IMG/VR virus record: IMGVR_UViG_3300020377_000009
Coordinates: 1 to 45,492 of that record
DNA: 45,492 nucleotides
Source of the DNA: a virus
Strand: one strand, 5' to 3'
Shown here: in pieces, positions 1-45,492 of the stretch
How the letters are laid out: every line of letters begins with the position of its first letter
How positions within the stretch are numbered: the stretch's first letter is position 1
Program-made: the position numbers and the translations under genes
Notes under the pieces: model-generated
What the model saw: only the letters and a program-made list of their open reading frames with translations
What the model was told of the DNA's origin: nothing
Databases searched by the model: none

Positions 1-16
1 CTATGTAACTTGTCAT
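1..16 (-). CDS. Start of a gene running off the left edge
   Basis: Only five codons are visible (ATG ACA AGT TAC ATA). The start is proposed because a T4-type late promoter lies just upstream at 48-55 and an AGGGA ribosome-binding sequence sits about 7 nt before the ATG. The product cannot be named from five residues. It would be the next gene downstream of the tail-fibre cluster, on the same strand. Confidence 0.4.
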
Positions 17-47
17 CGAGTTCCCTATCCGTCGACGTTATTTAATC

Positions 48-55
48 TATTTATA
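48..55 (-). promoter_or_regulatory. T4-type late promoter TATAAATA
   Basis: The minus strand reads TATAAATA exactly, in the gap between the last tip gene (ends at 73) and the putative gene starting at 16. Initiation 6 nt downstream would give a leader of about 26 nt containing the AGGGA ribosome-binding site. Late genes of T4-like phages use this octamer without a -35 box. Confidence 0.6.
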
Positions 56-72
56 CTTATTTTAATTCAATC

Positions 73-597
73 TTACGCTTTTATTTCTTGAACAGTTAAA
101 TTCGAAGTTGATGCACCCATCCAAGCCGAGTTGTCCCCTCTCCTAGACCTATTAATATACAATTCTAAATTGGTATCATCGCCATTTATCAATTGCAATT
201 TTATAGTCTGCGCAGAAGTTGAGTTTGGAGACCATAAATAATTAATAGGACATTGAAAAAATCCATATTGTTGATCTTGTGCTGAAGCTGATTGTATATA
301 CCAATAGCTTAATCCAGTATGACCCGACGTTCTATTACCACCACTAGCTGATCCAACACGACTACCTCCTGCGTTTATTGCAATCATAGGAGTGGTATCT
401 ATTGTTGGTCCTATCGTAACAAAACCAGTTATTAATATTTTATTACTAGTAGCTGATGGAGTTATGTTTATTGATAGTCCACCTATATCAGTCCAACTAG
501 TAGATTGAAATGTTCTTATATCACCTATAGTTGCTGATAGAGTTTGCAACACTGAACCAGAAGGTAGCGCCGATCTTGGTATCGTTACTAGTGCCAT
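73..597 (-). CDS. Short tail-fibre tip protein (paralogous tip family)
   Basis: 174 residues, probably virion-exposed. The start at 597 is chosen because TAATG couples it to the stop of the previous gene; an ATG 18 nt upstream is less likely. The N-terminus (SALPSGSVLQT) resembles the linker ahead of the tip in the gene at 2652-3467. A body follows with ITPSATSNKILI near residue 50, a Gly/Ser-rich middle, LYINR near residue 150 and a C-terminus in TVQEIKA. This pattern recurs in the genes at 597, 1629 and 2652 and loosely at the end of the gene at 7259. Receptor binding is inferred from position and variability. It is the last gene of its transcription unit in the window. Confidence 0.6.
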   Translation of the reverse strand: MALVTIPRSALPSGSVLQTLSATIGDIRTFQSTSWTDIGGLSINITPSATSNKILITGFVTIGPTIDTTPMIAINAGGSRVGSASGGNRTSGHTGLSYWYIQSASAQDQQYGFFQCPINYLWSPNSTSAQTIKLQLINGDDTNLELYINRSRRGDNSAWMGASTSNLTVQEIKA

Positions 598-1133
598 TAC
601 TGCATTACCTCCCAAAATAATACTCTATAAGGTAAGTTACCAACACCAGAAGCTTGCATTCTACTAAACCTCATAGAAGATGCACCGCTATGACATCTAA
701 GTTTGTAATATTTAGTGATACCAGTTGTCGTATCTTCTCCAGAAAAATTATAACCTTGAGGCTCATCATTATTATATCTCATATGACGATATGCTGATCC
801 AATTAAAGTCGGTGAACCAGCACCTGAGTCAACTTCATTATCATCAGAAAATAAACAAACAATAGATGGAGATCCTCCACCTACGTTTTCATGATCAATA
901 TGACCACTGGCCTGAAAAACTACTTTTGAATTACTGTATTTTTTATCAAAACGAAATTTCTCAACGTCGTACGTGTTCGGAAGTGTAGGAGTAGTGTTAG
1001 CAGCCCAACTTCCTGACGTGCTCTGAACTTGCTGAGCTATGGTCCAAGTTACAACCTGACAGATGTGACCGGGGATATGAACACCGTGTGATGCTGTATG
1101 TTCTTTAATATTATCTACAAAAATTGTTCCCAT
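597..1133 (-). CDS. Short tail-fibre tip protein
   Basis: 178 residues. It opens with GTIFVDNIKEHTASHGVHI, an anchor-like segment of the TIxVDxI type shared with the neighbours at 1138 and 1629, followed by PGHICQVV, close to PGHVIQVV in the gene at 1629. The remainder is a beta-rich domain ending in YRVLFWEVMQ, comparable to the LxEIAQ endings of its paralogues. No enzyme motif is seen. It is a likely variable receptor-binding tip or adaptor. The downstream gene overlaps it by one nucleotide (TAATG). Confidence 0.6.
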   Translation of the reverse strand: MGTIFVDNIKEHTASHGVHIPGHICQVVTWTIAQQVQSTSGSWAANTTPTLPNTYDVEKFRFDKKYSNSKVVFQASGHIDHENVGGGSPSIVCLFSDDNEVDSGAGSPTLIGSAYRHMRYNNDEPQGYNFSGEDTTTGITKYYKLRCHSGASSMRFSRMQASGVGNLPYRVLFWEVMQ

Positions 1134-1137
1134 ATCT

Positions 1138-1632
1138 TTATCCTATTAAATATCCCATACAGTTTGAAAAAGCAGCTGAACCATATACACCATAAGTGCT
1201 GGAATTAGTAGACCTTAAATACCATGCAAACGTATCACCAGCTGACATCTCATAAACTACGCATAAATGATCTTGATTCCAAGCTGAACCTGTAGCCATT
1301 TGATTTGCTCTTGTTACCACAGAGCTATTTTTATATCCGTGTAATTGCATATCGCCGTTTGGATCACCGTGCATCCAATTCATTGCGAAAAAATACACAC
1401 CAGTAATCGGACAAGTATAATCTCCTGTACTTGCATTAAAATTACTTCCTATATCATGTATAGTAGTCCAGCTTCCTATTTTCACTGTACCATTTGATTC
1501 TGCCAAATGTCCATTTTTATTTGCATAAAACGAAGGTCTAGCTGGAGTTAATACTCTACCTGTACTATCAATTGTCATTGCTGTAGTGTCATTAGTGTGT
1601 TTAATATTTTGAACTTTTATAGTAGACGTCAT
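1138..1632 (-). CDS. Tail tip protein with C1q-like domain
   Basis: 164 residues. The start at 1632 forms an ATGA overlap with the upstream stop; an ATG 30 nt upstream is possible. The N-terminal 30 residues (TSTIKVQNIKH) are the short anchor seen in neighbouring tips. Residues about 35-164 look like a C1q/TNF-type jelly roll: FNASTGDYTCPITGVYFF, then a hydrophobic core strand, EMSAGDTFAWYL, and a closing AFSNCMGYLIG. This spacing matches the C1q pattern (YxxxTGxFxCPxxGxYxF, GD, FSGxL). C1q-like domains form trimers and bind surface ligands, which would suit a receptor-binding tip. The assignment is from pattern only. Confidence 0.6.
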   Translation of the reverse strand: MTSTIKVQNIKHTNDTTAMTIDSTGRVLTPARPSFYANKNGHLAESNGTVKIGSWTTIHDIGSNFNASTGDYTCPITGVYFFAMNWMHGDPNGDMQLHGYKNSSVVTRANQMATGSAWNQDHLCVVYEMSAGDTFAWYLRSTNSSTYGVYGSAAFSNCMGYLIG

Positions 1633-2186
1633 TGTGCTATCTCCATTAATGTAATTGTACATCCACCTGTATTATAAAAATTATAACTACTATTATTCCA
1701 GCCCGAAGTAGTACCTCTATTAATATAGTAAGTTGTAGTTTCACCGCCTTGAAAACCTAATATATATGTTGTCGCATTAGTTGTGGCAGGACTATCTAAA
1801 TAATGAAATGATAATGTAGCCACATTTTCATTGCCGGATGATCCACTTACACCCGTACCACCACTTGCATGAGTGTTGCCTGATTTCCCAATACTGTTAC
1901 CACCAATCCATGAACTGCCTCGTTTTAAATGCCAAGAATATTCATTCGATAAGCCAGGTCCTGAACCTGTACCATTACAATGTACAAGTATTTTACTACT
2001 AGCAAATTGAGGTGTGATAGTAGCTTGCGCTGTAGTCATAGGTGCAAATGAACCACTATTGAAAGCTGCTGTACTAGCCGTATGATACTCTCCGAATACA
2101 ACCTGAATAACATGCCCAGGAGGCATCTGAATAGTTCCTGCCGTTGTTGATCCTTGGAGTGTATCTACTGAAATTGTTGATGCCAT
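1629..2186 (-). CDS. Short tail-fibre tip protein
   Basis: 185 residues. It has the N-terminal anchor MASTISVDTLQGSTTAGTIQ, then PPGHVIQVVFGEYHT, then the tip domain. That domain holds ITPQFASSKILVHCNG, HLKRGSSWIGG, YLDSPATTNATTY, YYINRG and the C-terminus CTITLMEIAQ. The same blocks in the same order occur in the C-terminal half of the gene at 2652-3467, so the two tips are clear paralogues. Gly/Ser-rich loops (near residues 100-120) are the least conserved part. No catalytic residues are apparent. A role in adsorption is inferred. Confidence 0.65.
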   Translation of the reverse strand: MASTISVDTLQGSTTAGTIQMPPGHVIQVVFGEYHTASTAAFNSGSFAPMTTAQATITPQFASSKILVHCNGTGSGPGLSNEYSWHLKRGSSWIGGNSIGKSGNTHASGGTGVSGSSGNENVATLSFHYLDSPATTNATTYILGFQGGETTTYYINRGTTSGWNNSSYNFYNTGGCTITLMEIAQ

Positions 2187-2187
2187 A

Positions 2188-2655
2188 TTATACTACCGTA
2201 AATGTCCCGTTAATAATTAAATCACCTGTAATATTTACAGGTCCTGCAACCATTGCGTTTTGATTTGACCCAAGAGTAAAACTCTCACTGATTGTATTTG
2301 TATTTATTCGAACAGGAGTGTTTGTAATTCCAAGTGAAGTTGCAAGTTTAGCAGGTGTGATTGAAGTATCACCTACTGTTGCAACGTTATGTACATTACC
2401 AAGTGCAAGAATAAAATCAATTGTATGTGTTCCATTTGTCAATGCACTTGCAAAAGTAATTGTAGATCCTGTCACTGTAAATGAAGATCCAGGCGCTTGT
2501 ATTGTTCCATTGACTGAGACAATCAACTGGTTCTGATTATATTCAGTTACTGCCGATCCGCCTTTTTGTAGTGTATAACCTGCGTTTCCGTTTGTAACGA
2601 TTGCATCTAAAACTACATGTTGTCCAGTGCTTGGTGCATTTCCTATCATACTCAT
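2188..2655 (-). CDS. Tail-fibre protein with one beta module
   Basis: 155 residues. It starts MSMIGNAPSTGQ, an anchor shared with the upstream gene (MSMIGNQLAAG). Residues about 18-95 are one copy of the beta module found repeatedly in this cluster (YTLQ, QLIVSVNGTIQAPGSSF, STITFASAL). A GDTSITPAKLA segment follows, of the type that links modules elsewhere in the region. The C-terminus has the pattern VNITGDLIINGTF. It overlaps the stop of the upstream gene by 4 nt. A structural role in fibres is inferred; no enzymatic features are seen. Confidence 0.6.
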   Translation of the reverse strand: MSMIGNAPSTGQHVVLDAIVTNGNAGYTLQKGGSAVTEYNQNQLIVSVNGTIQAPGSSFTVTGSTITFASALTNGTHTIDFILALGNVHNVATVGDTSITPAKLATSLGITNTPVRINTNTISESFTLGSNQNAMVAGPVNITGDLIINGTFTVV

Positions 2656-3467
2656 TGTGCAATCTCCTGTAATGATATATAAGACGAACCACCTGCGTTA
2701 TCAGCTCCCTTAAATCTATTTAGATAAAATTCGTTATGAACATACGCTCCAACGGTATATGTAGTGGCAGATGTAGTAGATGGACTGTCTAAGTATTGCC
2801 ATGACGCAGTAAATAAATTCCACTGATTTTGAGATGCTGAGCCAAGATAATCGTCACCACAAAACCAAGTATTAGCACCTCCTCTTGCAGTATCCCCTGT
2901 TCTGCCTCCTATGCGTGTAGAGCCACGCTTTAAATGTAAACCAAAGTCATTTTGAACATTACTTGGACCATGTTGCACACTCATAGATATAAGTATTTTA
3001 GATGTTGTACTTGTTGGTGTAATAGTAGCACTAAATAAATCATGCAGTGACTGCGCTGAAGTATAAGCAGTGCCAGTTATATGCTCATTATAAACAGTTT
3101 GCAAAACTGTACCAGCAGGCAACTTACCGTGAGTAACAGCATCATCGTGTAGTTTTGCAGTTGTTACACTTCCATCGTCCGGTACAACTTGATTAGTTGT
3201 AATAGTTCGAGCGTGATTGTAAATTACATAGATGTTATTAGTACCAGCTGCGGGTGCACTTGAAAATGTAAGTGTTGTTCCACTTACAGAATATGAAGAA
3301 TCATAAGGAGACTGTTGAACGTTATCAACTAAGACTTCAATATCGGTTACTGCACTTACTGTTTGGCTTAGTGTAAAAACAGTAGCTGATCCAGTTCCAT
3401 TGAATGAATCATTTGCAATTGCAATACTTCCAATACCTGCTGCGAGTTGATTACCAATCATTGACAT
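2652..3467 (-). CDS. Tail-fibre protein: beta module plus tip domain
   Basis: 271 residues in two parts. The N-terminal half has the MSMIGN anchor and one beta module (DSFNGTGSATVFTLSQ, IEVLVDNVQQSP, GTTLTFSSAP), then DDGSVTTAKLHDDAVTHGKL, a linker typical of trimeric fibres. The C-terminal half (about 120-271) is a tip domain with TITPTSTTSKILI, LHLKRGSTRIGG, YLDSPSTTSATTY, FYLNRF and the end SYISLQEIAQ, paralogous to the gene at 1629. It shows how modules and tips have been joined in one protein here while existing as separate genes next door. Confidence 0.65.
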   Translation of the reverse strand: MSMIGNQLAAGIGSIAIANDSFNGTGSATVFTLSQTVSAVTDIEVLVDNVQQSPYDSSYSVSGTTLTFSSAPAAGTNNIYVIYNHARTITTNQVVPDDGSVTTAKLHDDAVTHGKLPAGTVLQTVYNEHITGTAYTSAQSLHDLFSATITPTSTTSKILISMSVQHGPSNVQNDFGLHLKRGSTRIGGRTGDTARGGANTWFCGDDYLGSASQNQWNLFTASWQYLDSPSTTSATTYTVGAYVHNEFYLNRFKGADNAGGSSYISLQEIAQ

Positions 3468-3468
3468 A

Positions 3469-3798
3469 TTAGGTTTGCTCCACTATCGACATGATTATAT
3501 CAAGTGATGTTGCTGTAGTACTTACAGCTTTAATTACATCGCCTGGTTCTAAGATTACTTTTTGCTCTCCACCGATTGGAACCAATGTACCACCTACCGC
3601 GATACTTGCGTTCTTAATAATATAATAATCATTACCACCTGATGTCAAGTAAATATCAACATTGATCTGTGTATTAGTATGAATGTTTGAGCATGTCATA
3701 CCAATGATGATTGTTTTTGTACTTGCTGGACATGTGTAGAGTGTGGCAGCTGAAGTTCCAATCTGTCTTGATAATTCGTTTTTAAGTGTGTTTGCCAT
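3469..3798 (-). CDS. Small beta-rich structural protein (paralogue of 4175-4510)
   Basis: 109 residues, beginning MANTLKNELSRQIG. It aligns over its full length with the gene at 4175-4510: both have TxYTxPASTxxIIxGMTxSN, a central polar stretch, KVxLExxDVxK and a terminal SLDxxxSIxE. Such short proteins recur in tail-fibre clusters of marine T4-like phages and are presumed virion components. A GGTGG ribosome-binding sequence lies just upstream of the ATG. No specific function can be assigned. Confidence 0.55.
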   Translation of the reverse strand: MANTLKNELSRQIGTSAATLYTCPASTKTIIIGMTCSNIHTNTQINVDIYLTSGGNDYYIIKNASIAVGGTLVPIGGEQKVILEPGDVIKAVSTTATSLDIIMSIVEQT

Positions 3799-3800
3799 TT

Positions 3801-4175
3801 TTATCCACCAAATATTAATGCGTTAAGAAGTGAGTTGCCATCATCAGTTACATTATCATTTGCAATTAATGTTGTCACTTCAGATTTTGTATGATGATTT
3901 GCGTTTATAAACTCACCTTCGGTTACTATAACAATCTCATCATTTACTGTTGAGCCTGATCCAAGTGTTACTGTGTTAGCGGTCTGTGTAAAATCAGATG
4001 CATCTAACCTTACACCATTCATGAATACATGAATTCGAGTTGTTGCGCCGATGTCTAGTGACTGACCATTTACATCTGCACCAGTAAAAGCAGTTTGACC
4101 AGCTGTTGCGGTATACCTATGAATGACGCTTGTTTTTATTATGCTGTCATTTGGATCTCTACCTATGTATGCCAT
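3801..4175 (-). CDS. Tail-fibre protein with one beta module
   Basis: 124 residues. It opens MAYIGRDPNDSIIKTS, then holds a beta module (HRYTATAGQTAFTGADVNG, TRIHVFMNGVRLDASDF, NTVTLGSGSTVNDEIVIV) like that at the N-terminus of the 711-residue fibre protein (TFTATAGQTAFTLTKK). The C-terminal 40 residues are polar and end NSLLNALIFGG. Its start overlaps the stop of the gene at 4175-4510 by one nucleotide, so the two are translationally coupled. A fibre component by context. Confidence 0.55.
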   Translation of the reverse strand: MAYIGRDPNDSIIKTSVIHRYTATAGQTAFTGADVNGQSLDIGATTRIHVFMNGVRLDASDFTQTANTVTLGSGSTVNDEIVIVTEGEFINANHHTKSEVTTLIANDNVTDDGNSLLNALIFGG

Positions 4176-4510
4176 TAGGTAATCTCCATGATACTAAGTA
4201 CCGTGTCTAGACTGTTTGCTATGCTTGATTGAACCTTCAGAACATCTGAAGTTTCTAGTACAACTTTGTTTCCACTCATAACCTCAACAGCTGATCCAGT
4301 TGGAATTGGAATATCTTTTAAAAATGTGATATTGTCTCCGTCATTATTTTCAATTAAAACGGTTACAGCAATTGATGAAGCTGTCAAGTTTGAAAGTGTC
4401 ATTCCGACGACAATAGCTGTTGTTGAAGCAGGAGTAGTATAAACAGTCATAGCAGTGTTGGCCGCTATTGCGCCGCCAGCTTTTGTTTTTAATTTAAATG
4501 TATTTGCCAT
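4175..4510 (-). CDS. Small beta-rich structural protein (paralogue of 3469-3798)
   Basis: 111 residues. A clear paralogue of the 109-residue protein two genes downstream, with shared MANT start, YTTPASTTAIVVGMTLSN, GNKVVLETSDVLKV and NSLDTVLSIMEIT. An AGGA ribosome-binding sequence lies about 7 nt before the ATG. It contains no catalytic motif, membrane segment or signal peptide. It is presumably a small subunit decorating a fibre; the evidence is its place in the cluster and its beta-rich composition. Confidence 0.55.
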   Translation of the reverse strand: MANTFKLKTKAGGAIAANTAMTVYTTPASTTAIVVGMTLSNLTASSIAVTVLIENNDGDNITFLKDIPIPTGSAVEVMSGNKVVLETSDVLKVQSSIANSLDTVLSIMEIT

Positions 4511-4514
4511 TTGT

Positions 4515-5663
4515 TTATCCTAATGCTATTGCTAACGCCACCGCATCATCTTCTGGATTAAATGCGAGGTCTGTTTTAGTTATTGTGCCGTCTACTATTT
4601 TTGCTGATGTAACACTGTTATCCGTTGGCACATTAAAAGACGCACCAGCATAATATCTTACAACAATCGCCGCTCCATTTGCCGGAGCTGCAGTGAAAGT
4701 AAGTGTTGTTCCACTTGCCGAGTATGAAGAAGTTGGTGTTTGTAGAACACCTGCAACTGTAACAAATAAATGATTTGCTGTCAATACACTTTGTGTAAGA
4801 GTATAAGAAGTTGTTGATCCGTTACCGGTATATGTATCTGTTTGAAAATTACTACCAGCTAATTTATTAAATGTTATACTTCCATCAGAAGGAACACCTG
4901 TAGTATTTACCGGTCCGTAAATTACTAAGAGTTCAACTTGATTTGCAAGATTGGAAGTAAGTGTAATTGTTTTAGTTGCACCGGTCAGGTTCATTGAGTA
5001 GTGTGTACCGGGATCCTGAATAACACCACCGATAAAAACTAAAGATCCATTTTCAGACCCAGGATCTCCTGTTAAATTATATGTTGCAGTTGATCCATTA
5101 CCTGTAAAAGTATCACGAGTATATGATGAAGCAGCAAGCTTGGCCGCTGTTACTGTTCCATCGCCTGGTGTAACTGTTGAAGCAACTGGTGTTGTACCAA
5201 GAACTTCTATCCTTGATGTATTTAATGGCGCACTTGTAAATGCAAGTGTTGAGCCTGATATCGTAAAGTTTGTTCCGGGATATTGAATAACACCGTCAAC
5301 AAATACTAATACATCGTTTTGTCCTGCGTAAGTCTGTGTAAGTGTAAAGTTTGTTGTTGTACCATCACCTGTAAATGTATCTCTTGATGATTGACCTGTA
5401 ACAGCTGCACCAAACTCAAGTGCATTACCTGCAGCATTAACCTGTACAATTTTTCCACCTTGGCCTGAGAATGAAGAAGGAGAATCTGATAAACTAAGAA
5501 ATGCACCGCCAGAAGCTGCAAAAGTTAAATTACCATTACCGTCAGTTTGAATTACCTGACCGCTGGTACCATCCGCTGTAGGGAATGTGAGTGTGGTTGT
5601 TGATCCACTTAATGTGTTTACTTCTAGACCATGTTTGGCCAGAAATTTTTTCTTAGTTGCCAT
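4515..5663 (-). CDS. Tail-fibre shaft protein with three beta modules
   Basis: 382 residues. After an N-terminal segment (KKKFLAKHGLEVNTLSGS, then a Gly/Ser region) come three successive modules of about 85 residues. Each starts DTFTG(D/N)G(S/T)T or DTYTGNGSTT, continues with (L/V)FVxVxGV(I/L)Q and ends in a strand plus a (D/N)GS(I/V)T-AK linker (about residues 95-165, 180-260 and 270-350). The last 25 residues are acidic then hydrophobic. It is the first gene after a late promoter at 5704-5711, with a strong GAGGAAGG ribosome-binding site. A shaft or adaptor role is inferred from the repeats. Confidence 0.65.
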   Translation of the reverse strand: MATKKKFLAKHGLEVNTLSGSTTTLTFPTADGTSGQVIQTDGNGNLTFAASGGAFLSLSDSPSSFSGQGGKIVQVNAAGNALEFGAAVTGQSSRDTFTGDGTTTNFTLTQTYAGQNDVLVFVDGVIQYPGTNFTISGSTLAFTSAPLNTSRIEVLGTTPVASTVTPGDGTVTAAKLAASSYTRDTFTGNGSTATYNLTGDPGSENGSLVFIGGVIQDPGTHYSMNLTGATKTITLTSNLANQVELLVIYGPVNTTGVPSDGSITFNKLAGSNFQTDTYTGNGSTTSYTLTQSVLTANHLFVTVAGVLQTPTSSYSASGTTLTFTAAPANGAAIVVRYYAGASFNVPTDNSVTSAKIVDGTITKTDLAFNPEDDAVALAIALG

Positions 5664-5703
5664 TTACCTTCCTCTGTTTCACTTTCCACAGAAGTGTTTA
5701 ATC

Positions 5704-5711
5704 TATTTATA
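5704..5711 (-). promoter_or_regulatory. T4-type late promoter TATAAATA
   Basis: Exact TATAAATA on the minus strand in the 87-nt gap between the genes ending at 5751 and starting at 5663. The predicted leader of about 35 nt ends in GAGGAAGG before the ATG. CTTCTGT in the leader can pair imperfectly with the ribosome-binding region, so a weak hairpin over the site is possible. Confidence 0.7.
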
Positions 5712-5750
5712 TAGTTTAATCGTCCGGATTTTGTTTTCCTTTAAACATAT

Positions 5751-5975
5751 TTAGTCACCTACTACTTCAGCAGTGTTACCATCTGCAACCCAAGTTAAGT
5801 AATTTTCCCAATCCATATTTGATTCATCATTTGGAATATCTGGGCCGGGCTCATATTTGTTATCACCGACTTTAATCTTTGCACGAACAGAAGTTTCAAT
5901 TAACTTACCATCTTCATCTTTGTGTTTGTAATATCCGTAATTATCAAACCCAGCGACTCTATTAATAATTGTCAT
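5751..5975 (-). CDS. Small acidic hypothetical protein
   Basis: 74 residues, rich in Asp, Glu, Asn and Tyr (NRVAGFDNYGYYKHKDEDGK). It has no recognised domain. A strong AGGAG ribosome-binding sequence precedes the ATG. It sits between two fibre genes on the same strand and may be a fibre accessory or chaperone, but nothing in the sequence shows this. Confidence 0.5.
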   Translation of the reverse strand: MTIINRVAGFDNYGYYKHKDEDGKLIETSVRAKIKVGDNKYEPGPDIPNDESNMDWENYLTWVADGNTAEVVGD

Positions 5976-5984
5976 AATATTCTC

Positions 5985-7259
5985 CTATATCTCAGCACTA
6001 AATTCCATACCACATGAATAGAAATCTTCTGTATTCGTTCCAGCATCTTTAGACATTCCAGTAACTTGTCTTTCATTTCTATTAATTGTTCCATGTGTTT
6101 CTTCACTTCCATTCCAATAAGTAATTCTACTTGCAGTTCCACCATTCCCTCTGGTTGTTACTGTAGGGCCGGCTCTCATCTCTACTGGAAAGACAGCATT
6201 TAAAGGAGCCATACCATAGTTTCCAGTACCAATAAAATAAATCATACCATTATATGATTGGTTAAACGACCATCCATATGTATACGAGTCATGTCCAGCA
6301 CCATAAGTGTGGAAATAAAAGCGTTGACACTTTCTTAGTTCTTCCTCAAAAGTACGGTGTTCAAAATCTGATACTGTATCTGCAACCTCTAATTGACAGC
6401 CCGTCATGTACCACTTATTATTAACAGTTGATGTAAATGTATTCAATTGATGACCACCAGCAAAATGAGTATTGCCAGGCGAACCAGCTGCCGTACCCCA
6501 CTGATTTGCATAAGTTCCACTAGTATATCCAGAACCAGCCATTAAGAAAAAGTTTAATCTCAAACCTATACCATTATCATTGTTGATAGTAGCATGACCA
6601 GATGTTGCAACCTCAATTGTTTTCTTTTCCCATGTATTAGCTGAATTGATAGTGTATGATGCAGTTTGATATTTGTTTGCATCTTGAATCCAGAAAGTGA
6701 CACCATATGTTCCAGTTACATTTGTACCAGTTGCTTTTACCCAAAAAGAAAGTTGTAGTTTCTTGGGAGAACTACTTCCATAACAAGCATCCAGCATATC
6801 TCTTGCCTCAATGGATTGATAATATCTACAATATTCATCAGATGCAACTGCACTTTCAGCAGCATTAACATTTATAAGATGAGAATGAGAGAAACCCATT
6901 CCGTCTGGAGTATCAGTACTTTGTGAAATTTGAAGTGCAAGTTGGTCTTGATTATAAGTATCAACTACCCACCTATCTAAAACAGTTGCGACAGTTTGAG
7001 CAGATGATGGGCCTCTTTGAGCAACCCTAGCATCACCATTGTGAATTTTATTTCTACGACCAAGTTGTACACTATCAGGATTTATTTTTCCACCAGTTAC
7101 TGCATTATTAGCAAGTTTTGCAGTTGTGATAGAACCATCAGCAATATCTGCAACAACTGCACCACTTGGAATTTTTGCAGCTGTAACTGCGTCATTAGCA
7201 ATTGCCGCGGTTGTTATTGAATTATCTGCATAAGCTTTTAATGAAAGTTTACGTGGCAT
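5985..7259 (-). CDS. Tail-fibre receptor-binding protein with jelly-roll-like domain
   Basis: 424 residues from the ATG at 7259, which overlaps the upstream stop by one base; a start 48 nt upstream is less likely. Residues 1-75 carry repeats of the type SITTAxIAxDAVTAAKI, typical of trimeric fibre stems. Then comes RRNKIHNGDARVAQRG, a motif that in many phage fibres opens a carbohydrate-binding domain. The domain (about 85-320) contains QSIEARD, LQLSFWVKATG and TWEKKTI, and closes with CQLEVADTVSDFEHRTFEEE. A C-terminal beta region of about 100 residues may be the variable tip. Sugar binding is inferred from the family, not shown. Confidence 0.7.
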   Translation of the reverse strand: MPRKLSLKAYADNSITTAAIANDAVTAAKIPSGAVVADIADGSITTAKLANNAVTGGKINPDSVQLGRRNKIHNGDARVAQRGPSSAQTVATVLDRWVVDTYNQDQLALQISQSTDTPDGMGFSHSHLINVNAAESAVASDEYCRYYQSIEARDMLDACYGSSSPKKLQLSFWVKATGTNVTGTYGVTFWIQDANKYQTASYTINSANTWEKKTIEVATSGHATINNDNGIGLRLNFFLMAGSGYTSGTYANQWGTAAGSPGNTHFAGGHQLNTFTSTVNNKWYMTGCQLEVADTVSDFEHRTFEEELRKCQRFYFHTYGAGHDSYTYGWSFNQSYNGMIYFIGTGNYGMAPLNAVFPVEMRAGPTVTTRGNGGTASRITYWNGSEETHGTINRNERQVTGMSKDAGTNTEDFYSCGMEFSAEI

Positions 7260-9394
7260 TATCTGATTTCCCTTAGTTCCATATATACCGGTGCGACCCA
7301 TCCCCATGTTGCGCTGTTACTATTTGAACGACAGAAGTATGTAGTGTTAGAACCTTCAGATCTAAACTGAAAACCATAAGTCAGTGTAGAAGTCGTATTA
7401 TGATCATGTCTGAAGTGTACAACGTGATTCTGCATGTCATTACCATCATAACCATTATTTGATCTGAACCAAGATACCGCTAGGTTATGCCTACTACCAG
7501 GAGATGTTCCTTGTGCCAACAGACTTTGTGTGGTACCACCATTAGTGGAAGCCCAAGGGGCAATAGCCATAAGAATATTTGAAGCACCTGTAGGATTGAT
7601 TGGGATATGATATGTAGCAAGAATATAACTGTCAGCGTATTTTGGAGTGATTGCTATTCTGTAATCGGAGCTTACTTCAGCCCAAGTGTTAACCGGATTA
7701 GCAGATGATTGTGTATTAGAATTCATATGTGTAGTCTGAATAGTAGCACCCGCTGCGTTTAATTTCTGGCCATTAATTAACTCGACTTCACCGTTTGCAT
7801 ACACCATCAACTTATTATCGTTGCTGTGAAATCCTATATTCACTCTGTTATTAGTAGAACCAGAACCTGCGTAAGTAAAGTCAACTTTACCTAGATTATT
7901 CAAACCGTTTGCTACACCAAAGTTAACACTCACAGTACCACCCGTAGTGTTAGGTTCTAAAAATTCTGCTATATCTTTATACCCTGAACTGGATGTATCT
8001 GATCCAATAACTGAAAGATTTCTTAATGGGTGCACTCGAGCTGCAATGTCAGATTGAGACATGCTTCCAACTACAAGTCCCTCGCAGTTGATAGTTCCAA
8101 CCATTGCCGAATGATTCGTACACTGATAAACCAAAGTATCTGGAGCATCAAAAGGAACTGTAAAGTAAACTGAGCCATTCTGTGTTCCTGCATTTTCTAC
8201 ACCACTTGTATAGTTTGATCCACCACTTGAAACACGAATTTGAAAAGGATGACCTGAAGCGTTTACGTCAAATCGATATGTCTTACCTTTTTGGAGATAC
8301 AGTGTTGGATTATTTCCTGTTGCAGCACCACTAAATGTATAAGCCGAAGAACCTGATGCGGTCACACTAAATTCTTGCTCATCTGGTAGCGCAACATAAG
8401 GTACACTTGCGACAGTAGCATATACACCGCTTAGTGCCGGAGGTGTGAATGTAAATACACCAGTTGAACTATTATATGCGAGACTTCCACCACCAGATGC
8501 ACTCGCATTTGATACACTTAAGTCAGTAAGAGCTATTCCACCGCCACCTCCACCGCTTGTAGAATCAGCAGCTGGAGCCCATTCAGATCCTGACCATTTT
8601 AGTACTTGGCCAGCTGAAGCTGCAGTTGATGAAACATCATCTAATGATCCAATATTTGTTTTTACTTGTGAATGATCTGCTAATCTTACCCAGTTACCTG
8701 CGTGTGCATAGTAAGCAGCACCTACAGCGTGTACGTGAGCGAACATCCCGTGATAAGTAGAAGCGCTAGGCAGGTCAGCAAGGTTGGCGTAATTATTCGA
8801 ATAAGTGATTTTGTTAGAACCAAAGTTTGTTGTTCCATTTGCAGTTAGTCCGTTGAGTAGGGGAGGTGTATATGTAAACACCCCGGTTGAATTATTATAT
8901 GCTATGGCGCCGTTACCAAGAGCAGCACCTTCCGATCCTACAGAAAGATCCGTAAGTGCAATGCCTCCTCCACCTCCACCTGAATTTGTAGAAGGTGCAA
9001 AGGTTAATACACCTGATGTGTTATTATAAGAAAGTGATCCACCGCCTGAAGCAGAAGCAGTTGTAACTGATATTCCTGCTCGAGCCTGAGCTAAACTGAT
9101 TCCTGATCCTCCACCGCTTGCAACTCCAAGTGGATTCTCTGAAAGTATTCTTATTCTTACATCATCACCTACAGTTGCACCAGATGTGAATGTTAAAATA
9201 TTATTATTTGGAGCAGCATTAATTGTATAGTCAACAGTAGGTTGTTGAATAACATCATTTACGTGAACCAATACAGAATTTACATTAACTTTTTTAGTAA
9301 GAGTAAATGCTGTTTGTCCTGCTGTTGCAGTAAATGTATTGACAATCATATCGTCATTACTAAATGCGCTTTGAGGTATTTTATTAATAGGCAT
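7259..9394 (-). CDS. Long tail-fibre protein with cupredoxin-like domain and tip domain
   Basis: 711 residues. Residues 1-75 hold a beta module (NTFTATAGQTAFTLTKK). Residues about 80-310 carry three repeats of about 40 residues with SLxYNxxxGVxTFxPP, two of them introduced by (S)GGGGGGIALTDLSV, flexible glycine hinges. Residues about 335-440 are a cupredoxin-like domain with H382 (in HPFQI), C425, H428 and M431, the last three spaced C-x2-H-x2-M. A further region of about 100 residues leads to a C-terminal domain (about 555-711) that loosely resembles the short tip proteins (ITPKYADSYILATY ... MELREI). It is probably the main distal fibre; copper binding is untested. Confidence 0.7.
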   Translation of the reverse strand: MPINKIPQSAFSNDDMIVNTFTATAGQTAFTLTKKVNVNSVLVHVNDVIQQPTVDYTINAAPNNNILTFTSGATVGDDVRIRILSENPLGVASGGGSGISLAQARAGISVTTASASGGGSLSYNNTSGVLTFAPSTNSGGGGGGIALTDLSVGSEGAALGNGAIAYNNSTGVFTYTPPLLNGLTANGTTNFGSNKITYSNNYANLADLPSASTYHGMFAHVHAVGAAYYAHAGNWVRLADHSQVKTNIGSLDDVSSTAASAGQVLKWSGSEWAPAADSTSGGGGGGIALTDLSVSNASASGGGSLAYNSSTGVFTFTPPALSGVYATVASVPYVALPDEQEFSVTASGSSAYTFSGAATGNNPTLYLQKGKTYRFDVNASGHPFQIRVSSGGSNYTSGVENAGTQNGSVYFTVPFDAPDTLVYQCTNHSAMVGTINCEGLVVGSMSQSDIAARVHPLRNLSVIGSDTSSSGYKDIAEFLEPNTTGGTVSVNFGVANGLNNLGKVDFTYAGSGSTNNRVNIGFHSNDNKLMVYANGEVELINGQKLNAAGATIQTTHMNSNTQSSANPVNTWAEVSSDYRIAITPKYADSYILATYHIPINPTGASNILMAIAPWASTNGGTTQSLLAQGTSPGSRHNLAVSWFRSNNGYDGNDMQNHVVHFRHDHNTTSTLTYGFQFRSEGSNTTYFCRSNSNSATWGWVAPVYMELREIR

Positions 9395-9885
9395 TAAGCT
9401 TTAACTCCTGTACGTGTAACTTTAACAACTGTTACGGCATTTGTAGGTGTAGTTAAGAGTCTTACATTTCCTGAATTAATATCTGCATCAAATGTTGCAA
9501 GTGTAGAACCTGTTGAGATTGATGCGTACTCTGTAATATAAACTGTTGATCCATCATGAATTGCAAGGAGTTCAGATGATTGGTATGAACTTCCAGATGT
9601 AACTTGAATTAAAAACTTTGCGCATCTAAAAGTAGCAGCTGCAAAAGAATCTACAACTTGATTGGCTGTTGTTGCTGAAGTTGTTAAAGACGCGGTAGTC
9701 ATAATTGAATCATCAAGGATGAGTTCATTATTGCCGAGTGCTACCTCAACTACAGTGCCACTATCTTTTTCAAGAAATAATTTACCGTCGGCCGTGTTGA
9801 TCGCAATTTCACCAGCTGTAAGATCACTAGCTGCAGGTTTTGATCCGGTAGATGTCGACCTTTTAAATTGAACTACAGTACCCAT
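9394..9885 (-). CDS. Tail-fibre N-terminal/adaptor protein
   Basis: 163 residues. It begins GTVVQFKRSTSTGSKPAASD, followed by LTAGEIAINTADGKLFLEKD, the common N-terminal attachment motif of phage tail fibres. The remaining 110 residues form a beta-rich domain (FRCAKFLIQVTSGSSYQSSE, LLAIHDGSTVYITEYASIST) that also recurs in fibres of marine T4-like phages. An AGGA ribosome-binding site lies 6 nt before the ATG. It overlaps the following 711-residue fibre gene by one base, so the two may act as an adaptor-fibre pair. Confidence 0.65.
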   Translation of the reverse strand: MGTVVQFKRSTSTGSKPAASDLTAGEIAINTADGKLFLEKDSGTVVEVALGNNELILDDSIMTTASLTTSATTANQVVDSFAAATFRCAKFLIQVTSGSSYQSSELLAIHDGSTVYITEYASISTGSTLATFDADINSGNVRLLTTPTNAVTVVKVTRTGVKA

Positions 9886-9893
9886 AACTTATC

Positions 9894-10139
9894 CTATGCC
9901 GTTATATCAATGCTTCTTCGTATTCGCATCTGATTCAGCATATCCCACATGTTATTTCTAAACATGAACTGCATCAACATAATATAGACTAACCATCTTT
10001 GTTGTTCGCGGTATTGAGCTTGATTATACTTTGTTAATTGATAATCATTAAGCTTTTCAATCTCTCTTATCTTTTGTTCACGAACTTCTTGATAGTGATA
10101 GTTATTTATGTACTGGTTTGTCACTGTCCCTATCTGCAT
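9894..10139 (-). CDS. Small coiled-coil hypothetical protein
   Basis: 81 residues from the ATG at 10139 (MQIGTVTNQ); an in-frame ATG at 10181 would add 14 residues encoded within the neighbour. The sequence is rich in Gln, Tyr, Arg and Met. It has a charged helical N-terminal half (EVREQKIREIEKLNDYQL) and an aromatic C-terminal half (RWLVYIMLMQFMFRNNMW) that is amphipathic rather than clearly membrane-spanning. It overlaps the end of the gene at 10102 by 38 nt. Unknown function, with fibre genes on both sides. Confidence 0.5.
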   Translation of the reverse strand: MQIGTVTNQYINNYHYQEVREQKIREIEKLNDYQLTKYNQAQYREQQRWLVYIMLMQFMFRNNMWDMLNQMRIRRSIDITA

Positions 10140-10326
10140 CTTCTTCTTCTCCGAAATTACCACCGTCCATGACTTCATCATCGCCGGTAAGTTCTTTTAT
10201 TTTCTTTTCGGCCATTGCCAAACGAGCTTCTAACATTATAGATTTACTCGTTAAATCGCCAATCACTCTATTTTGTCTCGAAATATATTCATTGACAAAT
10301 TCTTGTTGATCATACTCAATAGTCAT
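10102..10326 (-). CDS. Small coiled-coil acidic protein
   Basis: 74 residues. The first 45 form a probable coiled coil (EFVNEYISRQNRVIGDLTSK, MLEARLAMAEKKIKELTG). The C-terminus is acidic and probably disordered (GEEEDADRDSD). A GTGGAGTG ribosome-binding sequence lies upstream. Small coiled-coil proteins of this kind commonly accompany fibre genes in marine T4-like phages, but no function can be assigned. Confidence 0.5.
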   Translation of the reverse strand: MTIEYDQQEFVNEYISRQNRVIGDLTSKSIMLEARLAMAEKKIKELTGDDEVMDGGNFGEEEDADRDSDKPVHK

Positions 10327-10347
10327 TCAATCACTCCACTTCAATTA

Positions 10348-10355
10348 TATTTATT
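10348..10355 (-). promoter_or_regulatory. Possible variant late promoter AATAAATA
   Basis: The minus strand reads AATAAATA, one base from TATAAATA, overlapping the end of the gene at 10351-10545. Initiation 6 nt downstream would give a 16-nt leader with GTGGAG before the ATG at 10326. It is weaker than the exact octamers elsewhere, and chance is possible in AT-rich DNA. Confidence 0.3.
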
Positions 10356-10545
10356 TCAGTTTGAAATATACGTATTCTTTATTATCATTTCCTATTAAAG
10401 GTAAAGATGGAACATCTACATCAGCTTGTTTCTTACCGATGTATTCCCATCTTTGCCCGCTATCATATTGTTCTTTTGCAGTTGCAAAAAAATCTGCGTT
10501 CGTCCATAACATACCTGACGTCATCAATAAAGCTACTGTAAACAT
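10351..10545 (-). CDS. Small protein with hydrophobic N-terminus
   Basis: 64 residues. The N-terminus (MFTVALLMTSGMLWTNADFF) is hydrophobic and could be an uncleaved signal-anchor, followed by a polar domain with NKEYVYFKLK at the end. It starts exactly where the 476-residue fibre gene ends (one-base overlap), so it is coupled to it. The function is unknown; a periplasmic or membrane location is a guess from the first 15 residues. Confidence 0.5.
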   Translation of the reverse strand: MFTVALLMTSGMLWTNADFFATAKEQYDSGQRWEYIGKKQADVDVPSLPLIGNDNKEYVYFKLK

Positions 10546-11975
10546 TAATATGTTCCGCAGTCAATATGACCGAAGAAAGGAACACCAGATGCATTTACTT
10601 GAAGAACATGACCATCAGTACTTGATGTTTTAAATTCAACGTCATTGGCTGTTCCAGTTACTAAGACACCTTTGTCTGCATAGCCTGATCCTGTTCCGTC
10701 AAACTGAAGATCTTTAATTTTAACATCTCCAAATTGAACATCACCCATATCACCTGAGTAAACACCAGAAGTATCAGTTGCGTCTTGAATAAATTTAAAT
10801 CTTGAATCTGAAACATCATATCCAAAGAAACCTAATTTAGCAGCTGAGCCTGTGTGCCATCTAAATTCAATACCTTTATCCAATCCATCGTTTGATGATG
10901 GTGCAGTATCACCTGCAAGTGTAAATACTGGATCATCAATAGTTACTGTAGTACTATTCACTGTTGTCTGTGTACCGTTAACTGTTAAGTCACCTTCAAT
11001 AACAACCGTTCCTGTTGCACCTGCAGCATGAGGATCAAGTGTAAGTGTAGAGTTACCAGCTGTTGTTGAGATAGTTGTTCCGCCAAGTACAATGTTACCA
11101 GTTTGCATTGTAAGACTTGAATCATTGAAGAGTAATCCATTCTCATCAAGTGTTGCTCTTAAAACACCGCCTGTTGTGAATGTGATATCATCATTATCCG
11201 CACCTGGAGATGATTCAGCTTTAATGAATGTGTCTTGGTCTACGTCAATAACTCCGCCTAGGCTATTCCATGCATTTGCGTGGTATCCTTCAAAAGCACT
11301 AAGAGTGCTATTGAATCGAATCTGTCCTGTTACCGCTGTAGGTCTCTGCGCTGTTGTACCTACTGGAATCTGAAGAGACTTATCTGAATTGATAATCATC
11401 AAACCTGTGCCGTTAGGCGTAAATTCAATATTACCATTTGTGTCTTGAGATGAAATTATATTTCCATCAATTCTTATATTGTCAGCATCAAATACACCGT
11501 TGAGGTCTACTGATCCTGTAATTACATGACTATCACCTGATGCATCACCGATATTTACGTTTCCTGAGAATGTAGCATTACCAGTTACGTTTGTGACTGC
11601 ATGAAGTTCAATAGTACCTGTTCCATTTGGATCCAGTGTAAGATTACCGTTACTGTCTGTTGATGTAATACTGTTACCGTTCAGTGTAATATTATCAACA
11701 TTCAATACATCAATTTTATTATTTGAATCGGTAATAATTCCAGAGTCTGCTGTCAGTGTACCATGTACATGATCAAGCATGTCTGTGAAATATTTACCAC
11801 CGACTACTTCGATATTAGCGGCCGCACCGCCTGTTTCTGTTCCAGTACCAATGTATAGTCTATCACCACCGTTTGCTTGGGATCCAGCCTGAAATGAATA
11901 GGCAAATTCACCGGTTGCAACCGCGGATGGACTACCTGAGGTACCAGAGTTTTTAATTTTAATGATCGTTGCCAT
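10545..11975 (-). CDS. Tail-fibre protein with repeated Asn-Gly beta motifs
   Basis: 476 residues. The N-terminus (IKIKNSGTSGSPSAVATGEF) with DRLYIGTGTE is the usual fibre attachment motif. Residues about 90-195 repeat NI(T/I)xxxxIxSxDxNGNxxxxPNGTG. A middle segment (AQRPTAVTGQIRFNSTLSAF) is a common fibre domain. Near residues 320-360 comes a third set of strands (TVVIEGDLTVNGTQTTVNST, then TVTIDDPVFTLAG). The C-terminus ends in VDVHVLQVNASGVPFFGH-like sequence. Overall beta-helical and probably trimeric. It is the third gene after the late promoter near 12550. Confidence 0.65.
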   Translation of the reverse strand: MATIIKIKNSGTSGSPSAVATGEFAYSFQAGSQANGGDRLYIGTGTETGGAAANIEVVGGKYFTDMLDHVHGTLTADSGIITDSNNKIDVLNVDNITLNGNSITSTDSNGNLTLDPNGTGTIELHAVTNVTGNATFSGNVNIGDASGDSHVITGSVDLNGVFDADNIRIDGNIISSQDTNGNIEFTPNGTGLMIINSDKSLQIPVGTTAQRPTAVTGQIRFNSTLSAFEGYHANAWNSLGGVIDVDQDTFIKAESSPGADNDDITFTTGGVLRATLDENGLLFNDSSLTMQTGNIVLGGTTISTTAGNSTLTLDPHAAGATGTVVIEGDLTVNGTQTTVNSTTVTIDDPVFTLAGDTAPSSNDGLDKGIEFRWHTGSAAKLGFFGYDVSDSRFKFIQDATDTSGVYSGDMGDVQFGDVKIKDLQFDGTGSGYADKGVLVTGTANDVEFKTSSTDGHVLQVNASGVPFFGHIDCGTY

Positions 11976-12193
11976 TAGTAATTGCCTCCAATTATTTTAG
12001 TATTTGCATTTGACACAGTCGGTTGTATAACAAACTTCTGTGTAGCAGTTTCGAAAATTAACACTGCACCGTCGCCTATGCTCGTAGCGTCAACGTCTGT
12101 AAGATCGAGTAGAGATTGAGCCGCTCCGATTGCAACGGTTTTCGCTCTCAGATTATCTGACTGTGTAAGTACAGCCTTAATTTGTTGCGTCAT
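11975..12193 (-). CDS. Small fibre-associated protein
   Basis: 72 residues. It contains SLLDLTDVDATSIGDGAVLI followed by FETATQKFVIQP, a segment also found inside larger fibre proteins of marine T4-like phages; here it is a free-standing gene. The N-terminal 25 residues are polar. It overlaps the genes on both sides by 1-4 nt. Probably a structural fibre component. Confidence 0.55.
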   Translation of the reverse strand: MTQQIKAVLTQSDNLRAKTVAIGAAQSLLDLTDVDATSIGDGAVLIFETATQKFVIQPTVSNANTKIIGGNY

Positions 12194-12525
12194 CTTGTAA
12201 CTCCAGGCATGACTTCAACCTGTCCTTCAATAACTCTTGAAACAGTTCCTCCGCTTGATGTGATCTCCACATCATATACGTATCTTCCTGATTTCATGCT
12301 ATTTGTAGCTGAAGCCGGTAGTGTTAAACTAATTTTTCCTTGCGTTGGCTGAGTAATACTCGCACCAAACGTTGCGGAAATAGTATTTGAAGCATAAGTC
12401 TTTCTGACTTGGCCGGCCGCCGAGTAACCTGAAAGATCTACTACGTTTCCAGCTGTGTCTTCTACAGTAATCACCGAAAGGAAGTCACTTCCTTGATCGA
12501 TGTTAATGTTTGCATAAATCGCCAT
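12190..12525 (-). CDS. Small immunoglobulin-like virion protein
   Basis: 111 residues, all beta in appearance: AIYANINIDQGSDFLSVITV, VVDLSGYSAAGQVRKTY, GKISLTLPASAT and GRYVYDVEITSSGGTV, ending in VEVMPGVTR. This strand pattern resembles the N-terminal domain of baseplate upper proteins in other phages and may attach the fibre cluster to the baseplate (inference). It is the first gene after the late promoter at 12547-12554, with a GAGGAG ribosome-binding site. Confidence 0.6.
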   Translation of the reverse strand: MAIYANINIDQGSDFLSVITVEDTAGNVVDLSGYSAAGQVRKTYASNTISATFGASITQPTQGKISLTLPASATNSMKSGRYVYDVEITSSGGTVSRVIEGQVEVMPGVTR

Positions 12526-12546
12526 GCGTACTCCTCATACTATGTT

Positions 12547-12554
12547 TATTTATA
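12547..12554 (-). promoter_or_regulatory. T4-type late promoter TATAAATA
   Basis: Exact TATAAATA on the minus strand, with the predicted start near 12541 and a 16-nt leader containing GAGGAG. It drives the fibre cluster leftward and lies back to back with the early-type promoter of the plus-strand island (12591-12619). Confidence 0.7.
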
Positions 12555-12590
12555 AAAATTATGAACTCTATGAATATATATAATTAACTA

Positions 12591-12619
12591 TTTACATTCT
12601 GTAAAAACTATGGTATAAT
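12591..12619 (+). promoter_or_regulatory. Sigma70-type early promoter of the radical SAM/oxygenase operon
   Basis: TTTACA, a 17-nt spacer and TATAAT form a near-perfect host-type promoter. The -10 box ends 7 nt before the ATG at 12627, so transcription would start at or next to the start codon and leave no room for a ribosome-binding site. The same 29-nt layout (TACATTC near the -35, TATGGTATA at the -10) recurs at 16740-16768, suggesting a phage early-promoter class. Confidence 0.7.
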
Positions 12620-12626
12620 AACTATT

Positions 12627-13565
12627 ATGAACTATTATGAACTGTTACCTGAACATAACACCTTCTCAAATATTGTTGTAGACCTAACTCACCGATGTAA
12701 TATGGAATGTGCCAATTGCTACATCCCAAATCGAGACATTCCGGATCTTGATAAAGATAAACTCTACAACTTTTTATCACGTCTTCCAGATCGAGCATAT
12801 ATTCGACTTATAGGAGCTGAACCTACAATGAGAGAAGATATATTCGATATAGTATTTATGGTTAAAAAACTAGGCCATCGCCCAAGTTTAACAACAAATG
12901 GATTAAAACTTGCACAAGAATCTTATGTAAAAAAGCTGAAAGATTCAGGATTAAGACTATTACTTCACAGCATGAATGGTGCGGATGATGATAAAGCATA
13001 TCAAAAGCTTGATAATGGTAAATGGGCCACAGTAAAAGTACGAGCACTTGAAAATATATTTCGTCATAGACTACCTATCAATACGGGAACTATCATTGCA
13101 AAAAATTCAAATGAACACGTACTCGGAAGACAGGTAAAACTCTTTGTTGAAAAAGCAAAAGAAGCAGGAATTCATTTTGATAAGACTGTTCCTTATAAAA
13201 GAATAAAGCCCGTACTACGTATGAAGAGTGTAGGAATGCTCGGCAGATATATGAAAGATAGTTCATACACGATGCAGGAACTTGCAGGCCTGGCGTCTGA
13301 ACAACTAAATATACCGTATGAGACCATTATAAATAGTAAAGCAACGGCAGGTGTTGTTAAAGCTGGTGCTTATGGCGAAGCTGAAACAAGTTTGCTTTTT
13401 ACTTATAAGAGTTCGATAGGTAGTTTCTATATAAGATTTATCGATTGGTCTGTAGATGATGACGGAGTCATAGATCATGATAATCCTAATAGAGGTAGAC
13501 TTACACAAAACTGGACAGTTGCACCGTTTTTCGAGCACGTAAAAAGGAATGAATTTGGATATTAG
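12627..13565 (+). CDS. Radical SAM enzyme
   Basis: 312 residues. THRCNMECANCY gives the 4Fe-4S motif C24-x3-C28-x2-C31. LIGAEPTMRED follows at about residue 60, in the place of the usual GGEP SAM-binding motif, and a TTNGL strand lies near residue 90. The barrel extends to about residue 210. No obvious C-terminal SPASM cysteines are present. The substrate is unknown; related short radical SAM enzymes modify peptides, tRNA or sugars. It is the first gene of a five-gene overlapping operon with a GNAT-like protein and three 2-oxoglutarate oxygenase-like proteins. The next gene overlaps it by 17 nt. The transcript is probably leaderless. Confidence 0.8.
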   Translation: MNYYELLPEHNTFSNIVVDLTHRCNMECANCYIPNRDIPDLDKDKLYNFLSRLPDRAYIRLIGAEPTMREDIFDIVFMVKKLGHRPSLTTNGLKLAQESYVKKLKDSGLRLLLHSMNGADDDKAYQKLDNGKWATVKVRALENIFRHRLPINTGTIIAKNSNEHVLGRQVKLFVEKAKEAGIHFDKTVPYKRIKPVLRMKSVGMLGRYMKDSSYTMQELAGLASEQLNIPYETIINSKATAGVVKAGAYGEAETSLLFTYKSSIGSFYIRFIDWSVDDDGVIDHDNPNRGRLTQNWTVAPFFEHVKRNEFGY

Positions 13566-14157
13566 AATTGAAACAATAAGTCGTTCATCTCCGAGCTGGA
13601 GCGTTATTATTAATCTTATAAAAGAATTCGCAAAGAAAGAAACACAAGGCACAAATCTTGAAGAGAACTATACTACTCGTATTCATGATGAAGAGTGGCT
13701 TTGTCTTTCTGTATACGAAAACCTCGGAAAAATAGCTGGCTTTTCTTCGGTCATATATAGAGATATGTGGAAAGGTTCTGCACGTTTAGTAAATCGCATG
13801 TTGAAATCAAGCGAATATCGATTTGCAGTAACACCCGGTCAGATGACAGAACACACAATCGAGTTATTGAAACAACAGATTGAGTTTTGTAAGAAAGCTG
13901 GATATGACAATGCTTTTATGAGTAGAGAATCAAATAGTTCAAAAGCTGCGTTCATGAGATACATTAAGAATATGGGTTTTGCAGAATGGATTATACCAGA
14001 AGGAAGATATAGAACTTGTATCGCGGACAGTGCTGGATGCTGGCAGCACGTCATGTATACTCCTTTAAAACCAAACACACAATTTCAACTACAGCATATA
14101 ACAGAGGATCAATATAATGAAAAGTTCAAAACTACAAATAGGTTACGCGGTATCTAA
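13549..14157 (+). CDS. GNAT-like acetyltransferase (tentative)
   Basis: 202 residues. The order of elements resembles a GNAT fold: a helix (SVIINLIKEFAKKE), a strand (WLCLSVYENLGKIAGFSSVI), a charged loop, a helix after TPGQMTEHTIELLKQQIEFC, then KKAGYDNAFMSRESNSSKAA leading to FMRYIKNMGF, the end typical of these enzymes. The acetyl-CoA P-loop (Q/RxxGxG/A) is not clear, so it may be inactive or a different transferase. It overlaps the radical SAM gene upstream and the oxygenase gene downstream (41 nt). The acceptor is unknown. Confidence 0.5.
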   Translation: MNLDIRIETISRSSPSWSVIINLIKEFAKKETQGTNLEENYTTRIHDEEWLCLSVYENLGKIAGFSSVIYRDMWKGSARLVNRMLKSSEYRFAVTPGQMTEHTIELLKQQIEFCKKAGYDNAFMSRESNSSKAAFMRYIKNMGFAEWIIPEGRYRTCIADSAGCWQHVMYTPLKPNTQFQLQHITEDQYNEKFKTTNRLRGI

Positions 14158-14962
14158 CGTCGATTATGGAAGCGAGCAAGATGCGACTCAAGTTCGTAAT
14201 CTCATTGCTGACGATCGGCTGGTTGTCGTCAAAAATGATAAGGCAGTAGAGCCATCACTTCTCGTGCAGTTCTATAAACTTATCGGTAAAGTTGTAGCTC
14301 AGAGTGAAAAAGTAGTAGGTTCAGGAGTAGGCGGTCAAAACGAGCTTGTAAGAGTACGAAGAAATGGTTTATTCACAGGTGCAGAAGACGGTGAACTCGA
14401 GTGGCACTGTGCAGGAATGAATAGAACAGGTGCCGAAGATATCGTGGCCATGTACATGAATAAGATGGCTGAAACCGGAGGTGACACATACTTCAGCGAC
14501 GGACAGAACGCGTACAATGATCTTGATGAAGAGACAAAGGAAGTATGTCGGAGCGTAAAATCAAAAACAGTTAACTATCCAGAAAAAATGCTGGTTGGTA
14601 GTACACACTATAAGAACGTGTTTGCGGACGAACAGACCTACAAGTCTTTTGTAGACATTGATGGTGTACCCGCTCATACAAAACAAACAAGCCGAAAACA
14701 ACTTGTTACGAAACATACTGTCAACAATAAAGAAGGATTGTATTATCCATGGTCTGTTATACGAGGATTCCAAGGAATTGATCGAAGAGCAAGTCATGAT
14801 CTCTATTATAAACTAAAAGAACATACCATGTCAGATGCATATGTCTATCGTCATAAATGGGATCCATACGACATATGTCTTTCAGACCAACAGCATTCAC
14901 TTCATCGAAGAGATGCATATGAAGGAGATCGTGAACTGTGGAGGGCAGGAATTTGGGTTTAG
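14117..14962 (+). CDS. TauD-family Fe(II)/2-oxoglutarate enzyme with HxA motif
   Basis: 281 residues. It follows the TauD layout: an N-terminal strand-helix region, LEWHCAGMNRTG at residues 95-106, GGDTYFSDGQNAYNDLD (about 120-136), and near the C-terminus LHRRDAYEGDRELWRAGI with H263 and R276. The last two match the distal iron-binding His and the 2-oxoglutarate-binding Arg of TauD. The usual HxD is H97-C98-A99, so the carboxylate ligand is absent. In known non-haem iron halogenases (SyrB2 type), Ala or Gly at this place leaves room for chloride. The protein is therefore either a candidate halogenase or a degenerate paralogue of the intact enzyme at 15486. It overlaps both neighbours. Confidence 0.7.
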   Translation: MKSSKLQIGYAVSNVDYGSEQDATQVRNLIADDRLVVVKNDKAVEPSLLVQFYKLIGKVVAQSEKVVGSGVGGQNELVRVRRNGLFTGAEDGELEWHCAGMNRTGAEDIVAMYMNKMAETGGDTYFSDGQNAYNDLDEETKEVCRSVKSKTVNYPEKMLVGSTHYKNVFADEQTYKSFVDIDGVPAHTKQTSRKQLVTKHTVNNKEGLYYPWSVIRGFQGIDRRASHDLYYKLKEHTMSDAYVYRHKWDPYDICLSDQQHSLHRRDAYEGDRELWRAGIWV

Positions 14963-15489
14963 TGCCTACTGATATAGCTTACGATCAAGTCAAGCTATAT
15001 AATTATTTTAAGCAGTTAAGCACTTCTATGCTCGAAGACTCTCCGGTTACTTATCGCGAAATGTTTCCAGACTTTACTGGCAATACGATCAGCGAGCTCA
15101 AGCAGTGGCTTAAAGAAAACGGAAAGAGTAGTCATAGGAGAACTGACATTATAGCATACCCAGATGTTAATCATGAATCAGTTAAGCCCGTAATGGATCA
15201 GATCCGAGAAAAGAATTGGACTACTGGAATCGTAGCATTCTTCATGCAGAAAAAAGGAGAAGACGTAGCAGAACACTCTGACTATCCGTACAGGAAAGGA
15301 TCTCTTCTGATGCTTCCAATAATCCATGATGAGTTTCAACCTACAAACGCCGTAACCTATTACACGGAAGGTGAAAGCTATCGAGTTACCGAACCATGTA
15401 TAATGGACGTCATGAAAAAACATGGAGTCAAGAACATCGACGGTGACAGGCTGATGTTACATATTGAACTTCCGGAGATGACACTATGA
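14938..15489 (+). CDS. Aspartyl-hydroxylase-like 2-oxoglutarate oxygenase
   Basis: 183 residues from the ATG at 14938. A GTG at 14962 overlapping the upstream stop (TAGTG) is an equally plausible start and would remove eight residues. A cupin-like core is visible: AEHSDYPYRKGSLLMLPI with H113-x-D115, then a strand around TYYTEGESYRV, then KKHGVKNIDGDRLMLHIEL with H162 and R171. The spacing resembles aspartyl/asparaginyl hydroxylases (HxD, later H-x3-N with R-x2-LHI). The substrate is unknown. It overlaps the next gene by 4 nt (ATGA). Confidence 0.6.
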   Translation: MEGRNLGLVPTDIAYDQVKLYNYFKQLSTSMLEDSPVTYREMFPDFTGNTISELKQWLKENGKSSHRRTDIIAYPDVNHESVKPVMDQIREKNWTTGIVAFFMQKKGEDVAEHSDYPYRKGSLLMLPIIHDEFQPTNAVTYYTEGESYRVTEPCIMDVMKKHGVKNIDGDRLMLHIELPEMTL

Positions 15490-16154
15490 GATGGTTCGAA
15501 AGACTCAGGGACGAGCTTCTCGAGAAGGGACTCGTTAAAGTCAAGCTCAAAGACTTAAAGCTCGAAGAGTTTGAAGAGATCAGTGAAAGCCTAGGTAAGA
15601 ATCTTGTTACGAGCAAGCACGTACTCAACGAAAAACGTACGGTACAGGAACTCAGCAACAACGGATTGTTTGGAGACGGTGATGTGGAATGGCACCACGA
15701 CTGGAGCTACGGAAGGGGAAACTACTTTGGTACAATCCTCTATAATGTCAAGAACGCTCACTTGTCTCCGACTTGGTTCTGCGATATGAGTAAAGCACCA
15801 AAAGAACTCAAGGACCAGTTCCGAGGAGCCTGCGGTACCTACGCTCCACCACAACATCTTCACGAAACATGCTTTACACCGAAGCAACTTCGGATTCTGG
15901 AAAAACAGAAGATATCTCGAGATTTTGTTATCAAACACCATGTAACCGGAGAGGAGATCTTATACTGTTCCTTCGGCACGATCGGTGATCATGACTGGGA
16001 CATCAGACCGATACGCAGATGGGTGGAAGAGAATGCCGTCATGCATGAATGGGAGGAAGATGACCTGTTGATATGGGATAACCTCAAGATGAATCACAAG
16101 AGAGTCGCTTTCGAGGGTGAAAGACTCTTATGGAGATCTCAGTTTATTATATGA
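15486..16154 (+). CDS. TauD-family Fe(II)/2-oxoglutarate oxygenase, intact triad
   Basis: 222 residues. VEWHHDWSYG gives the HxD motif (H70-x-D72). The distal MNHKRVAFEGERLLWRSQFI gives H204 and R217, with the same 13-residue spacing as in the HxA paralogue at 14117. LLIWDNLKMNH is the usual strand before the distal His. Length is slightly under the TauD norm of about 280. The gene is GC-rich compared with the structural genes (33 of 60 bases at 15661-15720), a sign of separate ancestry. Its 3' end overlaps the convergent kinase-like gene by 27 nt. Confidence 0.75.
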   Translation: MRWFERLRDELLEKGLVKVKLKDLKLEEFEEISESLGKNLVTSKHVLNEKRTVQELSNNGLFGDGDVEWHHDWSYGRGNYFGTILYNVKNAHLSPTWFCDMSKAPKELKDQFRGACGTYAPPQHLHETCFTPKQLRILEKQKISRDFVIKHHVTGEEILYCSFGTIGDHDWDIRPIRRWVEENAVMHEWEEDDLLIWDNLKMNHKRVAFEGERLLWRSQFII

Positions 16155-16682
16155 TCGATTATCGTAGTTGATCTCAGTCTCGGTATCTTGAATCATAAGA
16201 TCATACCACCCTCTCCTCTCACACTTACCGTTCCACTTCTCTACTCTCGTTGTTCTCATAGGAAAGTATCCATAGGAGTCTAAGTCTATCACATAGACCG
16301 GAGCAGTTCCATTTCCTATTCCTTCATGATATGTATCCACCACAAAATTCGCGGGGCTCACATCGATGATCGTCCATGGATTCTCTCGCTCGAGGAGGAC
16401 TTTTTTTACTATCGGTACGTATTCTTTCATGAGCTGCCGGCCCTTGATATACTCGGCCTGATAAGTTACTTCAATACCATTGACCTCATACTCAAAATAC
16501 GGAATTTTAATCTGGTCTCCGAAATGATCGTCTTTCAGTCGCTTCAGTCTGTCGCCCGTATTTACAGCATGCTCCTCATCTTCATAGGTCGTCGTCTTTA
16601 TAATAGAGAAAGAGACGAGTCTCGACCCCGCACCGTCTGCCCAGACCTTTTGATGAAAATTATGCTGTGGAAACTGTGACAT
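16128..16682 (-). CDS. Protein/sugar kinase-like protein
   Basis: 184 residues. IIDVSPANFVVD (D107, N112) resembles the catalytic loop of kinase-fold enzymes (DxxxxN), and VYVIDLDSYG (D133, D135) resembles the metal-binding DFG/DFD strand. The N-terminal lobe is short (SRLVSFSIIKTT), with no glycine-rich loop, so it may be a compact or atypical kinase such as those acting on lipopolysaccharide sugars. No good ribosome-binding site precedes the ATG. It converges with the oxygenase operon, the two stop regions overlapping. The substrate is unknown. Confidence 0.5.
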   Translation of the reverse strand: MSQFPQHNFHQKVWADGAGSRLVSFSIIKTTTYEDEEHAVNTGDRLKRLKDDHFGDQIKIPYFEYEVNGIEVTYQAEYIKGRQLMKEYVPIVKKVLLERENPWTIIDVSPANFVVDTYHEGIGNGTAPVYVIDLDSYGYFPMRTTRVEKWNGKCERRGWYDLMIQDTETEINYDNRSYNKLRSP

Positions 16683-16709
16683 ATTTGTAACACTCTGGCG
16701 ATAAAATAC

Positions 16710-16731
16710 AAAAAAATGCAGTAGACTGCAG
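16710..16731 (-). terminator. Possible rho-independent terminator, minus strand
   Basis: On the minus strand TGCAGTCTACTGCA forms a short hairpin followed directly by seven T. It would end leftward transcripts coming from the genes at 17197 onward, just before the kinase-like gene. The stem is only 5-6 bp, so it may leak. Confidence 0.4.
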
Positions 16732-16739
16732 ATTAATGG

Positions 16740-16768
16740 TGTACATTCCTTTCAATATATGGTATATT
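16740..16768 (+). promoter_or_regulatory. Early-type promoter of the small ORF-tRNA unit
   Basis: TGTACA, a 17-nt spacer and TATATT. Shared sequence with the promoter at 12591 includes TACATTC at the -35 side and TATGGTATA into the -10, in the same register. It lies 34 nt before the small ORF at 16803. Confidence 0.55.
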
Positions 16769-16802
16769 ATATCTATAAACAATAATAAAAGATGGAGAAA
16801 AC

Positions 16803-16982
16803 ATGAAAGATATATTTGATTATAACAACGTAAAAGGGATCTTGGCAGGAATGTCTGATCAGCAACTCTCAACTCTAGCTGAAAAGCTAGTAGAGCAGTT
16901 CCCCAAGACTGCCGATTACTTCTCCTCTTATCTAGAGGCCCACCTTCAGGACAAGGTTGTCCGTGAAAACGAGTCTGCCTAG
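16803..16982 (+). CDS. 59-residue helical hypothetical protein
   Basis: 59 residues starting MKDIFDYNNVKGILAGMSDQ, mostly helical (QLSTLAEKLVEQFPKTADYF) and ending ENESA. A GGAG ribosome-binding sequence lies 6 nt upstream, and it has its own promoter. It contains no cysteine and no signal peptide. Its function is unknown. It lies alone on the plus strand directly ahead of the tRNA (13 nt), so the two are probably one transcript. It is too small to show up in a length-filtered ORF search. Confidence 0.65.
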   Translation: MKDIFDYNNVKGILAGMSDQQLSTLAEKLVEQFPKTADYFSSYLEAHLQDKVVRENESA

Positions 16983-16994
16983 GGAGCAGACAAA

Positions 16995-17070
16995 GCCTTC
17001 GTAGCTCAGGGGATAGAGCAACGGTCTTCTAAACCGTGGGTCAGAGGTTCGAATCCTCTCGAAGGCACCA
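16995..17070 (+). tRNA. tRNA-Arg (anticodon TCT)
   Basis: A complete 76-nt cloverleaf. Acceptor GCCTTCG pairs with CGAAGGC, the D stem is GCTC/GAGC, and the anticodon stem ACGGT/ACCGT encloses the loop CTTCTAA (anticodon TCT). The T arm is AGAGG-TTCGAAT-CCTCT, the discriminator is A, and CCA is encoded. It reads AGA codons, which are common in these AT-rich phage genes. Phage tRNAs are thought to supplement host supply when codon use differs. Confidence 0.95.
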
Positions 17071-17109
17071 ACTCTCGTGAAAAAAATTTCTGGAAAAAAA
17101 ATTTTATAG

Positions 17110-17180
17110 CAAATCTCTGAGGTCCTCAGCACACATAGGACTATACAGCCGTCCCCGAGCGGTGCTGCCGTACACCCGAT
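17110..17180. other. GC-rich stretch with hairpin potential, no gene
   Basis: Between the tRNA and the convergent gene ending at 17197. It contains CTGAGGTCCTCAG-type dyads near 17117-17130 and CAGCCG...CGGTGCTG near 17149-17170. It could be a processed RNA, a decayed second tRNA or a terminator region. No full cloverleaf or T-tract terminator was found. Confidence 0.3.
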
Positions 17181-17196
17181 ATAAAGGGACCAATGA

Positions 17197-17502
17197 CTAT
17201 ACTTCACCCTCTTCTTTTATCTCTAAAGTATCCATAGTCGCGATCTTAGTAGTATCACCGCCGTGAATAGCATGTAACTCAGCGCGAAACTCTTCTCTCT
17301 TCTCCTTAGATACAAAGACAATAGTGTCCTCTACATGAGTCTCTGTTATATCTTTCCTATTGTACTCAGTGATCCAATCATTAGCGACATACTTATTAAA
17401 GACGTCGATCGCAGTCTGCCCGTCTGCCTTACTCTGATCTAATACATTAGTACTATCCTTCAGGCTGTCTCCCTTTATCTCTATAACCATTTGATATGCC
17501 AT
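17197..17502 (-). CDS. Hypothetical protein
   Basis: 101 residues, mixed alpha/beta (MVIEIKGDSLKDSTNVLDQS near the N-terminus, TIVFVSKEKREEFRAELHAI later), acidic C-terminus. No known motif is seen. It follows the Asp-hydroxylase-like gene by 3 nt and ends the leftward operon. No function can be given. Confidence 0.55.
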   Translation of the reverse strand: MAYQMVIEIKGDSLKDSTNVLDQSKADGQTAIDVFNKYVANDWITEYNRKDITETHVEDTIVFVSKEKREEFRAELHAIHGGDTTKIATMDTLEIKEEGEV

Positions 17503-17505
17503 TAT

Positions 17506-18126
17506 CTACCTCCACTGCATATTCTTTAATAGGGTCTCTACAGTACTCTCGTTGACCGCTACATTCATTACTAGAAATAGAGACGGATAGCAAGAGAATA
17601 CTGTGTGCTCTATACATGTATTTATAAAGTAAGCACGGCCGTGTTCGAAATGTAATACCTCCCTATCCAGCATAAAGAAGGTCGAGGGTGGATTGCAATC
17701 CTTTATAGGTATAAACAACCTCATGTTATTAACCTCCGCCTGACGGTCATCTCGATGAGGCGGGAAGTGGCCTCCTTTACCCATCCTTATAAAATGAGAC
17801 CGCCCTACGTGTCCCTTGAACGGCTCTAGAAACTCCTTTACTATAGGTGCTACTATAGTCTCCTTATTAAAAGAGTGTTCACCGAGCCTCACCTGGTGCT
17901 TTATACAGTACTCCCTTATAGAATCTAAGTCCGGGATCCCTGATAATCCGCCGTCTAAGGAGGTAACACTCAACCCCTCACGGGCCACTTTTTTGCGAGG
18001 GTTATAGGGCTTCCATTCTTGCGAAAAAGTTTCAAGATTTTCTTGGATTTTTTGAGGGTCCATGTAGAGGGCCGTTGGAAATTTTTGACCATACTGTAAT
18101 ATACTAGTATAGAGGTTATTATTCAT
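17506..18126 (-). CDS. Aspartyl/asparaginyl hydroxylase-like oxygenase
   Basis: 206 residues. The core shows GKGGHFPPHRDD with the HxD iron motif (H124-R125-D126), NMRLFIPI with R136, and INTCIEHTVFS with the distal H174. The order and spacing fit the aspartyl/asparaginyl beta-hydroxylase branch of Fe(II)/2-oxoglutarate oxygenases. The N-terminal 100 residues are not recognised. It overlaps the radical SAM/SPASM gene upstream by 8 nt, and co-occurrence suggests they act on one substrate. It is the second Asp-hydroxylase-like protein in the island. Confidence 0.65.
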   Translation of the reverse strand: MNNNLYTSILQYGQKFPTALYMDPQKIQENLETFSQEWKPYNPRKKVAREGLSVTSLDGGLSGIPDLDSIREYCIKHQVRLGEHSFNKETIVAPIVKEFLEPFKGHVGRSHFIRMGKGGHFPPHRDDRQAEVNNMRLFIPIKDCNPPSTFFMLDREVLHFEHGRAYFINTCIEHTVFSCYPSLFLVMNVAVNESTVETLLKNMQWR

Positions 18127-18748
18127 CTGTTATTCCTTCTTTATTAGCTACGATATACTCTCCTGCATCTTGTTGTCGAGTACTATTACCGTGTTCTGTC
18201 CATCCTTCATATTTAAGATCATCTGGACGTGCATTACTGCAATGATCTCTACATGGAGACGGTATAGTACTATAAGATCTCCATGATTCTGTTATTTTTT
18301 CATTAAAGAGAGGGTCTTTGATGATCTCTTTGATAGGTCTTTTCTCTACATTAAAGTCATCAAGCCTGTCTACATACTCCTGCATCTGTGGTATACTATT
18401 CACGAGCTTTTGGAATTGAAACGGGCCGCCTCCGAGACGGAACATCTCCTCAAAATATGTAGTGCTCCAGAAGCAGCATGGAAAAGCCTGACCGTGTGGA
18501 TCGATTGATACTATACCGCGGTTAGCCCAGTCACAGGACACTTGAATTTTTTTCTTGCCCTTGATCCATCTCTTCTTCAGAGCGATATCATGCTCTTTCA
18601 AGATCCTCTTTTTATTTTTACCCTGATAGTGTTTCGGCGATTTCATATGTGCTCTTCCTGAGTATTGCTTGCTGTCCGTTCTCGTCTTTAAATCGAAATT
18701 CCATACCTCCGTCATGACCAAACTTTCGGTTGGACTTCTGAAAGTCAA
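18119..18748 (-). CDS. Radical SAM enzyme, C-terminal (SPASM-like) part, +1 frame
   Basis: The open frame is 209 codons, but only its part below about 18660 looks like the continuation of the radical SAM gene upstream. It holds VSCDWANRGIVSIDPHGQAF followed by PCCFWS and, further on, IPSPCRDHCS, cysteines placed as in SPASM domains that carry extra 4Fe-4S clusters. There is no convincing own start or ribosome-binding site. Fusion through a +1 shift, for example at GGG-TAA-AAA around 18616-18622, would give one protein of about 400 residues, the usual size for radical SAM/SPASM enzymes. A sequence error or a true gene break is also possible. Confidence 0.6.
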   Translation of the reverse strand: MTFRSPTESLVMTEVWNFDLKTRTDSKQYSGRAHMKSPKHYQGKNKKRILKEHDIALKKRWIKGKKKIQVSCDWANRGIVSIDPHGQAFPCCFWSTTYFEEMFRLGGGPFQFQKLVNSIPQMQEYVDRLDDFNVEKRPIKEIIKDPLFNEKITESWRSYSTIPSPCRDHCSNARPDDLKYEGWTEHGNSTRQQDAGEYIVANKEGITDE

Positions 18749-19322
18749 TCTCTCGAGCTCCCTTCTCGAGTGCCAGATCTCTTATCTCCTTGAGGTATTT
18801 TTCATTATGTTCAAACACGATACAGTGTGCTCGAGCCATGCCGCCACCGAGAGTAAATGATTCCATGTTCTCGAGTACCTTATCGAGCTCCGTCTTCCTT
18901 CGGTATCTTGCATGCATCTCGTTGTCGATACCGTCTATGTCAAATGTAATCTTCGAGAATACATCATACTCGTTCATGTTTCTTCCGAGTGTATACCACC
19001 ACATCGGCTCTCTCAGGCTGCCGTTTGTGTTGAGAGAGATCTCAACATCATTCTCGAGGAAGTAGTATATGATCTTGTCTATGTCTTTGACCATCATTGG
19101 GTCACCCCAAGTACCGCATATTGTGGCCTTGAAGATGTTCGAGCCGGGTGGATACGCTCTCTTGACACGATCGAGATTCCACATGACGTTAGGTATCCAT
19201 ACGTTTTTGTTCAATCCGCCGGCATACCAGTTGGTGCGATTGCACTGAGGGCAGCCCGCGTTACAGTATGTACTCAAATCGAGATACACCGTAAGCTTCT
19301 CAATGTCCCTATATAATGTCAT
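18618..19322 (-). CDS. Radical SAM enzyme, N-terminal part (frameshifted gene)
   Basis: About 234 residues from the ATG at 19322 (an in-frame ATG 12 nt upstream exists). LSTYCNAGCPQCNRTN is the radical SAM C-x3-C-x2-C motif, followed by TICGTWGDPMM in place of GGEP and SLNTNGSLRE. This matches radical SAM/SPASM proteins that need a C-terminal cluster domain, which lies in the next frame (18119). Here the frame ends at GGG TAA. The N-terminal part overlaps the two-domain glycosyltransferase gene by 14 nt. The substrate is unknown. Confidence 0.75.
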   Translation of the reverse strand: MTLYRDIEKLTVYLDLSTYCNAGCPQCNRTNWYAGGLNKNVWIPNVMWNLDRVKRAYPPGSNIFKATICGTWGDPMMVKDIDKIIYYFLENDVEISLNTNGSLREPMWWYTLGRNMNEYDVFSKITFDIDGIDNEMHARYRRKTELDKVLENMESFTLGGGMARAHCIVFEHNEKYLKEIRDLALEKGAREIDFQKSNRKFGHDGGMEFRFKDENGQQAILRKSTYEIAETLSG

Positions 19323-21030
19323 CGAACCACTCAAATCGTTTATTCATGACGTGATAGAACGCCGCGTTGGCCTCACGAACCTGTTCTTTATTCTGCTTCC
19401 AGTTTGGACACTGAAAATGCCAGAACTTATTGTCCAGATTCTCACAGTGCACGTTGTTTGACTTGACTCGATACGACATGACGGTCTCATTATCGTACCC
19501 GAATGACTTCTGGATCTGTGGAATATACATGGAAAACTCGTCTTCTCTGAGCTCGGTCATCTTCTTGATCAGTCCCTCAAAATCATTGAAGTAACCGAGC
19601 TCGTCCATTTGCCGCCGTGAGGCACCAAATATTCCGGTATTATATACATCATTCTCACCCTCGATATCATCATCCGACAGGAGTGCATGTGTATTCCAGT
19701 ACTTTGCTGACGGTGATCTGTAGTGATATACATAATCTTCACCCTTCCAGTTGCTCAAGTCCAGTGCTTCTTTACTTGCCCAGTCTTTAAGTGTAGCGTC
19801 ATAGTTACAAAAGATCGCGTTCTGACAGTTAAAAGCGTCAAAGAATGATACGTCGGTGTTGACTATTACATCAAAATCCATATAGAGTACGTTATCATAT
19901 TTCTTCGTGAGTTCCTCCATGCACCATATCTTATAGAAATTTACCACATTATATTCACTCATGTCAGTCATGCTCTTCATTGTTGCACGAAATATTTGGT
20001 ATTTCTCATCATTCTGGAACAGTAAATAGTCCGCACCGATGGATCTTGCGTACTCACGCCTGTTGTTTTCCAGCCTGTCAAAGTACTCCAGGAAGTTGAT
20101 TCTGGCCCTCTCGTTCTTATCAATATCGTCACCAGTAAAGTTACCGGCCGGCTGCTGGAGTTCGGGTGGTATCTCTACGTGCAGCGAGTATATGGCGTTT
20201 CTCTTGTTTCGGTAGTACGTGTCAAAGTTTTTATTGATCATGTGTAGGAATTTTGCATCACTTAGGTGCTTCTTGAGGTCCGTTTTTTCCCTCGTAATGG
20301 GGTCACATACAATACGATTGTCTAATCTTGTGTGCCAAGTACGGTCATCATGCTGTATTTCTACCTTACTTTCTATCAACGCCGCGCTAAAAAAAGCCTC
20401 ATTATTGTGTGTAAAATACTCATAGTCACGGCCAATCTTCCTTGCATATCCCTTTCCCTGTATAAAATCGTCTGTCTTTTGTATGTAGCCGGGTAGTTTT
20501 TTCATAAAATTTATCTTCTTTATGACCTTACCTGATCCACCCATGACGGCGGTATTGACTATGTCATTCTCTTTTCCTGACAGCAAGGCCTTCGCCAACA
20601 GATATTTTATTGTAGGTGTACGAGTTGTCTTATACAGCTGGAAATTTTGGTGATGTATGATATCATTCTGGTCTATACACCAGATTTTTTTTGAGAGATC
20701 TACCTCATCAAAAAAATTCTTATCGGTTTTTGGAATGACATCAAAATCGAGATATAAAACATTGTCATATTTTTTACCGAGTTCTTCAAACATATAAATT
20801 TTATAGAGGTTTACGGCATCATATATCGTATTGATCGAAAATTTATGTTGAAATTCTTGGATGTATCCGATCTTATCAAAAAAAATCCACTCGGCACCAC
20901 ATTTTTTTGCATATTCTTGTTTACATTTCAGTAAATCTTGTTTATATTCTAAAAAAGAAAGTAAATTATTTTTTTCTTTAGGCCCTTCAAAATCAGGCTC
21001 TACGAATACACTAAAAATTATATTATTCAT
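19309..21030 (-). CDS. Two-domain glycosyltransferase-like protein
   Basis: 573 residues with two homologous halves, about 1-275 and 280-573. Each has a start of the type FLEY-x(n)-(R/K)xEYAxxxGAxxxxF, then NxYKI(Y/W)xxEEL(G/T)KKYDNVLY(L/M)DFDVI with the DxD-like DFD (D95/D97 and D384/D386), a further (K/S)ENDIVNT or ENDVYNTG-type block, and a closing tryptophan-containing strand. DxD binds the metal and nucleotide sugar in GT-A enzymes. Acceptor and donor are unknown. Base composition rises from about 30% GC at the 5' end to about 50-58% at the 3' end, which suggests joining of two divergent copies. Confidence 0.7.
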   Translation of the reverse strand: MNNIIFSVFVEPDFEGPKEKNNLLSFLEYKQDLLKCKQEYAKKCGAEWIFFDKIGYIQEFQHKFSINTIYDAVNLYKIYMFEELGKKYDNVLYLDFDVIPKTDKNFFDEVDLSKKIWCIDQNDIIHHQNFQLYKTTRTPTIKYLLAKALLSGKENDIVNTAVMGGSGKVIKKINFMKKLPGYIQKTDDFIQGKGYARKIGRDYEYFTHNNEAFFSAALIESKVEIQHDDRTWHTRLDNRIVCDPITREKTDLKKHLSDAKFLHMINKNFDTYYRNKRNAIYSLHVEIPPELQQPAGNFTGDDIDKNERARINFLEYFDRLENNRREYARSIGADYLLFQNDEKYQIFRATMKSMTDMSEYNVVNFYKIWCMEELTKKYDNVLYMDFDVIVNTDVSFFDAFNCQNAIFCNYDATLKDWASKEALDLSNWKGEDYVYHYRSPSAKYWNTHALLSDDDIEGENDVYNTGIFGASRRQMDELGYFNDFEGLIKKMTELREDEFSMYIPQIQKSFGYDNETVMSYRVKSNNVHCENLDNKFWHFQCPNWKQNKEQVREANAAFYHVMNKRFEWFDDII

Positions 21031-21214
21031 CTGGTCTATCTATTACCTTTGGCTTGCAGTATGCAGAATAAGTATATGACTGCACTTTTTGTAGTGGTCT
21101 ATTTATCTTATTTTCATACATCTCACATTTTTGTAGACTACCGTATATAAGTTCTTCATCGCTTATAGTTTCAGCTTGATTCATTATAACTAATACCCAT
21201 ACGAGTGTCTTCAT
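21023..21214 (-). CDS. Small hypothetical, possible secreted peptide
   Basis: 63 residues. The short hydrophobic start MKTLVWVLVIMNQAETISDE could be a signal peptide cut near residue 15. The remainder is polar with two cysteines (C30 and C53). It overlaps the glycosyltransferase gene by 8 nt. No homology is recognised. Confidence 0.45.
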   Translation of the reverse strand: MKTLVWVLVIMNQAETISDEELIYGSLQKCEMYENKINRPLQKVQSYTYSAYCKPKVIDRPDE

Positions 21215-21215
21215 C

Positions 21216-21470
21216 TTATCTCCAAGGTAGCATTGTCATACCGATATAATTTAATCCTATCTCAATTATGACTAACGCGATACCACCACCAATAATCTGC
21301 CAGGCCCACCATTTCCAGCCGGTCAAGCTGTTGGCCCATTTCCTGATCTTTGATTCCTTAGCTTTCTTTTCAAGTCCACTTCTTCTAAATATTTTCTCTG
21401 CCCAATAGTTAGGGTCTAAAATATTTTTTAACATTATCAATGGCCAGAATATTATCTTTAATATTTTCAT
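21216..21470 (-). CDS. Small membrane protein
   Basis: 84 residues. The N-terminus (MKILKIIFWPLIMLKNIL) is hydrophobic and amphipathic. A basic linker (RRSGLEKKAKESKIRKW) follows, then a clear transmembrane segment (WWAWQIIGGGIALVIIEIGL, residues about 53-72) and a short tail. Overlap of 4 nt with the methyltransferase-like gene suggests coupled translation. A membrane anchor for neighbouring glycosyltransferases is a guess; a lysis-related role was considered but nothing specific supports it. Confidence 0.5.
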   Translation of the reverse strand: MKILKIIFWPLIMLKNILDPNYWAEKIFRRSGLEKKAKESKIRKWANSLTGWKWWAWQIIGGGIALVIIEIGLNYIGMTMLPWR

Positions 21471-22105
21471 TTGCCTATTACCATATGTCTGAGATATGGC
21501 CCTTCCTTTCCTTGAAATTCTCTTGACTCATTATAATATACATCATTTAACATACACTGTTCTGCCAACTCATCCGATGTTTCATGTATATTTATGTGCT
21601 CTAATTCTGACTGATTATTATTGCTCTGTGCAATTACAAGAGTATCATCAGGCCTAGCCTTCATCATCTCAAAAAATCTATCTGGTGGAATATGTTCTGA
21701 ACTGGTTGTACATAAAATAGTATACCAGTCTTTATTTTCAAGGTATCTTTGTACACCGTCCATGAGATACCATGATGGTTGTGGATCAAGGTCAGCTACA
21801 AGTCTTTCACCAATAATTTTTGTGTATGGATCGAGATCGCAGTTGTCTATCGTACATTTCGATTCATGTCTTATCATATATGACAACACACCGTACCATG
21901 ATCCTACAATACACATCTTATCTTCATCATCAAGAAGATGTCCTGCCTCATCCATCAGCCATAGCTTGCTTTCAATTTGATTATGATTGACAGAGTCATA
22001 TAGATCTACTATACGAAACAGATCCATTGACTCGTCATACTGAGAGTCTTTGTAGTGTTGATGTCCTACATCAAGCACTTTTCTGTACAGTGATTCCAAA
22101 TTCAT
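21467..22105 (-). CDS. SAM-dependent methyltransferase-like protein
   Basis: 212 residues from the ATG at 22105 (an ATG 12 nt upstream is possible). DKMCIVGSWYGVLSYMI fits the glycine-rich motif I of Rossmann methyltransferases, TIDNCDLDPYT the acidic residue after strand 2, and WYTILCTTSSEH the motif IV region. The C-terminus (NESREFQGKEGPYLRHMVIG) fits a closing beta strand. The N-terminal 50 residues are helical. The target may be a sugar, nucleic acid or protein. It overlaps the glycosyltransferase-like gene upstream by about 35 nt. Confidence 0.6.
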   Translation of the reverse strand: MNLESLYRKVLDVGHQHYKDSQYDESMDLFRIVDLYDSVNHNQIESKLWLMDEAGHLLDDEDKMCIVGSWYGVLSYMIRHESKCTIDNCDLDPYTKIIGERLVADLDPQPSWYLMDGVQRYLENKDWYTILCTTSSEHIPPDRFFEMMKARPDDTLVIAQSNNNQSELEHINIHETSDELAEQCMLNDVYYNESREFQGKEGPYLRHMVIGK

Positions 22106-22685
22106 TGAAGTCAACATTATTCCAACTTTCTATTGCAGCATCCTCAATAGGCGATTCAACCCTTGATAAGATGCCATCATCATGTATTCCATAAAAGATC
22201 TTTTCATTATATATGAACCCGTCAATACCCTTATATTTTCTCATAAAATAATCACGATTCGTGTTGAAGTGATTCCATATATGTGTTTGCTCATGATTGG
22301 TCCATGCTAATACTGATGAATTGACTACCGTGTCAAATGCATGAGGTATGTAATATTTTTTCTCATGTCTTTTCCAGTATGCCGACACCATGTAAAGTTT
22401 ATCAAATCGAGTTAAGTATCGACTTGGATCATGATTAACTTTGATGTCAAGATCGAACAATAAACATTCTCCTTTTGCAGGAAAATCTTCTGAAAACAAT
22501 GCAAGTTTATTCCACCACTTTCTGAGGTGTGTATCAATATGAATACATTCTATGTCTACACCTTTTGGATCATCTGTATAACAAATAAACCTTGCATTAG
22601 GATAGTATTTATAGAGACTATGATATAAGTTATTCACATGAAGAGACTTATATAATGTCCCTTCCTTCACAAAAATTATGTTCAT
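22071..22685 (-). CDS. Glycosyltransferase-like protein
   Basis: 204 residues. The N-terminal strand MNIIFVKEGTLYKSLHVNNL, followed by YPNARFICYTDDP, KWWNKLALFSED and LLFDLDIKV (the DxD-like DLD near residues 78-80), is the pattern of GT-A enzymes that appears in the genes at 19309 and 23320 as well. The middle (YIPHAFDTVVNSSVLAW) matches the conserved small-residue block before the acceptor site. It is coupled to both neighbours by overlaps. Donor and acceptor are unknown. Confidence 0.6.
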   Translation of the reverse strand: MNIIFVKEGTLYKSLHVNNLYHSLYKYYPNARFICYTDDPKGVDIECIHIDTHLRKWWNKLALFSEDFPAKGECLLFDLDIKVNHDPSRYLTRFDKLYMVSAYWKRHEKKYYIPHAFDTVVNSSVLAWTNHEQTHIWNHFNTNRDYFMRKYKGIDGFIYNEKIFYGIHDDGILSRVESPIEDAAIESWNNVDFNEFGITVQKSA

Positions 22686-23323
22686 TTATCAATTACTTCT
22701 ATACTCTTTTCAAATGATGGATAAGTTATGCGATCGTCATAATGGTGTTGTCTTATATTTTTATCATGGTTATGATAGCCTATTCCTATCATATTTATGA
22801 TGTCATGATCTATATCTAATATTTCTTCTGTTTCATGTCTTCTGTGTTGTGCATTATATATGCCTGTTCTATAACCTAATATATTCGCAGCCAAAGCCAA
22901 ATATCCTATTGCAATACCTACAGATTTTTCTTCATCTTCTTTAGCAACTTTATTTTTTGTATTATCTTTTCCATCTACTATACCCATATTGTATTCTGCT
23001 TCAGTCCTAGCTCTTTCGCCATAATCTCTATTACTTACAAAAGCTATAACCAAATTTGCAAGAATTTGAGGATTACTGATTGCAAGATATGGATCATATC
23101 TGGCTGTAAAACTGTCAGACGTGTTGTGTATACGTTCGATAATATCTCTATCTTGAATAAACACTGCTTTATAAAATACTCGGTTTTGTTTACTAGGACA
23201 TGTCTTTACAATATATTTAAATGTTTCAATGTCTCTTTCAGGTATTGACTTAGATAGGTCCCAGTTCCTTTGACACCATGCCGATTGTTCTATAAGTTGT
23301 TCTAATATATGATTCTCTATCAT
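22682..23323 (-). CDS. Nitroreductase-family flavoenzyme
   Basis: 213 residues. CQRNWDLSKSIPERDIETF near the N-terminus and CPSKQNRVFYKAVFI (about 55-70) match the FMN-binding start of nitroreductase-type proteins. SVGIAIGYLALAANILGYRT (about 133-152) matches the central flavin-contacting helix, and NMIGIGYHN the final strand. These dimeric enzymes reduce nitro groups, quinones or act as dehydrogenases. Here it sits between two glycosyltransferase-like genes, overlapping each by 4 nt, so it may take part in making a modified sugar or amine; that is inference. Confidence 0.75.
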   Translation of the reverse strand: MIENHILEQLIEQSAWCQRNWDLSKSIPERDIETFKYIVKTCPSKQNRVFYKAVFIQDRDIIERIHNTSDSFTARYDPYLAISNPQILANLVIAFVSNRDYGERARTEAEYNMGIVDGKDNTKNKVAKEDEEKSVGIAIGYLALAANILGYRTGIYNAQHRRHETEEILDIDHDIINMIGIGYHNHDKNIRQHHYDDRITYPSFEKSIEVIDK

Positions 23324-24018
23324 CCGATAAACTTACTGTGATGTATTAGCACCACTCTTTCAGACCACTTTCCATCTACATTTAATATATCACCGTCAGT
23401 TGCATCATAATAAGCAGCATTTAAATCTAATGAATTTTGTTCTTTCCAACGAGCTGCTAAATGTGCAGGCGCCTCTATGTGTAAACCAACCGCATCACTT
23501 ACAAAATTTTGCTCACCAAAATAAGGTATTGTGACTATACCTTCTTGCCAGTATTTAGTCATCCATCTCATAGGATCTCTATAAAATATATCATATACTT
23601 CTGTAAGAGTATTTGCATGCCACTTATAGAATCCACCGTCGAGTTCACATGTCGGTTCAAGCGTCCACCATTTACTTAATGATCCTATTGCATTTTCTGG
23701 AACATCCATATCAAAAAGAGGTGTAGGATCATTGATAATCTCTTGATCAATATCCATTACGATACACATATCACCCTTTGAATATTTAACAAAATCTTTT
23801 TTAAAAAAATCTATTTTATACCATGCTTCACGGATAGACGGATTACTTTCTCTATCAAGTTTTATTTTTTTGATACCAGAAGCGAGCTTATCTTTCTTAT
23901 CTGTATAACAGTAGAAAGTAAACTCGCTCTTATAATATTTTTTGATTTGTTTGTATAGATTGTTTACGTTGTCTTTTGTAAACTTACTTCCATAATATAA
24001 CGTAAATATATGTAACAT
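23320..24018 (-). CDS. Glycosyltransferase-like protein (GT-A, DxD)
   Basis: 232 residues. MLHIFTLYYGSKFTKDNVNN leads to YYKSEFTFYCYTDKKDKL, then AWYKIDFFKK and DMCIVMDIDQEII, where DID (near residues 89-91) is the DxD motif. It continues with SKWWTLEPTCELDGGFY and ends VVLIHHSKFIG, resembling the closing strand of these enzymes. It is related in layout to the proteins at 22071 and 19309. It overlaps the nitroreductase gene by 4 nt. The target is unknown. Confidence 0.65.
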   Translation of the reverse strand: MLHIFTLYYGSKFTKDNVNNLYKQIKKYYKSEFTFYCYTDKKDKLASGIKKIKLDRESNPSIREAWYKIDFFKKDFVKYSKGDMCIVMDIDQEIINDPTPLFDMDVPENAIGSLSKWWTLEPTCELDGGFYKWHANTLTEVYDIFYRDPMRWMTKYWQEGIVTIPYFGEQNFVSDAVGLHIEAPAHLAARWKEQNSLDLNAAYYDATDGDILNVDGKWSERVVLIHHSKFIG

Positions 24019-24564
24019 TTAACTCATCAACTTAACAGCATGCCTCATCATTTCGATTGGTGTCTTTGCTTTTCTTAAAGAAGCCTTTGTCTTTGTGTCT
24101 TTATGATCTTTTATTTCTTGTAAGTCAAATAAGTATAGTTTAGTCATAAACATAAATTCTTTTACTTTTCTGTCTTTAGGTACGTCATTACTAAACATTG
24201 TATTTGAAATATCTTTATATATTTCTTCTCTTAGTTGGCGCTCAGTTTTAATCTGAACTTGTTCATCTTTTTGTTTTTCGTACTCATTCTTTGGAATCCA
24301 TCCTTCTTCTTGACCTATCTTGATAGCTGCTAACTCAAAATCACGTCTTTGTTGTCTATTTCTTTCTGCCGTTGCATCAATAATATCATCAAAGTTTATC
24401 TTACCGAGTTCTAACACCTCAAGGTATGCTTTATCTTTTGGGTCTACTTGAACATATTCCTGATACATTTCCTCATTATCTGGGTTTCCCCAAATGACTT
24501 CAATGGTGTCACGTTCAGGACTTGTAAAGACCGCGTCTATGAATACTTTATTTTTTAAGTCCAT
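24019..24564 (-). CDS. Charged conserved hypothetical protein
   Basis: 181 residues. The N-terminal 45 residues are beta-like with acidic loops (FIDAVFTSPERDTIEVIWGN). The rest is helical and highly charged (RNRQQRRDFELAAIKIGQEE, KQKDEQVQIKTERQLREEIY), with a C-terminus MMRHAVKLMS. It directly follows a fibre gene (2 nt). Position and composition would suit a fibre assembly chaperone, but no motif proves it. Confidence 0.5.
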   Translation of the reverse strand: MDLKNKVFIDAVFTSPERDTIEVIWGNPDNEEMYQEYVQVDPKDKAYLEVLELGKINFDDIIDATAERNRQQRRDFELAAIKIGQEEGWIPKNEYEKQKDEQVQIKTERQLREEIYKDISNTMFSNDVPKDRKVKEFMFMTKLYLFDLQEIKDHKDTKTKASLRKAKTPIEMMRHAVKLMS

Positions 24565-24565
24565 T

Positions 24566-25474
24566 TTAAATCCTTCTTATTCTTAAATGATTTGTAGAAA
24601 CAGTTGTAGCCGAACCGCCTGGAAACTCTTGAGCTCGATAATCATTTGTATTTACAAATCTTGTTTGATAGTTAGAACCATTCATTCTTGTATCAACCAT
24701 TGCTGATCCTCTGTTGTTTCCACTACCATTGATACTATATCTTATATGTATGCCTGAGTAGTACTTCATATTAAGATTCATAAATGTACCAAAGTTAGAT
24801 GCAGATATTGATTGAACATCTCCACCACTTGTTATCTGAGCCGGTAGAGTTACTGAAGGCGTTCCTCCAAAACCTTGATTTACACCATGAAGATAGTAGT
24901 TAGTAATTGTGGTTGGCTGATCATTTGTTTCTGCTATTCCGCCTGCAGTGTATGCACCTACATTTGCACGAGTATCAGTAAAAACCGGTACATTGCTTTG
25001 TAATGACATACCTGATACTGATGTAGATGTACTAATTCTATACGTACCATCTCTATCTGTTCCATCAACAAGCATATCAATTGCTGGAGAAAAGATAGTG
25101 TCAAACATATCAGTGTTAGTCATTGCTCTTACATCATTTCCATCATAGTAACAAAAGTTAGATACACCACTATCAGTTTGTACTGAACCTAAACCGCTTG
25201 TTTCAGAAAATCTATTATATGCAATTGAAATGTTTGCTGCATCACCTGTTTCACCAGATGTTGGAAACCTATCAACTCTTGTTAATGCAATACCAGCAAT
25301 TAAACGATTGTCATTTATTGTTCCTAAATTTCCACCGCTAGCAACTACTTGAAGAACTGTTCCAACACTAGACGCATGCCAAAATACCGCAGCATCTTTA
25401 AGTACATTAATTTGTGCCGTGGTCATTTCTTGAAGATCGCCACCATTGATAAAGAGAGGTGTTCTTACTGCCAT
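24566..25474 (-). CDS. Tail-fibre/virion structural protein
   Basis: 302 residues. It starts AVRTPLFINGGDLQEMTTAQ, a start found in virion proteins of marine T4-like phages. The body is beta-rich with Gly/Ser/Thr/Asn, for example SISASNFGTFMNLNMKYYSG (about 230-250), and ends in STNHLRIRRI. No enzyme motif is seen. It lies 2 nt from each neighbour, in the operon that runs from the 1751-residue protein. It is likely a small fibre or head/tail decoration subunit. Confidence 0.55.
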   Translation of the reverse strand: MAVRTPLFINGGDLQEMTTAQINVLKDAAVFWHASSVGTVLQVVASGGNLGTINDNRLIAGIALTRVDRFPTSGETGDAANISIAYNRFSETSGLGSVQTDSGVSNFCYYDGNDVRAMTNTDMFDTIFSPAIDMLVDGTDRDGTYRISTSTSVSGMSLQSNVPVFTDTRANVGAYTAGGIAETNDQPTTITNYYLHGVNQGFGGTPSVTLPAQITSGGDVQSISASNFGTFMNLNMKYYSGIHIRYSINGSGNNRGSAMVDTRMNGSNYQTRFVNTNDYRAQEFPGGSATTVSTNHLRIRRI

Positions 25475-25476
25475 GA

Positions 25477-26184
25477 TTAAGATCCCGGTGATCTAAGCGT
25501 CTTTATTATCGTACCCGATGAGTTTCTGATATTTAAAGTTACCGTACTGTTAAAGTCTGCACTGACTATGGTATTATCTGCAATCTTTGCTGAAGTCACC
25601 GCACCTGTTCCAATTGTTAATGCACCACTTGATGCGAGTGTTGCGTCACCTGATACTGCTACTTCTTCATAACTTGTATTATCACCTACGAGTATTTTAC
25701 CTGCAGTATTGTCTGGCATTTTTAAGGTGTCCATATCAACTTCACCGGTAACATTAACACCTGTTGCGGTTGTAGCTATTTTTGATGCTCCGTTATGAGC
25801 TAGTGTAACTGCACCACCGTCTACTGCTACAATATAATCTGCTGTGTTACCTGCATTAGAAAGATTAACCTGACTGCTAAGTACCCTTAATGCACCTGTG
25901 CCGGCATCTTTGATAAATGAATTACTTCCATCATGATAAAGTAATAGATCATCACCATCACCTATCCTTATTGATGGACCATCACCTGCTGCATTTGTAG
26001 AGTCTGCAATGTCTATCTTAGTAAATTCTTCACCAGCTCTTAGTTCATTTAAACAACTTACTAAATCAGATCCAGTGAAACCTGCATCTAAACTTGCAAG
26101 ATCTCCTTGGTTAGTACCAAGTGTATTTGTCTTTGTTCTCCACTGATCAAAGGTGTCTGTAAGTGCTACATTTATTATTGCCAT
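25477..26184 (-). CDS. Tail-fibre protein
   Basis: 235 residues. NVALTDTFDQWRTKTNTLG is the N-terminal attachment segment common in marine T4-like fibres. Then GDDLLLYHDGSNSFIKD near residue 80 and KIATTATGVNVTGEVDMDTL near 140 are typical fibre beta-helix pieces. ALTIGTGAVTSAKIADNTIV near 190-210 is the trimer-stem linker. The C-terminus (TVTLNIRNSSGTIIKTL) is short, so the receptor-binding part may be supplied by another gene. Confidence 0.6.
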   Translation of the reverse strand: MAIINVALTDTFDQWRTKTNTLGTNQGDLASLDAGFTGSDLVSCLNELRAGEEFTKIDIADSTNAAGDGPSIRIGDGDDLLLYHDGSNSFIKDAGTGALRVLSSQVNLSNAGNTADYIVAVDGGAVTLAHNGASKIATTATGVNVTGEVDMDTLKMPDNTAGKILVGDNTSYEEVAVSGDATLASSGALTIGTGAVTSAKIADNTIVSADFNSTVTLNIRNSSGTIIKTLRSPGS

Positions 26185-26378
26185 TTTTTAAGAACCTCTT
26201 TCATCATTAGTTTTAATTCTGCAACATCTTCTTTCAGCTGCTTCATCTCGTCTGCTTTGCTCTGTGCTTCTTGTTGTCTGCGTCTTGCTGCTTCAAGTGC
26301 ACTACTATCTGTATTTATAATGGCCATGTTGTGGATATCTCTTACCAAGCTGTTATGGCCTTCAATTCCTACTTTCAT
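26175..26378 (-). CDS. Small coiled-coil protein of the fibre operon
   Basis: 67 residues: MKVGIEGHNSLVRDIHNMAI, then a long coiled coil rich in Ala, Glu, Lys and Gln (ALEAARRRQQEAQSKADEM to the end). An internal ATG at 26327 exists, but the first 17 residues fit similar small proteins of this group. It is coupled by one-base overlap (TAATG) to the 1751-residue protein. Possibly a connector or chaperone. Confidence 0.55.
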   Translation of the reverse strand: MKVGIEGHNSLVRDIHNMAIINTDSSALEAARRRQQEAQSKADEMKQLKEDVAELKLMMKEVLKKWQ

Positions 26379-29300
26379 TACGTACCTAATGCAATCACTC
26401 TAAAGTCTTTTATTCTTGGAACTTTAGTTGATTGTGTTGACTTCAAACAAACCTTAATCTGGAATGTTGTAAAGTTTGGATTAATATTATTAATTGTATA
26501 TTGATAATCTCTGAATACTGTTGTATCATCTGTTGTTGCTACTGCAGAGTCTTGTGTACATAATGTATATCCAAGTGTGTTAAAATCTACATCAGAAGAT
26601 GATTCTTGTGATCTGTAGTAAACTTCAATCTCAGCACCACTTGGTCTGTTTGCTGCAAACATGATTCTTAGTGCTTGGCTGTTTGTATCTAAGTTGATTT
26701 GTCTTGTGATATATTTTGCCAAACCACTTCCACCTGTAGCTGCTGTTTCTGGCAAGAAGTTTTGTACTATATTACCTCCTGTACCTGATGCAATAGGCTT
26801 ATCAACTCTATTGTTGATATTAACAAGTGATACTCTTTCAAGATCAATCATTGGACTTAAGAAATCATTTGTTGATGCCATGACTAATTGCATTATACCA
26901 GATTTATTTCCGCTGTTACTATTAGTTTCATTAATGGCTGATGCTAACATCTGTGGTACATCAAAGAAATAGTTTTCATTTGGTATGAATGGCCTGAATG
27001 ATGTAGGTGTTCCACCGTATGCACTTTCTGATCCGGCAAGTGATTTGCCTTTTAGAAGTTTTATACCATAAGATGTGGATGTTCCAGGCAGTACCATTTC
27101 TTGTACAATCGGATACATCGAATCAAACATTTTATTTTCAGTTGCGGTTACTCCTATTCCTGCACCTTGAGCTGCTGAAGTTGCAGCTGATCCTGATACA
27201 GTAATTGTGTATCTATCTTGTTCTACATCTGCAATTGTATGGTTTCCATTTAATTGGCCTGTTGTCAATCCACCAACTGTTGCGGCTCCTGCAAGAGTTA
27301 CCGTACTGCCAACTGTCATACCATGGTTTTTATGTTCTACTGTAACTACATTAGATCCACTTGTTGTTATGAGAGGTGAACCTTCTAACAGTCTAGCTGG
27401 AATTGCTTTATTTTCAAAGATGCTTACATTTGATACACCAGTGTTAAATACCGCTCTTGACACTGTGAATTTTAAGTCTTTAGTTTGATCTGCAGACCAT
27501 GTTGAACCGTTTTGTGATTTAAATAATACACCTGCATAAGGTGTCTTTGAAATTCTTCTTGTAGTTCCTAGATTAGTTTGTCCAAGTTCTGCTACATAAG
27601 CTTCGTATTCTATACTATTGGCCAATAGACATATTGCATATTCAACATTTGGTCTTAGATAGATTGGACCAGCAAATGTAAATTCTGTAACGCTACTTCC
27701 ATCATTTGATATATTAACACCGCTTGCAGATTTTACAACTTCTCCAAGTGGAACAATTTCAGTACTTGGATAACCATTTACAACTGTTCGTATTTGAAGT
27801 GTAATTGGAATATTAGCATCTTTCTTCTTAAAGAAACAACCTACCTTAGTTATAAATGCCCCTTGTTCATTATCGATTAAGAATGTTTGAGCAAGTGGAT
27901 CAACCCATCCGATTGTCCTTGAGCCAATAACCATTCTTGAAACGTTTGTTTGTGATTCACTCAAAGATTCTTGTGTAAGTCTTGGTGATCTTAAGCTTAC
28001 TTCTTGCGTAGTGTTAATTAAACCTCTTGCAATGTATTGAGCCTGACCTGATGAAGTTATATTTGCATCAACATTATTTGCATCATCTACAAGCTTGAAG
28101 TTTCTTTGGCCTGTTCTAAATCTTGTTGTTGCAGTATTTGGAATATAAAATTCTCCAAATAATTCACCAGCTGCGTCTGTTATAAGATTACCGCTTCCAT
28201 CCGGATGTGCAGTAGCTGATGCATTTGGCTCAGCATCCCATGAGGTAGCTGCAAACCTTACAAACGCACCTGATGTTATTTCTCTACAAAAACTACTTAC
28301 ATCAATATCATCAAAGAATGGAAATAATCTTGTGTTTGGCTTAAATCGAGTTGCATGGAATCTTACTCTTCGTGACCTGATAAATGGTGCAAAGTTAACA
28401 TCAACAACTCTTTCACCCATACTTTCTTGTACACTTCCCGGTGCAACTCTTGTTCTTGTACCAGTTCTATTCAATCTTGTTGTTGTTGTCTGAATAGTAT
28501 TTTCAAAAACTCGTCTTCCACTTCTACCTCGGTCTGTGCTAATTTGTCGGCCAGTCCATTGAGTTTGCCACTCGTTCCAAACTGTTCCTAAAACACCATC
28601 CTCATCTTGAAGTGCATTTACTACATCAAATAATCCTTGGTTATCAACAATAAGTTCTGGTCTTGTGTCTGTGTCTTTCCATTCATCACTTTCAGGTGTA
28701 AGGTCAATATTACCAATCCATGCAAATACATCGTATGGGTTTACATTTTCTACTCCTGATGCAAAAGGCTGATCGATAATAGTTGTATTAGTATATGGAA
28801 GTGTTAGAAAATCTCCAGTTACCTGATAGTTAGATGATAAAGGAGTGTTGATCTCAAACCTTGAAATACCTTCATAATATTGCGGTCTGGCTTCACCATT
28901 TTCTGCGTCCATTGAAATATGATAATCTGGGTTAGATGGATCACCGATGTTATGACCGTAAAATGGATCAACTACAAAGCCATTTTTAAATCTATCAACA
29001 TTGTTTGAGTCAAGAATTTGTTGTTGACCTGCTTCTCTTTCAAGCAGTGATAGTGATGTGAAGTATTCGAGGTTGTCAATACGATCTTCTAGTTTACCGA
29101 TGTCTCTCATAGTAAATCGTTTATTGTCAAAATATTCTACTTCAACATCATCTGTGTTAAATGTGTATGCACCAAGCTTTATGGTATATAGTGTCATACC
29201 ATCATCTGGATCTCTTGGAGTTGGAGGTGTTTGACTACTTACACCCTTAATCGCCTTGAATTGTCCTTCTTGATCCAAGAATATCTTGTCTGTTCTTGGT

Positions 29301-31633
29301 AGATGAAATTGAAAGTCTGCAATAATATTTGAGTTTACTTTTGGAATCTCTAAAGGTAAACTACCAGTTCCACTAAATCCTGTTCCAGCATCATTAATTC
29401 TTGGTCTGAAATCTAATACATCTCTGAGTTCAACTTTACCGCCTGTTGTAGGTGTAAAGGATGGAATCAATGCGTAGTCAACTGCACCATCATATGAGTC
29501 TACCGAGAAATAATCACCAGCACCTGCCGAGAAGAATTTAAATGTAATTAGCAATCTTCCTGTAGGTGCAAGTGCACCAGGTTTACGTGTAATACTACCA
29601 AGACCATAGAAGTTATCTCTTTGTCCATTATCAAGTGTAAATCTAGATGTAATATCTGTATCAGATGTTGTAGCATTTGTACTGAAGTCTGCTGCCATAT
29701 GAACTGAAGTTAACTCAAAAATATCGGCTTTTCCTAACGATATTGAAGATGCCGTTGCATTACCTGATGTAGTAATCTGTAATGTTTGACCGCTGTTCAA
29801 TGTTTTTTGTGATTCTTGTGCAATTGATTTAACTACTGTCGCTATTAACGTAAGTGATGCTGTTCCTGTAATACCTTGGCTGTTAAGATCTATTGAAATG
29901 TTGATGTTATTTGTTCCACTTACTGTAATTGCACTTACAGCATCATATACATCACCTGTTCCTGAATTACATAAGTAATAATCGTTTGCAGTTAGTGGTA
30001 TTTGAAATGATTCATTTGATCCTGCACCAAGTGTATCGGTTGCAACACCACTTGTTGTTGTTAGTGGTATTACACGTCTTGCTGTTAGTGTAGTATCAAC
30101 CGCGTTTGTATCAGTTCTTATTGTCTTTACAGCTTTATTTGGAAGCGGACGTAGTAAGTTATTATTACCTGTACTAAACATCTGTGCTTTACCGCCGGAT
30201 TGTACAAAGTCACCGCTAAAGTCACTTGACGTGGAGCCGCCAGTTTTTAAGAATGTTTCTGCATCATCTACAAATGTTTTTCCTGAGTTCATCTGTACAT
30301 CAAAGATGAATAGGTTATATTGTTCTGTTCCTGATCCAGCAGTTCCTGAGAAGAATTCAATTGCTCTTACTCTTGCTGTTCCTACAACTGCCGAAGATCC
30401 ATCAATAAGATTAATTTTTTCAAATTCATTTACATTCGGTAAGTTCATTTGAACACCAGATGTTGGTTGAATTCTTGTAAAGTTACCAAGTGTAAATGGT
30501 GTAATTGAGTTAACTACTTGTTCGGTTTCTCTTGCTTTATCAATCGCAACAAATTTAGCCTGAGTAGTTTCTATTTCGTATCCTCTTACATATGCTTTAC
30601 CGGGTTCTAGTCCAATAGCAAGTTTTGATTCAAGACCTCCTCCAGCGGCTGAAAAGATTCCGCGATTATTTCCAGTTAATAGATGCTCTCTTACATCAAT
30701 ATTAAATGGTCTTACTGTATAGTTACCAGATTCATCAAATGTTCTTCTTGCAAATGTATCTTCGAGAACTGAGTATTCTGTACTTCTGATTTGTTGTTTG
30801 ATTATACCGTTTTCAACTCTCATAAGTTCGATAAAGGTACTATCGGTTGTTTGAGCAGTCGTAAATTTTGAAAGTGTTAAATCAATTTTATATCTGTGTG
30901 CACCAGGAGCAGCAAAGTTCGGAGATCCTGTAGCGTTATCAACTAATGATGCATCTTCTGTAGTTGTCTGAAAAACTTCGGTAACATTTAAACCGATTCG
31001 ATATGAAGGTGTATCTCCATACTTATCAAGTACGAGTGTTTGAGATGTTACAAATGCAAATATTCCATTTACGTAATAGATACCTGGCTGAATTGAAACT
31101 GCAGAACCAAATCCTACATCACTTGCCGAGCTGTTGATTGTTGCTCCTCTTGTTGTACCACTTACACCGACACCTTGAACAACTTCACTTGCCGCAAATG
31201 TTTTTGTGGTGTTATTTGTTCCTGAGTTTGTGTATTTTACGAATAATGTTAATGCATCACTTCCAGTTGCTGCTACAGTTCCTACAACTTTTGCTGTTAC
31301 TCCATTAGTTTGGCCTGTGATAGTAATTCCTTGGAAATCTGTTCTATAACCTTCAACATCTGCCGAGTTATGAACTGCGTTAACTTTGATAAATCCATAT
31401 TCAAGGTCAAGTGCTGTTCCTCCGGGAAGAACCATTGCACCTTCTTCAAATATGTGATCAGCAAAATTTGTTACTTGTTGCTGCAATGTTGTTTGCAGCT
31501 GTGTCATTTCTCTAGCTTGTATTGCTACAGAAGGTCTAAATAATATCCTATAGTATTTTTCTTGAGGTTTTTTGCCGTCTGCGCCCGTTACTAGAAAATC
31601 ATCATAGTACGGTGATACATTAAAGTCTGCCAT
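26378..31633 (-). CDS. Very large fibre/baseplate structural protein (DUF4815-like N-terminus)
   Basis: 1751 residues. The N-terminus ADFNVSPYYDDFLVTG, then YYRILFRPSVAIQAREMTQL, resembles the DUF4815 proteins of T4-like cyanophages. A middle part of beta domains (about 450-800) and another conserved block (EYFDNKRFTMRDIGKLEDRI, about 830-850) follow. A basic segment (about 1090-1110) and a C-terminal third with IGSRTIGWVDPLAQTFLIDN, then fibre-like domains, complete it. It occupies the place of T4 genes 9-10 after gene 8. It probably links baseplate and fibres; the exact role is not known. An AGGA ribosome-binding site precedes the ATG. Confidence 0.65.
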   Translation of the reverse strand: MADFNVSPYYDDFLVTGADGKKPQEKYYRILFRPSVAIQAREMTQLQTTLQQQVTNFADHIFEEGAMVLPGGTALDLEYGFIKVNAVHNSADVEGYRTDFQGITITGQTNGVTAKVVGTVAATGSDALTLFVKYTNSGTNNTTKTFAASEVVQGVGVSGTTRGATINSSASDVGFGSAVSIQPGIYYVNGIFAFVTSQTLVLDKYGDTPSYRIGLNVTEVFQTTTEDASLVDNATGSPNFAAPGAHRYKIDLTLSKFTTAQTTDSTFIELMRVENGIIKQQIRSTEYSVLEDTFARRTFDESGNYTVRPFNIDVREHLLTGNNRGIFSAAGGGLESKLAIGLEPGKAYVRGYEIETTQAKFVAIDKARETEQVVNSITPFTLGNFTRIQPTSGVQMNLPNVNEFEKINLIDGSSAVVGTARVRAIEFFSGTAGSGTEQYNLFIFDVQMNSGKTFVDDAETFLKTGGSTSSDFSGDFVQSGGKAQMFSTGNNNLLRPLPNKAVKTIRTDTNAVDTTLTARRVIPLTTTSGVATDTLGAGSNESFQIPLTANDYYLCNSGTGDVYDAVSAITVSGTNNINISIDLNSQGITGTASLTLIATVVKSIAQESQKTLNSGQTLQITTSGNATASSISLGKADIFELTSVHMAADFSTNATTSDTDITSRFTLDNGQRDNFYGLGSITRKPGALAPTGRLLITFKFFSAGAGDYFSVDSYDGAVDYALIPSFTPTTGGKVELRDVLDFRPRINDAGTGFSGTGSLPLEIPKVNSNIIADFQFHLPRTDKIFLDQEGQFKAIKGVSSQTPPTPRDPDDGMTLYTIKLGAYTFNTDDVEVEYFDNKRFTMRDIGKLEDRIDNLEYFTSLSLLEREAGQQQILDSNNVDRFKNGFVVDPFYGHNIGDPSNPDYHISMDAENGEARPQYYEGISRFEINTPLSSNYQVTGDFLTLPYTNTTIIDQPFASGVENVNPYDVFAWIGNIDLTPESDEWKDTDTRPELIVDNQGLFDVVNALQDEDGVLGTVWNEWQTQWTGRQISTDRGRSGRRVFENTIQTTTTRLNRTGTRTRVAPGSVQESMGERVVDVNFAPFIRSRRVRFHATRFKPNTRLFPFFDDIDVSSFCREITSGAFVRFAATSWDAEPNASATAHPDGSGNLITDAAGELFGEFYIPNTATTRFRTGQRNFKLVDDANNVDANITSSGQAQYIARGLINTTQEVSLRSPRLTQESLSESQTNVSRMVIGSRTIGWVDPLAQTFLIDNEQGAFITKVGCFFKKKDANIPITLQIRTVVNGYPSTEIVPLGEVVKSASGVNISNDGSSVTEFTFAGPIYLRPNVEYAICLLANSIEYEAYVAELGQTNLGTTRRISKTPYAGVLFKSQNGSTWSADQTKDLKFTVSRAVFNTGVSNVSIFENKAIPARLLEGSPLITTSGSNVVTVEHKNHGMTVGSTVTLAGAATVGGLTTGQLNGNHTIADVEQDRYTITVSGSAATSAAQGAGIGVTATENKMFDSMYPIVQEMVLPGTSTSYGIKLLKGKSLAGSESAYGGTPTSFRPFIPNENYFFDVPQMLASAINETNSNSGNKSGIMQLVMASTNDFLSPMIDLERVSLVNINNRVDKPIASGTGGNIVQNFLPETAATGGSGLAKYITRQINLDTNSQALRIMFAANRPSGAEIEVYYRSQESSSDVDFNTLGYTLCTQDSAVATTDDTTVFRDYQYTINNINPNFTTFQIKVCLKSTQSTKVPRIKDFRVIALGT

Positions 31634-31643
31634 GTTTTATGTC

Positions 31644-32936
31644 CTAAAATTCAATTACGAGTTTTATATCTTCGATTTGTGCCGTTGCTCTACTTACTTT
31701 TGCTCTATTTTCTAAATACATAACTTGTCCCGAGTGTTTTTCAATTTCTGGATTGCCTAGTGAACTAACGTTAGCCGTTGCTCCACCTGCACCACTGATT
31801 GCTTCAGATCCAGTAAATGCTGTAAATCCTGTTGATGCATCTTGGTGATATCTAATAGTTGTACCATCAATTGAATCAATATAAGCTACTGCTCCGGATG
31901 ATCCACCTGTGATTTGCTCATCAATTACAAAAGATCCACTTACCGAAGTTAAAGCCAAAGATTTATTTGCATTTAGTGTTGTTGCTGTTGCAACACTTGT
32001 AGTTCCATGATCAAATGGATTACGTATAATACCAATTTGTCTATAATCATTATCGATAGGAAAGTCACCTGAACCTTCAGCACCGTCTAGTTTAACGTTT
32101 GTCATAACAAAGAAACTAGATAGTTCATTGACAGGATCTGATCCGTGACCGCCTTTTGGCGATATGATTGGTCGAGCTGCTGCGTTCGATCCACCGCCAC
32201 CTGAAAATGATACGGTTGCGTTTTCATAGTTACCGCCATTGTTTGATATTGTTACTGCAGTAACTGCTCCACCTGCGATTGTTGCTGTTGCCGTTGCGCT
32301 TGATCCATCACCTGCAATTGTTACTGTAGGAGCCGATGTATATCCACTTCCTCCTGCTGTAACAACAACATGATGTATTGCTCCATTATCAGCATTTGAT
32401 TGTACCTGAAATTGAAGTGATCCATCATCTGATGATAATGTTTTTGTCGGCATGAACGCAGATGTTAAAAATTTAGTTGCATCAACACCAGAAAGTGTGA
32501 ACATATATTTCCATCTATATCCATCACCTTGATCAGCTTCTATATTATTTGTAGTTGTTCCTGTTGGTTTGTTAACTGATGCACCTGGACCTGCAATGAT
32601 ACATTTATAACATTTTAATTCATCTGTCAAAACATAATATTGACTGGTTGTAAGATCAACTGTGTCATCATATCCTATATATGAATTACCAGAAACCCAG
32701 TTGTATCGAGTTGATGCGTGTGATAAGTCACCTGAACTCATTTTTTTAGCTGCAATCATTCTCTGATGAGCTGTTTGAGAATCAAGTACTCTATTTACGG
32801 GTGTTGCAATTGCGGTATCTGAGCTCGGCCACTGTTGTGAACGACCTACAAAAAGATACATACTATTACTGCCAACGTCTGATATGAAGTTAGCCGCGTT
32901 TTGCACCCTTATTTCTTTAGTGACGATGGCTACCAT
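31644..32936 (-). CDS. 8: Baseplate wedge protein gp8
   Basis: 430 residues, longer than T4 gp8 (334). The N-terminus VAIVTKEIRVQNAANFI with MYLFVGRSQQWP corresponds to the start of T4 gp8 (IVTSKFRTEKMLNF, FGRSEPW). GDGYRWKYMFTLSG corresponds to GDGYVWEYLFEIP, and the C-terminus KHSGQVMYLENRAKV to RHSGEMIYMENRPPI. An inserted glycine-rich beta region (about 195-260) explains the extra length. gp8 is a dimer in each baseplate wedge. A late promoter and a strong AAGGAAAAGGAA ribosome-binding site lie directly upstream. Confidence 0.85.
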   Translation of the reverse strand: MVAIVTKEIRVQNAANFISDVGSNSMYLFVGRSQQWPSSDTAIATPVNRVLDSQTAHQRMIAAKKMSSGDLSHASTRYNWVSGNSYIGYDDTVDLTTSQYYVLTDELKCYKCIIAGPGASVNKPTGTTTNNIEADQGDGYRWKYMFTLSGVDATKFLTSAFMPTKTLSSDDGSLQFQVQSNADNGAIHHVVVTAGGSGYTSAPTVTIAGDGSSATATATIAGGAVTAVTISNNGGNYENATVSFSGGGGSNAAARPIISPKGGHGSDPVNELSSFFVMTNVKLDGAEGSGDFPIDNDYRQIGIIRNPFDHGTTSVATATTLNANKSLALTSVSGSFVIDEQITGGSSGAVAYIDSIDGTTIRYHQDASTGFTAFTGSEAISGAGGATANVSSLGNPEIEKHSGQVMYLENRAKVSRATAQIEDIKLVIEF

Positions 32937-32958
32937 TTTATTTCCTTTTCCTTCTTGT

Positions 32959-32966
32959 TATTTATA
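32959..32966 (-). promoter_or_regulatory. T4-type late promoter TATAAATA
   Basis: Exact TATAAATA on the minus strand between the gp7-position gene (ends at 32972) and gp8 (starts at 32936). The predicted start near 32953 gives a 17-nt leader with a good ribosome-binding site. Confidence 0.75.
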
Positions 32967-32971
32967 TAAGT

Positions 32972-33943
32972 TTACGATATCGTTATCACAGAATCGAAAG
33001 ATAATTCTATCGCTTCTTGGTTCACAGCTTGTTGAACGGTGAAATTCTTAAAGTCATCTATAACACCACCCGGATGATTTGGAGGTGTTACGCTATATGC
33101 TGTATTTACCCCAGTTTCATTGTTTGCTCGAGTCTGAGAAACAGTGATTGGAGTTGAATAAGTTTCTGTTTGTGGCAAGAATTTGTACATGTCTACGTGT
33201 AAGAAACTCGATGTCAACGGTGGCTGAGGTGCCACTGTAACATAATCTATATCTACAAGGCAAGATCTTGCTGGCAATTCAACATCTGCTGATACTACAT
33301 CAATAATAATATTAAACGCACCAACATCAATTTGTCTACCCGGAGGTGTTCCCATTTTACCTGATGCATTTGTAAAAATAACAACTTCACCAAAGAATGC
33401 AAAACCCGCAGGATGAAGAAGTTTCTTTACCGCATCATTCCATTGTTCAATTGTTTGACCGGTTTTAATTACATATGAAAATGACTGATAATATCTTGAA
33501 TCTTGAATCTTTTTAAGGTGAGATATTTTACCATCATCACCTGTCCATTTTTGAAATGATTGATCCCATTTACCATCAGATGGTTTAAGTATATCTACTC
33601 TTGGAAAGTATAGTTCAATATTGTCGTTAAAGATAAGATTAAACAAAGCAACATATGAAGGTTCAGCACCTTTAGATAAGTAAATGTCTGTAACGTTTTT
33701 ATACAATTTAACTTTGTCAGCAACAACATTTTCTGGAATTGATACAGCAAGTTCTCTTTGTAAATACTCAATAAAGGCTGTTGACACTTGATCAAGATCT
33801 CTATATTCCGGAAGAGTATTAAGTATTTTGCCAGCGCCACCATCTTGATCAAGAAAGTTGAAATACGCTTCAGCGAATGCAACTAACTTTGGATCATTAT
33901 GCCTGATATGTTCAGGAATTACTGAGTTAATATCATATCGCAT
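32972..33943 (-). CDS. Putative baseplate wedge protein in the gp7 position
   Basis: 323 residues. It begins RYDINSVIPEHIRHNDPKLV, then FAEAYFNFLDQDGGAGKILN, RELAVSIP, DIYLSKGAEPSYVALFNLIF and LKPSDGKWDQSF, a helical domain seen in marine T4-like baseplates. It lies between gp6 and gp8, where T4 has gp7 (1032 residues), but is a third of its size and no specific gp7 match is claimed. Residues about 195-323 are beta-rich. It starts one base from the end of gp6. A role in wedge assembly is inferred from gene order. Confidence 0.55.
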   Translation of the reverse strand: MRYDINSVIPEHIRHNDPKLVAFAEAYFNFLDQDGGAGKILNTLPEYRDLDQVSTAFIEYLQRELAVSIPENVVADKVKLYKNVTDIYLSKGAEPSYVALFNLIFNDNIELYFPRVDILKPSDGKWDQSFQKWTGDDGKISHLKKIQDSRYYQSFSYVIKTGQTIEQWNDAVKKLLHPAGFAFFGEVVIFTNASGKMGTPPGRQIDVGAFNIIIDVVSADVELPARSCLVDIDYVTVAPQPPLTSSFLHVDMYKFLPQTETYSTPITVSQTRANNETGVNTAYSVTPPNHPGGVIDDFKNFTVQQAVNQEAIELSFDSVITIS

Positions 33944-36096
33944 TAGTAACTACTCCCAGAGCCTCCGTAGTTAGGCGTTGTTGTATATCCTACACCTGCG
34001 ATAGCACCACCTGTTGCAACTGTGTCAACTTGTGGTGTAACTACTACGTTATTCATATCAATTTCTACAAGCTGATTTCTTTGAGGTGCAATATCATTTG
34101 AATTTGGTGTTGCAGTAATAGTTATGTATGAGCCAGTTATAGCTTCTGGAAGGAATGAAGTAATTGTAACAATACCATTCACTGTATCCACACTTCCAGC
34201 GTTCTCTACTGTTATAATTTTTTGATTAGTAGAACTTAATCTAAATATCTGTAGTTGTCTTGCTGTAGATGATGTATTTGTTTGGAACAATGTGTATAGT
34301 GAACTATCATATGATGTTAGTCCATGATTTGAAAATGTTGACGGCATATAGAATGTTATGCCAGTAAACTCTAAGAACGTATGAGTATGGCTATTTCCAA
34401 TTCCACCATTTACTACATCTGCTGAATTGGCTGCAGCTGCAGTAGTGTAAAGAGGATAAAAATATCCTTTACTTCCTGCATAGTTTGCGTTTTCTGTGCC
34501 ATACACCGCATATGGTCCAGTAGATGCACCAGCATCTACAGAAAATGTAGTAATTGGTGTGTCTTGAAATTGGTGTAATTGACCATTTAAAGTAAATGTG
34601 GTTGAACTAATAATTGATTGTGCTGCACCTATGTTTGTAAAGAATCCATTGTTATAATCTAGTGTATATTTCTTTGCAGTACCAAGAGTAGGTGATAATC
34701 TCTTTTGAATTCCTACGTTGACTGTAGAGTTTAATATTGATGCATCAGCATTATCTATTTCACCGAGTAGTTGTGAATGCCTGAACACACCGTCAAACTT
34801 CTTAAGGTTAGTATCATTATATGTTTGTATAACACTTCTTACTTTACTTGTTAATTCACCAGATGTTAAAGAAGTTAAGTTAGGATCATATTTTACGAAC
34901 ACTGTAAGTTTAATGTAAAGATAAACTGGATCTACAATCTCAGGTGTAATTGACACAATGTTCTTAGGTTTTAAGATTGTGTCTATAATGCTTTGCTTTT
35001 CTGATGCACCTAATGTTGTTCCTGTTTTAGGTTTAATTGAGACAAACACTTTACCATATTCAGGTGGATCATTTTCTTCACCGCCCCACACTGAAACAGT
35101 TTCAGCATTAGCATATTGATTCTTAATTACCGTTTGATAATCATCTGCAGTAACAACTCTATTTTGAGATAGATATGAAAGTGGAGCATTAAATCTTATA
35201 GATTCAATATCTTCTTTGACTGCACCACCAGATGATTTAGTTACTAGACTTATGCTTGTATTTGTGTTTCCTTCAATATTACCTTCAAGCGCAAATGCTG
35301 TAGCATTATTTGAAGCTGTTCCATCTGTAATTAAATATTCAAATGTAATTACATTTCCAGCTACTAGTTTTTTACCGAATGAGTTGTCACCAAAATAAAT
35401 CTCATATTTTCCATCAAGTCCTTCTTGTAAAAAGTAAACTTCTGATGTACCTGATACGTTAACAATATTAGTTACAAGAGAATAAACAGCATCTGAAGAA
35501 CTAGCAGCATTTGGTTTTACTTTAACAACTATAGATGATGTATCAACATTCACATCAGGTATTTCATATTTTTGTCTTGCATCACTATCGTCAACTGTAT
35601 ATGTAAATGTCTTAAGTTTTCCTTGGCTTATTACTACATTTGAAAATTTATATACACCTGCATCAGGCTGAATTGTTTGAGCAATTAGATTTACAAAATT
35701 AAATTTCTTTCCGTCAATTGTTGAACTGAATGCTGTTCCTCTACTCATTGTTAATGATGAAGGAGTTCCAGCTGGACTATTAACAGTTACGTCTAATGTT
35801 GCAGAAGCGGCTGTTCTTGATCTTGGTACATATCCTAAAGATTTTGCATGACTTACAACATTATTTCTAACTTGAGCCGTGTCTAGATAAAGCTCATTTG
35901 CTTGAACATTAGCATTAAACGCGTTGTAAAATGTATTATATGATAATACATCAAGCAATGTAGATAGAGCGCTACCGTCAAAATCATAGTCAGCCAGTGT
36001 AGTTTGATTTTGCATATACGTTTTAAGATTTGACCTAATCTGATCAAAATCAAGCTCAGTGACGTTAAGTCTATTTTTTGAAGATGTTGTGGCCAT
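33943..36096 (-). CDS. 6: Baseplate wedge protein gp6
   Basis: 717 residues (T4 gp6: 660). N-terminal LNVTELDFDQIRSNLKTYMQ, DFDGSALSTLLDVLSYNTFY and NANVQANELYLDTAQVRNNV are characteristic of gp6. The middle (EDIESIRFNAPLSYLSQNRV, then VTADDYQTVIKNQY) matches the baseplate J-like core shared by contractile tails. The C-terminal 220 residues (after about 490) are beta-rich and appear to be an added domain. gp6 forms the ring joining the six wedges. It overlaps gp25 and the following gene by 1 nt each. Confidence 0.9.
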   Translation of the reverse strand: MATTSSKNRLNVTELDFDQIRSNLKTYMQNQTTLADYDFDGSALSTLLDVLSYNTFYNAFNANVQANELYLDTAQVRNNVVSHAKSLGYVPRSRTAASATLDVTVNSPAGTPSSLTMSRGTAFSSTIDGKKFNFVNLIAQTIQPDAGVYKFSNVVISQGKLKTFTYTVDDSDARQKYEIPDVNVDTSSIVVKVKPNAASSSDAVYSLVTNIVNVSGTSEVYFLQEGLDGKYEIYFGDNSFGKKLVAGNVITFEYLITDGTASNNATAFALEGNIEGNTNTSISLVTKSSGGAVKEDIESIRFNAPLSYLSQNRVVTADDYQTVIKNQYANAETVSVWGGEENDPPEYGKVFVSIKPKTGTTLGASEKQSIIDTILKPKNIVSITPEIVDPVYLYIKLTVFVKYDPNLTSLTSGELTSKVRSVIQTYNDTNLKKFDGVFRHSQLLGEIDNADASILNSTVNVGIQKRLSPTLGTAKKYTLDYNNGFFTNIGAAQSIISSTTFTLNGQLHQFQDTPITTFSVDAGASTGPYAVYGTENANYAGSKGYFYPLYTTAAAANSADVVNGGIGNSHTHTFLEFTGITFYMPSTFSNHGLTSYDSSLYTLFQTNTSSTARQLQIFRLSSTNQKIITVENAGSVDTVNGIVTITSFLPEAITGSYITITATPNSNDIAPQRNQLVEIDMNNVVVTPQVDTVATGGAIAGVGYTTTPNYGGSGSSY

Positions 36097-36533
36097 TATT
36101 TTATTCTCTCTAAGTAAAAGTCAACTTGTTCCTGTTGACCAATTGATATTATGTTAAAAATTATAGCAACTCTTACTCTATTTTTGTCTGATTCATCTGT
36201 GACTTCAACATCTATAAGATCAACTCTAGGTTCATGGTTTTCTATCGTCATAGTGATTTCATCTTGAATATCTAAAGCAGTCCATACATCTGTTAATTCA
36301 AAAAGTAAACCTCTAACACGTGATCCTAAGTTAGGTTGAAATGGTCTTTCATGCAAATCAGTGAAGACCAGATTTTTAACACTTTGTTTTATGGCATCTA
36401 TATCTCTTTTAATTGTTATATCACCATTGTTTGGATTAGCAATAAATGATAGATCAAAATCAGAATAGAGACTCTGTCTAGCTCTGATCCTTGATGTTAA
36501 TGATGCATCACTTCTTGTTTGTGTTCTTGCCAT
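36096..36533 (-). CDS. 25: Baseplate wedge protein gp25
   Basis: 145 residues (T4 gp25: 132). DLSFIANPNNGDITIKRDID and AIKQSVKNLVFTDLHERPFQ, then PNLGSRVRGLLFEL, are the gp25 (lysozyme-like fold) signature, with the EPR-like core altered to HERPF. gp25 binds gp6 and the sheath. The ATG at 36533 lies exactly 5 nt after a TATAAATA, without a ribosome-binding site between, so the mRNA may begin at the start codon. It is followed directly by gp6 (TAATG). Confidence 0.9.
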   Translation of the reverse strand: MARTQTRSDASLTSRIRARQSLYSDFDLSFIANPNNGDITIKRDIDAIKQSVKNLVFTDLHERPFQPNLGSRVRGLLFELTDVWTALDIQDEITMTIENHEPRVDLIDVEVTDESDKNRVRVAIIFNIISIGQQEQVDFYLERIK

Positions 36534-36538
36534 ACTAC

Positions 36539-36546
36539 TATTTATA
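36539..36546 (-). promoter_or_regulatory. Late promoter giving a leaderless gp25 transcript
   Basis: The minus strand reads TATAAATA-GTAGT-ATG. In T4 the octamer covers about -13 to -6, so position +1 falls on the A of the gp25 start codon. The same arrangement occurs at 43370-43385. Confidence 0.7.
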
Positions 36547-36548
36547 CA

Positions 36549-37613
36549 CTATTGAGCGTTGTTATCGATATTTAAATACTGTGCTCTATCAACAACAGCC
36601 TGTTTATATTTGTCCCATTGAGTTTGAATTTGAAACCACTTATTAAAGTCTTCTTCTAAATTTTCTTGAGTTGCATAAGTAATGTAGATAAGATCCCAAT
36701 CATCTTTAGTTTTTAAACCAGCTAAAAATTTTAGATAGGCATCTTCTGTGTCATAAAATATTGCTTCTCTGCTATCTATGAGTGTTATAGTTCTTAATAA
36801 CTCTTGTTCTTTTTCATAATATTGCGCAACTCTCTGAGGCATTTTTCCGGCTTGATATAAATCAAGAGCTTTTCTTCCTGTAGTTCTTTGAAGATTTATT
36901 AGCTGGCTTCTTGGTGAAGAGTTTGCCTTTTTATAATCTTCATATGCCTTGTTTGCATCATCTTTTAAAATTCTCCAATATACTTCAATCATAGGATCTA
37001 TTATGCCAGTGACTCTATCCCATTCTGTCATTACTTCATCATATGATTTTCCAGAAGGAGAAACAACCGATGGCTTTTTAGATGGTTGTTGATCTTTATG
37101 TTCTGTAACTGTTTGAACTTTTGCAGCAGAATCTTCAGGCTTAGTAGCATTTACATTTGGTGTTTCCACAGCTTTTGCTTTTTCAACTATTGATCCATCT
37201 GCAGCAACTTCTTTATTTGGAAATAAACTACATGGATCAAATCCTGTAAGAGATCCTGAAGTTACTGCTGTTTGGACAATCGTAGTCATTTGATCTATAT
37301 AACCTTGAAGTTCATCTGAAGGTAAACCTGAAAATGTTTCTTGTAGTTGAGCAATTTTTCCAGGCAAGCTTGTTATTGCAACATCAAGATTAGCTGTCAA
37401 AGATGTAACAGCAGAATTGATCTCATCTTGAAGATTTGGTAGAGCTACACTTGGTATTGGAACTTTAACAGATTCTAATGCAGTAAGTGCCTCAGCTGCT
37501 TTAGCTTCAAGTGTTGCAAGACCTGCTTTACCTTGAGCAAGTGCTGCTTCAATCTCGTCTGTTACACCGTCAAGTGCTTCTAGCGATACGTTATTTCCAC
37601 AAATTAATGTCAT
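36549..37613 (-). CDS. Coiled-coil baseplate-region structural protein
   Basis: 354 residues from the ATG at 37613, which forms ATGA with the upstream stop; an ATG 42 nt further up is less likely. TLICGNNVSLEALDGVTDEI leads into a long helical part (about 15-115) rich in Ala, Leu, Glu and Gln. A Pro/Lys/Ser-rich linker follows (about 140-185), then a second helical domain with Trp and Tyr (EWDRVTGIIDPMIEVYWRIL, ending VVDRAQYLNIDNNAQ). It lies between the spike-peptidase gene and gp25. Possibly a hub component, tape-measure-like piece or chaperone. Confidence 0.55.
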   Translation of the reverse strand: MTLICGNNVSLEALDGVTDEIEAALAQGKAGLATLEAKAAEALTALESVKVPIPSVALPNLQDEINSAVTSLTANLDVAITSLPGKIAQLQETFSGLPSDELQGYIDQMTTIVQTAVTSGSLTGFDPCSLFPNKEVAADGSIVEKAKAVETPNVNATKPEDSAAKVQTVTEHKDQQPSKKPSVVSPSGKSYDEVMTEWDRVTGIIDPMIEVYWRILKDDANKAYEDYKKANSSPRSQLINLQRTTGRKALDLYQAGKMPQRVAQYYEKEQELLRTITLIDSREAIFYDTEDAYLKFLAGLKTKDDWDLIYITYATQENLEEDFNKWFQIQTQWDKYKQAVVDRAQYLNIDNNAQ

Positions 37614-38587
37614 GACGTTGCATACCCCAATGGTCCTAATGCGTTTTGAGCCCATGGAAACTGTGGTAGACTGGTTCTACTAGTGTTTGGACCCCATGCT
37701 CTTTTATTACTTAAATCAATATGAGTAAAAGAGTTGTAAATACCTATTCCTCTAAAACCAGCATTATACGCCGCAGTAAGAAATGCTTGTCTTTGTGAAG
37801 TTGATTTTCCTGTTTGAATTACATCAATAGCTAATCCTGTTTGATGAACACTCTTTTTTACACCTCCTACACGTTTATTGTACGCTGAAGATCTAAAAGC
37901 ACTTGTAATATCAAGTGTATATCCTACTGCAGATGCTAATGCAGATGCTGCCGAACATACAGAAGGAGATATTCTTGGATCTGTATGTGGTAAAAAGTTT
38001 AAGTTAGGAGAGCTACATACTGGAAATTCACTTTCACTCGGGCCTGCATCTTGAGGTCCAGTTACATTATTTGTAGGACTCGTGTTATTAAATCTTGCCG
38101 AAGGTATTCCACCATCTCCGTATTCACCTACTTCATTTTTAGCTGCAACTTCTGGTCCTAAGTCTGCAATTGCTGTTTCTATACCATCATAAACATCTTG
38201 TGCAAATGCATCAAGTTCTGTGGCTGTAAATCCCGCTGGTGCAAATACTTCTACACCCATGTGTTTTGCTACCGCTGCGGCCGCTGTTGCAACATATACA
38301 TTTGATGCACCACCAGTCATTGCACCTGCATCAGCTGCGGCAGTTATAAATGTGGCTCTTTTGCCATGTACAAAGACAGTAGGAGATCCTGCACCTACAG
38401 TTGCTGTATGAGGTGCACATATTGGCACAGGCGGAAAAGGATGTGGAATAGTAGGATCAGTTTTTCGAGCAACTAAAGATCCATTTGCAAACACATTGCC
38501 TTGTCCTGGTGTATCTAAAATAGTTGTAGCAACACATGCGTGACCTGTTGTTAAACTATCTCCTTCTCTTGATACTAGTGCAGTCAT
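37610..38587 (-). CDS. PAAR spike-tip protein fused to M15 peptidase
   Basis: 325 residues. Residues 1-110 form a PAAR domain (SLTTGHACVATTILDTPGQG, HPFPPVPICAPHTATVGAGS, TVFVHGKRATFI) that caps membrane-piercing spikes. After a linker (about 120-200) comes a peptidase M15/VanY-like domain: DITSAFRSSAYNKRVGG, SVHQTGLAIDV (H248-x2-G-x-A-x-D255) and FTHIDLSNKRAWGP (H289, D291), the zinc-binding pattern of DD/LD-carboxypeptidases. It probably opens the cell wall at injection, standing in for the lysozyme that T4 carries on gp5. It overlaps gp5 by one base and lies downstream of it. Confidence 0.85.
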   Translation of the reverse strand: MTALVSREGDSLTTGHACVATTILDTPGQGNVFANGSLVARKTDPTIPHPFPPVPICAPHTATVGAGSPTVFVHGKRATFITAAADAGAMTGGASNVYVATAAAAVAKHMGVEVFAPAGFTATELDAFAQDVYDGIETAIADLGPEVAAKNEVGEYGDGGIPSARFNNTSPTNNVTGPQDAGPSESEFPVCSSPNLNFLPHTDPRISPSVCSAASALASAVGYTLDITSAFRSSAYNKRVGGVKKSVHQTGLAIDVIQTGKSTSQRQAFLTAAYNAGFRGIGIYNSFTHIDLSNKRAWGPNTSRTSLPQFPWAQNALGPLGYATS

Positions 38588-39843
38588 TAGTTCAGATCTA
38601 TCCTCGCTCCATTAATATCAATATTTCCTACTACATTATCAGTGTAGTTTCCATTGACAGCATTTGTAGTATTACCATCAACAACTGTATGTAAGTTTAA
38701 TGCTGTTTCAAGACTCATATTTTGTTTTGACGCTATTTGTAAATGACCAGTTGTTGATAACTCAAATCCTTGTGCTGATGCAAACATCTTTATCTTATTT
38801 AATCCGACTAAAGTAAGTTCACCACCAACTTGTATTTTTTCTTTTTTACCTATTGTGGTTTTTCTTTGTCCGTCAACAATTCTTTCTTCATCACCGCCGA
38901 TTCTTTTCAAATACTTTTCGGTCACATTACATCCATAATCTTGACCTATTTCAATGTGTTCTGAATTAGCAATGGATGTTTGTCTTGATTTACGTATTAA
39001 CTCTGTTTTATTACCTACAACTTCAAGATGATAATTACCTTTTACGAGTTGTCTGTAATTGCCGTCAACTGTCATGTTTACATTGCCTCTTATATAAACA
39101 TTTTCATCACTTAAAACAGCTACATAATTCTTACCTTTGATAGTATGCGCAACAGTTCCGTCATTAAGTATTTCATGACTTGTTCCACTCTTATGATAAG
39201 TTGCTATTCTTTCCGCGCCAGGTGTGTCATCAATTTCTATTTGATGACCTGATTCGGTTTGAGTAACTTTATTGTAAGGATATGCTGGTGCCTTTCCATT
39301 TTGAGGTTCAGGCATATCCCAAGCTTCACGTTCGTAATATGAATCTGCTTCATCTTGAACAACAGTTGATACCTTATCTGGTACTGCTGTATCTACTTTA
39401 ATAGTTCTTAAATCGCTTTTTGTAATAAACGCCTGTGTATTTTTGTATTGTCCGCCAGCAGCGTGTGGAACATCAGAACCTTCATTTCTTTGAGGATTGT
39501 TTGAGTTAGGATCAGTAAATCCTTTGCCGGCTTTTCCGCTCGGTCCTGCATCACCATGTACAGTTCCCATTATGAAAGGAACTTGTTTGGAACTTCCGTC
39601 CATATAAAATCCAACTACCCAAGAACCTTGTTGAATTCCAGTAGGACTTGATCCGACACCACCAAGAGATGAAGAAGTAACTGGCATCATAACTTGAGCC
39701 CATGGCAAATCTTCTTTTGGTATTTTAGTTAAGTCATCTGTGTGATCACCGAAGATTCTTACTCTTAATCTTCCCATACCTTTAGGATCATTTCTATCTT
39801 CTACAATCCCCATAAACCAATAAAATTCAGGTTTAATTCTCAT
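38587..39843 (-). CDS. 5: Central spike protein gp5, without lysozyme domain
   Basis: 418 residues (T4 gp5: 575). An OB-fold (about 1-110) with FYWFMGIVEDRNDPKGMGRL, RVRIFGD, DLPWAQVMMP, GSWVVGFYMDG and PFIMGTVHG is typical of gp5/VgrG. A long linker leads to a beta-helical needle (about 205-418) with repeated strands ending in YRQLVKGNYHLEVVGNKTEL, ERIVDGQRKTTIGKKEKIQV and DNVVGNIDINGARIDLN. No lysozyme catalytic sequence is present between them. The needle's tip would carry the PAAR-peptidase protein encoded next. It overlaps gp27-like by 11 nt. Confidence 0.85.
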   Translation of the reverse strand: MRIKPEFYWFMGIVEDRNDPKGMGRLRVRIFGDHTDDLTKIPKEDLPWAQVMMPVTSSSLGGVGSSPTGIQQGSWVVGFYMDGSSKQVPFIMGTVHGDAGPSGKAGKGFTDPNSNNPQRNEGSDVPHAAGGQYKNTQAFITKSDLRTIKVDTAVPDKVSTVVQDEADSYYEREAWDMPEPQNGKAPAYPYNKVTQTESGHQIEIDDTPGAERIATYHKSGTSHEILNDGTVAHTIKGKNYVAVLSDENVYIRGNVNMTVDGNYRQLVKGNYHLEVVGNKTELIRKSRQTSIANSEHIEIGQDYGCNVTEKYLKRIGGDEERIVDGQRKTTIGKKEKIQVGGELTLVGLNKIKMFASAQGFELSTTGHLQIASKQNMSLETALNLHTVVDGNTTNAVNGNYTDNVVGNIDINGARIDLN

Positions 39844-41224
39844 CTGCGTGATCCCTTTCCATAGTGTCTCTATTTATTTCAATCATTTGGGTGTACTGCA
39901 TTTTAGGTAAATGAAATCTATGTTTGATCATTGTTATGATGTGTTTACCAGACTTTCTGTGGTCTTTAGCTTTATCTGCCTCATCAACACCTATCATTTC
40001 GTTTTTAATTAAATGCAGATTTATTGTTTTGCCGACTTGTATTTCTTTGTCGCCAGGAACACCTAACTTATAAGAGTAATTACCTAAATGTTGATCGGTT
40101 GAGTTTTTATATGGAACTGCATTAAGCGTATCTTCATTGTAAGTCATATGACTTGGCGCATTGTATGCATCACCTGAATATGCAAATACAAATTCTTTTC
40201 CATTATATTCACTTAGTGTTTTTCCATTATATAGTTTTCTGTCAGATGCTACTTTAAATTTTGAAAGTTTAGGTAGTGCTTCAAATTCATCTTTATAGTT
40301 CCATATCTTTTCATCAACTACTTTGTTAGATGTATTTAACGTTTTATATTTTGATCCATAAACACCGTTTAATATATGAGTTGACACTGGTGTAGTTTCT
40401 AACATTTCAAAGAAAAATGCCATATCTACAGTGTGTTTAAGATCCATCACTGCTCCTTTTTGAACATCTGATCGACCTTCAGGAACATGTTCTTTTTGAG
40501 TGTATAAAGTTCTATCATTTATCGGTGTAGAATCAAACATAGCACGTGATGATTTAAGTTGCATACCGTCAAATAAGGTATTAAACAAGTAAAAAGGAGA
40601 ATTGTCTTCAGAACGAGCTCTACGAGTCAACCATTTTAGTGCGGCATAAGGTGTCCAGTTTGGAATGATAACTTTAAAAGTACCAGCAGTAAGTTCTTCT
40701 GCTGTTATTTTTGCTTCACCATTTGTTTCACCTATAAGAAACTCATCATGTATTTCTTTCATAATATCGCCAATTGTTCCGGTATATGCTTGAGAAATTA
40801 TGTTTAATGAATTTAAAAAGTAAGCTTCTTCAACTAATCTAAGTTGATAACTTAAAGTAAAGTCATTTTCTTTTGAAACATTTTCAATTGACCTTACAAA
40901 AAATGTTAAGTCTTTTGTCCACTCTTTGTGTGTACTGTCAATAGCTCCTTTATGAATAGTAAAAGTTACTTTTTCTTGACCTACTAAAGGTAAATTTGCA
41001 AGAACACCTACACCGTCAGTTATGAGCATGTCGGCTGTCAATATTCTTAAGTCAATTGATTCATTAACATCAATTGCAACAACTAAGTCTGTAATGTCAA
41101 TTGTCTTACCTGTAGATCCTGACTGACCAGGAGGACCTCCAGCTACCATGTGACTCGGTTCAATTATTACTTGAGTGACTTCTGTTTCTACCGGAGAAGA
41201 AACTGGGTCGTGTGGATTAGCCAT
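39833..41224 (-). CDS. 27: Baseplate hub protein, gp27-like
   Basis: 463 residues (T4 gp27: 391). VAIDVNESIDLRILTADMLI with LPLVGQEKVTFTI and FFVRSIENVSKENDFTLSYQ represent the first beta domain; FKVIIPNWTPYAALKWLTRR and SPFYLFNTLFDGMQL resemble the part of T4 gp27 after IPWTSTFENYLSYV. The C-terminal strands (KTINLHLIKN, KHIITMIKHRFHLPKMQYTQ) form the tube-like fold. It is the torus that holds gp5, consistent with its place before gp5. A short collagen-like GPPGQSGSTG lies near residue 30. Confidence 0.7.
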   Translation of the reverse strand: MANPHDPVSSPVETEVTQVIIEPSHMVAGGPPGQSGSTGKTIDITDLVVAIDVNESIDLRILTADMLITDGVGVLANLPLVGQEKVTFTIHKGAIDSTHKEWTKDLTFFVRSIENVSKENDFTLSYQLRLVEEAYFLNSLNIISQAYTGTIGDIMKEIHDEFLIGETNGEAKITAEELTAGTFKVIIPNWTPYAALKWLTRRARSEDNSPFYLFNTLFDGMQLKSSRAMFDSTPINDRTLYTQKEHVPEGRSDVQKGAVMDLKHTVDMAFFFEMLETTPVSTHILNGVYGSKYKTLNTSNKVVDEKIWNYKDEFEALPKLSKFKVASDRKLYNGKTLSEYNGKEFVFAYSGDAYNAPSHMTYNEDTLNAVPYKNSTDQHLGNYSYKLGVPGDKEIQVGKTINLHLIKNEMIGVDEADKAKDHRKSGKHIITMIKHRFHLPKMQYTQMIEINRDTMERDHADEN

Positions 41225-41933
41225 TTATAACTTTCCTAAACTCATCAGTTATTTCACTTATTCTTGAAGGTTTTATAACTTTAATTCTTTCTCTTGCATC
41301 ATTAAGTTCTCTTTCATGCTCATCATTAGTAACAGTCACAGCACCCGCAGTTCCTCTTGGAACCCTACCATCATCAGATGTTGTAAAATGATGTGTAGCA
41401 TTTCTAAAAGGAGTTTCTCCTGTTATATTAACAATTTCGTTTGATGTTCCGCCTTGTATTGTTTCTGCTCGAAATAGTCCAGTCTTATCACTTATTCTTA
41501 TCCAACCGAGATTAGGATCTTTTGAAACTACTTTACCAGTTGCTCCAGATAAAAGACCAGTTACGGTTTCACCTATCGTCAATTTATCATGAACGGTAGT
41601 AGCCACAGCAAAATTAAGAGCATGACCTGTGTAATTTTTATTAATATGATCTTCTATTTGTACTTGGCTCATAGGCCAATCTTTATGTAAATTTTTAAGG
41701 TTTTCATTTACAAGAAAAAATGTCCAATAAAGATTTGGTGTACCATATAATTTTTGAGATACATGATCAGGTCTTTCACTGTCTTGTACTTGATAGTAGT
41801 TATATAAACTTATATCATCAATTGTTTTACTACTTACGATCTTAGCAAATCTAAAAACATCAACTATAGAACGTGTGTCTTTATTGCCATCAAGATCATA
41901 ATCAATAAGTGGAAAATTTCTAAAATATTGCAT
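41217..41933 (-). CDS. 53: Baseplate wedge protein gp53
   Basis: 238 residues (T4 gp53: 196). MQYFRNFPLIDYDLDGNKDT, then VVDVFRFAKIV-like strand, YNYYQVQDSERPDHVSQKLY and GTPNLYWTFFLVNENL (residues about 45-80) are the signature of gp53. Extra residues about 120-215 form a beta-rich insertion (TIGETVTGLLSGATGKVVSK). The helical C-terminus (RERIKVIKPSRISEITDEFR) is conserved. gp53 locks adjacent wedges around the hub. It overlaps both neighbours by 1-8 nt. Confidence 0.85.
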   Translation of the reverse strand: MQYFRNFPLIDYDLDGNKDTRSIVDVFRFAKIVSSKTIDDISLYNYYQVQDSERPDHVSQKLYGTPNLYWTFFLVNENLKNLHKDWPMSQVQIEDHINKNYTGHALNFAVATTVHDKLTIGETVTGLLSGATGKVVSKDPNLGWIRISDKTGLFRAETIQGGTSNEIVNITGETPFRNATHHFTTSDDGRVPRGTAGAVTVTNDEHERELNDARERIKVIKPSRISEITDEFRKVING

Positions 41934-42883
41934 TAAGTTCCTCCCATCGCGCCTGAAGCTCCTGGCGGTCCTTGTTGACTACCAGTGGATGTTCTTATTC
42001 CTGCACTCTGCATGATACCTTTTCTATCAAGAACTTTTGTTTCTTGAAAGTTGACAGTAAGATCTACTTCATTTGGACTTCCATCTCTCATAAGAGCAGG
42101 TGATGTTGGATTATAGTTTACTGTTACGCCGGTACAATACGCATCATTAAAAGGCATAATTCTTGGCTTTCTTCCTCCAAAAGATATAAAGCTTATTCTA
42201 AATATATTTGGAAACATAAATGAAGCACCACCCGCAATCAATTCGGGATATGCATGAATTCTTATATAATTTATTATATTTTCAATCGTAATAGATTCAT
42301 TTCTGTTTTGCGGAATCAGTTTAAATGTTAAAGCCAGCTGTCTGAAAGTTGGCGATTTAAAAAGCATTGACGCTCTTGGATTAATTGCTACACCTGTTGA
42401 AGCTGCTACTGCTGCACCAGCTGATGTTTTATTTCTAGCAAAATCTTGACCAATTGCTTTGGCGGCTGATGCGAAAGTTCCCATTCCTGAAAGAAGACCG
42501 TTATTTTTTGCTTCATTTGCGCTTGTCAAAAGTGCTGATGTAATACCAGTAAGTTCAGCATTATCATATGTAAGTCCATCAGAAAACGTTATTGTCTGAG
42601 GCATGTAAAGGCTTATTGATCCTAAATTTTTACCAGTAGGAGTTGCACCAGATAGAACTTCTGCAAATCCTCCACTTACTCTTTCAACAATTTGCATCCT
42701 TATCCATGCTGGCTGGCCTTCTGTGTTACTAGGGAATTGCAATCCGCCAAATGCACCAGATGAAGAAACTCTTGCTCCAGAAGCTTCTTTTGATTGTTGG
42801 CCAAGACTTTTTGTTGTTTCACCTTTATTTGTCGCGTCAGATGCAGTTGTTACACTTCCAAAAGCTTCTTGTTCATATGACAT
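41933..42883 (-). CDS. Baseplate tail-tube cap, gp48-like
   Basis: 316 residues. A tube-fold domain with MLFKSPTFRQLALTFKLIPQ and NESITIENIINYIRIHAYPE, then NIFRISFISFGGRKPRIMPF and YCTGVTVNYNPT, is the pattern of the T4 gp48/gp54 proteins that cap the hub and start the tail tube. The N-terminal 50 residues are low-complexity (Ser/Gly/Ala). The C-terminus ends GPPGASGAMGGT, a short collagen-like tail. It opens the leftward hub operon after a late promoter, with a strong AAGAAGG ribosome-binding site. gp48 rather than gp54 is favoured by length. Confidence 0.65.
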   Translation of the reverse strand: MSYEQEAFGSVTTASDATNKGETTKSLGQQSKEASGARVSSSGAFGGLQFPSNTEGQPAWIRMQIVERVSGGFAEVLSGATPTGKNLGSISLYMPQTITFSDGLTYDNAELTGITSALLTSANEAKNNGLLSGMGTFASAAKAIGQDFARNKTSAGAAVAASTGVAINPRASMLFKSPTFRQLALTFKLIPQNRNESITIENIINYIRIHAYPELIAGGASFMFPNIFRISFISFGGRKPRIMPFNDAYCTGVTVNYNPTSPALMRDGSPNEVDLTVNFQETKVLDRKGIMQSAGIRTSTGSQQGPPGASGAMGGT

Positions 42884-42907
42884 CCTGAATCCCTTCTTAA
42901 AATCTGT

Positions 42908-42915
42908 TATAAGTA
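42908..42915 (+). promoter_or_regulatory. Variant late promoter TATAAGTA, leaderless gp4
   Basis: TATAAGTA differs in one base from TATAAATA and lies exactly 5 nt before the gp4 ATG at 42921, the spacing seen at gp25 and at 43383. It overlaps the exact leftward TATAAATA at 42914-42921. Confidence 0.5.
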
Positions 42916-42921
42916 TTTATA
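42914..42921 (-). promoter_or_regulatory. T4-type late promoter TATAAATA for the hub operon
   Basis: The minus strand reads TATAAATA exactly. Predicted initiation near 42908 gives a 25-nt leader with AAGAAGG before gp48-like. It shares bases with the opposite-facing variant promoter, so the two may compete. Confidence 0.7.
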
Positions 42922-43367
42922 TGGTTTATAAGGGTCGTTATAAAGTAAAAAACTATAAGAAATACAGAGGTGATCCAACGAAAGTAATCTATCGATCATC
43001 TTGGGAACGTGCTGTTTTCCGTTATCTTGACGGGCACAGCGATATATTAGAGTGGAACTCTGAATCATTTGTCATACCATATAGGTGCCGTACGGATAAT
43101 CGCATGCACCGTTACTTTGTTGATATTTATCTACTTCATAAGAACGGAAAAAAATACCTTGTAGAGATCAAACCAAAATTTCAAACTGTTCCTCCAAAGA
43201 CACCAAAAAGAAAAACTAAAAAATATCTTAATGAAGTTAAAACATATGTTAAGAATATGAGCAAATGGGAAGCTGCAGAAAAGTGGTCAATTGATCGAGG
43301 ATATAAGTTTCAAATATGGACAGAAGACACTTTAACTAACATGGGTATTAAAATCCTTAAGGGTTAG
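42921..43367 (+). CDS. 4: Head completion protein gp4
   Basis: 148 residues (T4 gp4: 150) from the ATG at 42921; the open frame extends upstream to 42723, but that part overlaps the divergent gp48-like gene and is not coding. RSSWERAVFRYLDGHSDILE, WNSESFVIPYRCRTDN, YFVDIYLLHKNGKKYLVEIK and KFQIWTEDTL show the endonuclease-like core (E-x(n)-D-x(n)-ExK) of gp4. It completes packaged heads and joins the tail. There is no ribosome-binding site and the start lies on the predicted first transcribed base. Confidence 0.85.
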   Translation: MVYKGRYKVKNYKKYRGDPTKVIYRSSWERAVFRYLDGHSDILEWNSESFVIPYRCRTDNRMHRYFVDIYLLHKNGKKYLVEIKPKFQTVPPKTPKRKTKKYLNEVKTYVKNMSKWEAAEKWSIDRGYKFQIWTEDTLTNMGIKILKG

Positions 43368-43369
43368 TG

Positions 43370-43377
43370 TATAAATA
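43370..43377 (+). promoter_or_regulatory. Late promoter giving a leaderless transcript
   Basis: TATAAATA-GAAGT-ATGGC. The spacer is 5 nt, so +1 falls on the A of the ATG at 43383. The 18 nt to the second codon match those at gp25 in all but one base. Confidence 0.75.
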
Positions 43378-43382
43378 GAAGT

Positions 43383-43976
43383 ATGGCAGAGTCTTTATTT
43401 CAAAAATTACAATTTCAAGCATTTCGTGGAGGAATACCTCCAAGGACAGAAGAGTCACGTGAATGGTTCCGTGATAAACTTAAAACAATGAGGACTGTAA
43501 ACAGACAGTCTTTAATAAGAGATTCACAACTTGTTCGTACAACACGTCCAAGGATGGGTGAAATGTTGATGTTCTTTTATGACCCAAAGAATAAACAAAC
43601 ACTTCCATATTATGATACGTTTCCTTTAATTATCATGGTTGAAAAAGCACCAGGTGGTTTTTATGGTTTAAATCTACATTATCTACCTCCTGCTTTAAGG
43701 GCAAAATTCTTTGACGCTCTTATGCAAACTATGACTAATCAAAGATATGATGACACTACAAGATTTAAAGCAAGATATAGAATACTTAAAAGTGTAAGGA
43801 AACTGAGATTCTTTGAGCCGTGTTTTAAACACTATTTAACACAGCATATCAAATCAAGAATAGCAAAAGTTGAAGCACCTGAATGGGAAATTGCTCTATT
43901 CATGCCAACACAAAGATTTAAAAAGCAGAGAGTCACTGCCGTTTACAAAGACTCTAGAAAGGCAATATATTCATGA
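43383..43976 (+). CDS. Conserved T4-like virion protein of unknown role
   Basis: 197 residues, basic. TTRPRMGEMLMFFYDPKNKQ, TLPYYDTFPLIIMVEKAPGG and FYGLNLHYLPPALRAKFFDA form a conserved core in T4-like marine phages; a C-terminal helical part (YRILKSVRKLRFFEPCFKHY, WEIALFMPTQRFKKQ) follows. Adjacent to gp4 it could be gp2-like (DNA end protection) or a tail completion factor, but no certain T4 counterpart is recognised. Translation probably starts on a leaderless mRNA. Its stop overlaps the next start (ATGA). Confidence 0.5.
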   Translation: MAESLFQKLQFQAFRGGIPPRTEESREWFRDKLKTMRTVNRQSLIRDSQLVRTTRPRMGEMLMFFYDPKNKQTLPYYDTFPLIIMVEKAPGGFYGLNLHYLPPALRAKFFDALMQTMTNQRYDDTTRFKARYRILKSVRKLRFFEPCFKHYLTQHIKSRIAKVEAPEWEIALFMPTQRFKKQRVTAVYKDSRKAIYS

Positions 43977-44617
43977 CGTATCCCGCCAATATTGACTCGC
44001 TTAAATCTACTATAGGTAGAAGAACGGGTCTAGCAAAAGCAAATAGATTTGCAGTCTATATGAACTTACCTCTTGTCAGTATTGACGTAGGAAGTATCAT
44101 AACGAATGTAGTTTCTGGTAATTTCAATCCATTACAGGTACTCAATGATCCGAGAGATATTTCACTTCTTTGTGAAACAGCGCAGTTGCCTGGAAGGTCT
44201 ATTGCTACAAATGAGTATATGACAAATATGAAAGCTAGAAAAATACCGTATGGATACATCAGTGATGATGTAGCCTTTACGTTCTTGCTTACTGGAGATT
44301 ATTATATCAAAGATGTTTTTGATAAATGGCTTTCTAAAATAGTTGATCTTGATAGAAAGACTTTACACTACAAAGATGATTTTGTATCTGAAGTAGAGAT
44401 ACAACAGCTAAATGATCAAAATATTCCGGTTTACTCGTGTAAACTGCGTAAAGCATTTCCTATAAATATCAGTACGGTGGATTTAGGAAATACAAATGAA
44501 AACACCGTGTCAAGAGTAACAGTCACATTTGCATATGATGACTGGAGAGAAACAAGTAGCACTGGCTCTGCCATTGCAGCAAAAATTGGAAATGAAATTT
44601 TCAATAGATTTTTTTAA
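43973..44617 (+). CDS. Tail-tube-fold protein (gp54/gp19-like)
   Basis: 214 residues. GLAKANRFAVYMNLP near residue 20, LCETAQLPGRSI (about 63-74), VAFTFLLTGDYYIKDVFDKW (about 94-113), YKDDFVSEVEIQQLN and VSRVTVTFAYDDWRE form the pattern of tail-tube subunits: start strand, PGR-type loop, tube strands and closing strand. Next to gp26 and distant from a sheath gene, it is more likely the tube initiator (gp54-like) than the main tube protein gp19. It overlaps the upstream gene by 4 nt. Confidence 0.6.
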   Translation: MTYPANIDSLKSTIGRRTGLAKANRFAVYMNLPLVSIDVGSIITNVVSGNFNPLQVLNDPRDISLLCETAQLPGRSIATNEYMTNMKARKIPYGYISDDVAFTFLLTGDYYIKDVFDKWLSKIVDLDRKTLHYKDDFVSEVEIQQLNDQNIPVYSCKLRKAFPINISTVDLGNTNENTVSRVTVTFAYDDWRETSSTGSAIAAKIGNEIFNRFF

Positions 44618-44630
44618 GGATTATTAAAAT

Positions 44631-45341
44631 ATGAGCTTACCTTTAGTAAATACCGCAAAGCATACCGTTAAGTTGCCGGGTTGCGGTTTGAATGTAGAGT
44701 ACCGACCTTTCTTTGTTAAAGAACAAAAGATACTACTGCAAGCGACTGAAAGCGAAGATCCAGCACAAATCGCAAGTGCAACAAATGATATGGTAAAAGC
44801 CTGCACATTTGAAAAGCTTAATCTGGAAGATATTACATCAACTGATATTGAATATCTACTACTTAAAATCAGAGCTAAGAGCGTTGGTGAAACCGCCAAA
44901 ATACAACTTAAATGTTCACATTGTGAGCATCCAAATGAATATGAACTTAATTTAGATTCAATTGAACCTACCGGTGAAAATGCAGATGAACAAAAAGTTC
45001 AAATAAATGATTCAGTTGGTGTTTGTTTTAAATTACCTACAGTTGGTAGACTAAAAGAATTTATGCAGATATCAGGAGGAACTGCTGCTGATACTCTAAT
45101 TGCGACAATGGGCGCATCTGTAGATTATGTGTATGATGCAGATGCTGTATATCCTTCAAGTGATCAAACACCTGAAGAGATTGTACAGTTTTTAGAATCA
45201 CTTAACTCAGAGCAATTTAAAAATGCACAAGGTGCCTTTGATAATTTTCCAAGGCTTATCCATGATGTTGAATTTAAATGTTCTAAATGTAACGAAGAAA
45301 CACAATTACAATTAGGAGGTATTGGCGATTTTTTAGGGTAG
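44631..45341 (+). CDS. 26: Baseplate hub assembly protein gp26
   Basis: 236 residues (T4 gp26: 208). The start (LPLVNTAKHTVKLPGCGLNV, YRPFFVKEQKILLQA) is typical of gp26-like proteins. KCSHCEHP (C95, C98) and KCSKCNEE (C217, C220) make a possible zinc-binding pair. The ribosome-binding sequence is AAGGA, 12 nt upstream. The frame ends at TAG immediately after GAT TTT TTA GGG, where a -1 slip would extend it into the gp51 frame. gp26 and gp51 assist hub assembly in T4. Confidence 0.8.
   Translation: MSLPLVNTAKHTVKLPGCGLNVEYRPFFVKEQKILLQATESEDPAQIASATNDMVKACTFEKLNLEDITSTDIEYLLLKIRAKSVGETAKIQLKCSHCEHPNEYELNLDSIEPTGENADEQKVQINDSVGVCFKLPTVGRLKEFMQISGGTAADTLIATMGASVDYVYDADAVYPSSDQTPEEIVQFLESLNSEQFKNAQGAFDNFPRLIHDVEFKCSKCNEETQLQLGGIGDFLG
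45329..45335 (+). other. -1 ribosomal frameshift slippery site T_TTT_TTA
   Basis: TTTTTTA in the exact register X_XXY_YYZ relative to the gp26 frame (GAT TTT TTA), two codons before the stop. After a -1 slip the next codons read AGG GTA GCT and continue open to the window end. A small hairpin (CATG A TTCT CTAG AGAA CATG, 45350-45370) lies 15 nt downstream. Confidence 0.7.
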
Positions 45342-45492
45342 CTCTTTCTCATGATTCTCTAGAGAACATGATTCGGATGAACTTTGCATTACTATATTAC
45401 CACAAGTGGTCACTTACAGAAATAGAAATGATGGTTCCATGGGAAAGAGAAATATACGTAGCTTTATTATTAGACGCAATTGAAGAACAAAA
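45335..45492 (+). CDS. gp51-like hub assembly protein, -1 frame, cut by window edge
   Basis: Read in the -1 frame from the slippery site this gives RVALSHDSLENMIRMNFALL, then YYHKWSLTEIEMMVPWEREI and YVALLLDAIEEQ, open to the last base. The helical WSLTEI(E)xMxPWERE(I/V)YxALL pattern resembles the product that follows gp26 in T4-like phages (gp51). An ATG at 45368 could also start it independently, with only a weak AGAG upstream. Whether it is made mainly as a gp26 fusion cannot be told from the sequence. Confidence 0.6.

Follow-up and report, generated by a model that had tools for sequence, protein, structure and literature searches.

A conserved slippery heptamer with an upstream Shine-Dalgarno-like element at the gp26/gp51 junction of T4-like phages, consistent with programmed -1 frameshifting

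How is gp51 made in a phage whose gp51 frame overlaps the end of gp26 in the -1 register: as a protein of its own, or as an extension of gp26? The question is raised by the last kilobase of the window analysed here, that is, the whole stretch of 45,492 nucleotides (positions 1-45,492) of the IMG/VR virus record IMGVR_UViG_3300020377_000009, which comes from a marine T4-like phage. The features concerned, in map order, are the following.

43973..44617, + strand: tail tube protein-like gene directly upstream of gp26 (phrog_45 tail tube, E = 3.3e-35)
44631..45341, + strand: gp26, 236 aa, short form, TAC-N-like (PF12322 T4_baseplate, E = 4.5e-53; phrog_150, E = 1.5e-54)
45314..45320, + strand: Shine-Dalgarno (SD)-like AGGAGGT within gp26, its GGAGG core 9 nt from the heptamer; candidate stimulator (anti-SD energy, codon bias)
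45329..45335, + strand: slippery heptamer T_TTT_TTA in the gp26 register (T_TTT_TTN in homologous loci)
45339..45341, + strand: gp26 stop codon TAG, separated from the heptamer by one sense codon, GGG (read from the sequence)
45335..45492, + strand: gp51 tail in the -1 frame, ended by the window end (phrog_634; fused frame against phrog_150)
45349..45371, + strand: weak hairpin of the original prediction, not counted as part of the signal (stability, pairing)

The gene at 44631-45341 belongs to the gp26 family, with a score of 180.6 bits against the PF12322 profile (curated cut-off 24.5). Its 3' end reads TTA GGA GGT ATT GGC GAT TTT TTA GGG TAG, and the TTT and TTA of the heptamer are codons of gp26, which puts the heptamer in the X_XXY_YYZ register for slipping by -1. 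Reading would then go on as TTT TTT AGG GTA GCT CTT TCT CAT GAT and onwards in a frame that is open from 45293 as far as the window end. The heptamer, its register and its nearness to the stop are thus present at 45329-45341 as originally described, and the observation of a frameshift signal at the gp26/gp51 junction is confirmed. Chance is excluded as its source because the in-register heptamer T_TTT_TTN is rare in the window (7 occurrences among the 15,123 codons in ORFs of 100 aa or more, only one of them at a gene end) and because motif, register and position are kept in nearly all homologous loci. Four of the seven occurrences lie inside a single 572-codon ORF on the - strand (approximately 19312-21030), which may be a spurious antisense frame. 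The gp26 of the window (44631-45341) also carries two CxxC pairs, CSHC and CSKC, which suggest a zinc ribbon; many cyanophage homologs are without one or both of them.

Conservation was assessed in 353 loci encoding both proteins, assembled from gp51 searches (with queries that do not include the heptamer), gp26 searches and annotated phage records. Because the gp51 sequences diverge too much in alignment for scanning with a pattern, single sequences served as queries; the resulting set is biased to phages resembling these queries, mostly marine, and KVP40, T4 and KP27 recovered few viral contigs. Removal of identical sequences left 283 unique loci, and 209 representatives remained below 90% identity. 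The gp51 frame is -1 relative to gp26 in 349 of the 353 loci; three of the four exceptions are in-frame fusions (T4, KP27 and CC_R7), and the fourth (L225) keeps the FF-x-stop end with a frame broken upstream. The original prediction had suggested aligning the loci of related phages, and this comparison bears it out: 281 of the 283 unique loci retain T_TTT_TTN, with C, T, A or G as its last letter, in register and close to the stop of gp26. One of the two loci without it (L077) was rejected as a real exception, its gp26 showing a deletion-like truncation at the junction. The heptamer lies 0-2 codons from the stop, except in 13 unique loci where it lies 8-9 codons before it (L127, L136, L144, L145, L147, L149, L160, L165, L171, L184, L205, L209 and L249); in these, gp26 and gp51 coding sequence overlap in two frames over about 25 nt.

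What is conserved at this site, residues or nucleotides? All 281 loci use TTT for the first Phe, as compared with 73% TTT and 27% TTC elsewhere in the same genes, and the codon preceding it ends in T in every one of them, even though the residue there may be S, D, A, N, T or F. At its second codon the heptamer has TTC, TTT, TTA or TTG and hence encodes Phe or Leu (one entry shows CTT, the script having picked the last F-F/L pair). Because of this invariant TTT and of the T-ending codon before it despite varied amino acids, the constraint, as judged from codon choice, acts on the nucleotides of the heptamer rather than on the amino acids. The 209 representatives display the same codon pattern; since the loci are related, no P value is claimed for it.

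The product of the -1 frame matches phrog_634 ('baseplate hub assembly catalyst') with an E value of 1.5e-19, so that the gp51-like protein originally judged plausible in the frame open to the window end is indeed recognizable, and the gp26-gp51 fusion does so with an E value of 2e-26. The -1 product also matches the C-terminal part of the gp26 profile itself (phrog_150, positions 236-276 of 282), a first hint that gp26 and gp51 may belong to one protein. The conceptual frameshift product aligns to phrog_150 in a single stretch covering positions 5-276 of 282, with 223 bits versus 186 bits for gp26 alone. The record of the window breaks off within gp51, which is complete (to position 3881) in contig L007, whose gp26 is identical.

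Start codons for an independent gp51 are unevenly distributed. The stretch leading from the heptamer to the conserved gp51 block lacks ATG, GTG and TTG altogether in 107 unique loci and contains GTG or TTG, but not ATG, in 22 others; 152 of the 281 relatives do have an ATG there, usually 15 nt past the start of the heptamer, and could initiate gp51 separately. The window has its first start codon past the heptamer at ATG 45368, already within the conserved block. A start codon at the N-terminus of gp51 is lacking in Aeh1 and phiWae14 as well: in Aeh1 (L019, 3190-3399) gp51 is encoded, unannotated, in the -1 frame behind T_TTT_TTC, and in phiWae14 (L018, 2501-2683) it follows the same heptamer in the same frame and is annotated from an internal start. 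Downstream starts are also used in the gp51 annotation of Melnitz and Milchi. A study of cyanophage core genomes noted that gp51 of cyanophages and vibriophages seems to be without its first ~200 residues, and that gp51 is seemingly absent from Aeh1 (PMC3037559). Frameshifting from gp26 would explain both puzzles; in the literature searched, parts of it available only through citing papers, we found no such explanation for the 'reduced' cyanophage gp51 or the 'missing' gp51 of Aeh1.

The heptamer has a strongly conserved companion, the AGGAGGT stretch upstream of it, which the original prediction did not mention. In the window its duplex with the 3' end of 16S rRNA has an energy of -11.5 kcal/mol. 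In 208 relatives the mean anti-SD energy at this place is -7.5 kcal/mol, versus -1.4 kcal/mol at phase-matched sites in the same genes; the stretch is mostly GGAGG(G/T), lies about 10-15 nt before the heptamer, and is less pronounced in some distant lineages (KVP40, Aeh1 and DLP6). The Glu codon at this place is GAG in 82% of relatives versus 29% elsewhere in gp26, and by this preference the stretch is more than a by-product of the Leu-Glu-Gly motif. We considered it as a ribosome-binding site for gp51 and rejected this, since the usual ATG lies about 24 nt off, which is too far, and since a start codon 4-13 nt past the element occurs in only 3 of the 209 representatives. In E. coli dnaX, a tandem slippery heptamer (A_AAA_AAG) is combined with an internal SD located about 10 nt before it and a strong stem-loop downstream. 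The window resembles it in the tandem heptamer and in the spacing of the upstream element (9 nt), and differs from it in the heptamer sequence, T_TTT_TTA, and in having no conserved stem-loop. SD stimulators of -1 frameshifting have been described (PMC4066793), and the element in gp26 would, by its energy, position and codon bias, stimulate slippage in the same way.

A small hairpin downstream, starting 13 nt past the heptamer, had been included in the predicted signal, and this part did not hold. When the window and relatives were folded, its stability was no better than that of shuffled sequences (z = -0.33), and over 12 aligned loci 62% of cells were paired, the pairing being not conserved and lost in most relatives. 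The hairpin was thus rejected as a conserved frameshift stimulator, and the upstream SD-like element is the better candidate for this role.

Comparison with T4 and its closer kin gives a natural counterpart of the proposed fusion. Among 21 named phage genomes scanned, the 16 that carry the heptamer each have one PF12322 gene, and the heptamer is found in 16 of the 18 phages with one gp26-family gene; T4, KP27 and CC_R7 have two PF12322 genes and no heptamer. It is also absent from the gp26 end of seven more two-gene phages (PF12322 was used to check all seven gp51 proteins and two of the gp26 proteins). In T4, Pet-CM3-4 and Moon the Phe-Phe pair is kept at the end of gp26 but is coded TTC TTT or TTC TTC after GAG or GAA. 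Both T4 gp26 (208 aa) and T4 gp51 (249 aa) match PF12322 end to end, and T4 gp51 carries the gp51 tail after this region; they are homologous to the proteins of the window, T4 gp26 corresponding to the short form and T4 gp51 to the long one. T4 thus has two genes, with no heptamer at the homologous place, whereas the window has one pair and a frameshift signal. The single-gp26 T4-like phages (cyanophages, KVP40, Aeh1 and others) share the heptamer and register of the window and, in most cases, the SD-like element, weaker in KVP40 and Aeh1; many of them have an ATG past the heptamer and are annotated with two genes, in contrast to the clade of the window, which has no such ATG. The two remaining single-gene phages, Cygsa01 (L022, 2400-2610) and Vibrio phage 1.255.O (L028, 3110-3324), have no tandem heptamer; their gp51-like ORF lies in the -1 frame with a TAATG overlap and a T_TTC or T_TTT tetramer, and they possibly have a different way of expressing the long form.

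Based on the conserved frame, heptamer and codon choice, on the lack of a usable gp51 start in the clade of the window and on the natural fusion in T4-type phages, the joining of gp26 and gp51 by programmed -1 frameshifting, in the manner of the lambda and P2 chaperones, is strongly supported at the level of sequence, as originally predicted. We consider gp26 and gp51 to be one gene pair from which programmed -1 ribosomal frameshifting yields a short and a long chaperone form, with a probability of roughly 0.88. According to this scheme, the majority of ribosomes would stop at the TAG at 45339 and produce gp26, the short form. A minority, paused where the 3' end of 16S rRNA pairs with the AGGAGGT inside gp26, would slip from T_TTT_TTA to TTT_TTT and go on into the -1 frame; the resulting gp26-gp51 fusion, the long form, would have ~293 aa and ~33 kDa, with the predicted junction peptide GIGDFFRVALSHDSL. 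Both forms would act as lambda G/GT-type chaperones, binding the tape measure protein and recruiting subunits of the tail tube, and T4 and its closer kin would obtain the same forms from separate genes, 26 (short) and 51 (long, by in-frame fusion). The occurrence of slippage at T_TTT_TTA and its efficiency are what we infer from these conserved features.

Two other ways of expressing gp51 have to be weighed against this scheme. If gp51 were translated separately, from a start of its own or by ribosomes reinitiating past the gp26 stop, and were never fused to gp26, the ATG found soon past the heptamer in many relatives, where separate gp51 genes are annotated, would be its start, and the TAATG of Cygsa01 and Vibrio phage 1.255.O, which lack the heptamer, would fit as well. 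Such a model leaves the 107 loci without any start unaccounted for, places the SD-like element at the wrong distance from the usual ATG and gives no role to the nucleotide conservation of the heptamer; the fusion is moreover a single ORF in T4-type phages. We therefore regard separate initiation as very unlikely. That the frame is changed not by the ribosome but by RNA polymerase slipping on the T run is hardly probable: the site is indeed a run of T, with eight of them in some relatives (Melnitz), but most loci have six T's followed by C, which is short for polymerase slippage, and both the X_XXY_YYZ register and the anti-SD element, which fit ribosomal slippage, would be needless.

A further alternative accepts the fusion by frameshifting and concerns what it does, namely a structural or catalytic role in the baseplate hub rather than that of a tape-measure chaperone. 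It is suggested by the database names ('baseplate hub', 'hub assembly catalyst'), by some genetic work placing gp26 in the hub and by the weak fold match to HK97 gp13. Against it stands the arrangement itself, since a short/long pair made by -1 frameshifting and adjoining the tail tube gene is characteristic of tail assembly chaperones. In T4, gp26 and gp51 are classed among the hub assembly chaperones, and gp51 is needed yet absent from the particle, in the same review that reports the genetic placement of gp26 in the hub (PMC3004832). The T4-like TAC identification is also credited, by papers citing it, to Vladimirov et al. 2022. A hub role is thus unlikely, and gp26/gp51 are most likely a tail assembly chaperone pair of the lambda G/GT type; for the phage of the window we infer this function from gene arrangement and homology. 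Downstream of gp51, contig L007 has a long Gly/Ala-rich ORF (4890-6707), a tape measure candidate by position that gave no match to PHROG profiles; relatives have a long gene downstream too, in some annotated as tape measure-like. The AlphaFold model of the window gp26 (pLDDT 88) has the HK97 tail assembly chaperone 2ob9 as its best biologically sensible solved-structure match in Foldseek, a weak one (rank 4, E = 0.34, prob 0.47, TMt 0.40), and its matches in a viral library are baseplate hub proteins and hub assembly chaperones from many phages; a sequence search of solved structures with the gp26 profile returned nothing meaningful.

The parallel with lambda gpG/gpGT and P2 E/E' lies in a short ORF with an overlapping -1 ORF and a slippery site near the stop, and in a place next to the tail tube gene and before what may be the tape measure region. 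The slippery sequence of lambda G/GT is G_GGA_AAG, as opposed to the T_TTT_TTN with an upstream SD-like element of the window; the likeness drawn here is one of arrangement. The original prediction knew of no description of such a device for gp26/gp51, and this novelty does not stand: T4-like tail assembly chaperone genes are credited to Vladimirov et al. 2022 (Virology 566:9-15) in PMC10885494 (PRFect) and PMC12846349 (Adele), the latter citing that work for poly-T -1 signals in these genes. Because of these credits the gp26/gp51 frameshift belongs to a known kind, as far as the citing papers tell. A direct description of it was not found in the literature searched, where Vladimirov et al. 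is represented through those citations, nor was one of a conserved upstream SD-like element; what may be new is this stimulator, the making of tail chaperones by frameshifting being already known.

The names gp26 and gp51 in hundreds of T4-like records are thus indicated to be two products of one frameshifted gene, which current records annotate as separate or missing genes. Should the SD-like element stimulate slippage, it would provide a natural system, and a simple one, in which to tune the ratio of short to long chaperone. We give about even odds to a broader proposal: that the bipartite signal (internal SD plus T_TTT_TTN) is ancient, sets the short/long ratio outside the T4 clade and was lost there when an in-frame long gene took over. 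If so, the same short/long system could be compared under translational and transcriptional control, and the known device would gain a new element, an SD stimulator within a tail chaperone gene. Another frameshift proposal for a T4-like phage is found in the annotation of Citrobacter phage Moon (L369, 1950-3141), where a 'GT-like fusion protein' joins gp27 and gp28.
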